Virus record (IMG/VR): IMGVR_UViG_3300022821_000065
Coordinates: 1-34,838 of that record
Direction: 5' to 3' (one strand)
Origin: a virus
Length of the DNA stretch: 34,838 nucleotides
Every line of letters begins with the position of its first letter. The stretch's first letter is position 1. Position numbers and translations under genes: made by a program. The notes under the pieces were generated by a model that ran no database searches, was not told the DNA's origin, and saw only the letters and a list, made by a program, of their open reading frames with translations. Positions 1-34,838 of the stretch are shown piece by piece.

Positions 1-24
1 GTTCTAACCATTAAACTAAAGAAC
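1..24 (-). tRNA. 5' part of a tRNA cut by the window edge
   Basis: On the minus strand the sequence reads GTTCTTTAGTTTAATGGTTA and on to GAAC, which looks like a 5' acceptor strand plus D-arm. The 5' end is at 24 and the anticodon lies outside the window. Identity cannot be given. Six bases separate it from the CCA end of the next tRNA upstream on the minus strand, the usual spacing in this array. Confidence 0.6.
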
Positions 25-30
25 AATAAT

Positions 31-113
31 TGGTGCGGGTAGAGGGACTCGAACCCCCACGCTTTCGCGTCTGCTTCTAAAGCAGGTGCGTCTACCAATT
101 TCACCATACCCGC
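31..113 (-). tRNA. tRNA-Leu (anticodon TAG)
   Basis: Cloverleaf with acceptor GCGGGTA/TACCCGC, a leucine-type D-arm, a class II variable arm (GCGAAAGC hairpin) and a canonical T-arm with GTTCGAG. The anticodon loop is TTTAGAA, giving TAG for CTA codons. CCA is encoded at 31-33 and the discriminator is A. The top anticodon-stem pair is a C-A mismatch, as the 3' strand reads GCAGA. Confidence 0.93.
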
Positions 114-207
114 ATTATAGAAGTGCAGTGACTGATCGGTAGTTGGCGTCCCAACTGTTCTCTTTGCCATTTAGACAAACCGCGTCTTAACCTGCTCTAA
201 AAGTGGA
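114..207 (-). other. Spacer between tRNA-Leu and tRNA-Cys with tRNA-like debris
   Basis: No ORF. The minus strand contains GTCTAAATGGCAAAGAGAAC, which resembles a D-arm, followed by a hairpin GTTGG-GACG-CCAAC. No T-arm or matching acceptor strand follows. It may be a decayed tRNA 5' half, but the evidence is weak. Confidence 0.3.
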
Positions 208-277
208 AGGACTATCAGGAATTGAACCTGAATAACCGAGGTTGCAGCTCGGTGCATGAGCCATTCTGCCATAGTCC
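208..277 (-). tRNA. tRNA-Cys (anticodon GCA)
   Basis: Acceptor GGACTAT/ATAGTCC, anticodon stem CCGAG/CTCGG with loop CTGCAAC (anticodon GCA) and T-arm CAGG-TTCAATT-CCTG. The discriminator is T, as usual for Cys tRNA. CCA does not follow the discriminator directly (TCCA is present), so the end probably needs trimming and CCA addition. Confidence 0.92.
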
Positions 278-284
278 CATTAAA

Positions 285-369
285 AATAAGCGCCAACGGG
301 TGTCGAACCCGTAAACCTCGTCGCGATGTCGAGGCCAGACCATCTTTTTTCGGCGGGGATCGAACCCGC
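285..369 (-). pseudogene. Two tRNA 3'-half remnants (T-arms without complete cloverleaves)
   Basis: Two perfect T-arms lie close together on the minus strand. ACGGG-TTCGACA-CCCGT is at 296-312 and GCGGG-TTCGATC-CCCGC at 353-369. An anticodon-like stem CCTCG/CGAGG with a 9-base loop precedes the first. Neither has a 5' strand that pairs with its 3' acceptor sequence; for the first, AGCGCCA would be required and is absent. They look like decayed or truncated tRNA genes. The 99-codon frame across this stretch is made largely of tRNA sequence. Confidence 0.5.
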
Positions 370-484
370 TGTCTCGGTGCGACCCGAAACCAAGCCCACG
401 CTCGTCAAGTACTTCTCTGAAGAACTTCTCGAGCAGCTCATCAGTCTTTCCTAGTGTCATGATGCTTTCGAAGGCATAAAATAT

Positions 485-578
485 TGGTACCCCCGGAGGG
501 AATCGAACCCCCATCGTGCGCTAATCCGGCGCCTATCTCGTTTATAAAACGAGCGCTCTACCATTGAGCTACAAGGGT
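485..578 (-). tRNA. tRNA with anticodon TAT (Ile, AUA) and unusually long variable region
   Basis: Acceptor ACCCTTG/CGGGGGT, standard D-arm GCTC/GAGC, anticodon stem CTCGT/ACGAG with loop TTTATAA (anticodon TAT) and T-loop TTCGATT. CCA is encoded at 485-487. The variable region is 24 nt and can form a GCGC/GCGC stem. Isoleucine tRNAs are normally class I with a 4-5 nt variable loop, so the amino-acid identity should be treated with care: it could be an Ile tRNA with an insertion or a chimera with a class II tRNA. Confidence 0.75.
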
Positions 579-726
579 AAAAGAAACTTAAAGCTACTAG
601 GGTTCTGTTTCGTTCCCGGCACCACCCGTTGGCCTACTAAAGTTCCGCTTCGCTATGGCGACCAACTTTCTGGCTCCGCGTCAGCTGGTGAAGCTGCGGC
701 GGAACCAGATGCTGATTACCAATTTG
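579..726 (-). other. GC-rich spacer with nested hairpins inside the tRNA array
   Basis: About 150 bases without a recognisable tRNA. A strong hairpin lies at 672-705 (minus strand GGTTCCGC/GCGGAGCC, with an inner CAGCT/AGCTG stem). A second nested stem pairs AAAGTT with AACTTT around 640-669, with a CGC/GCG core. The GC content is higher than in neighbouring spacers, suggesting an inserted palindromic element. The plus-strand 99-codon frame over it runs into tRNA genes and is not credible. Confidence 0.4.
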
Positions 727-801
727 TGGTGGAGACTAAGGGGGTTGAACCCTTGACCTACACACTGCCAGCGTGTTGCTCTCCCACTGAGCTAAGTCCC
801 C
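727..801 (-). tRNA. tRNA-Ala (anticodon GGC)
   Basis: Acceptor GGGGACT/AGTCTCC, D-arm GCTC/GAGC, anticodon stem ACACG/TGTGT with loop CTGGCAG (anticodon GGC, GCC codons) and T-arm with GTTCAAC. Discriminator A and CCA (727-729) are encoded. Confidence 0.93.
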
Positions 802-806
802 GTTGT

Positions 807-882
807 TGGTGTCCCATAGGAGGTTCGAACTCCTGTTACCGCCTTGAGAGGGCAGCGTCCTAAGCCACTAGACGAATGGGAC
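807..882 (-). tRNA. tRNA-Glu (anticodon CTC)
   Basis: Acceptor GTCCCAT/ATGGGAC, a Glu-type D-arm (CGTCTAGTGGCTTAGGAC), anticodon stem CTGCC/GGCGG with loop CTCTCAA (anticodon CTC) and T-arm AGGAG-TTCGAAC-CTCCT. CCA is encoded. Confidence 0.93.
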
Positions 883-887
883 GTGAT

Positions 888-963
888 TGGCGCGGGTACC
901 CGGACTCGAACCGAGATGTCCTGCTTGGAAGGCAGGGACGTTATCCATTACGCTCATACCCGC
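888..963 (-). tRNA. tRNA-Gly (anticodon TCC)
   Basis: Acceptor GCGGGTA/TACCCGC, anticodon stem CCTGC/GCAGG with loop CTTCCAA (anticodon TCC) and T-loop TTCGAGT. CCA is encoded at 888-890 after a G discriminator. Confidence 0.93.
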
Positions 964-968
964 GTTAT

Positions 969-1044
969 TGGTGGAGTCTATCGGACTTGAACCGATCGCC
1001 TCCTGCGTGCAAAGCAGGCGCTCTCCCAGATGAGCTAAGACCCC
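969..1044 (-). tRNA. tRNA-Ala (anticodon TGC)
   Basis: Acceptor GGGGTCT/AGACTCC, D-arm GCTC/GAGC, anticodon stem CCTGC/GCAGG with loop TTTGCAC (anticodon TGC) and T-arm ATCGG-TTCAAGT-CCGAT. CCA is encoded. Confidence 0.94.
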
Positions 1045-1049
1045 GTTGT

Positions 1050-1124
1050 TGGTGCGCACTGAAGGAATTGAACCTTCGGCCTCTTGCGTGTCGAGCAAGC
1101 ATTCTACCGCTGAACTAAGCGCGC
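1050..1124 (-). tRNA. tRNA-Val (anticodon GAC) with C at position 33
   Basis: Acceptor GCGCGCT/AGTGCGC, anticodon stem CTTGC/GCAAG, T-arm GAAGG-TTCAATT-CCTTC and encoded CCA. The seven-base anticodon loop is TCGACAC. The anticodon is therefore GAC (Val GUC) and position 33, almost always U, is C. The rest of the molecule is intact and resembles the adjacent tRNA-Val(TAC). Confidence 0.85.
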
Positions 1125-1129
1125 ATTGT

Positions 1130-1204
1130 TGGTGGTCGGTGAGGGGATCGAACCCCCGGCCTCTTCCGTGTAAAGGAAGCGTTCTTCCGCTGAACTAACC
1201 GACT
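1130..1204 (-). tRNA. tRNA-Val (anticodon TAC)
   Basis: Anticodon stem CTTCC/GGAAG with loop TTTACAC (anticodon TAC), D-arm GTTC/GAAC and T-loop TTCGATC. Acceptor AGTCGGT/ACCGACC has an A-C mismatch at the first pair. CCA is encoded at 1130-1132. Confidence 0.9.
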
Positions 1205-1210
1205 ATGAAT

Positions 1211-1286
1211 TGGCTGGAGTGACAGGACTTGAACCTGCATATGACTGGTTAACAGCCAGCTCTCTTACCGAGTTGAGTACACTCCA
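1211..1286 (-). tRNA. tRNA-Asn (anticodon GTT)
   Basis: Acceptor TGGAGTG/CACTCCA, anticodon stem GCTGG/CCAGT with loop CTGTTAA (anticodon GTT), T-arm GCAGG-TTCAAGT-CCTGT, G discriminator and encoded CCA. Confidence 0.94.
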
Positions 1287-1295
1287 ATAAAAAAA

Positions 1296-1418
1296 TGATG
1301 TTGCACAACGGAATCGAACCGTATACTGCATAGAACCGTTCCATGGTTAGTCCTATGGCTTAGTGTACCCGTGAGGTACCAGGCGAGGCGCGCGGCAGTC
1401 ATCCAAGACTTCGCAACA
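1296..1418 (-). tRNA. Aberrant ~121-nt tRNA-like element (possibly a disrupted tRNA-Ser)
   Basis: Termini pair as an acceptor stem (TGTTGCG/TGCAACA). A D-arm-like GTC-TTGGAT-GAC follows the 5' strand, and a T-arm ACGG-TTCGATT-CCGT precedes the 3' strand. Between the D-arm and a possible anticodon arm (AACC-ATGGAAC-GGTT, anticodon GGA) lie about 45 extra bases, including a GTACC-TCACG-GGTAC hairpin. The 3' end reads TCA rather than CCA and is followed by a T-run. It could be a tRNA with an insertion, a chimera of two tRNAs, or a dead gene. An intact tRNA-Ser(GGA) is present at 2760-2847. Confidence 0.5.
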
Positions 1419-1423
1419 TTGAT

Positions 1424-1501
1424 TGGAGATACCGACGGGAGTCGAACCCGCATTTTCCTGATTGAAAGTCAAGAGTCCTAGACCAGTTAGACGACGGTAT
1501 C
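1424..1501 (-). tRNA. tRNA-Glu (anticodon TTC)
   Basis: Acceptor GATACCG/CGGTATC, a Glu-type D-arm, anticodon stem CTTGA/TCAGG with loop CTTTCAA (anticodon TTC) and T-arm GCGGG-TTCGACT-CCCGT. CCA is encoded after a T discriminator. Confidence 0.93.
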
Positions 1502-1625
1502 ATGAAAAAAATTACTAAATATCTGAGTGATCACCATGGTCTGCTCTAACAAACCCGTGCTTAGGGTGGTGAGCATATACATGGCTATCGTTATGAACGA
1601 TCTTGCTACCTTGCTTTCGTAAATG

Positions 1626-1700
1626 TCTGCGTGAGTGGATTTGAACCACTGGCCTCTCCCTTCCGAGGGGAGCACTCTTCCCAGGCTGAGCTACACACAG
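1626..1700 (-). tRNA. tRNA-Pro (anticodon CGG)
   Basis: Acceptor CTGTGTG/CACGCAG, anticodon stem CTCCC/GGGAG with loop CTCGGAA (anticodon CGG) and T-arm AGTGG-TTCAAAT-CCACT. CCA is not encoded: the 3' end is followed by CAT. The preceding 124 bases (1502-1625) contain only small hairpins, such as ATCGTT-CAT-AACGAT. Confidence 0.92.
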
Positions 1701-1720
1701 TTACTAGTACGTCCTCTACG

Positions 1721-2329
1721 CTAACCGATCGGTATCGCGTCTGAGTGACGAATCTTTTTATTTTCAGAGTCATTGGTTATCCAAATGGTTCCGAACTGAG
1801 AGTTCTTTGGGCCATCATGTTTTCCAATATGCGATTGACGCATTTTTTCTTTTGTTTTTTTCGAATACGACTTACCAAGAAAATATTTCTGGCCTTTCAT
1901 TCGCTCGCTAAGCATCGATCTATAACGATTAGCCCATTCTGGATTTTCAGCCCATAGCGTTCTTTTAGCAGCGTTTCCAGCTTCAGACGAGCGTTTCTTA
2001 AAACTAAGATCGCGGCGCCTCTGTTCATCAAGATCAACCGATAAACTAGAGGAATTAACGTAACTCCAACCACCGTTACCGCCTTCATGAAGGTTGTACT
2101 CCGGATCGATCTTACTGATGAGGTTTTTCTCCTCATCGAACATCTGGTCTTCAGATTTGAAAGTAGCGAGAACTTCTTTGGCGAAGTTCTCGCTACCGTA
2201 CTTCTTGATGGCTCGACGGATTAACTTTCCGGAACCCATGTACCCGTCATCTACATCATCGGTCTTATGGCAGCCGATATATCGCTTTCCATTGACTTTG
2301 TTTGTGATCATGTAGACTAGGTACTTCAA
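1721..2329 (-). CDS. GIY-YIG homing-endonuclease-like protein (Seg family type)
   Basis: A 202-residue nuclease of the type that spreads intronless homing genes in T4-like phages. The N-terminus has a GIY-YIG core (VYMITNKVNGKRYIG, residues 5-19), a conserved Arg in KLIRRAIKKYGSENF and the catalytic Glu region DEEKNLISKIDPEYNLHEGG. A DNA-binding tail follows, with a NUMOD3-like repeat (SKKTKEKMRQSHIGKH, about 155-170) and an FGTIWITND motif. The C-terminus stops at AIPIG, just where relatives usually continue, so it may be slightly truncated. The start is TTG with a GGGGTAG Shine-Dalgarno-like stretch a few bases upstream. It sits between tRNA-Pro(CGG) and tRNA-Pro(TGG), consistent with insertion into a tRNA array. 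Activity is inferred from motifs. Confidence 0.88.
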   Translation of the reverse strand: MKYLVYMITNKVNGKRYIGCHKTDDVDDGYMGSGKLIRRAIKKYGSENFAKEVLATFKSEDQMFDEEKNLISKIDPEYNLHEGGNGGWSYVNSSSLSVDLDEQRRRDLSFKKRSSEAGNAAKRTLWAENPEWANRYRSMLSERMKGQKYFLGKSYSKKTKEKMRQSHIGKHDGPKNSQFGTIWITNDSENKKIRHSDAIPIG

Positions 2330-2397
2330 AACTACCCCGTTGGTACTCCGTATTCGCTCTATTTAGAGTTCGATACTTAGTACCAACGGGTGCGATG

Positions 2398-2472
2398 TCC
2401 GGGCGACAGGATTTGAACCTGCGTGCCCCTCGTTCCAAACAAGGTCGGATACCAGACTCCCGACACACCCGG
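2398..2472 (-). tRNA. tRNA-Pro (anticodon TGG)
   Basis: Acceptor CCGGGTG/CGCCCGG, anticodon stem CCTTG/CGAGG with loop TTTGGAA (anticodon TGG) and T-loop TTCAAAT. Discriminator A is followed by CA, so no complete CCA is encoded, as with the other tRNA-Pro. Confidence 0.92.
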
Positions 2473-2577
2473 ATAATATTGGCCATAGCATTTATTAGAC
2501 TCACCGAGTTTTGTGAGTCACCTTGATCTCATGAGTACTATGACTCATAAGACCAGGAAGTTCTAGGTAACTTATAG
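2473..2577 (-). other. Spacer with two hairpins
   Basis: No ORF or tRNA. It contains two inverted repeats, GACTCAC/GTGAGTC (2498-2519) and ATGAGT/ACTCAT (2531-2548). Neither has a T-run, so they are not convincing terminators; they may be processing or spacer structures. Confidence 0.4.
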
Positions 2578-2669
2578 TGGCGGTGAGTAGAGGATTTGAA
2601 CCCCTGGAACCCTTGCGGGCTCGTCTGTTTTCGAAACAGATGCAATAAGCCAGACTCTGCCAACTCACC
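2578..2669 (-). tRNA. tRNA-Ser (anticodon CGA)
   Basis: Class II tRNA: acceptor GGTGAGT/ACTCACC, anticodon stem TCTGT/ACAGA with loop TTCGAAA (anticodon CGA), a long variable arm (GAGCCC-GCAA-GGGTTC) and T-loop TTCAAAT. G discriminator and CCA are encoded. It is the last of three tandem tRNA-Ser genes that alternate with the two permuted tRNA-like elements. Confidence 0.94.
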
Positions 2670-2684
2670 ATGTATTTAGAGGCG

Positions 2685-2754
2685 GCGCAGTATCCTAACT
2701 CTTAGACGACAAGACGCATAGTGTCCCGACGGATTGAAGTCCGCGTCTCTGCAC
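2685..2754 (-). ncRNA. Circularly permuted tRNA-like element, copy 2
   Basis: On the minus strand a tRNA-like 3' half (T-arm-like GCGGACTTCAATCCG, then acceptor strand CGGGACAC) comes first. After a three-base link (TAT) it is followed by a 5' half: GCGTCTTG and a Glu/Gln-type D-arm (GTCTAAGAGTTAGGAT). The two acceptor strands pair apart from one C-A mismatch. The outer ends pair as an anticodon-stem-like helix, GTGCAG with CTGCGC. The D-loop lacks GG and the T-loop is irregular, so it may not act in translation. See copy 1 at 2859-2930. Confidence 0.5.
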
Positions 2755-2759
2755 ATTAG

Positions 2760-2847
2760 TGGCGGTTAGTAGAGGATTCGAACCTCTGGGACCTTTCAGT
2801 CCACTCGCTTTCCAGGCGAGCACAATCGACCGCTCTGTCAACTAACC
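2760..2847 (-). tRNA. tRNA-Ser (anticodon GGA)
   Basis: Class II: acceptor GGTTAGT/ACTAACC, anticodon stem CTCGC/GCGAG with loop CTGGAAA (anticodon GGA), variable arm GGACTGAAAGGTCC and T-arm AGAGG-TTCGAAT-CCTCT. CCA is encoded. It is similar in sequence to the flanking tRNA-Ser genes, indicating tandem duplication followed by anticodon divergence. Confidence 0.94.
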
Positions 2848-2858
2848 GTTGTTGTGAT

Positions 2859-2930
2859 GTACAGTATCCTTAACTCTTAGAAGACAAGACACAGTTGTGT
2901 CCAGGCGGATTGAAGTCCGCATCTCTGCAC
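2859..2930 (-). ncRNA. Circularly permuted tRNA-like element, copy 1
   Basis: Same layout as copy 2: 3' half (GCGGACTTCAATCCGC, then CTGGACAC), a four-base link AACT, then 5' half (GTGTCTTG, a D-arm-like CTTCTAAGAGTTAAGGAT). Acceptor strands GTGTCTTG/CTGGACAC pair except for one T-T. The outer ends GTGCAG/CTGTAC pair, and the changed bases relative to copy 2 keep the helix (U-A here, G-U there, and the converse). No tRNA-like element in the normal order overlaps it. The identity of any anticodon is unclear because the break lies there. Confidence 0.5.
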
Positions 2931-2935
2931 GTTGT

Positions 2936-3025
2936 TGGCGGAAGAAGTGGGATTCAAACCCACGGAACCTTTCGGTTCTCTCGCTTTCAAGGCGAGTGCA
3001 TTAAGTCAGACTCTGCCATTCTTCC
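2936..3025 (-). tRNA. tRNA-Ser (anticodon TGA)
   Basis: Class II: acceptor GGAAGAA/TTCTTCC, anticodon stem CTCGC/GCGAG with loop CTTGAAA (anticodon TGA), variable arm GAACCGAAAGGTTC, T-arm GTGGG-TTTGAAT-CCCAC and encoded CCA. The T-loop starts TTTG rather than TTCG. Confidence 0.93.
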
Positions 3026-3028
3026 ATA

Positions 3029-3151
3029 TTACTTGTTGCGACCACACCAAGTTGGTGTCTGCGAATGGCAGTTAGGACAGAGCAACCGGAGGTTCTCTAG
3101 CCTATGATCAGTCGAGATACCGTTGACATGGTCTAGCTGTTTTCGAAAACC
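3029..3151 (-). pseudogene. C-terminal remnant of an HNH homing endonuclease
   Basis: Between tRNA-Tyr and tRNA-Ser(TGA) the minus strand encodes about 40 residues ending at TAA. They carry the second half of an HNH module: a QLDHVNGISTDHRLENLRLL segment (with the conserved Asp-His and the Asn of HNH), then a CPNCHSQT zinc-binding pair and a WCGRNK end. These features are typical of phage HNH homing endonucleases. No start codon or N-terminal half (the first Cys pair) remains: the frame runs upstream into tRNA-Tyr. I read it as the scar of a homing gene that once lay in the array. Confidence 0.8.
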
Positions 3152-3157
3152 ACTAAG

Positions 3158-3241
3158 TGGTGAATAGGGTAGGATTCGAACCTACTCAGCGCAAAGGCCA
3201 CTGGTTTACAGCCAGCTTATCTCTCCTGGGAATGCCTATCC
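3158..3241 (-). tRNA. tRNA-Tyr (anticodon GTA)
   Basis: Class II tyrosine tRNA: acceptor GGATAGG/CCTATTC, anticodon stem GCTGG/CCAGT with loop CTGTAAA (anticodon GTA), a long variable region and T-arm GTAGG-TTCGAAT-CCTAC. Discriminator A and CCA are encoded. The spacer to the next tRNA (3242-3291) holds a nested hairpin, GGTTAG/CTAACC around GTCGC/GCGGC. Confidence 0.92.
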
Positions 3242-3291
3242 ATTGAAGATCGGTTAGTCTGCCGCAGCTCGCGACTTTCCTAACCCGTTAT

Positions 3292-3368
3292 TGGTTGCAG
3301 GGGCGGGATTCGAACACCGCGACCTCCTGGGTATGAACCAGACGAGCTGACCACTGCTCCACCCTGCC
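3292..3368 (-). tRNA. tRNA-fMet-like (anticodon CAT)
   Basis: Anticodon loop TTCATAC in stem TCTGG/CCAGG. The acceptor is GGCAGGG/CCCTGCA with a mismatched first pair (G-A), a hallmark of bacterial initiator tRNA (C-A in E. coli). The D-arm TGGAGCAG..GGTCAGCTCG and the CAACCA end are also initiator-like. The three G-C pairs expected at the base of the anticodon stem are incomplete. The T-stem 5' strand has one extra base (GCGGTG before TTCGAAT), leaving a bulge. It is probably an initiator tRNA, possibly defective; an elongator Met tRNA is the alternative. Confidence 0.82.
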
Positions 3369-3374
3369 AAAATT

Positions 3375-3502
3375 TGGTGTGCGTTAGTTTAGTGTGGATC
3401 CGCACCCCCCACCATAATCGCTTGCTCTTCGCAAGCCGCTCGCATAGCGAGCAAATACCAGTCGCGGACGCAGTCGTTTGCTATCCCACTAGACTACTAC
3501 AC
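3375..3502 (-). tRNA. Aberrant ~125-nt tRNA-like element with two inserted hairpins
   Basis: The 5' part, GTGTAGTAGTCTAGTGGGAT, looks like a tRNA acceptor strand and D-arm, and the 3' end is ACGCACACCA with encoded CCA. GTG/CAC and TAGT/ACTA pair with three extra bases on the 3' side. There is no normal T-arm. The centre holds two adjacent GC-rich hairpins, GCTCGC-TAT-GCGAGC and GCTTGC-GAAGA-GCAAGC. It is probably a tRNA gene broken by a palindromic insertion. No anticodon is assigned. Confidence 0.4.
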
Positions 3503-3625
3503 TATTGTGCAGCTAATCATATCGCCTGAATTTTACTCCCCCAGTCTATTAGGGTTTCATCCTCAGGGCCGCCCGTTCAGACTTTGTTTAAGGTGGCGTC
3601 TTGCAGCCTCGTTCCGCTACCACCT
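3503..3625 (-). other. Non-coding stretch with a cruciform-like hairpin
   Basis: No ORF or recognisable tRNA. GGTGG/CCACC at 3590-3625 encloses a GTAGC/GCTGC stem. The remainder has a G-rich run (GGGGGAG) but no family I recognise. It lies directly downstream, on the minus strand, of the terminator at 3626-3654. Confidence 0.4.
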
Positions 3626-3654
3626 AATAAAAAACCCACCAATTACTTGGTGGG
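3626..3654 (-). terminator. Rho-independent terminator
   Basis: On the minus strand a perfect 8-bp stem CCCACCAA-GTAA-TTGGTGGG is followed directly by TTTTTTATTA. It separates the upstream sugar-gene transcript, and the short transcript from the promoter at 3813-3840, from the tRNA array. Confidence 0.92.
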
Positions 3655-3808
3655 CCACCTAAGAGCTCGTATTTCTACTCTTGGTGACCTAAATTATTGC
3701 TACGCCTTCATCATTTCCACATGACGCAAACAGGGTCTTGGTAGACTCCGAATTCTGCCAATATGTGGCGGGACGTGAAAGCATATTCGATCTTTGTTTC
3801 TTCATGTT
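3655..3808 (-). ncRNA. Possible small RNA (or tiny-ORF) transcription unit
   Basis: A promoter (3813-3840) and an intrinsic terminator (3626-3654) enclose about 180 bases on the minus strand. Just before the terminator lies a 12-bp hairpin with one bulge (GGTCACCAAGAG pairing with CTCTTAGGTGGCC, 12-base loop). A 38-codon frame beginning ATGAAGAAACAAAGATCG starts near the predicted 5' end, without a Shine-Dalgarno sequence, and ends at TAG. I favour a structured RNA, but a leaderless micro-protein cannot be excluded. Confidence 0.45.
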
Positions 3809-3812
3809 TAAC

Positions 3813-3840
3813 ATTCTATACTATATATCTTCAGTGTCAA
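3813..3840 (-). promoter_or_regulatory. Sigma70-type promoter
   Basis: Minus-strand TTGACA (3835-3840), a 16-base spacer and TAGAAT (3813-3818). It lies in the non-coding stretch downstream of the sugar genes and about 160 bases before the terminator at 3654, so it would drive only a short transcript unless terminators are read through. Confidence 0.65.
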
Positions 3841-3870
3841 CAAAAACTTCACTAAAGATAAAACTTTTTT

Positions 3871-3959
3871 GGAAGATTAGATGATAACATCCAACTACAA
3901 GAGTTGAACAATTTATACCCACCGGATTGCGTGCGTCTCTACGTGGCGTCTAATCTTCC
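3871..3959 (-). repeat. Long inverted repeat enclosing hairpins, 3' of the sugar operon
   Basis: An 11-bp perfect inverted repeat, GGAAGATTAGA (3871-3881) and TCTAATCTTCC (3949-3959), encloses about 67 bases that contain a CAACT-CTTGT-AGTTG hairpin. It begins 15 bases after the stop of the 3975 gene. There is no T-run on either side. It may be a 3'-end stabilising or processing structure, or a separate structured RNA. Confidence 0.6.
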
Positions 3960-3974
3960 AATGTGTTTATACTA

Positions 3975-4994
3975 TCAAAGTTGCTTGCTAATGTCAACAT
4001 TAAAAAGCACTGGGTTAGCATTTTTTAGTCTATCAGACTGATCAGCAATGATCTTGTTCGTGTCCATCATAGATTTATACCAAGCATTGAAGAAGCCTGG
4101 GTATGAAAAGACTTTTTGATATCTCTTAGACCATTGAACGCCTGGATATTCATTAGTTACTCTATGCGCTACATGATCATACTCAGCTTTGCCATACGTA
4201 TAGATTGGTTTTTCGTGGAGCACAGCTTCGATTCCTGTACCAGAATTGACTGTGAACATAGCTGCGCACTTGCTTAGCAACTCATGAATCGACGCATTGT
4301 CATACCACTCATCTTCAGCACGTCGATTAGAAACAAACACGTCTCTAAGTTCTACCATAGAACCTGGATTAACTGGGTGCCCTTTAACAATGACCGGTAC
4401 ATCAATGCTACGCCCGAATTTTAGAGCGTCTTTTAGAGCTTCAACTACAGATACTTTAGAGTGGTATTGAATCGTTTGGTCGTGAGGAATCTGACATGGA
4501 AAGAAAATAAATTGATCTGGTAAAACGAGATTACGTACTGGAGGTTGATCAAACTTGCTTACGTTTTTAACAATCAGCTCTTCTTTCATCTTGTTGAACA
4601 GAGCGATTGGGTTGTCATAATCTGGAGCTATTGGATAAACGCTGGCTCCACCACACCAGCCCTTCTTATCAATCTGAAACAGCCAAGGTAAGACCATCTG
4701 CATATAGTAATAGACAGCTACGTGAGGAGGTAACTCAAAGTTGTGGTCCTCACGATGAGGAACAAATACAACGTCGGGTTTGTAACTCATAGCAAACTCA
4801 GGAGTGATCTGCCATAGAGGCATCTCAACGCTATCATATTTAGTAACAGCATTTGATGTGCTCAAAAGGACTTCGCACATTTCAGCGAAGCGTTTCCAAT
4901 GTTCTCTAATCGGAGGAATAGGACCGCGCTGCTCTGGTACAAAACCCTGCTTGAACGTGACGTCGAGCCTAGGCTTAAGGAATAAGACTCGCAA
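3975..4994 (-). CDS. Capsule_synth-like (KpsC/KpsS-type) sugar transferase
   Basis: About 339 residues with a GT-B-like C-terminal half resembling the capsule polysaccharide synthesis family (Pfam Capsule_synth). A VIVKGHPVNPGS segment lies about two thirds along, and an FTVNSGTGIEAVLHEKPIYT motif that would bind the nucleotide sugar is typical of these enzymes. The annotated ATG at 5021 is unlikely: a strong AAGGAGG lies inside the ORF and is followed by TTG (4994) reading LRVLFLKPR, a normal strand-1 start. The gene overlaps the 3' end of the preceding glycosyltransferase. With its neighbours it probably builds or modifies a surface glycan, or a sugar on a virion component. The substrate is unknown. 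Confidence 0.7.
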   Translation of the reverse strand: MRVLFLKPRLDVTFKQGFVPEQRGPIPPIREHWKRFAEMCEVLLSTSNAVTKYDSVEMPLWQITPEFAMSYKPDVVFVPHREDHNFELPPHVAVYYYMQMVLPWLFQIDKKGWCGGASVYPIAPDYDNPIALFNKMKEELIVKNVSKFDQPPVRNLVLPDQFIFFPCQIPHDQTIQYHSKVSVVEALKDALKFGRSIDVPVIVKGHPVNPGSMVELRDVFVSNRRAEDEWYDNASIHELLSKCAAMFTVNSGTGIEAVLHEKPIYTYGKAEYDHVAHRVTNEYPGVQWSKRYQKVFSYPGFFNAWYKSMMDTNKIIADQSDRLKNANPVLFNVDISKQL

Positions 4995-5760
4995 TTGCTC
5001 CTCCTTTGATGATCGTTTCATATATACGCTCGTATTGAGCTTTAGCTTCTAAATACTGCGGGTTTTCGTATTTGCGCGGACCTTTACCAGTCCAGATCGT
5101 GGTGTCCTTTCGGAAATCCCAGTCAATGAATTCATCAGGAACTTGCTTGAAAATGATATCAGCGTTCTGCCACTTCTCATGAACAGACCAAAGAACATAT
5201 TGGTCTATGAACCAACGAAGATTACTACGTCTCAACGTATCTGATACAGTTTCAAGAAACCGTCTTCCCTTGTCGCCAGCAGCGTACACACAACCAGCAG
5301 CCACCTTTGTACCAATATGTTCGATGCCAGTAGTTCCTGGGAGAGGATCGCGAGTAAAAAGAGAATAGTCAGCGTTTTCAAAGGCTGACCAATTAACAGG
5401 ACTCATAATCAAACAATCAGCATCAATAATCATAACACGTTCTACGTGCTCCATAATCGCTGATGCTGTTATAAATCTATCGCATGAAAAATATGTTCTA
5501 GCATCGACTCCAGTTAAATCAGCAGTAGAAAAGCTAACAGTAACATATGGCATCGAGCGCTCAATAACTCCAGCTAGAAGAAAATCTTGAGCACCCTTAT
5601 CTGCATTTACTACGTTGATATGCAAGTCAGTCTTATTTACTTGAGCGCTTGCCGCTAATATCGAAGCGTGTTCTCTAAAGTAGATTGAATCGCAAGAACA
5701 ATATAGAACTGATGTCTTCCCCAGCAAGTCTTTCGCTACTTTTGGCATCTCAATTTTCAT
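4975..5760 (-). CDS. GT-A type glycosyltransferase
   Basis: A 261-residue protein with an N-terminal nucleotide-binding strand (SVLYCSCDSIYF) and a DxD metal/nucleotide-sugar motif in MIIDADCLIM (about 110-119). It contains AAGCVYA and WFIDQYVL segments like those of GT8 or phage-specific glycosyltransferases. It begins at ATG in a TAATG overlap with the gene before it, with AGAGGTG upstream, so translation is probably coupled. Its 3' end overlaps the next gene. The neighbours are another glycosyltransferase, a Capsule_synth-like gene and a SAM methyltransferase. The acceptor is unknown; DNA is possible but nothing visible favours it. Confidence 0.72.
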   Translation of the reverse strand: MKIEMPKVAKDLLGKTSVLYCSCDSIYFREHASILAASAQVNKTDLHINVVNADKGAQDFLLAGVIERSMPYVTVSFSTADLTGVDARTYFSCDRFITASAIMEHVERVMIIDADCLIMSPVNWSAFENADYSLFTRDPLPGTTGIEHIGTKVAAGCVYAAGDKGRRFLETVSDTLRRSNLRWFIDQYVLWSVHEKWQNADIIFKQVPDEFIDWDFRKDTTIWTGKGPRKYENPQYLEAKAQYERIYETIIKGGAIASLIP

Positions 5761-6563
5761 TATTCACCTCTTGTAACATCAAAGCCGTTTGCTGCTACAT
5801 AACCTCTCTGTGATAGCTTTACAAAATCGATTACGTCATCTGGCTCGTACGTGTCAACAGTGTAACCGGCTTCTACAGCTTCGCGGTACTCTTTCATAAA
5901 GAGTTCGATCACGTCTTCTCTTCTATGGCGTCTTAAGTCTCCATCAAACCAATGATGTCGCCCTCTAGCTTCTAATCTCTCAAGAGCCATAGCTAAATGC
6001 GGCTGAGTTGACATATCTGTGTAATGTAAGATCTTAATGTCTTCAAGCTTATCGTTCTCACCATCGAAGTTGTTCCATTGGCGATCAAAGACTTGAACTA
6101 AATGCTCTTTAGCATTCAGAATACTGAACATCCTTTGATGAGCTTCAGGTAGCTTCTTCATTCTGTTGATCGGCATAATGAAACTTTTTGCTGCTGCACA
6201 GTCCCATTTAGCTACGCAAAAACGCCAGCCGCCTTTAGCCTGAACGATTTTTCCTGGCTTGAAAGGAGCGTTCCATAGCTCAGCTAAATCTCCTAGGATG
6301 ATCATATCGCTATCCATATAGATCGCTTGACCTTCGAAGCCACAGACTTCGGGGATCGCCCATCGAAATCCGCTGAATGGAGTAGACCAAGTAGTTGTGT
6401 TCCACCCGCCCCATGGAGATTCTGGATCTTCGCTAATCTTCATCCAAGTAATATCAACTGGCAATGAACTGTTCTTTTTTGCTGTATATTCGAGAACAGC
6501 CATAGATTCAGCGTCTTCTCCGTTTGGAGAGCAACCGACGAATAGTTTGATTCTATCTTCCAT
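5760..6563 (-). CDS. GT8-like glycosyltransferase
   Basis: 267 residues from ATG at 6563 (MEDRIKLFVGCSPNGEDAE). The longer 307-residue frame begins inside the upstream methyltransferase in another frame and is rejected. Hallmarks are the DxD motif in AIYMDSDMIIL, a lid region WGGWNTTTWSTPFSGFRW and ILHYTDMSTQP, whose LHYT resembles the second metal/UDP-binding motif of GT8 enzymes. Its start overlaps the upstream stop by 11 bases. It is probably part of a glycan-modifying set with the next two genes. Confidence 0.75.
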   Translation of the reverse strand: MEDRIKLFVGCSPNGEDAESMAVLEYTAKKNSSLPVDITWMKISEDPESPWGGWNTTTWSTPFSGFRWAIPEVCGFEGQAIYMDSDMIILGDLAELWNAPFKPGKIVQAKGGWRFCVAKWDCAAAKSFIMPINRMKKLPEAHQRMFSILNAKEHLVQVFDRQWNNFDGENDKLEDIKILHYTDMSTQPHLAMALERLEARGRHHWFDGDLRRHRREDVIELFMKEYREAVEAGYTVDTYEPDDVIDFVKLSQRGYVAANGFDVTRGE

Positions 6564-7182
6564 TGTTCTCAGTATTGATAAAGAAAAGACCATTCTTCTG
6601 CATAAACGGTTTACGCATGTTACTACGGTTTTCTCGAATCTCTTTCGTAAAAGTCTCTGAAAATGTAAAGCCGTACTTAGCAAAAGTTTTTATCCAATAT
6701 TCTTTTGGCTGCTCATTGACATGATGATGACTGCCGTGACCTGGAGGAGCAGCAGTAACAATTGCGTACTTACAACGAGCAAATGCTCGCATGTAGTTAT
6801 CAACGTACTTCTCATCAACGTGTTCAAGAAATTCTACTGACCACGCTAGATCGAATTTAGAATCGCCAAGGTCGGCTGGACCTGTACAAAAATCATGGAT
6901 TAATACTTTACTGTCTTTGAATTTGAGAGTAAAGTCACCATCAATACCAATAGCATCAAGGCCTCGGTGTTTAGCAATACGAACCATGTCTCCTGGTCCA
7001 CAGCCGATATCAAGCATTGACTTGATTTGAAACATCTCTATCAAATAATAGAGAGTTCCACGATCTGTATGCACTTTGTTTAGATGACAGCCGAGATGAT
7101 TAGGAAGAGTAGCGGCGTCCTTCGACGATGTGTTGTGGCTTTCGTCGGTATTTTCCAATTGCTTCATTGTACCATTCATCAC
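6553..7182 (-). CDS. Class I SAM-dependent methyltransferase
   Basis: About 209 residues. Motif I is MLDIGCGPGDMV (about 56-67), followed by GIDGD for the ribose-binding acidic residue and FDLAWSVEFLEHV as motif IV/post-IV, as in Methyltransf_11-type small-molecule methyltransferases. The N-terminus is uncertain because the first 80 bases overlap the GIY-YIG gene; ATG at 7182 or 7167 are options. It lies at the head of the sugar genes, suggesting methylation of a sugar or lipid-linked intermediate. The specificity cannot be read. Confidence 0.75.
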   Translation of the reverse strand: MMNGTMKQLENTDESHNTSSKDAATLPNHLGCHLNKVHTDRGTLYYLIEMFQIKSMLDIGCGPGDMVRIAKHRGLDAIGIDGDFTLKFKDSKVLIHDFCTGPADLGDSKFDLAWSVEFLEHVDEKYVDNYMRAFARCKYAIVTAAPPGHGSHHHVNEQPKEYWIKTFAKYGFTFSETFTKEIRENRSNMRKPFMQKNGLFFINTENNGR

Positions 7183-7516
7183 TTTCTAATACACCGAGGA
7201 GAAACTGTTGTCGTACTTCCTCGTAATTTACATCACCCCGAGTCGTATGCAGAGAGAGAATTCTCCTTTCAAAGTTTTCTTCTCCAAGCTTCTCAATATC
7301 TGCAAGAAGCTCTTGCGATGACCCGTAATACTCGCGCCAATCGCTTTCTGAACGTTGACGTCTCTTCTTACCCTTCTGCTTCCTAATAGACCAGAAGTAC
7401 TTACGACCTATGTATCGTCTGCCGTCGAGTTTGTTTGTAATTAAGTAGACAAAACCAGCAAACTTATCTGGACTGTCATACGGAACTCCGTTAAAAAGCC
7501 ACGGGTTTTCGTACAC
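7100..7516 (-). CDS. GIY-YIG nuclease-like protein
   Basis: 138 residues with GFVYLITNKLDGRRYIG as the GIY-YIG core (about 21-35), followed by the acidic motif in GEENFERRIL and NYEEVRQQFLLGVL, probably containing the catalytic Glu. It lacks the long DNA-binding tail of the GIY-YIG gene at 1721-2329. It starts at GTG directly after the stop of the zinc-ribbon gene. Free-standing proteins of this kind are common in T4-like phages and may be homing or resident nucleases. Its 3' end overlaps the methyltransferase. Confidence 0.78.
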   Translation of the reverse strand: MYENPWLFNGVPYDSPDKFAGFVYLITNKLDGRRYIGRKYFWSIRKQKGKKRRQRSESDWREYYGSSQELLADIEKLGEENFERRILSLHTTRGDVNYEEVRQQFLLGVLESDEWYNEAIGKYRRKPQHIVEGRRYSS

Positions 7517-7705
7517 TTAAAAATCTTCTATGTTCTCCTCACCAACACCATCGTCATAATAAATTTCTTCATCAAGCTCTTCTTCGGTGTCTAGGCTTTC
7601 ACCACAAAATGGACAGAACTCTGCCTCATACTCTGCATCAAACCATTCAAGGTCGAACTCAGCTTCGCAGTTAGTGCACTTACTGGTAAGGATTGGATTA
7701 CTCAT
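7517..7705 (-). CDS. Small zinc-ribbon protein
   Basis: 62 residues from ATG at 7705 (MSNPILTSKCTNCEAEF). Two CxxC pairs (CTNC and CPFC) should bind one zinc ion, and the C-terminal third is very acidic (EEELDEEIYYDDG). The upstream in-frame extension overlaps nrdB and is not needed. Its position right after nrdB suggests co-expression with the nucleotide genes. Function unknown. Confidence 0.75.
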   Translation of the reverse strand: MSNPILTSKCTNCEAEFDLEWFDAEYEAEFCPFCGESLDTEEELDEEIYYDDGVGEENIEDF

Positions 7706-7709
7706 CCTC

Positions 7710-8681
7710 TTATTTATCTGCCCAGACGTCAGACCAATCGCCCTGTGTAGCTCCACGGGCATAATCAGTTGCGCGATTTTCGAAAAAATTTGTATGAGTT
7801 GGTGCGTTGATCATTTCTTCGACCCAAGGAAGCGGGTTCTTCTTAACTTTGAATATCCCTCTAAGCCCCATAGAAATGAGTCTGCGATCTGCAATGTACC
7901 GGATGTATTGTTTAACTTCCTCAATGCGAAGTCCCTCTATCTTACCCATCTTAAATGCTAGATCAACAAAGTCATCTTCAAGCTTCACCATCTTTTCAGC
8001 GATGTCGTAGATCTGTTTCTTAGTTGAGTCATTCCAAACTTCTCTATTTTCTTCAATGTATGTTCTAAAGAGTTTGATCATTCCTTCGGCATGCATAGTT
8101 TCGTCTACGATAGACCAAGTTATGATCTGACCCATACCACGCATCTTACCATGGCGCGGGAAGTTTAAGAGCATAATGAACGAACTAAACAGAGCTAGAC
8201 CTTCTGTGAATGCGCTAATTGCTGCGATTTTTACAGGCAAAACCGCGTTATTCTCTACCTTGTCAAGAAAATAATCATGCTTCTCTCTCATAGCATCGTA
8301 TTCGAGGAACTCATTGTAGATACCTTCTGACATTCCAAGAGTCTCGATCAAATGACTATACGCAGCAATATGAAGAGCTTCTCTGGCAGCAAATCCCATC
8401 AACATCATTCGTACTTCTGGTTGTGGAAAGTTTGGAAGATAGTTCTTCACATATCCACCAGCAACGTCGATATCAGACTGAGTGAAGAATCTAAAGATCT
8501 GAGTTAAGAAGTATTTCTCTTCTACTGTAAGCCGATTCTTCCAATCTTTGATGTCTTCGATGAGTGGAACTTCAGTGTGAAGCCAATGAGACTGCTCGTG
8601 CTTAAGCCACGTATCGTAAGCCCATGGATAATTGAAGGGTTTGAATGAGTCTCTACTATCCTGTAATTTTGTCTTAACCAA
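7710..8681 (-). CDS. nrdB: Class Ia ribonucleotide reductase, small subunit
   Basis: 323 residues. The radical-generating diiron site is intact: QSDID for the first Asp, then EALHIAAY with Glu, His and the radical Tyr in E-x2-H-x3-Y spacing as in E. coli NrdB Glu115-His118-Tyr122. FTEGLAL supplies the next Glu and DETMHAE the last Glu and His. It pairs with NrdA at 8908-10698 to make dNDPs for phage DNA. The start is TTG (8681) with GGAG upstream; it overlaps the stop of the small gene before it, so coupling is likely. Confidence 0.95.
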   Translation of the reverse strand: MVKTKLQDSRDSFKPFNYPWAYDTWLKHEQSHWLHTEVPLIEDIKDWKNRLTVEEKYFLTQIFRFFTQSDIDVAGGYVKNYLPNFPQPEVRMMLMGFAAREALHIAAYSHLIETLGMSEGIYNEFLEYDAMREKHDYFLDKVENNAVLPVKIAAISAFTEGLALFSSFIMLLNFPRHGKMRGMGQIITWSIVDETMHAEGMIKLFRTYIEENREVWNDSTKKQIYDIAEKMVKLEDDFVDLAFKMGKIEGLRIEEVKQYIRYIADRRLISMGLRGIFKVKKNPLPWVEEMINAPTHTNFFENRATDYARGATQGDWSDVWADK

Positions 8682-8883
8682 AGTGTCTTCTCCAATATGA
8701 CTGCCACAACGAGTGTCGGGCTATAGCTTTCAGGTCAACATTCGGCATCGGCTGAACATCAACGATATCTTGAGCTATTTTCAAAGGGAGTGTACGTCTA
8801 AGTACGTAGATCATCATGCGCTCCTTAGTCCACAAAAACGGACATTCTTCGATCGCTAGCTCTTCAATAGTTTGGTCTCTCAT
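8674..8883 (-). CDS. Small conserved-looking ORF between nrdA and nrdB
   Basis: 69 residues from ATG at 8883 (MRDQTIEELAIEECPF); a TTG two codons earlier is possible. It is rich in basic and aromatic residues near the C-terminus (SLWQSYWRRHFG). No family is recognised. It fills the nrdA-nrdB gap and overlaps the nrdB start by 8 bases, which supports real translation. It may be a reductase accessory or just an intervening small gene. Confidence 0.55.
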   Translation of the reverse strand: MRDQTIEELAIEECPFLWTKERMMIYVLRRTLPLKIAQDIVDVQPMPNVDLKAIARHSLWQSYWRRHFG

Positions 8884-8907
8884 TCTCAACTACCTGTTCT
8901 TATCGAG

Positions 8908-10698
8908 TTATCCTTCACACGCCAAGCAGGTCTCTCCTGCTGCGACTTCAGCCATATCAATCTCTTTAATGATGTCACGTTCGATGCGACTAGCAATCTT
9001 GTCAGCCTTACCAATTTTTTCTGAACGACAATAATAGAGAGTCTTCATACCGAGCTTCCACGCCATGAAGTGGACAGCATGAAGATACTTGATGTTCGCG
9101 TTTGGTCTAAAGAACACGTTAACACTTTGCGACTGATCAATAAATTTTTGACGATCAGCGGCTAGATCAACAATCCATCTCTGATCAATCTCCATAGCAG
9201 TCTTGAACACGTCCTTCTCATCATCGGTTAAGAACTTCAAATGCTGGACTGAACCATCACTACTGATAATAGACGACCACACATCAGCATAGTTCAACTT
9301 CTCGTCGATGTTACAATAGCGCTTAATTACTACGTCTAAGAACTTGTTCTTGTTTAAGAATGATCCAGACAAAGTATCTTGGCGATATGCATTAGCTCTA
9401 AGTGGTTCGATGGACGGGCTAGTATTACCCATGATAATACTACTCGAAGCATTTGGCGCAATTGCCATAACATGGCTAAACCGAAGACCTACAGACTCTG
9501 CATCAGGAGCTGAACCTCTCTCTTCTCCAAGCTCTTTATTAGCTTTGTTAAGAGAAGTTCTGATATGCTTGAACATGACCATGTTGCGTGACTTAGCTAG
9601 CGCGCTCTCAAACGGAATATTATTCTTCTGAAAGTACGCATGAAGACCAAGAGCTCCGACACCAATGCTTCGCTCTTGTTCTGCAGAGTATTTCGCTCGA
9701 GCAATCTCGTTTGGAGCATTATCGATAAAGTATTGAAGAACATTATCTAGCATCTCAGCGATATCTTTAAGGAAGAGCTTGTTCTTGCTCCAATCATCAT
9801 AATACTCAAGGTTTACTGAAGAAAGACAGCACACAGCAGTTCGGTCTTTAGAAGTAGGAAGAGTGATCTCACTACAGAGATTAGACTGATAAATCTTCAG
9901 TCCCTTATCCTTCAGCCAATCTGGCATCTGGTTATTAGATTGGTCGATGAAATGCATGTACGGCTCGCCGGTCTGCATTCGCAAGTCAATGATCTTCTGC
10001 CACAGTTCTTTCGCCGACACAGTCTCTTTAACTTCGCGACTATGTGGATCTACAAGGTTCCAAGAGTCATCAGCTTCTGGATCGATCATGCATTTCTCGA
10101 TGATCGTCATGAACGTATCAGGAATGTTAACTGCGTGATGCAAATTCAGACATCTATAGTTTTGATCGCCAGTTCCCTTTCTCATTTCGAGAAATTGCAT
10201 AATATCTGGATGATCTATATCCAGATAGACTGCGTAAGAACCTCTACGAGTATTTCCCTGTCTATAGGCTAGTGAAGACGCATCGTACATCTTAAGATGC
10301 GGCATGACGCCAGTTGATTTGTCGTCTGCGCTACGAATTCCGAAACCAATCCCAACACCGCCACCCATCATAGACAGCCAGTTAGTCTCGCTCAAATTTT
10401 GAACAAGACCTTCAGCCGTATCTTCAATGTAGTTTAAGTAGCACGAAATTGGAAGCCCGCGCTTTGAACGTCCAAAAGATAAGATTGGAGTCGAATAAGA
10501 CAGCCAATGTTTTGATGCGTAATCATAGAGTCGCTGAGCGTGCTCTGGGTTACTTGAAAATGTCTTTGAGACGAAAGCGAGTCGCTCCTGAGGAGACGAT
10601 TCGTTCTCCGCCATGTAGGATTCTCTTAAACGCTTAACACCGTACTCATCGAACAAAATATCTCTTTGTGGAGAAAGCTCTATTCCTAAGTATTCCAT
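8908..10698 (-). CDS. nrdA: Class I ribonucleotide reductase, large subunit
   Basis: 596 residues. Redox-active Cys are in PISCYL near the N-terminus and TAVCCLSS. The active-site motif is NLCSEI (Asn, thiyl Cys, Glu). The radical-relay tyrosine pair is in TLYYCRSEK, and the C-terminal reductant pair is CLAC in ETCLACEG. The protein is much shorter than E. coli NrdA (761) and starts close to the catalytic barrel, so the N-terminal ATP-cone is missing; dATP inhibition through that domain should be absent. The start overlaps the thyX stop by 13 bases. Confidence 0.95.
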   Translation of the reverse strand: MEYLGIELSPQRDILFDEYGVKRLRESYMAENESSPQERLAFVSKTFSSNPEHAQRLYDYASKHWLSYSTPILSFGRSKRGLPISCYLNYIEDTAEGLVQNLSETNWLSMMGGGVGIGFGIRSADDKSTGVMPHLKMYDASSLAYRQGNTRRGSYAVYLDIDHPDIMQFLEMRKGTGDQNYRCLNLHHAVNIPDTFMTIIEKCMIDPEADDSWNLVDPHSREVKETVSAKELWQKIIDLRMQTGEPYMHFIDQSNNQMPDWLKDKGLKIYQSNLCSEITLPTSKDRTAVCCLSSVNLEYYDDWSKNKLFLKDIAEMLDNVLQYFIDNAPNEIARAKYSAEQERSIGVGALGLHAYFQKNNIPFESALAKSRNMVMFKHIRTSLNKANKELGEERGSAPDAESVGLRFSHVMAIAPNASSSIIMGNTSPSIEPLRANAYRQDTLSGSFLNKNKFLDVVIKRYCNIDEKLNYADVWSSIISSDGSVQHLKFLTDDEKDVFKTAMEIDQRWIVDLAADRQKFIDQSQSVNVFFRPNANIKYLHAVHFMAWKLGMKTLYYCRSEKIGKADKIASRIERDIIKEIDMAEVAAGETCLACEG

Positions 10699-11384
10699 TC
10701 TTCTCCTTGCGTCGACTTGATAATTGATGGAAGCACCGTTTGTAATTCAGCAGCAATCATTTTTGCTAACTCACGATGTTCTTTTTGAGTTCCATTACCA
10801 AGTCGAAGCTGAAGATAGTGAATCCAACTTCTCACTGAGCCTTTCATATACATATGGCTCATTGTCAAACCTTCAGGCAAAAATACTCGAGCCTGTTCTT
10901 TAGCAATACCGTTTTCAAGCGCCCACCTATAGGCTTCGATTGCGGCAAAACATACTTCTTGCTGACGTTGATTAAACAAAGCTTGCAAGTCATTATCGTC
11001 GATTTCAACAGAGTTTTGACGATTCTTCGTGTCTTGAAGACGAGCTTCGCGTTGCGCGAATTCCATCTTTGTCGGGTCTGCATAGCGCTGACTGAACTCT
11101 TGGAAGACGAACGAGCGATGGCGTAAAATTTGACGACCGATATCTCTGGTCATCCATAAGTCCATTGTTACATCTACCATCTCGAACGGAGACCAGTGCG
11201 CATTGCGCATCAGATAGCCAACTAATTTTTCAGATGTCTCTTTATTGTTCTGATTTCCTGGGTTAGATACGCGGGCAGTATATGATATCAACTCTTCTGG
11301 AGTCTCACAACCCTCGATGAACGGGATCGTAAACGAGACGACAGAGACTTTCTGATGTGGAAACGGGTTCATCTTACATACCAT
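10686..11384 (-). CDS. thyX: Flavin-dependent thymidylate synthase
   Basis: About 232 residues. The signature RHRX7S is present as RHRSFVFQEFSQR. An upstream HWSPFEM segment and a downstream ARVFLPEGLTMSHMYMKGS segment contribute flavin- and dUMP-binding residues. It would make dTMP from dUMP using FAD and methylenetetrahydrofolate. ATG at 11384 or 11372 are both possible. It sits directly before nrdA, giving a nucleotide-synthesis operon. Because enzymes for modified thymines may lie nearby, a ThyX variant with altered chemistry is conceivable, but no residue supports that. Confidence 0.93.
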   Translation of the reverse strand: MVCKMNPFPHQKVSVVSFTIPFIEGCETPEELISYTARVSNPGNQNNKETSEKLVGYLMRNAHWSPFEMVDVTMDLWMTRDIGRQILRHRSFVFQEFSQRYADPTKMEFAQREARLQDTKNRQNSVEIDDNDLQALFNQRQQEVCFAAIEAYRWALENGIAKEQARVFLPEGLTMSHMYMKGSVRSWIHYLQLRLGNGTQKEHRELAKMIAAELQTVLPSIIKSTQGEEWNT

Positions 11385-11612
11385 CCATATTGTCTAGCTC
11401 GAGTCCGAGTTCATTTGCATAAAAATTAATCTCACCTTCGAGCTCTTCAAACTCAAACTTTAATTTTGTCCCAAATCTTAGCGATACTAGGAAACTTATA
11501 TATGTTTGGTGGATCGCTGTAGTTAAGCATCGATTCCCATCCACCTTCATAATCAACTTTAGCTAAAAGTTCTTTGAACTCTTTTTTAGTGCCCGTCAAC
11601 GTTTTCTCCATT
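11374..11612 (-). pseudogene. Small gene split by a +1 frameshift at an AAAA run
   Basis: ATG at 11612 opens a 52-codon frame (MEKTLTGTKKEFKELL .. PSIAKIWDKIKV) that stops at 11454. In the +1 frame the coding potential continues without a start codon (KLKFEFEELEGEINF .. LELDNMDGM) to 11374. Dropping one A at GACAAAATTAAAG joins them as ..WDKLKFEFEEL.., an 80-residue protein that fits tightly between primase and thyX. The cause is either a sequencing error, a mutation or a programmed +1 shift. No function is recognised. Confidence 0.65.
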
Positions 11613-12618
11613 TTCCAAGTTTTGCTACTAGAGATAGTCCTTGGAATGTGTTTGTATTTATCACTTCCATAACACTATCTCGAGTCATTCCATTTTCAAT
11701 CATTTCATTTATGTCTTTACCATTAATTGTGTCTGGCCATACAACGATTGGATAACCAAGTTTGGCTGTCCGTTCCATGATTTTGACTACTTCTTTATTC
11801 CTCGGCTGATTATCGAAAATAAGAGCCACATCGACATGAGTCAAAACACGCATAACTTTCTTCAAGTCGCTGCCGCCGACTGCTACTGAATTCTTGATGA
11901 AGAGCGCATCAAACGCTCCTTCTAATACATATACTCTCTGTCTGAAGTCTACTTCGTCAATGAAATGGACCATGGGTTCTTGTTCGTTAAGCCTAGCAAC
12001 AACGTATCTCTGCTCTTCTCCACGAATAGCTCTACAGGTAATTCCTGTGAGTAATCCACCACGGCTATAAGCGGGGATGACAATCCTTGGTTCTTTGCCC
12101 GTGATGATTCCTTCGTATCGATCGGCGATCCTTGCGATGTCAAAGGAGTGTTCAATGAAGTAGAGGCGATCGAGCGAATCTCTCGGTAAATTTCTCTTTC
12201 TGCAGTACTCAACGGCCTCGTGACATTTGGGGAGAGATGATATACGGGGAAGCATTCGATCGAGTAGTCCTGCAGCAGAGAAATCTGGCGGATCAAACTC
12301 GTAAGTAGCGGGTTCTGTGTTAAGCTTTCGTTCTCCGTGTTTCTCACGAAAAACCTCCATAGCATACTGTTTATAAAGATCTTCATTAGTTATCTTGAGG
12401 AAAGTATTGAAGTGGTGTGCCGCTTGACAGTTGTGACACTTAAACCACAAATCGTTTCCATTAGCATAAAAAAAGCCGCGCGTTTTAGTGCGGCTTTTAC
12501 GGCTATCGCCGCAGATCGGGCAACGAAAACTCGCAAGATACGGACTTTGCTGCTTAACCTTGTAAAGGTCCAACTGTACAGAAAGCAAATTTGCGTACTT
12601 GACGTCTACCCAGATCAT
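11596..12618 (-). CDS. 61: DNA primase (T4 gp61-like)
   Basis: 340 residues. The N-terminal zinc-binding domain has CPICGDSRKSRTKTRGFFY and CHNC (about 34-63). The C-terminal TOPRIM region has VLEGAFDALF (the Glu) and LIFDNQPRNKE (the acidic strand). It makes RNA primers with the gp41 helicase encoded at 22532-23917. It begins at ATG 12618 and its stop overlaps the ATG of the following small gene. It has its own sigma70-like promoter at 12639-12666. Confidence 0.92.
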   Translation of the reverse strand: MIWVDVKYANLLSVQLDLYKVKQQSPYLASFRCPICGDSRKSRTKTRGFFYANGNDLWFKCHNCQAAHHFNTFLKITNEDLYKQYAMEVFREKHGERKLNTEPATYEFDPPDFSAAGLLDRMLPRISSLPKCHEAVEYCRKRNLPRDSLDRLYFIEHSFDIARIADRYEGIITGKEPRIVIPAYSRGGLLTGITCRAIRGEEQRYVVARLNEQEPMVHFIDEVDFRQRVYVLEGAFDALFIKNSVAVGGSDLKKVMRVLTHVDVALIFDNQPRNKEVVKIMERTAKLGYPIVVWPDTINGKDINEMIENGMTRDSVMEVINTNTFQGLSLVAKLGKWRKR

Positions 12619-12638
12619 TCTTCACCAACCAAGATAGC

Positions 12639-12666
12639 ATTATATCATCTCGATTAGTAAAGTAAA
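12639..12666 (-). promoter_or_regulatory. Sigma70-type promoter for the primase-nrd operon
   Basis: Minus-strand TTTACT (12661-12666), a 16-base spacer and TATAAT (12639-12644). It lies 21 bases upstream of the primase ATG, in the gap after the lysis block. Confidence 0.75.
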
Positions 12667-12673
12667 CGCCTAA

Positions 12674-13120
12674 TTAAAAAAGTTTGAAAATCTTATCTAA
12701 TTGAGTAAGCGCAAAGAAACCGCCACCAGCTATACCAATAGCGTACCACTTCCACTTCTCTAGAGAAGAAGTGCGCTCAGCTATTCTCTTTATAGACTCA
12801 CTATGGCTATGGTGATGATTATCTAGTTTTTCAGTAAGAGCTTCTTTGAGTATTGTAAGCTCTAACTTTGTCTCTTTGCGGCGTTCTTCTGAAAGTTTTA
12901 GAATAGACTCATTTGTCTTTTCATTCTGCTCTAGTCTAATTTCGTGAACAGCCATGATCTTACTGATACCGGTGAATACATCTGTAAGCTTGTCAAGAGC
13001 TATGTCTAGTCTACTTACTAGAAGATTAACAACCTCGCCATCCTTTTTAAGACTAGAGATCTCTTCTCTAATCTTTAAGAGTTCGTCGTTCATTGAAGTT
13101 ACTACTTTCTGCTCATCCAT
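12674..13120 (-). CDS. Coiled-coil protein with C-terminal membrane anchor
   Basis: 148 residues. A long heptad-rich region (about 5-120, e.g. LKIREEISSLKKDGEVVNLL) is followed by one hydrophobic segment WYAIGIAGGGFFAL near the C-terminus. The layout recalls XhlA-like proteins of phage lysis modules. It overlaps the end of the two-TM gene by 19 bases and closes the lysis block, so a holin-accessory role is the best guess. Not recognised as a named family. Confidence 0.6.
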   Translation of the reverse strand: MDEQKVVTSMNDELLKIREEISSLKKDGEVVNLLVSRLDIALDKLTDVFTGISKIMAVHEIRLEQNEKTNESILKLSEERRKETKLELTILKEALTEKLDNHHHSHSESIKRIAERTSSLEKWKWYAIGIAGGGFFALTQLDKIFKLF

Positions 13121-13386
13121 GCTGTCATACCCATAAAAGCGCCAACGATAGTCGCCATAGAAACGTAGAACATTCCAGACACATCAGATAATAGTTCAAC
13201 TTTAGAATCTGGAACCCACGGCGAAAACATAAAGGCTGTAAACACAATGATTGCAATCAAAGCAGTCCATGCCATTTGACGTTGTGCTGATTGCTTTTCG
13301 ATCATCTCGATTTTATGTGCCGTTTCAAGTTCAACAACGCTAACTAAGCCGTCGTTGTTAGTATCGAGTTCGTTAGTTTCTGACAT
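13102..13386 (-). CDS. Two-TM holin candidate with an EF-hand-like loop
   Basis: 94 residues. The N-terminus carries DTNNDGLVSVVELE, which matches the calcium-binding loop of an EF-hand (D-x-N-x-D-G-x-[LIV]-x3-E). Two hydrophobic segments follow, MAWTALIAIIVFTAFMFSPW and a second from MFYVSMATIVGAFMGM. Size, topology and position next to spanins and a peptidase fit a class II holin. The EF-hand-like loop is unusual for a holin. Not proven. Confidence 0.6.
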   Translation of the reverse strand: MSETNELDTNNDGLVSVVELETAHKIEMIEKQSAQRQMAWTALIAIIVFTAFMFSPWVPDSKVELLSDVSGMFYVSMATIVGAFMGMTAWMSRK

Positions 13387-13762
13387 CCTCGCCGCCTTCG
13401 TAGTACTCTTTGTACCTGTTAATCAGGTCCTTTTGTAACAAGATATACCGACGAACTTGGGCGAGATTTAGAGCGAGCAATTCGTAGTTCTCGTCATCAA
13501 CCCCGATAATAACAGGATCAATGCCCTTCTCTTTCATGACTTTAAAAACTTCAATGAAGTTCTCTTCAGTCACGACCGTCCATTCTACCGGTTTCAAATC
13601 AATCGGATCAGGATGGTCTAAATTGAGGGGCTGACGTTCAACAGGACTGCTAAACGTTACGAGCTCCTTCACGCTTGAGCATGCTGGAAGACTAATAGTC
13701 AATAAAACTAGGATTGACCAAGCCAGTACATTCTGGATTGATCTCAGACTTCTTAGTCGCAT
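13373..13762 (-). CDS. Outer-membrane lipoprotein spanin (Rz1-like)
   Basis: 129 residues. The N-terminus is a lipoprotein signal: basic MRLRSLRS, a hydrophobic core VLAWSILVLLTISL and lipobox LPAC, with the mature protein starting at Cys. The start lies inside the 3' end of the i-spanin gene in another frame, the classic Rz/Rz1 overlap. It would join the inner and outer membranes for the last step of lysis. It is larger than most Rz1 proteins. A late-promoter-like site lies 70 bases upstream. Confidence 0.82.
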   Translation of the reverse strand: MRLRSLRSIQNVLAWSILVLLTISLPACSSVKELVTFSSPVERQPLNLDHPDPIDLKPVEWTVVTEENFIEVFKVMKEKGIDPVIIGVDDENYELLALNLAQVRRYILLQKDLINRYKEYYEGGEDVRN

Positions 13763-14186
13763 TGCGCTCAGCCTCAGTTAGAGGCGCTCCCATACTTACT
13801 TCAAGACATCTTAAAACATTAATACTTGCTCTATTTATAATTCTTTCGATTAGAGCTGGCCTCTCTTTAGCAAGAGCGCCAAGATCACGCTTCTCTCCAG
13901 ATGCATTGATCTTATTGAACTTCTTTTCGAGGGCTGTAACTTCTTCTTTGAGCTTCTTATTCGCTATCTCATGCTGAGCTACAGCTGCTCGAATAGATGC
14001 AAAGTCTATCTTTTGCTGTTCTAATGCTGTCTTTTGATTATCGACTACTATCTCAAGCTTTTGGTTGTTCAACTTCAAAGCAGAATTGTCACCGCGTAGC
14101 TTAAGAACATAAGTTCCTGCCCCAGCTATACTAGCAATCATGATAACTACAACTGCGATCTTTACATATGAAAAGATGCCGAACAT
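13692..14186 (-). CDS. Inner-membrane spanin (Rz-like)
   Basis: 164 residues with one N-terminal TM (VKIAVVVIMIASIAGAGTYV, about 8-27) and a periplasmic coiled coil (LKLNNQKLEIVVDNQKTALE onward to LKEEVTALEKKFNKI). The o-spanin starts inside its 3' end. The ATG overlaps the stop of the M15 peptidase (TAATG). With the lipoprotein it forms the two-component spanin that disrupts the outer membrane of a Gram-negative host. Confidence 0.85.
   Translation of the reverse strand: MFGIFSYVKIAVVVIMIASIAGAGTYVLKLRGDNSALKLNNQKLEIVVDNQKTALEQQKIDFASIRAAVAQHEIANKKLKEEVTALEKKFNKINASGEKRDLGALAKERPALIERIINRASINVLRCLEVSMGAPLTEAERNATKKSEINPECTGLVNPSFIDY
13832..13839 (-). promoter_or_regulatory. T4-type late promoter (TATAAATA)
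   Basis: An exact TATAAATA on the minus strand, inside the i-spanin gene and about 70 bases upstream of the o-spanin start. In T4 this octamer is recognised by gp55 with gp33 and the sliding clamp. It could boost spanin and holin expression late; chance occurrence inside coding sequence is possible. Confidence 0.5.
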
Positions 14187-14653
14187 TAGGGGACTAAACT
14201 TACTATGTACTTAGTACCAGAAATAGTCTTAGAAGCAGTCAAACACCCGTTTCTATTCTTTCCATCAGCGCGATAAGAAACATGCACCCATCCAGAAGAT
14301 GGTTTACCTTGTGTATAAAATTCAAGAATAAGCTGATCGAATTCTAGATTATCTCTGATCCAACAAGCTAATTCATAATTTGAAGCTGAAGAAACTTCAA
14401 TATCAGCCGCTTGTCCTAGAGTATGCTGAGAAGTACTAGCACCGCCAATAAGTTTGTTCAATTCGATTGACCGATATCCAGACCTAATGAACGTAGCTCC
14501 AAATTTATCTCTTACTGGTTGGAGAATATTTTCAGCTAAATTTACAGCGTTATCAAAAATGTTGTGATCGCGAATTGAGTTGTCTAAACTCTTACGTTCA
14601 GCGGTATCAGACTTTATGAATTCTTCGACTGTAAAATTAGGAGATAGCCGCAC
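14186..14653 (-). CDS. M15-family peptidase, probable endolysin
   Basis: 155 residues. The zinc site is recognisable: SQHTLGQAADIE (H-x6-D) and a final WVHVSY, typical of Peptidase_M15 cell-wall enzymes, plus the RSGYRS segment. The start is GTG at 14653, where AAAGGAG lies 10 bases upstream, so the longer frame from 14821 is rejected. The N-terminal LSPNFTVEEF is typical of this family. No signal peptide is visible, so release would depend on the holin. It probably cleaves peptide cross-links of host peptidoglycan. Confidence 0.85.
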   Translation of the reverse strand: MRLSPNFTVEEFIKSDTAERKSLDNSIRDHNIFDNAVNLAENILQPVRDKFGATFIRSGYRSIELNKLIGGASTSQHTLGQAADIEVSSASNYELACWIRDNLEFDQLILEFYTQGKPSSGWVHVSYRADGKNRNGCLTASKTISGTKYIVSLVP

Positions 14654-15200
14654 GAGCGAGAAACTCCTTTCGCTTCTTAATGGAAGTTCTAGCTGCTCTT
14701 TTAAGATAAGCTGTTCCGCTGATGTAACGGCCAACGGTTTTAGGCCGGCCGGGACTACGCTTTTGCTTAGCCCAATGAACGCCATCATCTCCTGTACCAG
14801 CAACGGCAGCTCCAGTTGCATTCGCGATCTCCTCTTTGATCAGGTCTTGAAAAGTCATTTTGCTTTCTTGCATGTATATGATCTGATCATTAAGAATGTA
14901 CTCTAACTGTTCTTCACTGAGCTCTGAAAGCTCTTCAGTATTTTCACGAAGAAGCAATAGAGCAGCAGCATATGTACTGATTTTTCCACCAGCGCCAACT
15001 CTTTGTAGTATTCTTTTAAGATTGAAAATGAGTCGATCAAAATACGTTAGCGCGTTTTTCTCTTCTCTAGATGACGCTTTCTTTAAGCGCTTGCCATTAG
15101 CATCGATAAGACCAGCTTCAAATGCTTTTGTTTTATCGAACGGAGTTGCAAGGCGACGAATGAATTCGTATACAAGATAAAGATCAATAGCCTTACCCAT
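14637..15200 (-). CDS. Conserved T4-like phage protein, unknown function
   Basis: 187 residues. The N-terminus (MGKAIDLYLVYEFIRRLATP) and a region with KNALTYFDRLIFNLKRIL resemble proteins I recall from T4-like phages of aquatic bacteria. The C-terminus is basic (SPGRPKTVGRYI, TSIKKRKEF). The last 17 bases overlap the endolysin gene, and the first overlap the stop of the previous gene (TAATG). It may be structural or assembly-related; nothing indicates an enzyme. Confidence 0.65.
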   Translation of the reverse strand: MGKAIDLYLVYEFIRRLATPFDKTKAFEAGLIDANGKRLKKASSREEKNALTYFDRLIFNLKRILQRVGAGGKISTYAAALLLLRENTEELSELSEEQLEYILNDQIIYMQESKMTFQDLIKEEIANATGAAVAGTGDDGVHWAKQKRSPGRPKTVGRYISGTAYLKRAARTSIKKRKEFLARAAIS

Positions 15201-15589
15201 TAAATTCTCGCTAATGTTGAAGCTACAAAAACGTCAGCAATAACGCTCTCGCTAACAATGTCTCTACTACTTACTCCGCGAACAATCTTTGGCCAGTAGC
15301 TCATATATTCTAAAAAAGATTTCAATATTGCTATATAATCATGGAGCTTGAAACACAGCATCTTCGTCATCGACTCTGCTTGGAATACATTATAGAGAAC
15401 TATCAAATGATTTAAGATGAGCCGTTCTTTAAGCTCTCCAGAATCTTTGTACTTCTTAAAGAGACGTTTGATATACTTTATTCGTTTAAGATCATCTTCA
15501 AACTCATCTACAGAAGTACAGTTTGGATTATCGTAAGAACGAACAGCAAACAACATAAACGTGGAATCATCAACAGAATCAAAAAGCAT
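15200..15589 (-). CDS. Conserved T4-like phage protein, unknown function
   Basis: 129 residues, mainly helical. The block SYDNPNCTSVDEFEDDLKRI plus KYIKRLFKKY and LKERLILNHLIVLYNVF is a pattern I recall from a short conserved protein of many T4-like phages without a known role. The start is ATG at 15589. It is coupled to the next gene by a TAATG overlap and is probably expressed with the virion genes upstream. Confidence 0.65.
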   Translation of the reverse strand: MLFDSVDDSTFMLFAVRSYDNPNCTSVDEFEDDLKRIKYIKRLFKKYKDSGELKERLILNHLIVLYNVFQAESMTKMLCFKLHDYIAILKSFLEYMSYWPKIVRGVSSRDIVSESVIADVFVASTLARI

Positions 15590-15595
15590 AAATTA

Positions 15596-16018
15596 CTAAC
15601 TAAATACGCTGAGCGCTACCCTTTTAATTACGGTATTAGACGTGGCTACGTAGAGATAATTTGCATCCCAGAAGATTGATCCCTGAAGACCACCGCCGCT
15701 GAGTACTGTTGTTGCATTGTTAGACGAGACTGTAGTAGCCGAACTTAATGTTACAACTCCAGCACTGATCTTAGGACCAGTTGCTCCAGTGAAGTTAGCA
15801 TTCGAGCTAAAGACCGTATTAGATCCAGAGAAAGTTGCATTAGCTGAAGCAGTTAGTAAACCAGCAATCGCGGTATTCGATGGAACATTGCCGAAAAGAG
15901 TCTTAACTGTAATACTCTTACTTGCTGGCGTTCCGTTTGGATCATCGATAATAAGAAGTAGATCAGCGCTTGCTGGTGCAGCAAGCGCTGAAAGACCTGA
16001 AACTTTTTGATCAGCCAT
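15596..16018 (-). CDS. Putative virion/tail-fibre-associated protein
   Basis: 140 residues, rich in Ala, Ser, Thr, Asn and Val, with short beta-like repeats (LTASANATFSGSN, FSSNANFTGATG, TLSSATTVSSNN). The opening MADQKVSGLSALAAPASADL resembles the N-terminus of phage tail-fibre or decoration proteins, and the C-terminal LQGSIFWDANYLYVATSN recalls a small beta-propeller or fibre domain. It follows another low-complexity structural gene. A virion location is inferred from composition and context. Confidence 0.6.
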   Translation of the reverse strand: MADQKVSGLSALAAPASADLLLIIDDPNGTPASKSITVKTLFGNVPSNTAIAGLLTASANATFSGSNTVFSSNANFTGATGPKISAGVVTLSSATTVSSNNATTVLSGGGLQGSIFWDANYLYVATSNTVIKRVALSVFS

Positions 16019-16028
16019 AGTCTACTCC

Positions 16029-16745
16029 TTAGACTTGGCCAGCTGGACGTGCTACCTGGAAGTTCGTGACTAGCGCGCCTGCACCATTAAGCATGTTGTT
16101 AGATACTGCACCAGTAATAGTTAGGTTAGCCGTATGCGTAATGCCCTTATCAGGATTGTACAACGGATTACCGGTTACTGAAATAGCCTGTGCATTAACA
16201 TGGTAAGTTGCAGCTACTGAACCAGCACCACCTTGAAGGGCGGGCATCTTAAATACTAATGTGTTGTTAGCATTTATGATACGAGACTGAGCAGCAGTGT
16301 TAGCGAAGTATGCTAGTCCATGGTTACCACCGACAGTGTTTGCAATACTGATCGAACAAAGGTTGCCTGAAGCCTTAAAATGAAGTGGTGTATTGAATAC
16401 AACATAAAGGTTTGCAGATACGTTTGCGGAAATGTAACCGTTTGCGTTCAGCTTTACATAGACCTGACTGATATCTGAATCACCAAGATAGTTGTTAGAA
16501 GCATAGTCCATACCCTGAACTCCAGGGTTGGCTGCTACTAGAACTTCATCGATTGTACGGGTTGTACCGTGCATATCTGTTTTAATCTGTCTGCGAACCC
16601 AACCCTTGTTGGTAGCTACGACATTGCGCTTTGAAGCTAGATAATCTGCCTGCGCATAAGGCTGGTAACCCGCGACCTGAGCTGCTGCGTTGTTAGCACC
16701 GTTAACAGTCTGAGTTGACTCTCTATTGAAACCCCAAGTGGACAT
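16029..16745 (-). CDS. Putative virion structural protein
   Basis: 238 residues, Asn/Ala/Val-rich and beta-predicted (ISANVSANLYVVFNTPLHF, ANLTITGAVSNNML). The C-terminal stretch resembles immunoglobulin-like or decoration proteins. An exact T4-type late promoter lies 66 bases upstream of its ATG, which fits late expression of a capsid or tail component. No specific family is recognised. Confidence 0.65.
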   Translation of the reverse strand: MSTWGFNRESTQTVNGANNAAAQVAGYQPYAQADYLASKRNVVATNKGWVRRQIKTDMHGTTRTIDEVLVAANPGVQGMDYASNNYLGDSDISQVYVKLNANGYISANVSANLYVVFNTPLHFKASGNLCSISIANTVGGNHGLAYFANTAAQSRIINANNTLVFKMPALQGGAGSVAATYHVNAQAISVTGNPLYNPDKGITHTANLTITGAVSNNMLNGAGALVTNFQVARPAGQV

Positions 16746-16811
16746 TTGTTTTGCGTTCCTTTCGCTTTTCGTTTTTGTCTTTAACTACTCGGCATAATCA
16801 AATTGACGATC

Positions 16812-16819
16812 TATTTATA
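16812..16819 (-). promoter_or_regulatory. T4-type late promoter (TATAAATA)
   Basis: An exact TATAAATA on the minus strand in a short intergenic gap, 66 bases upstream of the structural gene at 16029-16745. It is the best placed of the late-promoter matches in the window. Confidence 0.75.
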
Positions 16820-16830
16820 AGCCGAAGACG

Positions 16831-17268
16831 CTAATCAGAGTCGCTAAGACGCTTCAAATCACGCTTACGATCTTGAATAGCTATCTTCTTTGACTCTTGA
16901 CTATTTTGCGAGATGTTTTCCATTTCATCAGCAACATCTTCAAGGCGACGATAAACTTCTTTGAAGTCACAGTAGCTGTAGTCTTTCTCAACCTTTTTCA
17001 AATGGTTGACAATCTCTTGAGCCTGATCTACAGCCCTGCCGTGATACTCGCTCTTCTGTTCTTCGTGGCCTTCGCTAATAACTCTAGTCTCTTGAACTTG
17101 CGGCGGCGTTTGCTGAGCAGATGCTTGCTGACGAACAGCAGCATCAAGTTGACGAGCTGCGGCCATATGACGCATATTCGCCTGAGCGACCTCAGTGAAT
17201 GAAGTTGAACGAAGCTTTGCTCTCTTTAGCATATCAACGTTTGCTCTAAGTTGGTCGATGTTAGTCAT
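16831..17268 (-). CDS. Hypothetical helical protein
   Basis: 145 residues, strongly charged and predicted helical (MTNIDQLRANVDMLKRAKLR; EIVNHLKKVEKDYSYCDF; VYRRLEDVADEMENI). A Gln/Ala-rich linker lies in the middle. AGGAG precedes the ATG. It belongs to the block of virion-associated genes. No recognised family. Confidence 0.6.
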   Translation of the reverse strand: MTNIDQLRANVDMLKRAKLRSTSFTEVAQANMRHMAAARQLDAAVRQQASAQQTPPQVQETRVISEGHEEQKSEYHGRAVDQAQEIVNHLKKVEKDYSYCDFKEVYRRLEDVADEMENISQNSQESKKIAIQDRKRDLKRLSDSD

Positions 17269-17279
17269 TGGTTTTCTCC

Positions 17280-17939
17280 TTACCCAATCTTACTAAGAGC
17301 TTTAAGAGCTCCGATTCTTCTTTGAACGGCTTTATGAGCGTTTTTCTCAGAATTACCACCGTATGCTCCTGCAGCATCGTGCTTTTCAGCAGATGATTTA
17401 GCTTTGTTAGCGTAGCTGTTTAAAGTCTTGTCGCTAAGTTCAGCAACAACTTCTTCTTTCGCTAATTTATCAGCAGCATTTTTAATCCCGCCAATTCTTT
17501 TGAACGCTTTGTTAAGACTCTTACCGCGCTTTTCGAAATTTGAACCTGAGTCGTTCGCATGAACTGAAATCTCTTCAAGTGGACCGATCTCTTCAATAAG
17601 CTCATCTTTAGTCATGTCAAGCTCAAAACCTTCGTTACGAGCCATCTTAGTAGCAGTAGCATGCATGACGCTTTCTGCATCTTTACCATAGCGCTTGTGG
17701 AAAGAGTCTTTGTTGCGTTTCATAGCACGAACGATCTTAGTCTTCTTATGCATTGCTGATGGAGATATCTCATTCTTTTCAGCAACAAGAGGACTACCAA
17801 CAGACTGTGGCTTTACGTCTACTTCGTCTTTTGGTTCTTTTCCAGCTATAGATTTCTTTGAAATATCTTTAACTTTTTCTAAAAGACTCATCGCTGAACG
17901 AGCAACAGAATCAATATCGTTGAATGGACGGTAAGTCAT
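17280..17939 (-). CDS. Hypothetical virion-associated basic protein
   Basis: 219 residues, Lys/Ala/Ser-rich. A C-terminal AELSDKTLNSYANKAKSSAE segment matches a short motif that recurs in structural or internal proteins of T4-like aquatic phages as I recall them. A KKTKIVRAMKRNKDSFHKRY stretch could bind nucleic acid. It directly precedes another basic protein. Possibly an internal head protein or assembly factor. Confidence 0.55.
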   Translation of the reverse strand: MTYRPFNDIDSVARSAMSLLEKVKDISKKSIAGKEPKDEVDVKPQSVGSPLVAEKNEISPSAMHKKTKIVRAMKRNKDSFHKRYGKDAESVMHATATKMARNEGFELDMTKDELIEEIGPLEEISVHANDSGSNFEKRGKSLNKAFKRIGGIKNAADKLAKEEVVAELSDKTLNSYANKAKSSAEKHDAAGAYGGNSEKNAHKAVQRRIGALKALSKIG

Positions 17940-19352
17940 TTACTTTTCTCCCGGAGTATCTTTTTTGTATTTCTTCACAGGAGGATTAGTTCCCCACTCG
18001 CCAGCTCCACCAGCCTCTTCAATCTCTTTGAGAGTGTCTTGGTGATGAGCAAATCCACCAGACATCTTAATGCCAAGCTGCCTTGCAGTAGGAGCGACAT
18101 CATAACTAGCAGTAAAAGCTTTGTTCAAATCAGTGTTTTCATTGACTTTTTTTACTTTCAACTGGGGATGGATCGACCTATGACCGAACTGAGCATGATG
18201 CCAAGTTCTCCAAGTGTGAATTTTAACATGATCTTCACTAGATCCTTTTGGAACTTGAACTTTACTATGTTTGTTTCCTACTGATACATGCCAAAGTTCA
18301 TGACCAGGTTTAGCTTTATCTAATTCAGGAGGTTTCGTATTAGTTCCGCGTGCTACAGTTGATGCTAACTTAGCTTCGTCTAAAGAAGCAACATGCTCTG
18401 CAAATTTGCCAAGCTTCTTTACAACTTTAGGACCGGGTTGTTGAGCAGCATCTCTTCGCTTGCTACCTTTTGGCTCATTATCTGTAAAGATAGCTTTCTT
18501 ACCAGCAGCAACTCGAGACGCATCAAACTTTTTAAGTCTTTGAAGCGCAGTACCAGAACCGCCTTCATTCATTCGGCCAAGTCGAAGATTGTCAAGATAT
18601 TTAGCTCGATCTAGCTCTCGATTATGCTTCTCACGGTCGCTAGTTCTTTCGCGGGCAACCTTTTTCTTAGCTTGATCTAAAGAAGGACCTTCTTCAAGCT
18701 TAGCAATAAACGAATTAACGTGGCCAAAAGCGTGTTGGAACTTATCGCCGACTTTATACTGTTCCCACATCTGAAGCCCAGTGTGATACGCTGCGTAGAC
18801 TTCATCAATAGAGAGGTTATGAATTTCTGCTTTAGTTACAAGAGCATCAAGACGCTTCTTATTTATGTGCTCTTCTTTCATGTAGTTATTGAAAGACTCG
18901 TTAGTCTTTCCAACTCCACGAGCTTTTGCTAATCTAGACATTTCCTTCTTTCTAACCATTGGAAGTAAGCGCTTTGAAAGCGTTCCAATCAGAGAAGCAC
19001 GTGTAGATACTGCACGATCGATTGACATTTTTTGAGCTGGAGATAGACTTGAATATCGTTCCCCATGCTTTCCAGCAGCACGCTTGCGAAGGACATTGAT
19101 TGCCGCTCTGCGAGAGCGCATATTCAAGCGATCTGCTGGAGCCATTCGCTTTGATTTAACGCTACGAAGGCGGGCGTAGCGCTTTGAATTTCTTTTAAGA
19201 AATCTCGAGCGCTTGATGCGTTGTTGGATTGTTAGGGGTTTAGCTTCTTCGATTGGCTCAAACAGATCGCCCTCGTCTAGAGTTTCTAACTCGACGGCGT
19301 CAACATATGCTTGAAGCTCGTTTTCAGTAAACTCAGTATTCAGCTCTTCCAT
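17940..19352 (-). CDS. Large basic virion-associated protein
   Basis: 470 residues. After an acidic N-terminus comes a very Arg/Lys-rich helical domain (about 43-145: RIKRSRFLKRNSKRYARL, RSRRAAINVLRKRAAG, SPAQKMSIDRAVSTRASLIG). This domain type occurs in large proteins of T4-like aquatic phages. The rest is charged and partly low complexity, ending AGGAGEWGTNPPVKKY. A late-promoter-like site (GATAAATA) and a leader hairpin lie upstream. The role is unknown; DNA packing inside the head or injection with DNA are possible. Confidence 0.6.
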   Translation of the reverse strand: MEELNTEFTENELQAYVDAVELETLDEGDLFEPIEEAKPLTIQQRIKRSRFLKRNSKRYARLRSVKSKRMAPADRLNMRSRRAAINVLRKRAAGKHGERYSSLSPAQKMSIDRAVSTRASLIGTLSKRLLPMVRKKEMSRLAKARGVGKTNESFNNYMKEEHINKKRLDALVTKAEIHNLSIDEVYAAYHTGLQMWEQYKVGDKFQHAFGHVNSFIAKLEEGPSLDQAKKKVARERTSDREKHNRELDRAKYLDNLRLGRMNEGGSGTALQRLKKFDASRVAAGKKAIFTDNEPKGSKRRDAAQQPGPKVVKKLGKFAEHVASLDEAKLASTVARGTNTKPPELDKAKPGHELWHVSVGNKHSKVQVPKGSSEDHVKIHTWRTWHHAQFGHRSIHPQLKVKKVNENTDLNKAFTASYDVAPTARQLGIKMSGGFAHHQDTLKEIEEAGGAGEWGTNPPVKKYKKDTPGEK

Positions 19353-19438
19353 TTGGTCTCCTTAATCGAGAAAACCACGGGAGCCGCAAATAATAAATTC
19401 TGGCTACAGCAGGTTTTCCTCAGACTTACTGCTGTTGC

Positions 19439-19446
19439 TATTTATC
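19439..19446 (-). promoter_or_regulatory. Late-promoter-like site with leader hairpin
   Basis: Minus-strand GATAAATA (one mismatch to TATAAATA), 87 bases upstream of the gene at 17940-19352. Between them lies a hairpin with stem ACAGCAG/CTGCTGT around a loop that contains a GAGGA-like sequence. Confidence 0.5.
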
Positions 19447-21097
19447 TTTTAACGATTCTAGTCCGCTTTTCGATGCGAATAGACTCAGTCTTATAGACTA
19501 AATACACGTTGTGCTGCTTGACGTTCATATTCAGACCGCCGTTGTATCGAAGGCCGTCGTATCCCTTCTTAATCAGCCAAGATCTAGCTCCAGCAGTGTT
19601 TACCATGCCACCAGAGAGTCCTTTGAATACTTGATCGCCGCTGAGCTCAAGAGTACCTTTCTTAAGCATTGCTAGTACGAGAAACGTATCTTTACCCATA
19701 ACAAAAAGCCCAGCTCCACGGGCAAATTTGTCTAAATCTGTAGGTAGAATATCAAGAAGATCTTTACCAGTGAATGTTTGCTCTACATCAAATACTTTGC
19801 GCAAAGTCAGTCTGACTGTATAAACTATTGGTTCGCCTTCTTTGCGTGACATTGTTCTAGCATATGACTTACCAACTTCATAATCATCTGTAAAGTACGC
19901 GATGCCGCCGCCATAAAAGTCATTAGCTATTCGAGCTTTACGTTGATCAAATTTCGAAAATATTGAATTAGATCCATGAAATACAGTACCTACGAATGCG
20001 CCGCGTTTTTGAACTGCCGGCTTTGTATTCAGGTTTTGATCTGTAGGTTTATCGCCGTGGACTTTGATGAAGACTGAACTGATTTTTGTAGCTGAAGAAG
20101 CGTATGAGATAATGGCGGTCATCACATCATTTTTGTGAGCAGTATCCATTTTACTGATACTTGTTAATACATCAGAAACTTGCACCATTGAGATTACATA
20201 ATTGAGAGCGTTATCTTTTCGTTCAATTTGAGTAATGAATTCGTCTACTCTCATTTGACGCATGCCAATTGGATCAAGTCTTAAAGCTGCCTCATAAAGA
20301 CGCTTATAGACTACACTAGCATTCCGTGAATATTCGTGAGTAATTTCTTGATGAGTTACAGTCTTGAAATTCTTATCAAATCTTCTCATAATAGCAAAAA
20401 GCTGGCTAGAGCCAACCTTGCCGCCCGCAGCTAAATCGCCATAAATTTCTGCGCTAATACTTTCTGGGCGGCCGAAATTTCTAAGTCTAATTTCTCCGAG
20501 GTTGTACTCAACTACACCATCTAAAGAATTGAGAAAACCAACTTTGCCAGTGCTATGAGATTTATATTCGATGTTTGGATTTGTGTCTTTGTTGATGACT
20601 TCAGCTTTAGCTTTCTTACCAACAAGCTTAAGCGACACACCAAATACTTTTTCGGCGTGGTACATATCTTCAAGCCAAGCATTGAGCTCTTGTATTGTGC
20701 CAAACTGTTTGAAGTCTATATTAAGTAAGTCTTTGTGGACTAACCAAACGTCAGCTGGATTCCACTTGTCAAGATTCATCGAATGATCAGATTCTTTAAT
20801 CAGTACTTTAGCTCGTTGAGATATATTCTCAACAAACTTGCTCTTTGTTCGATGATTGACTATTAGAGACTTTTGACCGATGAATTTAACGAGAGTATCT
20901 GCTACTGTTCTAGCAGATGATAACCACTTCTCATTAGCTTTCTTATAGAGCTCATCGATATTGAAAGCACAATTGATATGCGGATGGCCGTATTGTCTAA
21001 GATCTTCTAAAGAATACTCAGTCTTGGGGTGATGCAGTTTAGTTGCTATAAAGAAACCAGTAAGAGATTCTTGCTCAGCAACTGTAAGTTTTAACAA
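19442..21097 (-). CDS. Large protein with C-terminal ADP-ribosyltransferase-like domain
   Basis: 551 residues. The last ~190 residues carry ART hallmarks of the polyvalent-protein type: GTVFHGSNSIFSKFD (His motif), FYGGGIAYFTDDYEVGKSYA (Tyr motif), GARSWLIKKGYDGLRYNGG and QHNVYLVY near the end. The N-terminal ~350 residues include a WNPADVWLVHK segment recalling proteins of T4-like phages, with no assigned activity. T4 injects Alt and makes ModA/ModB ARTs to modify host proteins; this may be an analogue delivered with DNA. The start is TTG at 21097 with GGAG 8 bases upstream. Confidence 0.7.
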   Translation of the reverse strand: MLKLTVAEQESLTGFFIATKLHHPKTEYSLEDLRQYGHPHINCAFNIDELYKKANEKWLSSARTVADTLVKFIGQKSLIVNHRTKSKFVENISQRAKVLIKESDHSMNLDKWNPADVWLVHKDLLNIDFKQFGTIQELNAWLEDMYHAEKVFGVSLKLVGKKAKAEVINKDTNPNIEYKSHSTGKVGFLNSLDGVVEYNLGEIRLRNFGRPESISAEIYGDLAAGGKVGSSQLFAIMRRFDKNFKTVTHQEITHEYSRNASVVYKRLYEAALRLDPIGMRQMRVDEFITQIERKDNALNYVISMVQVSDVLTSISKMDTAHKNDVMTAIISYASSATKISSVFIKVHGDKPTDQNLNTKPAVQKRGAFVGTVFHGSNSIFSKFDQRKARIANDFYGGGIAYFTDDYEVGKSYARTMSRKEGEPIVYTVRLTLRKVFDVEQTFTGKDLLDILPTDLDKFARGAGLFVMGKDTFLVLAMLKKGTLELSGDQVFKGLSGGMVNTAGARSWLIKKGYDGLRYNGGLNMNVKQHNVYLVYKTESIRIEKRTRIVKR

Positions 21098-21099
21098 AG

Positions 21100-21127
21100 G
21101 CTCATCTCCGTTGATGAGCTATTTATG
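21100..21127 (-). promoter_or_regulatory. Late-promoter-like CATAAATA followed by an SD-containing hairpin
   Basis: Minus-strand CATAAATA (21120-21127) overlaps the stop codon of the metalloprotease gene. It runs straight into a hairpin GCTCATC-AACGGA-GATGAGC (21100-21120) that contains the GGAG used by the TTG start at 21097. Folding could limit translation of the ART-like protein. Confidence 0.45.
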
Positions 21128-21595
21128 CGCTAGAAATTCTTCAACTAATGTAGATTGTAATGAATAAGCCTCAACTTCCCACGGATTATCTAATCGATAC
21201 TCAGAGCCATAATTTTTCTTATTCCAGACTCGACGATACCCGCCTCTAAATAACTCTTTAAGCTCGCCTCTAGCCATTTGTTTTATGTGGACCATCTCAT
21301 GAGCGAGCGACAAAAGAAATTCGTCTTCGTCGTTTAAGATTTTTCGACTTAGACTGATCGTAAATTCACGAGGACGTAAATTGTCATCATTCCAAGCACA
21401 TTCTGCAGAATTTTCTAACTCGTTTTCGTTTTCGCTTGCTTTAATATCGAGATCAATATCAATTGAAATAACTGATGCAAGTCTTTTCGACATCAGTCTA
21501 TCTGCAAAAAATTTTGTTGCTTCAATCGCTAATTTGCTCTTCTTTTTGTTTAGTCCGATCGTCTGTATTTCCAACCCTATATTCTTCTGGTACAA
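21119..21595 (-). CDS. Zinc metalloprotease-like protein (HExxH)
   Basis: About 158 residues. LAHEMVHIKQMARGEL contains HExxH with flanking residues typical of SprT- or WLM-like metallopeptidases. A downstream NPWEVEAYSLQ segment may supply the third ligand (Glu). The exact start is uncertain: the given TTG lies inside the preceding small gene (74-base overlap), with GGAGTGAGAG upstream. Its substrate is unknown; protein processing in head assembly or host takeover are both possible. Confidence 0.68.
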   Translation of the reverse strand: MYQKNIGLEIQTIGLNKKKSKLAIEATKFFADRLMSKRLASVISIDIDLDIKASENENELENSAECAWNDDNLRPREFTISLSRKILNDEDEFLLSLAHEMVHIKQMARGELKELFRGGYRRVWNKKNYGSEYRLDNPWEVEAYSLQSTLVEEFLAHK

Positions 21596-21740
21596 GCTCT
21601 CTCACTCCACTCAACAATAACCAAAGACTACGAAGCTCATTAGCATAGTGTTCCATTATCCAACCGTCGTTCCGAAAATTATTAGCTTCGGAGCGACACA
21701 AGAGAATTCGTTCTCGAATCTTTTTGATTTCAGTTTTCAT
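21522..21740 (-). CDS. Small hypothetical protein
   Basis: 72 residues, helical and charged (MKTEIKKIRERILLCRSEAN; HYANELRSLWLLLSG). The start ATG overlaps the stop of the gene before it (ATGA), which supports translation. No family is recognised. Confidence 0.6.
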   Translation of the reverse strand: MKTEIKKIRERILLCRSEANNFRNDGWIMEHYANELRSLWLLLSGVRELVPEEYRVGNTDDRTKQKEEQISD

Positions 21741-22291
21741 GCAGCTCTCTGGAATGTAATGATATTGGCTGGAAGGTTTATGATCTTATGATCACGTCTC
21801 TTTTTAGCCACTCTTGCTTTGATGTGGTCTTGACGAGATGGTTCTTGTAGCTTAAGAATTCTCTCAAGCAAATCGCTAGACTCATCTTCTGGTACAAGAA
21901 TTCCGCTCTCTAATGGACGAAACAAACCACTTAACATGTTTGTATAATCGTTCATCATAACATAATCGTTAGACATGTCAACAGCTACAAATTCTGGTGG
22001 CTTGCCTATAGTTCTGATTTGAAAGTCTTTTGCTAAACGAACTCTAGCCCTGATGACTATACGATGATCGTTGTCATAAACAGCATCACGCATTTCTTTG
22101 TAAGGCAAAAAATCTGTGACTCCTCGAACTTCTCCCTCAGGATGCTCGAAATAGAGCGCAGCAGAATCTCTAACAAAGTCTCGTTCAATGTAGAACTTCC
22201 AACCCTGCCATTGCAAATCGTGTGTATTCGCCCGCCAACCAAGCCAATAAAGCTCAATGTTGGGAGCGTTTAACTGCTCCCGGTAATTCAA
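21737..22291 (-). CDS. Hypothetical phage protein
   Basis: 184 residues, soluble, mixed alpha/beta. It contains WLGWRANTHDLQWQGWKFYI near the N-terminus and VDMSNDYVMMNDYTNML in the middle. The start is TTG at 22291, 4 bases after the stop of the preceding gene. No family or catalytic motif is recognised. It is operonic with the small gene that follows. Confidence 0.6.
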   Translation of the reverse strand: MNYREQLNAPNIELYWLGWRANTHDLQWQGWKFYIERDFVRDSAALYFEHPEGEVRGVTDFLPYKEMRDAVYDNDHRIVIRARVRLAKDFQIRTIGKPPEFVAVDMSNDYVMMNDYTNMLSGLFRPLESGILVPEDESSDLLERILKLQEPSRQDHIKARVAKKRRDHKIINLPANIITFQRAA

Positions 22292-22297
22292 AGCTAA

Positions 22298-22468
22298 TTA
22301 CTCGGCTAGATCTTCTTCAAGAACTTCAAGCTCATGCTCAAGGTTTCTCAAAACTTTCTTAGCATTCTCGATCTGCTTAAGCTTAAGTCTAATAAGACCA
22401 ACAGCCTCGTCATGGCGTTCGCCATCAATTTCAGCTTGAGCTTGCTCACGAATCTTATCGATGTTCAT
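22298..22468 (-). CDS. Small coiled-coil protein
   Basis: 56 residues from ATG at 22468 (MNIDKIREQAQAEIDGERHD), with a C-terminal helix ENAKKVLRNLEHELEVLEED showing heptads. It is the first gene after the promoter at 22507-22535. Short proteins of this type stand near gp41 in related phages as I recall. Function unknown. Confidence 0.65.
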   Translation of the reverse strand: MNIDKIREQAQAEIDGERHDEAVGLIRLKLKQIENAKKVLRNLEHELEVLEEDLAE

Positions 22469-22506
22469 CGTTTTCCTCATTATATGAATTTAGTATGATT
22501 AGTAAT

Positions 22507-22535
22507 ATACTATACAGAGCTAGTCAAAATGTCAA
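22507..22535 (-). promoter_or_regulatory. Sigma70-type promoter
   Basis: Minus-strand TTGACA (22530-22535), a 17-base spacer and TAGTAT (22507-22512), directly after the gp41 stop codon and about 40 bases before the ATG at 22468. It would start a transcript for the small genes 22298-22468 and below. Confidence 0.75.
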
Positions 22536-23917
22536 CTAAATAAAGAGCCGAAATCTCTTTTTTCGCTCTTAGGCTTTTGCCAATCGGCGCCTGAACTATT
22601 AGCTGATGGATCGCTATTTGTTAGCTTATTTTGAGCTGACTGTTCAACATTATAAAGCCTCATTTTTGGTCTGTCAATACCAACGACGAACGTCTTATGT
22701 TTGAAAACGTCATTGTATCGGTTCTTCAACTGTTTGAAGATAATTTGTTGAAGAGCTTCAAGAGACTCATTAGCAATGATCGCTAACATAAGATCCGCAG
22801 TTGCAGGAAGACCCCATGACTCTGAAGTGTCAGTGATTTCAGGATCACTGTTCTGATATCCACTTCGATTAACCTGTGTTGCAGTCACGATAGGAACATT
22901 GAATTGAACTGCGAGACCACGGATTTCTTCTGCGATAGCTTTGACGTAAGTGTATGAACCAACACTAGCATTCATCTTAAGCCGAGAACTAGCACAGATA
23001 TTCAAGTAGTCGATATAAAGAACATCGGGAACAAAGTTCTTCTTTAGCTTCAGTTCATTCAACAAGAATCTAAAGTGATTTGCACCGACGCTTGCAGTCG
23101 GATATTCTTTGACAACAAGTCGTCCCATAGTCTTAGATTTAACTTTAGCGATTTTTTCTTCGTACTGATCACGCGTCAAATCTTGAAGTTCTTGGATAGG
23201 AACATTCATCAGATTCGCATCAATACGTTCAGCGATCTTAGTCTCTGACATCTCCATAGTAATATAGAGAACGTTCTTGCCGTCCATAAGATTTGCTGCA
23301 GCCATATGGGACATGGTAAGAGTCTTACCAACGCCAGTGCCTGCTAAGAAAACGTTTAGAGTTTTCCGAACAAGACCACCATTCGTAACCACGTTGAGCA
23401 TATCAATGTCAAACGGAATTCGATCTTCTTTAACGTGGTAAAGATCGTATCTATTTTCCCAGTCGCTTAGAAAATCATGACCAACTGTAGAGTCAAATGA
23501 TACACTAAGAGCTTTTGAAAGCAGCTCTGGAATTGCTCCCTTGTCGCGAAACTTATCGCGACCTTCGATGATACCAATCGAGTCCATGATCGCATTGAAC
23601 ACAGACCTCTCTTGACAGAATTTTTCAGTCTGGTCTACTAACCAACCCAGATCCTTTTTCTCTTCGTCCAAATCGAAAGAATACTTTTGGACTTCAGAAT
23701 ACTCGCCTTCAGTAATCGTAGTATCTGATTCGATCTCTAATAGAAGAGTCTTATGGGTCGGTAAGCTATTGTACTTTTCAACAAAGTGTTTAATCTTTGA
23801 GAAGAGAGTCTTCTCTATGTTAGATTGAAAATATTCTAGCTCAATAAATGGAAGAACTCGTCTAGTGTACTCTTCGTTACTGATCAGATTCCCGATTATC
23901 GTCTGTTCGACTCGCAT
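22532..23917 (-). CDS. 41: Replicative DNA helicase (T4 gp41-like, DnaB family)
   Basis: 461 residues. The RecA-type core has Walker A in AGTGVGKTLTMSHMAAANL (about 192-210), a B-like motif in VLYIDYLNIC and a helicase motif TATQVNRSGYQ, as in DnaB. The N-terminal ~150 residues are helical. The protein unwinds the lagging strand 5' to 3' and works with gp61. It ends RDFGSLFS, which weakly resembles the clamp-binding tails discussed below. ATG at 23917 has AAGGAAA 5 bases upstream and overlaps the previous gene by 41 bases. Confidence 0.93.
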   Translation of the reverse strand: MRVEQTIIGNLISNEEYTRRVLPFIELEYFQSNIEKTLFSKIKHFVEKYNSLPTHKTLLLEIESDTTITEGEYSEVQKYSFDLDEEKKDLGWLVDQTEKFCQERSVFNAIMDSIGIIEGRDKFRDKGAIPELLSKALSVSFDSTVGHDFLSDWENRYDLYHVKEDRIPFDIDMLNVVTNGGLVRKTLNVFLAGTGVGKTLTMSHMAAANLMDGKNVLYITMEMSETKIAERIDANLMNVPIQELQDLTRDQYEEKIAKVKSKTMGRLVVKEYPTASVGANHFRFLLNELKLKKNFVPDVLYIDYLNICASSRLKMNASVGSYTYVKAIAEEIRGLAVQFNVPIVTATQVNRSGYQNSDPEITDTSESWGLPATADLMLAIIANESLEALQQIIFKQLKNRYNDVFKHKTFVVGIDRPKMRLYNVEQSAQNKLTNSDPSANSSGADWQKPKSEKRDFGSLFS

Positions 23918-24224
23918 TTGTTTCCTTTGAAATTATCGTATCTACAAGAACATCGCCTAGTTGTGTTTCAAACTGTTGTAGACTCTCTTCTTTCACTTCA
24001 CCATCAATTAACTCATACGTGAAAGAAAGTCTGAACTCGCCGTTTTCTTCTTCTTGCCCGCTAACTCTGCCATAGCTATAGATGATACCAGAGAACGGTC
24101 CATCTTCTAGCTTAATCATGGCTGTTGGAGATACCTGATCTCCATATTCGCCATATGTTAGACGATCAATATCTTCTTCGTCTGGTGTTACGGCTTCAAG
24201 AATTCTATACTGTGGTGTATTCAT
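23877..24224 (-). CDS. Hypothetical acidic protein
   Basis: 115 residues, acidic, beta-rich centre (MIKLEDGPFSGIIYSYGRVS; FRLSFTYELIDGEV). The start ATG overlaps the stop of the preceding gene (ATGA). It sits between uvsX and gp41; in T4-like phages small replication accessory genes occupy such places. No family is recognised. Confidence 0.6.
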   Translation of the reverse strand: MNTPQYRILEAVTPDEEDIDRLTYGEYGDQVSPTAMIKLEDGPFSGIIYSYGRVSGQEEENGEFRLSFTYELIDGEVKEESLQQFETQLGDVLVDTIISKETNASRTDDNRESDQ

Positions 24225-24433
24225 TTTTTCTTCATGTATGAGCGAATTCCTTTAGTCGCGTGAAACTGAAGTTCTCTTCCGTTAATCATGCGAATCCAAA
24301 GTATTCTTCGCCCATATTCTCCCCGCTTTGAAAGCATTGCACGGCGTTCTTTTCGATTAGGATTTTTCCTCTGTGGTTCTGTAAACTCTATTGGAGTTTC
24401 AGAACTATTCGGCTCTAACTTCGGTGTCGTCAT
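24221..24433 (-). CDS. Small basic hypothetical protein
   Basis: About 70 residues if ATG at 24433 is used (MTTPKLEPNSSETPIEF); the longer frame from 24469 overlaps uvsX by 65 bases. The C-terminal half is basic (RKNPNRKERRAMLSKRGEYG, KGIRSYMKKK) and may contact nucleic acid. Function unknown. Confidence 0.5.
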   Translation of the reverse strand: MTTPKLEPNSSETPIEFTEPQRKNPNRKERRAMLSKRGEYGRRILWIRMINGRELQFHATKGIRSYMKKK

Positions 24434-25478
24434 CTCTGATGTCGTCGTCGTGTTCTGATTGTTCTCCATCGCCGTACTTAAACTCCTTTGCGGCAGCTAA
24501 ATCAATCTGATCAAGCAGTTCTTTAGTAAAGAACTTCTCTGGATCAGCGTATATCGTCTTTTCGTATTGTTTTGTTCCGTCTGGCAACTCATAACGGTTT
24601 GAAAGCTTCTTAACCAATTCATACTTTTCTGCAAGTTCTAATAGACCATAATATCGGTCAAGTCCGGTCTTGTATGAAAGCTTAGTTGTGACCATCTGGT
24701 TTTCTTTAGTGAGACGCGACTTGATGATCCTGAACTTAATGAACACGCCCTGAACATCTTTGCCATCTTTATCTTTAGTCTTTGAAAGGAACAAGATCTG
24801 ACTAGCGGTGTACTTAAGACCAGAACCGCCTGACATAACTTTAGTCGGAATGTAAGCTCCAACGGCGTCATAAACGTGGTTAGTGACAATGAGCGGAATC
24901 TTAGCGCGGGCTAATCGAAGATTAAGAACTCGAAATGTGGCTTTGATAACTTGAGCCCGAGACATGTCTCGAGTTTCTTTGCCTTCAGCCGTGTCTTCCA
25001 TTTCTTTCGTAGTTGAAAGTTGTCCTAGTGAGTCAAGAATAAAGAGAAGAGGAGGGCGATCGTTCTGCTTAATCTTCATGTAGTTATCGATTGCAGTAAT
25101 GGCTTTGTGTCTAAACTCTTGAACTGTTACCGGTTCACCAAGAATTACTCGATCAGTATCGATGCCTCTTTCAGTGAGCATCTCTCGAGTGATAGCACCT
25201 TCAGTCTCAAATAGAAACACTGCGCCTTCGGGGTTCTTGTCTAGAAAGTATTTGGCGATACCAAGCGCTATGAAGGTTTTGCCAGTAGCTTCTTCACCAG
25301 CAATAGCGACAACTTTGTTGTCGACCATTCCACCGTAAATCGATCCAGACAATGCTGCGTTGAGTACATAGCATCCAGTATCGATGAAGCCAGTAAATTC
25401 TCCGCTTCCTTTACCGTCTGAAATGAGGTGGAGGTCTTTGTCGTCCATAACGGACAGAAAGTTTTGTATTTTTGTCAT
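24405..25478 (-). CDS. uvsX: RecA-like recombinase (T4 UvsX)
   Basis: 357 residues. Walker A is GEEATGKTFIALGIAKY, Walker B is LLFILDSLGQL, and the loop region VTNHVYDAVGAYIPTKVMSG plus SGLKYTAS matches UvsX. The C-terminus is a highly acidic tail (DDDIRDDDTEVRAE) as in T4. It carries out strand exchange in recombination-dependent replication. GGAG lies 7-10 bases before the ATG at 25478. Confidence 0.95.
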   Translation of the reverse strand: MTKIQNFLSVMDDKDLHLISDGKGSGEFTGFIDTGCYVLNAALSGSIYGGMVDNKVVAIAGEEATGKTFIALGIAKYFLDKNPEGAVFLFETEGAITREMLTERGIDTDRVILGEPVTVQEFRHKAITAIDNYMKIKQNDRPPLLFILDSLGQLSTTKEMEDTAEGKETRDMSRAQVIKATFRVLNLRLARAKIPLIVTNHVYDAVGAYIPTKVMSGGSGLKYTASQILFLSKTKDKDGKDVQGVFIKFRIIKSRLTKENQMVTTKLSYKTGLDRYYGLLELAEKYELVKKLSNRYELPDGTKQYEKTIYADPEKFFTKELLDQIDLAAAKEFKYGDGEQSEHDDDIRDDDTEVRAE

Positions 25479-25513
25479 TGTATTCTCCTTGTGTGCGATG
25501 TATGAAGCGCTAA

Positions 25514-25585
25514 CTATGAGCCTTCTATATATCGCATGATCTCGTCTGGAGCATGCTCATTTCCAGGAATAATTGATATCTTTAT
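25514..25585 (-). CDS. Possible 23-codon ORF in the gp43-uvsX gap
   Basis: Between gp43 and uvsX a short frame encodes KISIIPGNEHAPDEIMRYI and ends EGS. The only initiation option in frame is ATA (25585), 10 bases after GGAGG in the gp43 3' end. The peptide looks protein-like rather than random, but a non-ATG/GTG/TTG start makes it doubtful. It may be a decayed gene. Confidence 0.25.
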   Translation of the reverse strand: MKISIIPGNEHAPDEIMRYIEGS

Positions 25586-28092
25586 GCAAAGAAATCCTCC
25601 AATGTTGATATGCGTTCAGTGTTCCAACCGACTGCATTCATAACTGACCTAATAGGTTCAATAAATGTTTTCTCAAACTGCTTATCATAATCTACATGCC
25701 GTTCAAGCTTGAACTCTGGTGGAAGAACTGACGGAAACCCAATAACGTTCTCCCTAATCGGGTTTGGCATCTTCAAATAGAGAAATTTGATTTTATTACC
25801 AGACTTAATTGGCTCATACTTATTGTCTATTTCGCCAATCTTTAGCAGCTCATTATACAAAATGCTAGCGCGGACGTGGATGGGTGTTCCCTTTTTGTAT
25901 GTTCGTCCCATTGCCCATTTTTCAATATCGCTAACTCCACGAGGGAAAGAGATATCTTCAGGGCGAGCCTTTTTAAATTTAGTTCTACAGTCATCAATAA
26001 AAGACTGAACAGATGACTCGTCTTTAGTCATGATAATACCAAGCGCTTCTTTGATCATTGCGCGAACGATCTGCGGAGTAGACGACTTCACAGCTTCGAT
26101 GCCAGTGATCTTAATTTTAGGCTCAGCATACTGAACACCTTCTGAATTGAGGACGTTCGCGACGTATCGTTTCTTGCCAGTAAAGATGACTCGATCTGCG
26201 ATAATCTCTCGCTTCATTGACATCTTTTGTACAGGAGCATTCATCATAACTCTAAGTTCTTCATAAGCGTCAGCTAACATTGGAACTAGATGAGCTTCAG
26301 CTATCTGATCAAGAGTACGACACGGATCTTTAACTACTCCGTCTTCAGTCATCTTTTTGATCAATGGTCCGAAATTAACGTATATTGAGTCGGTGTCAAT
26401 TGCAATAACATAGTCTGAAGTTGTACTAAGAATTCTGTTGAGATAATTGTTCATGTATTTCTCAGACCACCGAATTGTAAGCTGACCGCTGATTGTAATC
26501 GCCTCGGCAATACGAGTGTCGTAGTATCTAAAGTAGATATTGCTCATAGCTCCATAGAGCGAGTTCATGAAAATCTTGACTGCGTTTTGTTGATTATCAA
26601 AACGCGTAATATCTCGCTTGATAGACAGTACGAGGTCTTTGTTTGCTTTGTCTGTGGTTTCTAATTCTTGTTTACTAACAATAGCTTTCTTCTTCATCTC
26701 AGTTCTAAGATCATACATGTCTTCGACAATCTGAGGGAAGATACCTTTAACGTCTGTTCTAAAAAGCTGACCAGTAGCAGTAACAGTAGTGTTTGGTGGA
26801 AGCTTTTGTGGTTGACCATTCTTAAGCAGATCGTTTACATTCAATCCAGGAATTATGCCATCCACGATAGTCTCAGGAGACATATTATAGTGTATGATCA
26901 AATGCGGATACAGCGAATTCAAGTCGAAAGACATGACCCAGTCATGCATACCAACGAGCGGTTGCTTAACATAAGCACCTTCGATCTGACGATCATTCAT
27001 TGGTGGATTCTTAGGTTCAACAACAATGTTCTGACGCATCAGTACATTATAGATAAATGAGTCCCATGGTTTTACTGAACCAGTTGCCGACTCATAATTG
27101 ACGTTCGCCATATGACAGATCGTGAGCGCAAGCGAAATGAAACCAGTCTGATCGTCAATTCTATCGACAAGGTCTACGTCTCTGATATTGTAATCGATGA
27201 ACTTCTGTGGATTTAGCCGGTAAAGTTCATTAAGAGAACCATACTCAGAATAATCAAGTTTCTTCTCGCCTAAAACTACGTTAGCAATGTTATCTAGTTT
27301 GAAACTTTCTTGGTTGCCATACGTGAAACCAAATTTCTTGAACAAAGCTAAATAATCAAGCTGTGATATACCAGGGATTTCGTACTTCACACCTTCAAAA
27401 CGAGCTACTGCTTTTGGCAGTCTCATCCATGGCGAAAGCATCTTGACTGCATTTTCTCCAAGTAACCGCATGATACGGTTGATCAAATACGGCATATCAA
27501 AGAAGTCGCTGTTCCAGCCAGTAACAATGTCTGGAAATCTATTTGACCAGTGAGCAATGAACTTCTTGAGCAGATCTGCTTCGTCTTCACATTTAGTATA
27601 GACTACACTAGAAGACTTAATGATAGTCTTAGAGACATTATATTCTACAGTCGAGAATGCGTAAAACACATTGTCAAGATTGTTCTTGAGCGTGATTGCT
27701 GTAACAGGATAAAGAGCTTCTGCTGGCTCTGGGAAACCAGCGTCTGATTGAACTTCGATATCGAGTTTTGTTGAGTTGATTACATCAAGATCAAACTTAC
27801 ATCCGTTTGGAAAACGCTCATAGAGATATTGAGCCACGTAATCTTGGTTACCATAAACTTTTGTATGGTCAGTAGAATGACGTTCAATATAGTCGCGCGC
27901 TTCACGCATACCACCGGGCTTAATAGCCTGTACTGGTTGGCCGTGTAATGTTTTGAACTTTGTGTTGTTTTTTGTTGGAATGAACAGGGTCGGCGAGAAC
28001 TTAATCTTCTCTTTGACACGCCTGTTATTTTCATAACCAATGTAGTAAACAAAGTTTCCAACGCGCTCTACGCTGGTGTAAAACGAAGTCAA
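25582..28092 (-). CDS. 43: DNA polymerase (T4 gp43-like, family B)
   Basis: 836 residues. The exonuclease Exo I motif is in TKLDIEVQSD; polymerase motif A is SFDLNSLYPHLIIHYNMSPE, motif B NSLYGAMSN and motif C IDTDSIYVN. The C-terminus is ISTLEDFFA, matching the sliding-clamp-binding tails known for T4/RB69 gp43. The start is TTG at 28092 with AGAGGT upstream, and a sigma70 promoter with a palindrome in the spacer lies at 28121-28149. It replicates the phage genome with the clamp and loader encoded upstream. Confidence 0.96.
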   Translation of the reverse strand: MTSFYTSVERVGNFVYYIGYENNRRVKEKIKFSPTLFIPTKNNTKFKTLHGQPVQAIKPGGMREARDYIERHSTDHTKVYGNQDYVAQYLYERFPNGCKFDLDVINSTKLDIEVQSDAGFPEPAEALYPVTAITLKNNLDNVFYAFSTVEYNVSKTIIKSSSVVYTKCEDEADLLKKFIAHWSNRFPDIVTGWNSDFFDMPYLINRIMRLLGENAVKMLSPWMRLPKAVARFEGVKYEIPGISQLDYLALFKKFGFTYGNQESFKLDNIANVVLGEKKLDYSEYGSLNELYRLNPQKFIDYNIRDVDLVDRIDDQTGFISLALTICHMANVNYESATGSVKPWDSFIYNVLMRQNIVVEPKNPPMNDRQIEGAYVKQPLVGMHDWVMSFDLNSLYPHLIIHYNMSPETIVDGIIPGLNVNDLLKNGQPQKLPPNTTVTATGQLFRTDVKGIFPQIVEDMYDLRTEMKKKAIVSKQELETTDKANKDLVLSIKRDITRFDNQQNAVKIFMNSLYGAMSNIYFRYYDTRIAEAITISGQLTIRWSEKYMNNYLNRILSTTSDYVIAIDTDSIYVNFGPLIKKMTEDGVVKDPCRTLDQIAEAHLVPMLADAYEELRVMMNAPVQKMSMKREIIADRVIFTGKKRYVANVLNSEGVQYAEPKIKITGIEAVKSSTPQIVRAMIKEALGIIMTKDESSVQSFIDDCRTKFKKARPEDISFPRGVSDIEKWAMGRTYKKGTPIHVRASILYNELLKIGEIDNKYEPIKSGNKIKFLYLKMPNPIRENVIGFPSVLPPEFKLERHVDYDKQFEKTFIEPIRSVMNAVGWNTERISTLEDFFA

Positions 28093-28120
28093 GCCTAATT
28101 ACCTCTTTGCTGAATACTTC

Positions 28121-28149
28121 ATCATATCACAATTGTGATGGAATGTAAA
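28121..28149 (-). promoter_or_regulatory. gp43 promoter with palindromic operator-like spacer
   Basis: Minus-strand TTTACA (28144-28149), a 17-base spacer and TATGAT (28121-28126), 29 bases upstream of the gp43 start. The spacer contains the perfect 12-bp palindrome TCACAATTGTGA (28127-28138), placed where a repressor would block RNA polymerase. An additional inverted repeat GATATAG/CTATATC lies just upstream of the -35 box. Confidence 0.75.
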
Positions 28150-28229
28150 CAAGATATAGTGCTAAAGCCCTATATCTTTACTTCAAGAATACTTCAGTCA
28201 TATATAGTTTCGCTATGCGAATTTTGCTA

Positions 28230-28258
28230 TTTACAAGAAGGCCGTACTATGGTACAAT
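28230..28258 (+). promoter_or_regulatory. Plus-strand sigma70 promoter
   Basis: TTTACA (28230-28235), a 17-base spacer and TACAAT (28253-28258) preceded by TGG. It is placed 24 bases before the ATG at 28283 and diverges from the gp43 promoter. Confidence 0.8.
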
Positions 28259-28282
28259 GTATCTCCAATGAGGAGAAATATC

Positions 28283-28411
28283 ATGAACTATCGGTCAAAA
28301 GTTAACGCTATCGCAAAAGAGCTCCGCACTTCAAAGTATCGGAAGCGTGTTGTCTCTTCTAAGAAAGTGTACAATCGCAAGAAGACCAAAAAAGATCTTC
28401 GTGCAGAATAG
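28283..28411 (+). CDS. Small, very basic protein, only plus-strand gene
   Basis: 42 residues, MNYRSKVNAIAKELRTSKYR and then a Lys/Arg-rich tail (VVSSKKVYNRKKTKKDLRAE). About a third of residues are Lys or Arg. AGGAGA lies 6 bases before ATG and a good sigma70 promoter lies upstream, so expression is likely. It points toward regA, ending 2 bases from the regA stop (convergent), and diverges from gp43. It probably binds nucleic acid or is an early host-takeover peptide; no family is recognised. Confidence 0.72.
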   Translation: MNYRSKVNAIAKELRTSKYRKRVVSSKKVYNRKKTKKDLRAE

Positions 28412-28413
28412 CC

Positions 28414-28824
28414 CTAATCTGTAGGCGGGCGTTTCTTTCCAATGTTGTACTTTGGAACGAGTTCCCACTCGTTTCGTTCTTTATATGGAAGAACTTTGAT
28501 CTGACTGATCGGTGCTTTCTCTTCTTCAAGAATGCTTTTAGTAACAAGATCAACTAGCCCCCACTCTTCTAGTAGAAGAGATATAGTATTGCGCCTAGCG
28601 CGATCTGTGTCTGAAAAATTCGAAGGTTTGCCATCTAAAGCAAACAGTTCTTTAAAATGCACAATGTAATATCTGCCCTGCTTATGCAGAATATGACATG
28701 ATTGAAACAGCATCTTGTCTTTTCGAGAAGCGACTCCAATTCGCGTAAGAGTTTCGCGAACTTTTAGGAAATCGTCTGGTGTTTTTAGTGTGACCTCTAC
28801 AAGGTCGTCAATACTGAAGCTCAT
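28414..28824 (-). CDS. regA: Translational repressor RegA
   Basis: 136 residues that align by eye with T4 RegA: VEVTLKTPDDFLKVRETLTR near the start, KDKMLFQSCHILHKQGRYYI, VHFKEL and EWELVPKYNIGKK near the end. RegA binds early mRNAs around their start codons and represses translation. The gene overlaps gp62 by ATGA. Its 3' end faces the plus-strand small gene, so overlapping transcripts could form antisense pairs. Confidence 0.95.
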   Translation of the reverse strand: MSFSIDDLVEVTLKTPDDFLKVRETLTRIGVASRKDKMLFQSCHILHKQGRYYIVHFKELFALDGKPSNFSDTDRARRNTISLLLEEWGLVDLVTKSILEEEKAPISQIKVLPYKERNEWELVPKYNIGKKRPPTD

Positions 28825-29219
28825 TTTTTCACTCCACCCTTTTCTAGCTTCTTCTTTATCTCGGCTATATCGGCTTTATCGAATATGCTTAAGACTTGAA
28901 GAGCTTTTTCATGACTATAGTCATAATACTCGATCAACACTTCCAAAGCTTCCTGTTCCTCGGGTTTGGCCCACTTAGCGAACCGCTTCCTTGGTCTCAC
29001 TGTATTTATCAGAAAGTCAAACTGGGCTTGCTTTGGCAGATGAGCTCTTTGGTTCATCTCATTTGCTACGTACAGCGTGTCTGGGAAGTACGAGAATTGT
29101 CTATTAGCTAGAAAAGGATTATAGCCTTCTCTTGCAAGATCATCATTCTCAGTGCCTCGAGTGATATCTCTACCCTCGTTAATCGCATTGATGTAATCAA
29201 ACGGATTGGCTTTGGCCAT
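28821..29219 (-). CDS. 62: Clamp loader small subunit (T4 gp62-like)
   Basis: 132 residues from ATG at 29219 (MAKANPFDYINAINEGRDI). The earlier start in frame would lie inside gp44. The position between gp44 and regA is exactly that in T4, and the NPFDYINAI start and NPFLANRQFSYFPDTLYVAN segment fit gp62. It is shorter than T4 gp62 (187). It opens gp45 together with the gp44 tetramer. A TAATG overlap links it to gp44. Confidence 0.9.
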   Translation of the reverse strand: MAKANPFDYINAINEGRDITRGTENDDLAREGYNPFLANRQFSYFPDTLYVANEMNQRAHLPKQAQFDFLINTVRPRKRFAKWAKPEEQEALEVLIEYYDYSHEKALQVLSIFDKADIAEIKKKLEKGGVKK

Positions 29220-30154
29220 TAGACAAACTCGCAGTCTGCCATAATCTCCGTTAGACAAGCGACAGTATTGATCTCTTGATCTGCAACAAAGGCTGACTTG
29301 TATGAGTAATCAGCAATATGCATAACCAATTGTGGTACTGACTTCGATGCTAGTTTTTCGTATGCAGTATCATAAAGTCTACGATATAGAACTGTAGACT
29401 CGATGTCCTGATTTTGAGCAACCCACTTACGTACTTCTTTGAAATTTCGTTCTTTGAGAAACGTGATCAACGAATCAAAATTCTCGTCACTCATGGCTAC
29501 AAGAATGCCAGTATCGATCTTGCCACCAGCAGAGTATCGTTGAAGCTCATTAAGAGTACGGCGCCAATCGGGAAAATGTTTCATAATCAGCTCTGCAACT
29601 ACTTGCTGCTGATATTCTACACTCTCTTCTTTAAGAATATTCTCGACACGCTTCATGAACTCCATAGCCAATTTCGGCTTAAGCGAAGCTGGCACACGAA
29701 ATTCGATTACTGAACACCGTGAATGCAGGGGTTCAATGATTCTATTCTTGAAATTGCAAGTCAGAACAAAGCCACAATTTTTAGAGTACTCTTCCATGAA
29801 GTTACGAAGAGCTGGCTGAGTTGACTGTGCATTAAGATAATCAGCTTCGTCAAGAATAACGTACTTGCGCTTACCAACAAGAGAAACTGTGCTAGCAAAG
29901 TTCATGATCTCAGTTCGCAGAGTATCAATATTTCCTTTAAGCGATCCGTTGATCACGAGGTAGTCAAAACCACACTGCTCTAGCATAGCCTTTGCTACAG
30001 TTGTCTTACCTACGCCTGCGCTTCCAGATAGAAGAAGGTTTGGTACGTACTCATCGTCAACGAACTTCTGAAAGATCTTCTTTAAATCTTCTGGAAGAAT
30101 AGTATCTTCGATAGTCTTAGGACGATACTTCTCGACCCACAATTCTTTCATCAT
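29219..30154 (-). CDS. 44: Clamp loader large subunit (T4 gp44-like AAA+)
   Basis: 311 residues. Walker A is GSAGVGKTTVAKAML, Walker B VILDEADYLNAQS, and the arginine-finger SRC motif is LHSRCSVIEF. It begins WVEKYRPKTIEDTIL as is typical of replication-factor-C-like loaders. ATG at 30154 or 30151, with GGAGAG upstream. It loads the gp45 clamp with ATP hydrolysis. Confidence 0.95.
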   Translation of the reverse strand: MMKELWVEKYRPKTIEDTILPEDLKKIFQKFVDDEYVPNLLLSGSAGVGKTTVAKAMLEQCGFDYLVINGSLKGNIDTLRTEIMNFASTVSLVGKRKYVILDEADYLNAQSTQPALRNFMEEYSKNCGFVLTCNFKNRIIEPLHSRCSVIEFRVPASLKPKLAMEFMKRVENILKEESVEYQQQVVAELIMKHFPDWRRTLNELQRYSAGGKIDTGILVAMSDENFDSLITFLKERNFKEVRKWVAQNQDIESTVLYRRLYDTAYEKLASKSVPQLVMHIADYSYKSAFVADQEINTVACLTEIMADCEFV

Positions 30155-30182
30155 CTCTCTCCATGCTATATTTTTTTAAGTT

Positions 30183-30839
30183 CTATTTTGTAGATTCAAC
30201 TGCGATGAAGTAGTTCACTCTGTCTTCGTTTGTAGAAAATTGACTAATACCCTTTGACGAAATCTTAACTTGATAATCGCCTGGAATTAGCTTCAAATTC
30301 TCTGTACGAAATACAAACTGAAATGTCTCATCTGTTTCTCCTACTTCAGTGTCGTACTTGTTAGATGTTGAGTTCTTAGTATCTTGAACAACGATACTAA
30401 TCTTTCCATCTTTACCAACTACTGTCCAGTTCTCGAGCTGAAGAACGCTTGCAGCCTTCATTGAATTTGCAAACACTTCTTTTGTAAGAACAAATTCAGC
30501 TGTTACATCTGGTAGACTGAGGTCTTTTGATGGAGGAGCCGTGATCATTGACTTGTCAGCAAAGAAATATTCAATTGCTGATCCATTCCCTTTGAGCTTA
30601 ACTGAATGTTCTCCAATTGTTAGCTCAGGAGCTTCTTTGAAAAGACTCAGAGTTGCGAGGAACTGGTTCAAATCGTAGATAGCGAATTCAGATTCGAACT
30701 CTTCATCGACTGTTGCAGATGCGAAGATAGTCTTCTGTACTGAAATCGTCTTAAGAGCGCTACCTGCTGCTACGTAGATAGATGGATTGATGCCGGTAAA
30801 ACTCTTTAGAAGAGCTACGGTACGGCCAGAAAGTTTCAT
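30183..30839 (-). CDS. 45: Sliding clamp (T4 gp45-like)
   Basis: 218 residues, a little shorter than T4 gp45 (228). The order gp45-gp44-gp62-regA is that of T4. The start MKLSGRTVALLKSFTGINPS and inner strands (FVLTKEVFANSMKAASVL; LKLIPGDYQVKISSKGISQF) fit the clamp. It forms a trimeric ring for gp43, and in T4 also for late transcription. I propose it also tethers the modification enzymes encoded upstream. Confidence 0.93.
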   Translation of the reverse strand: MKLSGRTVALLKSFTGINPSIYVAAGSALKTISVQKTIFASATVDEEFESEFAIYDLNQFLATLSLFKEAPELTIGEHSVKLKGNGSAIEYFFADKSMITAPPSKDLSLPDVTAEFVLTKEVFANSMKAASVLQLENWTVVGKDGKISIVVQDTKNSTSNKYDTEVGETDETFQFVFRTENLKLIPGDYQVKISSKGISQFSTNEDRVNYFIAVESTK

Positions 30840-30859
30840 GCTATTGTCTCCTTTGATGC

Positions 30860-30888
30860 ATTATAACACTTAAGTAGTTGAAATGAAA
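30860..30888 (-). promoter_or_regulatory. Promoter candidate for gp45 with hairpin
   Basis: Minus-strand TATAAT (30860-30865) lies 17 bases from a weak -35 (TTTCAT, 30883-30888). A hairpin AAGTAGTT/AACTACTT (30872-30894) overlaps the spacer and the stop codon of the preceding gene. AAAGGAG follows as the gp45 ribosome site. Confidence 0.5.
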
Positions 30889-31731
30889 CTACTTTTTCCC
30901 TATTTCGTTCCAATCTGCTGTTGCATTAGCTCCAATTTGAGCTAAATCAACAAGACTTCCGCCAAAAGTATAGGTACCCGTATGGCTAAGTCTCATCCAC
31001 GGGCACATCCATACTTTGAGCCCGATTTCTCTAGACCATTGGCAAAACATGTAATCTTCTGAAAGATACCGTTTGAGCTTTGGCTCAATCACAGTATCAA
31101 AGAAGGCATGAATTTCCCTAGAACCGTCGAAATTTGCAGTCCGAATATGATCTGGTTTGTAAGAAAGTTCTGGATAAGCTTCTCTAAACTTATCAAATGC
31201 ACGACGCTGAATCATCATGAATCCAGTACCGCCTTCAAGAACTTCTACCGGCTCTCCAAGAGGAATTTGCGTTGTGTTTTCAACGGGATTGAAAACATAG
31301 TCACCAACAAAGTTTTCAAGAGCGTTTGGATTATCATCAGCAAAACCCTTGTTAACTGCCATAGCGATCTTCTCCCAGGCAATAGTCTTCTTTGGATATG
31401 GGCCACAGATGATATCATATCCGCTATCATCTGCAGATAGCGCTGCGAGAGTTAAGACATCGTTCGGATCAAATCCAATATCAGCATCGATAAACATCAG
31501 ATGCGTACAATCAGAGCGAAGAAACTCGTCTACGCAATAGTTTCTAGCACGAGTAATAAGAGACTCATTGAAGAGATAGAAGAACCTAATCTCAATTCCA
31601 TAATGAGCTCCAAGAGCTGCTAGATCAGCAGTAGACTTAGTATATTGTCCACCGCACATGCCGCCATACATTGGTGTAGCAACGAAGATCTTTCGCTTTC
31701 TAAGTTCTTCGATTTCAATCTTAACTTCCAT
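30889..31731 (-). CDS. GT-A glycosyltransferase-like protein
   Basis: 280 residues. The N-terminus is KIFVATPMYGGMCGGQYTKS, a typical GT2-like start. The DxD is in HLMFIDADIGFDPNDVL (about 75-91). GYDIICGPYPKK and VLEGGTGFMMIQRRAF follow, like phage-encoded glycosyltransferases of this type. It lacks the clamp-binding-like tail of the three genes before it. It may add a sugar to modified DNA bases, given the neighbouring C5-MTase-like and hypermodification-like genes, but a glycan acceptor is also possible. Confidence 0.78.
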   Translation of the reverse strand: MEVKIEIEELRKRKIFVATPMYGGMCGGQYTKSTADLAALGAHYGIEIRFFYLFNESLITRARNYCVDEFLRSDCTHLMFIDADIGFDPNDVLTLAALSADDSGYDIICGPYPKKTIAWEKIAMAVNKGFADDNPNALENFVGDYVFNPVENTTQIPLGEPVEVLEGGTGFMMIQRRAFDKFREAYPELSYKPDHIRTANFDGSREIHAFFDTVIEPKLKRYLSEDYMFCQWSREIGLKVWMCPWMRLSHTGTYTFGGSLVDLAQIGANATADWNEIGKK

Positions 31732-32058
31732 TTACTCTTTAGCTCCTTGGCCAGTATCGTGTGCATGAACCATCATCATCGTATAGTGAATAACTTTGAA
31801 CAAGTCTTTACGCCAATCTTCGGGCTTACCCTTACGACCATAACGCTGAGCATACTTCATAACGTTGCCGAGCAAGAAGCCTTGAGCCATACCAGAGTCG
31901 ACGATAAACTCTGTAGCTTGAAAACGATTTTGTGAATAGTGTTGTCCATAAGTCTTTTCAATGTACTCATGGAGTTCTGCAAGGAGTTCATCCTCAGCAT
32001 ACTTATAGTCATGACCCTCATTGTAAGAAGGAGTCAAGAGTCCCGGCCGTTCGTTCAT
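31732..32058 (-). CDS. DUF3310-like protein
   Basis: 108 residues from ATG at 32058, where GAGG lies 6 bases upstream; the ATG at 32070 precedes that site and is less likely. The region FLLGNVMKYAQRYGRKGKP followed by WRKDLFKVIHYTMMMV matches the core of DUF3310 (a small helical family found in many phages, suggested to act on nucleotides). The first 41 bases overlap the end of the C5-MTase-like gene. Role unknown. Confidence 0.7.
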   Translation of the reverse strand: MNERPGLLTPSYNEGHDYKYAEDELLAELHEYIEKTYGQHYSQNRFQATEFIVDSGMAQGFLLGNVMKYAQRYGRKGKPEDWRKDLFKVIHYTMMMVHAHDTGQGAKE

Positions 32059-33229
32059 CCCATACCTCATATAGTTTATTCAAATTCGATTGGAAGAGGC
32101 AATCAGCTTCTACCATAGTTCTATTACCGTCTAGAGTTTCTTTAACTTCTGTAGCCATATCTTTAGCAGTTTGAAAAGGAACATTCTGACAAATATGGTT
32201 CACTGACCGCTCGGGATTAAGTAATTCAAAATCTGCAGGTAGTCCCATGATCGTCATGGCTTCACGATATGTGATATACCGGTCTTCATATGGATGTGTT
32301 AGCATCGTTGGGTAATGTCCAACGAATGCTCCGATATAATCTTTCGGAATTATTGTTCCACGGCGCATAATATTTCCGCCGTCAGCTAACTTCTTAAACT
32401 TGCGCTCGCACTTTGGAATTTCACGATCGTATCCATTTTCTTCCATCCACTTACCGACGCGATCATAAGTGTATCCGGCTTTCTCAATCAATGACTCGAC
32501 ATCGTTACCACGTACGTTAGTAGTCTCAAGTATATCAAAATATTCTCGATGTGTGATGCCATCATAGACAACTTCCAACAAATACCGATAGTAGGGATCA
32601 TCAACCGATGGAGTCTTTGAATTGATTGGCTCCATCTGGAAGTTTGCTGTTACTCCTGAGATTACTTTCTCAATTTTAGTATGTTCGCGTTGAATGTAGT
32701 TGAACACTGGAACTTTGTTACCAAGCTCTGACTTCTTCCAAAAGAAATAGAATGTTCGCTTACGGAACTGTGGAATTCCATGATTGATGTTCTTCGTCAG
32801 ATAAAGACTCATACCATAGCCGTTTTCTTTGGCGATTGCTCTAAGCTTATCAAGCATGAATTTACCAATCTTCCCTGGAAGAGCTGGAGCGTTCTCTCCC
32901 CAGAACACAGTTGGCTTAACTTCTCCTAGAATATATCTAGCCGTCTTCTCCATCCACTGATTATTTGGATTGTCTTCGCCAGCTTTGTGATGGTATTGAC
33001 TAAGTCCTGCACATGGACACACGCTTGAAATTACGTCTACACTATATGGATGAACTTGTCCTTTATCGAGAACAAAATACGGAACTTCATTTTCGTAGTA
33101 GTTCAGGAGATGGCTCTCGTTAGCAGCGAACGGGCTGTAGCTTAGAATGTAATCAGGACGATTGCCCCAAACTTCGTCTGATGCTAAAACTTCGCCGCCG
33201 ATTAATGGTATAATAGTTGCGTGTTTCAT
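32018..33229 (-). CDS. C5-cytosine DNA methyltransferase-like protein with clamp-binding-like tail
   Basis: 403 residues from ATG at 33229 (MKHATIIPLIGGEVLAS). Motif IV with the catalytic Cys is CPCAGLSQYHH, motif VI is FWGENAP, and motif VIII is IPQFRKRTFYFFW. The C-terminal motif X-like segment is HICQNVPFQTAKDMATEV. Motif I (PLIGGE) is divergent from FxGxG. It would methylate (or otherwise modify) cytosine in DNA. The last residues are GTLDSFLQ, like the gp43 tail. The longer frame from 33376 lies inside the previous gene. Confidence 0.83.
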   Translation of the reverse strand: MKHATIIPLIGGEVLASDEVWGNRPDYILSYSPFAANESHLLNYYENEVPYFVLDKGQVHPYSVDVISSVCPCAGLSQYHHKAGEDNPNNQWMEKTARYILGEVKPTVFWGENAPALPGKIGKFMLDKLRAIAKENGYGMSLYLTKNINHGIPQFRKRTFYFFWKKSELGNKVPVFNYIQREHTKIEKVISGVTANFQMEPINSKTPSVDDPYYRYLLEVVYDGITHREYFDILETTNVRGNDVESLIEKAGYTYDRVGKWMEENGYDREIPKCERKFKKLADGGNIMRRGTIIPKDYIGAFVGHYPTMLTHPYEDRYITYREAMTIMGLPADFELLNPERSVNHICQNVPFQTAKDMATEVKETLDGNRTMVEADCLFQSNLNKLYEVWDERTAGTLDSFLQ

Positions 33230-33245
33230 GAAAAATGTTACTGCT

Positions 33246-34352
33246 TTATGAAAAAAAGTACTCGAGCGTGCTTTTCTTGCTATTATTGTACTCAGCGCCT
33301 TGCCAATAAGGATAGTGCTCTCTTGACAAGTGGACTGACTTCGGCCTCTCCATGACCTTAAAGTCCATTTCGCCAAGCTCGTTATAGAAAACTGGAGTGA
33401 TCCACTCTTTGAATACGACAGAAGTACTTTGTACTTTCTTCATTGCATATTCTTTGAAATGAAGACGAACAGCATTTCGCTCTGCCTGCGAACCAAAGAA
33501 GGGTGTACCTTCGTAGTGGCCGCTCTTAGGGATATTGCGTCGTTCATTTTCGATAGGAAGAAGTTCGTAGATCGCTTTGGTCTCATATTGAAGTTTGTCT
33601 ACTGCATCTATATATCTATCGACGAGGTCCTCTACAGCTTTTATTGGATCATCAAAACGACAAAGATGATGACGAACATCGATATTACCAAAATAGAATT
33701 CAACGTTCTTAATCGTCTTTAATTTCGGCATAAAAGAATCAAGGCCGACATTCAAAGCTCCATGAAGAGTCTTAAACGGAACTGAGTTAACATTCCAACC
33801 TGGACGATACATACAGATTGCATGACTGTCACCAATCACAATATTCTGCCACGGGCCAAATGGTTCAATGATTTTAGCTCTTGATTGCATCGCACGTAAA
33901 TTATCAAAATCAACTTCTAAGAATTCTTTGACGATACCATCAGTAGTTCCATGCTTACGTACATATCCAGCGATCTTGTTCTCAAGCATGGTTGCATAGT
34001 CTGGCATTGGCCAATGAATTGAATAGACGTCGCCCTTGAAACGACTGATATTACGAGTATTGTATGCGTGAGGAAAATTTCTGACTCCGCCAAATAGATT
34101 GATGTCTTCTTGTCCTTGCCAGTCGTTCCCATGGTACATGTACATATGATCGTACACATTAAAGTCTTTTGTCTTATTAGCTTCAATAGCTGAATCGCCT
34201 TGAACACTTGGAGTACTCATAGCTACATCGATATGCGGAAGACCCATACTCTTAAGAAGATCAGCATAAATCGCGCCTTGAGCTGCTCTATGACTAGTCA
34301 TCTGAAACGAACATGGGATGAATGGAGCTGCTAAAACTGTTTTCACGGTCAT
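33246..34352 (-). CDS. SGNH-like protein of unknown function with clamp-binding-like tail
   Basis: 368 residues. A block IVIGDSHAICMYRPG (GDS-like) near the middle and FYFGNIDVRHHLCRF (GN and a His pair) later resemble SGNH-hydrolase motifs, though the family link is by eye only. An N-terminal half (YMYHGNDWQGQEDINLFGGV) is of unknown type. The C-terminus is KKSTLEYFFS, close to the gp43 tail. The ATG overlaps the previous stop (ATGA). Being between the hypermodification-like and C5-MTase-like genes and sharing the tail, it probably acts on DNA bases. Confidence 0.65.
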   Translation of the reverse strand: MTVKTVLAAPFIPCSFQMTSHRAAQGAIYADLLKSMGLPHIDVAMSTPSVQGDSAIEANKTKDFNVYDHMYMYHGNDWQGQEDINLFGGVRNFPHAYNTRNISRFKGDVYSIHWPMPDYATMLENKIAGYVRKHGTTDGIVKEFLEVDFDNLRAMQSRAKIIEPFGPWQNIVIGDSHAICMYRPGWNVNSVPFKTLHGALNVGLDSFMPKLKTIKNVEFYFGNIDVRHHLCRFDDPIKAVEDLVDRYIDAVDKLQYETKAIYELLPIENERRNIPKSGHYEGTPFFGSQAERNAVRLHFKEYAMKKVQSTSVVFKEWITPVFYNELGEMDFKVMERPKSVHLSREHYPYWQGAEYNNSKKSTLEYFFS

Positions 34353-34838
34353 ACTAAAAAATCCTCTAATGTACTTGAAGTCATTGTCTTAATTCGAGAT
34401 ACTCTACGGCGGTCGCACGCCTTTGGATCGTTTCTAATCTGTAAATATATTCCGAACTGACATGCTGCTACTTCAGTACCATAGTATTTGAGACTGTCTT
34501 GAGGTTCTGAAAATACATTATCGATGTTATAAGCATTTGGATGGAAATCAACTCCATCAACAAGGCCGATGTTATCACTCTGTTCACGTAAGAAATAGAT
34601 GGATTCGGCGTAGAGCTTCTTAGGAGCGTCGGGCCACAAAAGAGCGATCGTGTAACGAGCTCCTGGTCCTGGTGCAACAAATCTCTGATCATGATGATAC
34701 TTTGTTGATGGAATGACTGAGGTAGAGGCTCCACAATGAAATCCGTAATACTCGCCGATCCCTGGTCTTTTCGTGAGCTCGTCGTAAGCTCTTTTCATAT
34801 GATCTGTCGTATAGAGATGCTCGTACAATCCGTCTTTC
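34349..34838 (-). CDS. 5'-truncated protein resembling phage thymine-hypermodification enzymes
   Basis: Frame is open to the window edge (upstream codons read KDG before LYEHLY), so the N-terminus is outside; about 162 residues are seen. The LTKRPGIGEYYGFHC and RFVAPGPGARYTIALLWPD blocks recall the helical domain of 5-hydroxymethyl-dU DNA kinase and the alpha-glutamyl/putrescinyl-thymine pyrophosphorylases (both of the phage base-hypermodification system), especially the PGxG and GPGA elements. The C-terminus TSSTLEDFLV matches the gp43 tail almost exactly. Assignment is from memory; other HhH-type DNA proteins are possible. Confidence 0.6.
   Translation of the reverse strand, partial: KDGLYEHLYTTDHMKRAYDELTKRPGIGEYYGFHCGASTSVIPSTKYHHDQRFVAPGPGARYTIALLWPDAPKKLYAESIYFLREQSDNIGLVDGVDFHPNAYNIDNVFSEPQDSLKYYGTEVAACQFGIYLQIRNDPKACDRRRVSRIKTMTSSTLEDFLV

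Follow-up and report, generated by a model that had tools for sequence, protein, structure and literature searches.

Two paralogous elements with swapped tRNA-like halves between the tRNA-Ser genes of a T4-like phage tRNA array, possibly non-decoding tRNA-derived spacers

Introduction

The T4 tRNA cluster encodes the stable RNAs C and D, which are structured, are not tRNAs, and have no known function. Permuted tRNA genes of algae and archaea depend on a splicing endonuclease, an enzyme not known from bacteria or phages, and T4-type RNA ligases reseal anticodon breaks. Circularly permuted tRNA genes have been described in Cyanidioschyzon merolae, prasinophyte algae, and Thermofilum pendens, and their processing passes through a circular intermediate, with a bulge-helix-bulge formed at the junction and excision of the intervening sequence (PMC3978253). 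Spacers of tRNA transcripts can also yield RNA, as with the Escherichia coli sponge 3'ETS-leuZ (PMC8294330).

The two elements described here, A and B, resemble permuted tRNA genes in having a 3'-half-like part upstream, a short intervening loop, and a break at the anticodon. They differ in lacking the bulge-helix-bulge, the anticodon, CCA, and normal T- and D-loops, in belonging to a bacterial virus, and in being known here from sequence alone. Like the degenerate tRNA genes of phage arrays, they lie among intact tRNA genes and combine a weak cloverleaf with decayed invariant positions, but their halves are swapped and the two copies are better conserved than the adjacent tRNA genes. Like 3'ETS-leuZ, they are RNA that processing of the flanking tRNAs would release, although they form an internal spacer with a tRNA-like fold and no known target. 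With T4 RNAs C and D, compared by description only, they share the character of structured non-tRNA RNA within a T4-type tRNA array.

The phage record and its tRNA array

The window, by which we mean the whole stretch of DNA analysed, is a 34.8-kb IMG/VR virus record with T4-like gene content. Its family-B DNA polymerase is 46% identical to those of Synechococcus T4-like phages, and other genes encode UvsX, a DnaB-type helicase, NrdA, NrdB, clamp, clamp loader, and a RegA-type translational regulator. Positions 1 to 3400 (minus strand) form one end of a large tRNA array, in which ARAGORN called 17 tRNA genes and Rfam, at the gathering score, 16; in the near-identical contig IMGVR_UViG_3300023235_000151 (L077, L082, L105) the array reaches more than 30 tRNAs. 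The minus-strand order is Ser(TGA), A, Ser(GGA), B, Ser(CGA), with the following features, where the swapped-order model is the permuted-tRNA covariance model described below.

2936..3025, minus strand: tRNA-Ser(TGA), upstream neighbour of A, encodes CCA (ARAGORN; Rfam 53.7 bits)
2859..2930, minus strand: element A, 72 nt, a 3'-half-like and then a 5'-half-like segment of a tRNA-like cloverleaf (swapped-order model 9.5 bits; four-arm minimum-energy fold; 62/72 identity to B); in full, GTGCAG-AGAT-GCGGA-CTTCAA-TCCGC-CTGGACAC-AACT-GTGTCTTG-TC-TTCTAAGAGTTAAGGATA-CTGTAC
2896..2930, minus strand: 3'-half-like part of A, read from the sequence as GTGCAG AGAT GCGGA-CTTCAA-TCCGC CTGGACAC (A)
2859..2893, minus strand: 5'-half-like part of A, read from the sequence as (T) GTGTCTTG TC, Glu-like D-arm, CTGTAC
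2760..2847, minus strand: tRNA-Ser(GGA), between A and B (ARAGORN; Rfam 53.1 bits)
2685..2754, minus strand: element B, 70 nt, paralogue of A (swapped-order model 9.2 bits; matched by the element model); in full, GTGCAG-AGAC-GCGGA-CTTCAA-TCCGT-CGGGACAC-TAT-GCGTCTTG-TC-GTCTAAGAGTTAGGATA-CTGCGC
2721..2754, minus strand: 3'-half-like part of B, read from the sequence as GTGCAG AGAC GCGGA-CTTCAA-TCCGT CGGGACAC
2685..2718, minus strand: 5'-half-like part of B, read from the sequence as (T) GCGTCTTG TC GTCTAAGAGTTAGGATA CTGCGC
2578..2669, minus strand: tRNA-Ser(CGA), downstream neighbour of B (ARAGORN; Rfam 48.3 bits)

Both elements are present on the minus strand where the original prediction placed them, and most of the structural parts that it named can be read there. 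The six-base outer helix pairs at 6/6 positions in each (GTGCAG/CTGTAC in A and GTGCAG/CTGCGC in B), the acceptor strands pair with one mismatch each (CTGGACAC-AACT-GTGTCTTG in A and CGGGACAC-TAT-GCGTCTTG in B), and the T-arm-like hairpin reads GCGGA-CTTCAA-TCCGC/T. The D-arm, predicted to be of the Glu/Gln type, is Glu-like. Each element follows a tRNA-Ser 3' end after a 5-nt spacer (ACAAC before A and CTAAT before B), as is typical of the array. A and B are identical at 62 of 72 positions (86%), and the spacers after them at only 4 of 15. Their likeness is sharply bounded, starting and stopping at the outer stem, and pairwise identity among the three tRNA-Ser genes is 62 to 65%.

Resemblance to tRNAs with swapped halves

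A covariance model of permuted tRNAs was built from 22 tRNAs of this array with their halves swapped, and the same tRNAs, left in their normal order, gave a control model. Within the 266 bases spanning the elements, the swapped-order model matched A at 9.5 bits (E 0.0035) and B at 9.2 bits (E 0.0044), both over their full length and exactly at the coordinates that had been proposed. Over the same bases, the normal-order model found only Ser(GGA) and fragments, its best full minus-strand match outside Ser scoring 0.7 bits. A canonical or linear noncanonical tRNA was rejected, as the elements score <1 bit in normal order, have no usable T-arm, and are not matched by the Rfam tRNA model. Pairing between the halves (6/7 in the acceptor stem and 5/5 in the anticodon stem) was equalled by one of 930 cross-combinations of 5' and 3' halves of the array tRNAs. 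Since the swapped-order model matches both elements, the normal order matches neither, and such cross-pairing is so rare, the resemblance to a tRNA in swapped order, though weak, is probably not due to chance. The model match and the pairing control support a putative common tRNA origin of both halves.

The same model also sets the limits of this resemblance. Its top matches, at up to 29.9 bits, are ordinary junctions between adjacent tRNA genes. These score high since a 3' half there stands before the 5' half of the following gene, which is itself the permuted layout. Among the 31 kb of the window that lie beyond the array, a single coding stretch scored higher than the elements (12.2 bits), and over 90 kb B was found at an E value of 1.6 and A was not among the matches listed. 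The covariance search that had been suggested as a check recovered both elements in place, but it ranked a coding stretch and ordinary junctions above them. Degenerate but contiguous tRNAs of the array reach about 19 to 39 bits in normal order, well above what A and B reach in swapped order. By sequence alone, the 5' parts match the array tRNAs no better than shuffles do (310/500 and 166/500), and the 3' parts match marginally, the best case shown being to an anticodon arm and not to a T-arm.

Hallmarks of tRNA are decayed in both elements. The T-loop, already noted as irregular, is CTTCAA, with six bases instead of the 7-base TTCRANY, and the D-loop reads AAGAGTTA, without GG, as also noted. 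No 7-base anticodon loop with T33 is readable from the flanks of GTGCAG and CTGTAC/CTGCGC. At the inner junction CCA is absent and AACT (A) or TAT (B) stands instead; the other ARAGORN-found tRNAs of the array encode CCA, except the two tRNA-Pro. No bulge-helix-bulge was found from the sequence, the 5-nt leaders between the Ser CCA and the stem (ACAAC and CTAAT) being unpaired with the trailer, and ARAGORN at default settings rejected every rejoined form. With irregular T- and D-loops and no bulge-helix-bulge, anticodon loop, or CCA, A and B are not classed here as permuted tRNA genes. As expected of a tRNA-derived remnant, the elements lie in a tRNA array and have tRNA-like arms whose invariant positions are decayed.

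Predicted folding and base-pair changes

Folded alone with RNAfold, A adopts exactly the four-arm form at -22.1 kcal/mol, with 8 of 200 shuffles as good, whereas for B the four-arm cloverleaf is not preferred (103 of 200 shuffles as good). The earlier reading of each element as the 3' half before the 5' half of one cloverleaf is supported by the model scores (9.5 and 9.2 bits against <1 bit in normal order) and the 1/930 pairing, but not by the near-chance match in 90 kb or by B, which does not fold so. The joint fold of A and B has an energy of -16.6 kcal/mol (z -1.9; 42 of 1,000 column shuffles as good). Among its 23 pairs, none differs between A and B on both sides and three differ on one side, with 93.5% of cells paired. 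The compensatory changes claimed for the outer helix are in fact one-sided G-U changes opposite a constant GTGCAG, and no pair is altered on both sides.

In the predicted precursor fold, a helix between the end strand of A (CTGTACAT) and the start of B (ATGTGCAG) spans tRNA-Ser(GGA) with a probability of 0.76 to 0.97, and the outer strands pair within their own element at only about 0.04 or less. The acceptor hairpin of A stays within the element (0.90 to 0.93; across Ser, 0.003 to 0.03). The 5' part of A with the 3' part of B is the only combination of halves with perfect stems, 7/7 in the acceptor and 5/5 in the anticodon stem, or 8 bp each counting neighbouring bases. RNA from the plus strand was rejected, the joint fold being weaker there (-10.8 versus -16.6 kcal/mol). 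A candidate terminator at the acceptor hairpin (2902-2887) was called terminator-like, but such sites occur in the region at near chance number, and it too was rejected.

Relatives and similar tRNAs

The only relative found to carry the elements is contig IMGVR_UViG_3300023235_000151, in which elements and surroundings are identical (628/628 bases), so that it is uninformative on selection and covariation. No diverged copies were found in IMG/VR by exact and gapped patterns with the element covariance model run over the pattern matches, and no homologues were found by distant blastn in 50,697 phage records or by exact pattern in bacterial genomes. Among the loci searched, the element model matched only A and B (94 to 101 bits), with its acceptor hairpin one column off, so that diverged copies are possibly detected less well; an intact parent tRNA was likewise not found in this phage by that model. 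Searches with the neighbouring protein and NrdA retrieved other relatives. One of these has a tRNA array (G002; NrdA 73% identical), and the stretch of it that was examined contains neither tRNA-Ser nor element.

In other phage contigs (L132, L135, and L140), a contiguous tRNA has a 5' half resembling the 5' part of B, and the two have TCTTGTCGTCTAA...AGGANAC (TCTTGTCGTCTAA...AGGANACT) in common. This tRNA scores 47.3 bits with the Rfam tRNA model in L132 (6069-6139, minus strand) and 50.5 bits in L135 (5632-5702, plus strand). Because it was retrieved with a pattern selecting for such a D-arm, the match shows the Glu-type look of the 5' part and not descent; compared with the 3' part of the elements, its layout is alike by eye, but its sequence is not. 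In L132 and L135 this tRNA was missed by ARAGORN; its D-loop lacks GG, and position 33 in its anticodon loop (TCGACAC) is C. The arrays of these two contigs hold several further irregular tRNAs.

Origin and possible roles of the elements

We favor reading A and B as structured spacers of tRNA origin that do not decode, and assign this reading a probability of roughly 0.48. Since a permuted layout arises at every tRNA-gene junction, the relic of tandem duplication, named as one alternative in the original prediction, is the better fit, the layout being identical at junctions of neighbouring tRNAs that score up to 29.9 bits. The layout, the pairing as of one tRNA, and the decay at invariant positions are what two tandem tRNA copies without their middles would leave at their junction. 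The elements may have originated from two head-to-tail copies of one degenerate tRNA with a Glu-type D-arm, leaving a junction of the 3' half of one copy, 3 to 4 nt, and the 5' half of the next. Recombination of the cluster around the three tRNA-Ser genes would have removed the decoding middles, and a single copying of the junction element would then have given A and B. Rearrangement of the array by recombination is plausible, given the SegE-type GIY-YIG genes in and beside the array, the large deletion of the inner one in the sister contig, and the amplification of a tRNA segment by SegB in T6 (PMC13096335). From their position, the elements would be transcribed together with the array, and trimming of the flanking tRNA-Ser 3' and 5' ends would free RNAs of about 88 and 90 nt. 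In the precursor, their end strands may pair across tRNA-Ser(GGA); otherwise they may pair within the element, as those of A do when it is folded by itself. At most, the elements would serve as folding or processing spacers.

This origin is supported by the signs of decay (six bases in the T-loop, GG missing from the D-loop, a mismatch in each acceptor stem, and neither CCA nor anticodon), by the resemblance of the 5' part to the tRNA of L132, L135, and L140, by the array-typical 5-nt spacers after the Ser 3' ends, and by further degenerate tRNA-like stretches elsewhere in the array. However, the identity of A and B (86%) exceeds that of the flanking tRNA-Ser genes (62 to 65%) and has sharp ends, which is unexpected of relics decaying freely after duplication with Ser and calls for later separate copying, gene conversion, or selection. 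Also against it, there is no intact parent tRNA, and the halves resemble the array tRNAs poorly by sequence. The sharp-edged conservation speaks for a functional structured small RNA that is not a tRNA. It would be the product of a discrete 70- to 72-nt gene in two array slots, freed by tRNA-Ser processing, and would either help processing or capture a tRNA-binding enzyme as a decoy or sponge. The gene-like slot after a 5-nt spacer, the stable four-arm fold of A, and the joint fold (z -1.9) are consistent with such an RNA, for which 3'ETS-leuZ offers a precedent (PMC8294330). Nevertheless, B alone favours a different fold, A and B do not covary, and homologues are missing from annotated phages and, by exact pattern, from bacterial genomes; we consider this reading rather unlikely, if worth keeping in sight. 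A structured spacer unrelated to tRNA, with a resemblance arising by chance, would account for model scores near the chance level (B at E 1.6 over 90 kb; a coding stretch of the window at 12.2 bits) and for halves that resemble the array tRNAs weakly in sequence. It would leave unexplained that both elements match at full length with four arms in the right order while the normal order fails, that inter-half pairing was equalled in 1/930 combinations, and that the TCTTGTCGTCTAA block also occurs in a contiguous tRNA of other phages, and we regard it as improbable.

A disrupted tRNA encoded by the array is very unlikely, be it the permuted form (A and B) or one that tRNA-Ser(GGA) interrupts; ordinary tRNA processing would free its halves, and a phage RNA ligase would join them at the anticodon. 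In the interrupted form, the 5' part of A and the 3' part of B would be the halves of a Glu-type tRNA with tRNA-Ser(GGA) inserted in its anticodon loop, and after Ser excision they would pair and be rejoined, for example, by a T4-type RNA repair ligase. The perfect stems of this combination alone and the predicted CTGTACAT/ATGTGCAG helix around Ser(GGA) point that way, but the acceptor strand of A pairs in its own element and hardly across Ser, and the extra pairs could arise by chance. Furthermore, anticodon, position-33 T, and CCA are not evident, and no RNA ligase or kinase was found among the scanned proteins of the window, the record being a fragment, which together make this form highly improbable. 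The order of the halves and the swapped-order match suggest a functional circularly permuted tRNA gene of the kind known from certain algae and Thermofilum, and since T. pendens has a 1-nt intervening sequence (PMC3978253), one of 3 to 4 nt is no bar. However, the 5-nt leader and trailer form no bulge-helix-bulge, anticodon and CCA are missing, the T- and D-loops are irregular, and ARAGORN at default settings refuses all rejoined forms. With scores below those of every degenerate contiguous tRNA of the array, this reading is not upheld, and we give it the least credence of all. If true, a phage permuted tRNA would need another route, for which T4-type RNA ligases are a candidate, and a disrupted tRNA of this kind would be, to our knowledge, the first in a bacterial virus. 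Even as remnants, A and B show how phage tRNA arrays rearrange, and because any junction of neighbouring tRNAs looks permuted, claims of permuted tRNAs in arrays need a junction control.

Additional features of the array and window

Both tRNA-Pro genes (2397-2472 and 1625-1700, minus strand) are those without encoded CCA. Between them lies a GIY-YIG (SegE-like) open reading frame (1721-2329, minus strand), about 380 bases of which are absent from contig IMGVR_UViG_3300023235_000151, and a second SegE-like gene is located at 7100-7516. A tRNA-Tyr-like gene (anticodon GTA) at 3161-3241 (minus strand) scores 30.0 bits with the Rfam tRNA model and was missed by ARAGORN. Between tRNA-Glu(TTC) and tRNA-Asn (1290-1411, minus strand) is a tRNA-like stretch of about 120 nt called by neither ARAGORN nor Rfam, with an acceptor-like GTTGC/GCAAC, a T-arm (GGTTCGATTCC), an ATCA end, and a long hairpin-bearing insert. 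The spacer between tRNA-Ile(TAT) and tRNA-Cys (290-390, minus strand) has two T-arm-like hairpins (GCGGGTTCGATCCCCGC and ACGGGTTCGACACCCGT) and no complete tRNA called. Upstream of tRNA-Met, positions 3385-3510 (minus strand) are highly structured and tRNA-like, begin like a D-arm, and contain a long hairpin insertion; the spacer after tRNA-Ser(CGA) (2473-2577, minus strand) forms strong stacked hairpins unrelated to A and B. Outside the array, a 551-aa open reading frame (19442-21097, minus strand) has a weak match to ADP-ribosyltransferase-type domains (PF18760 and PF13151).
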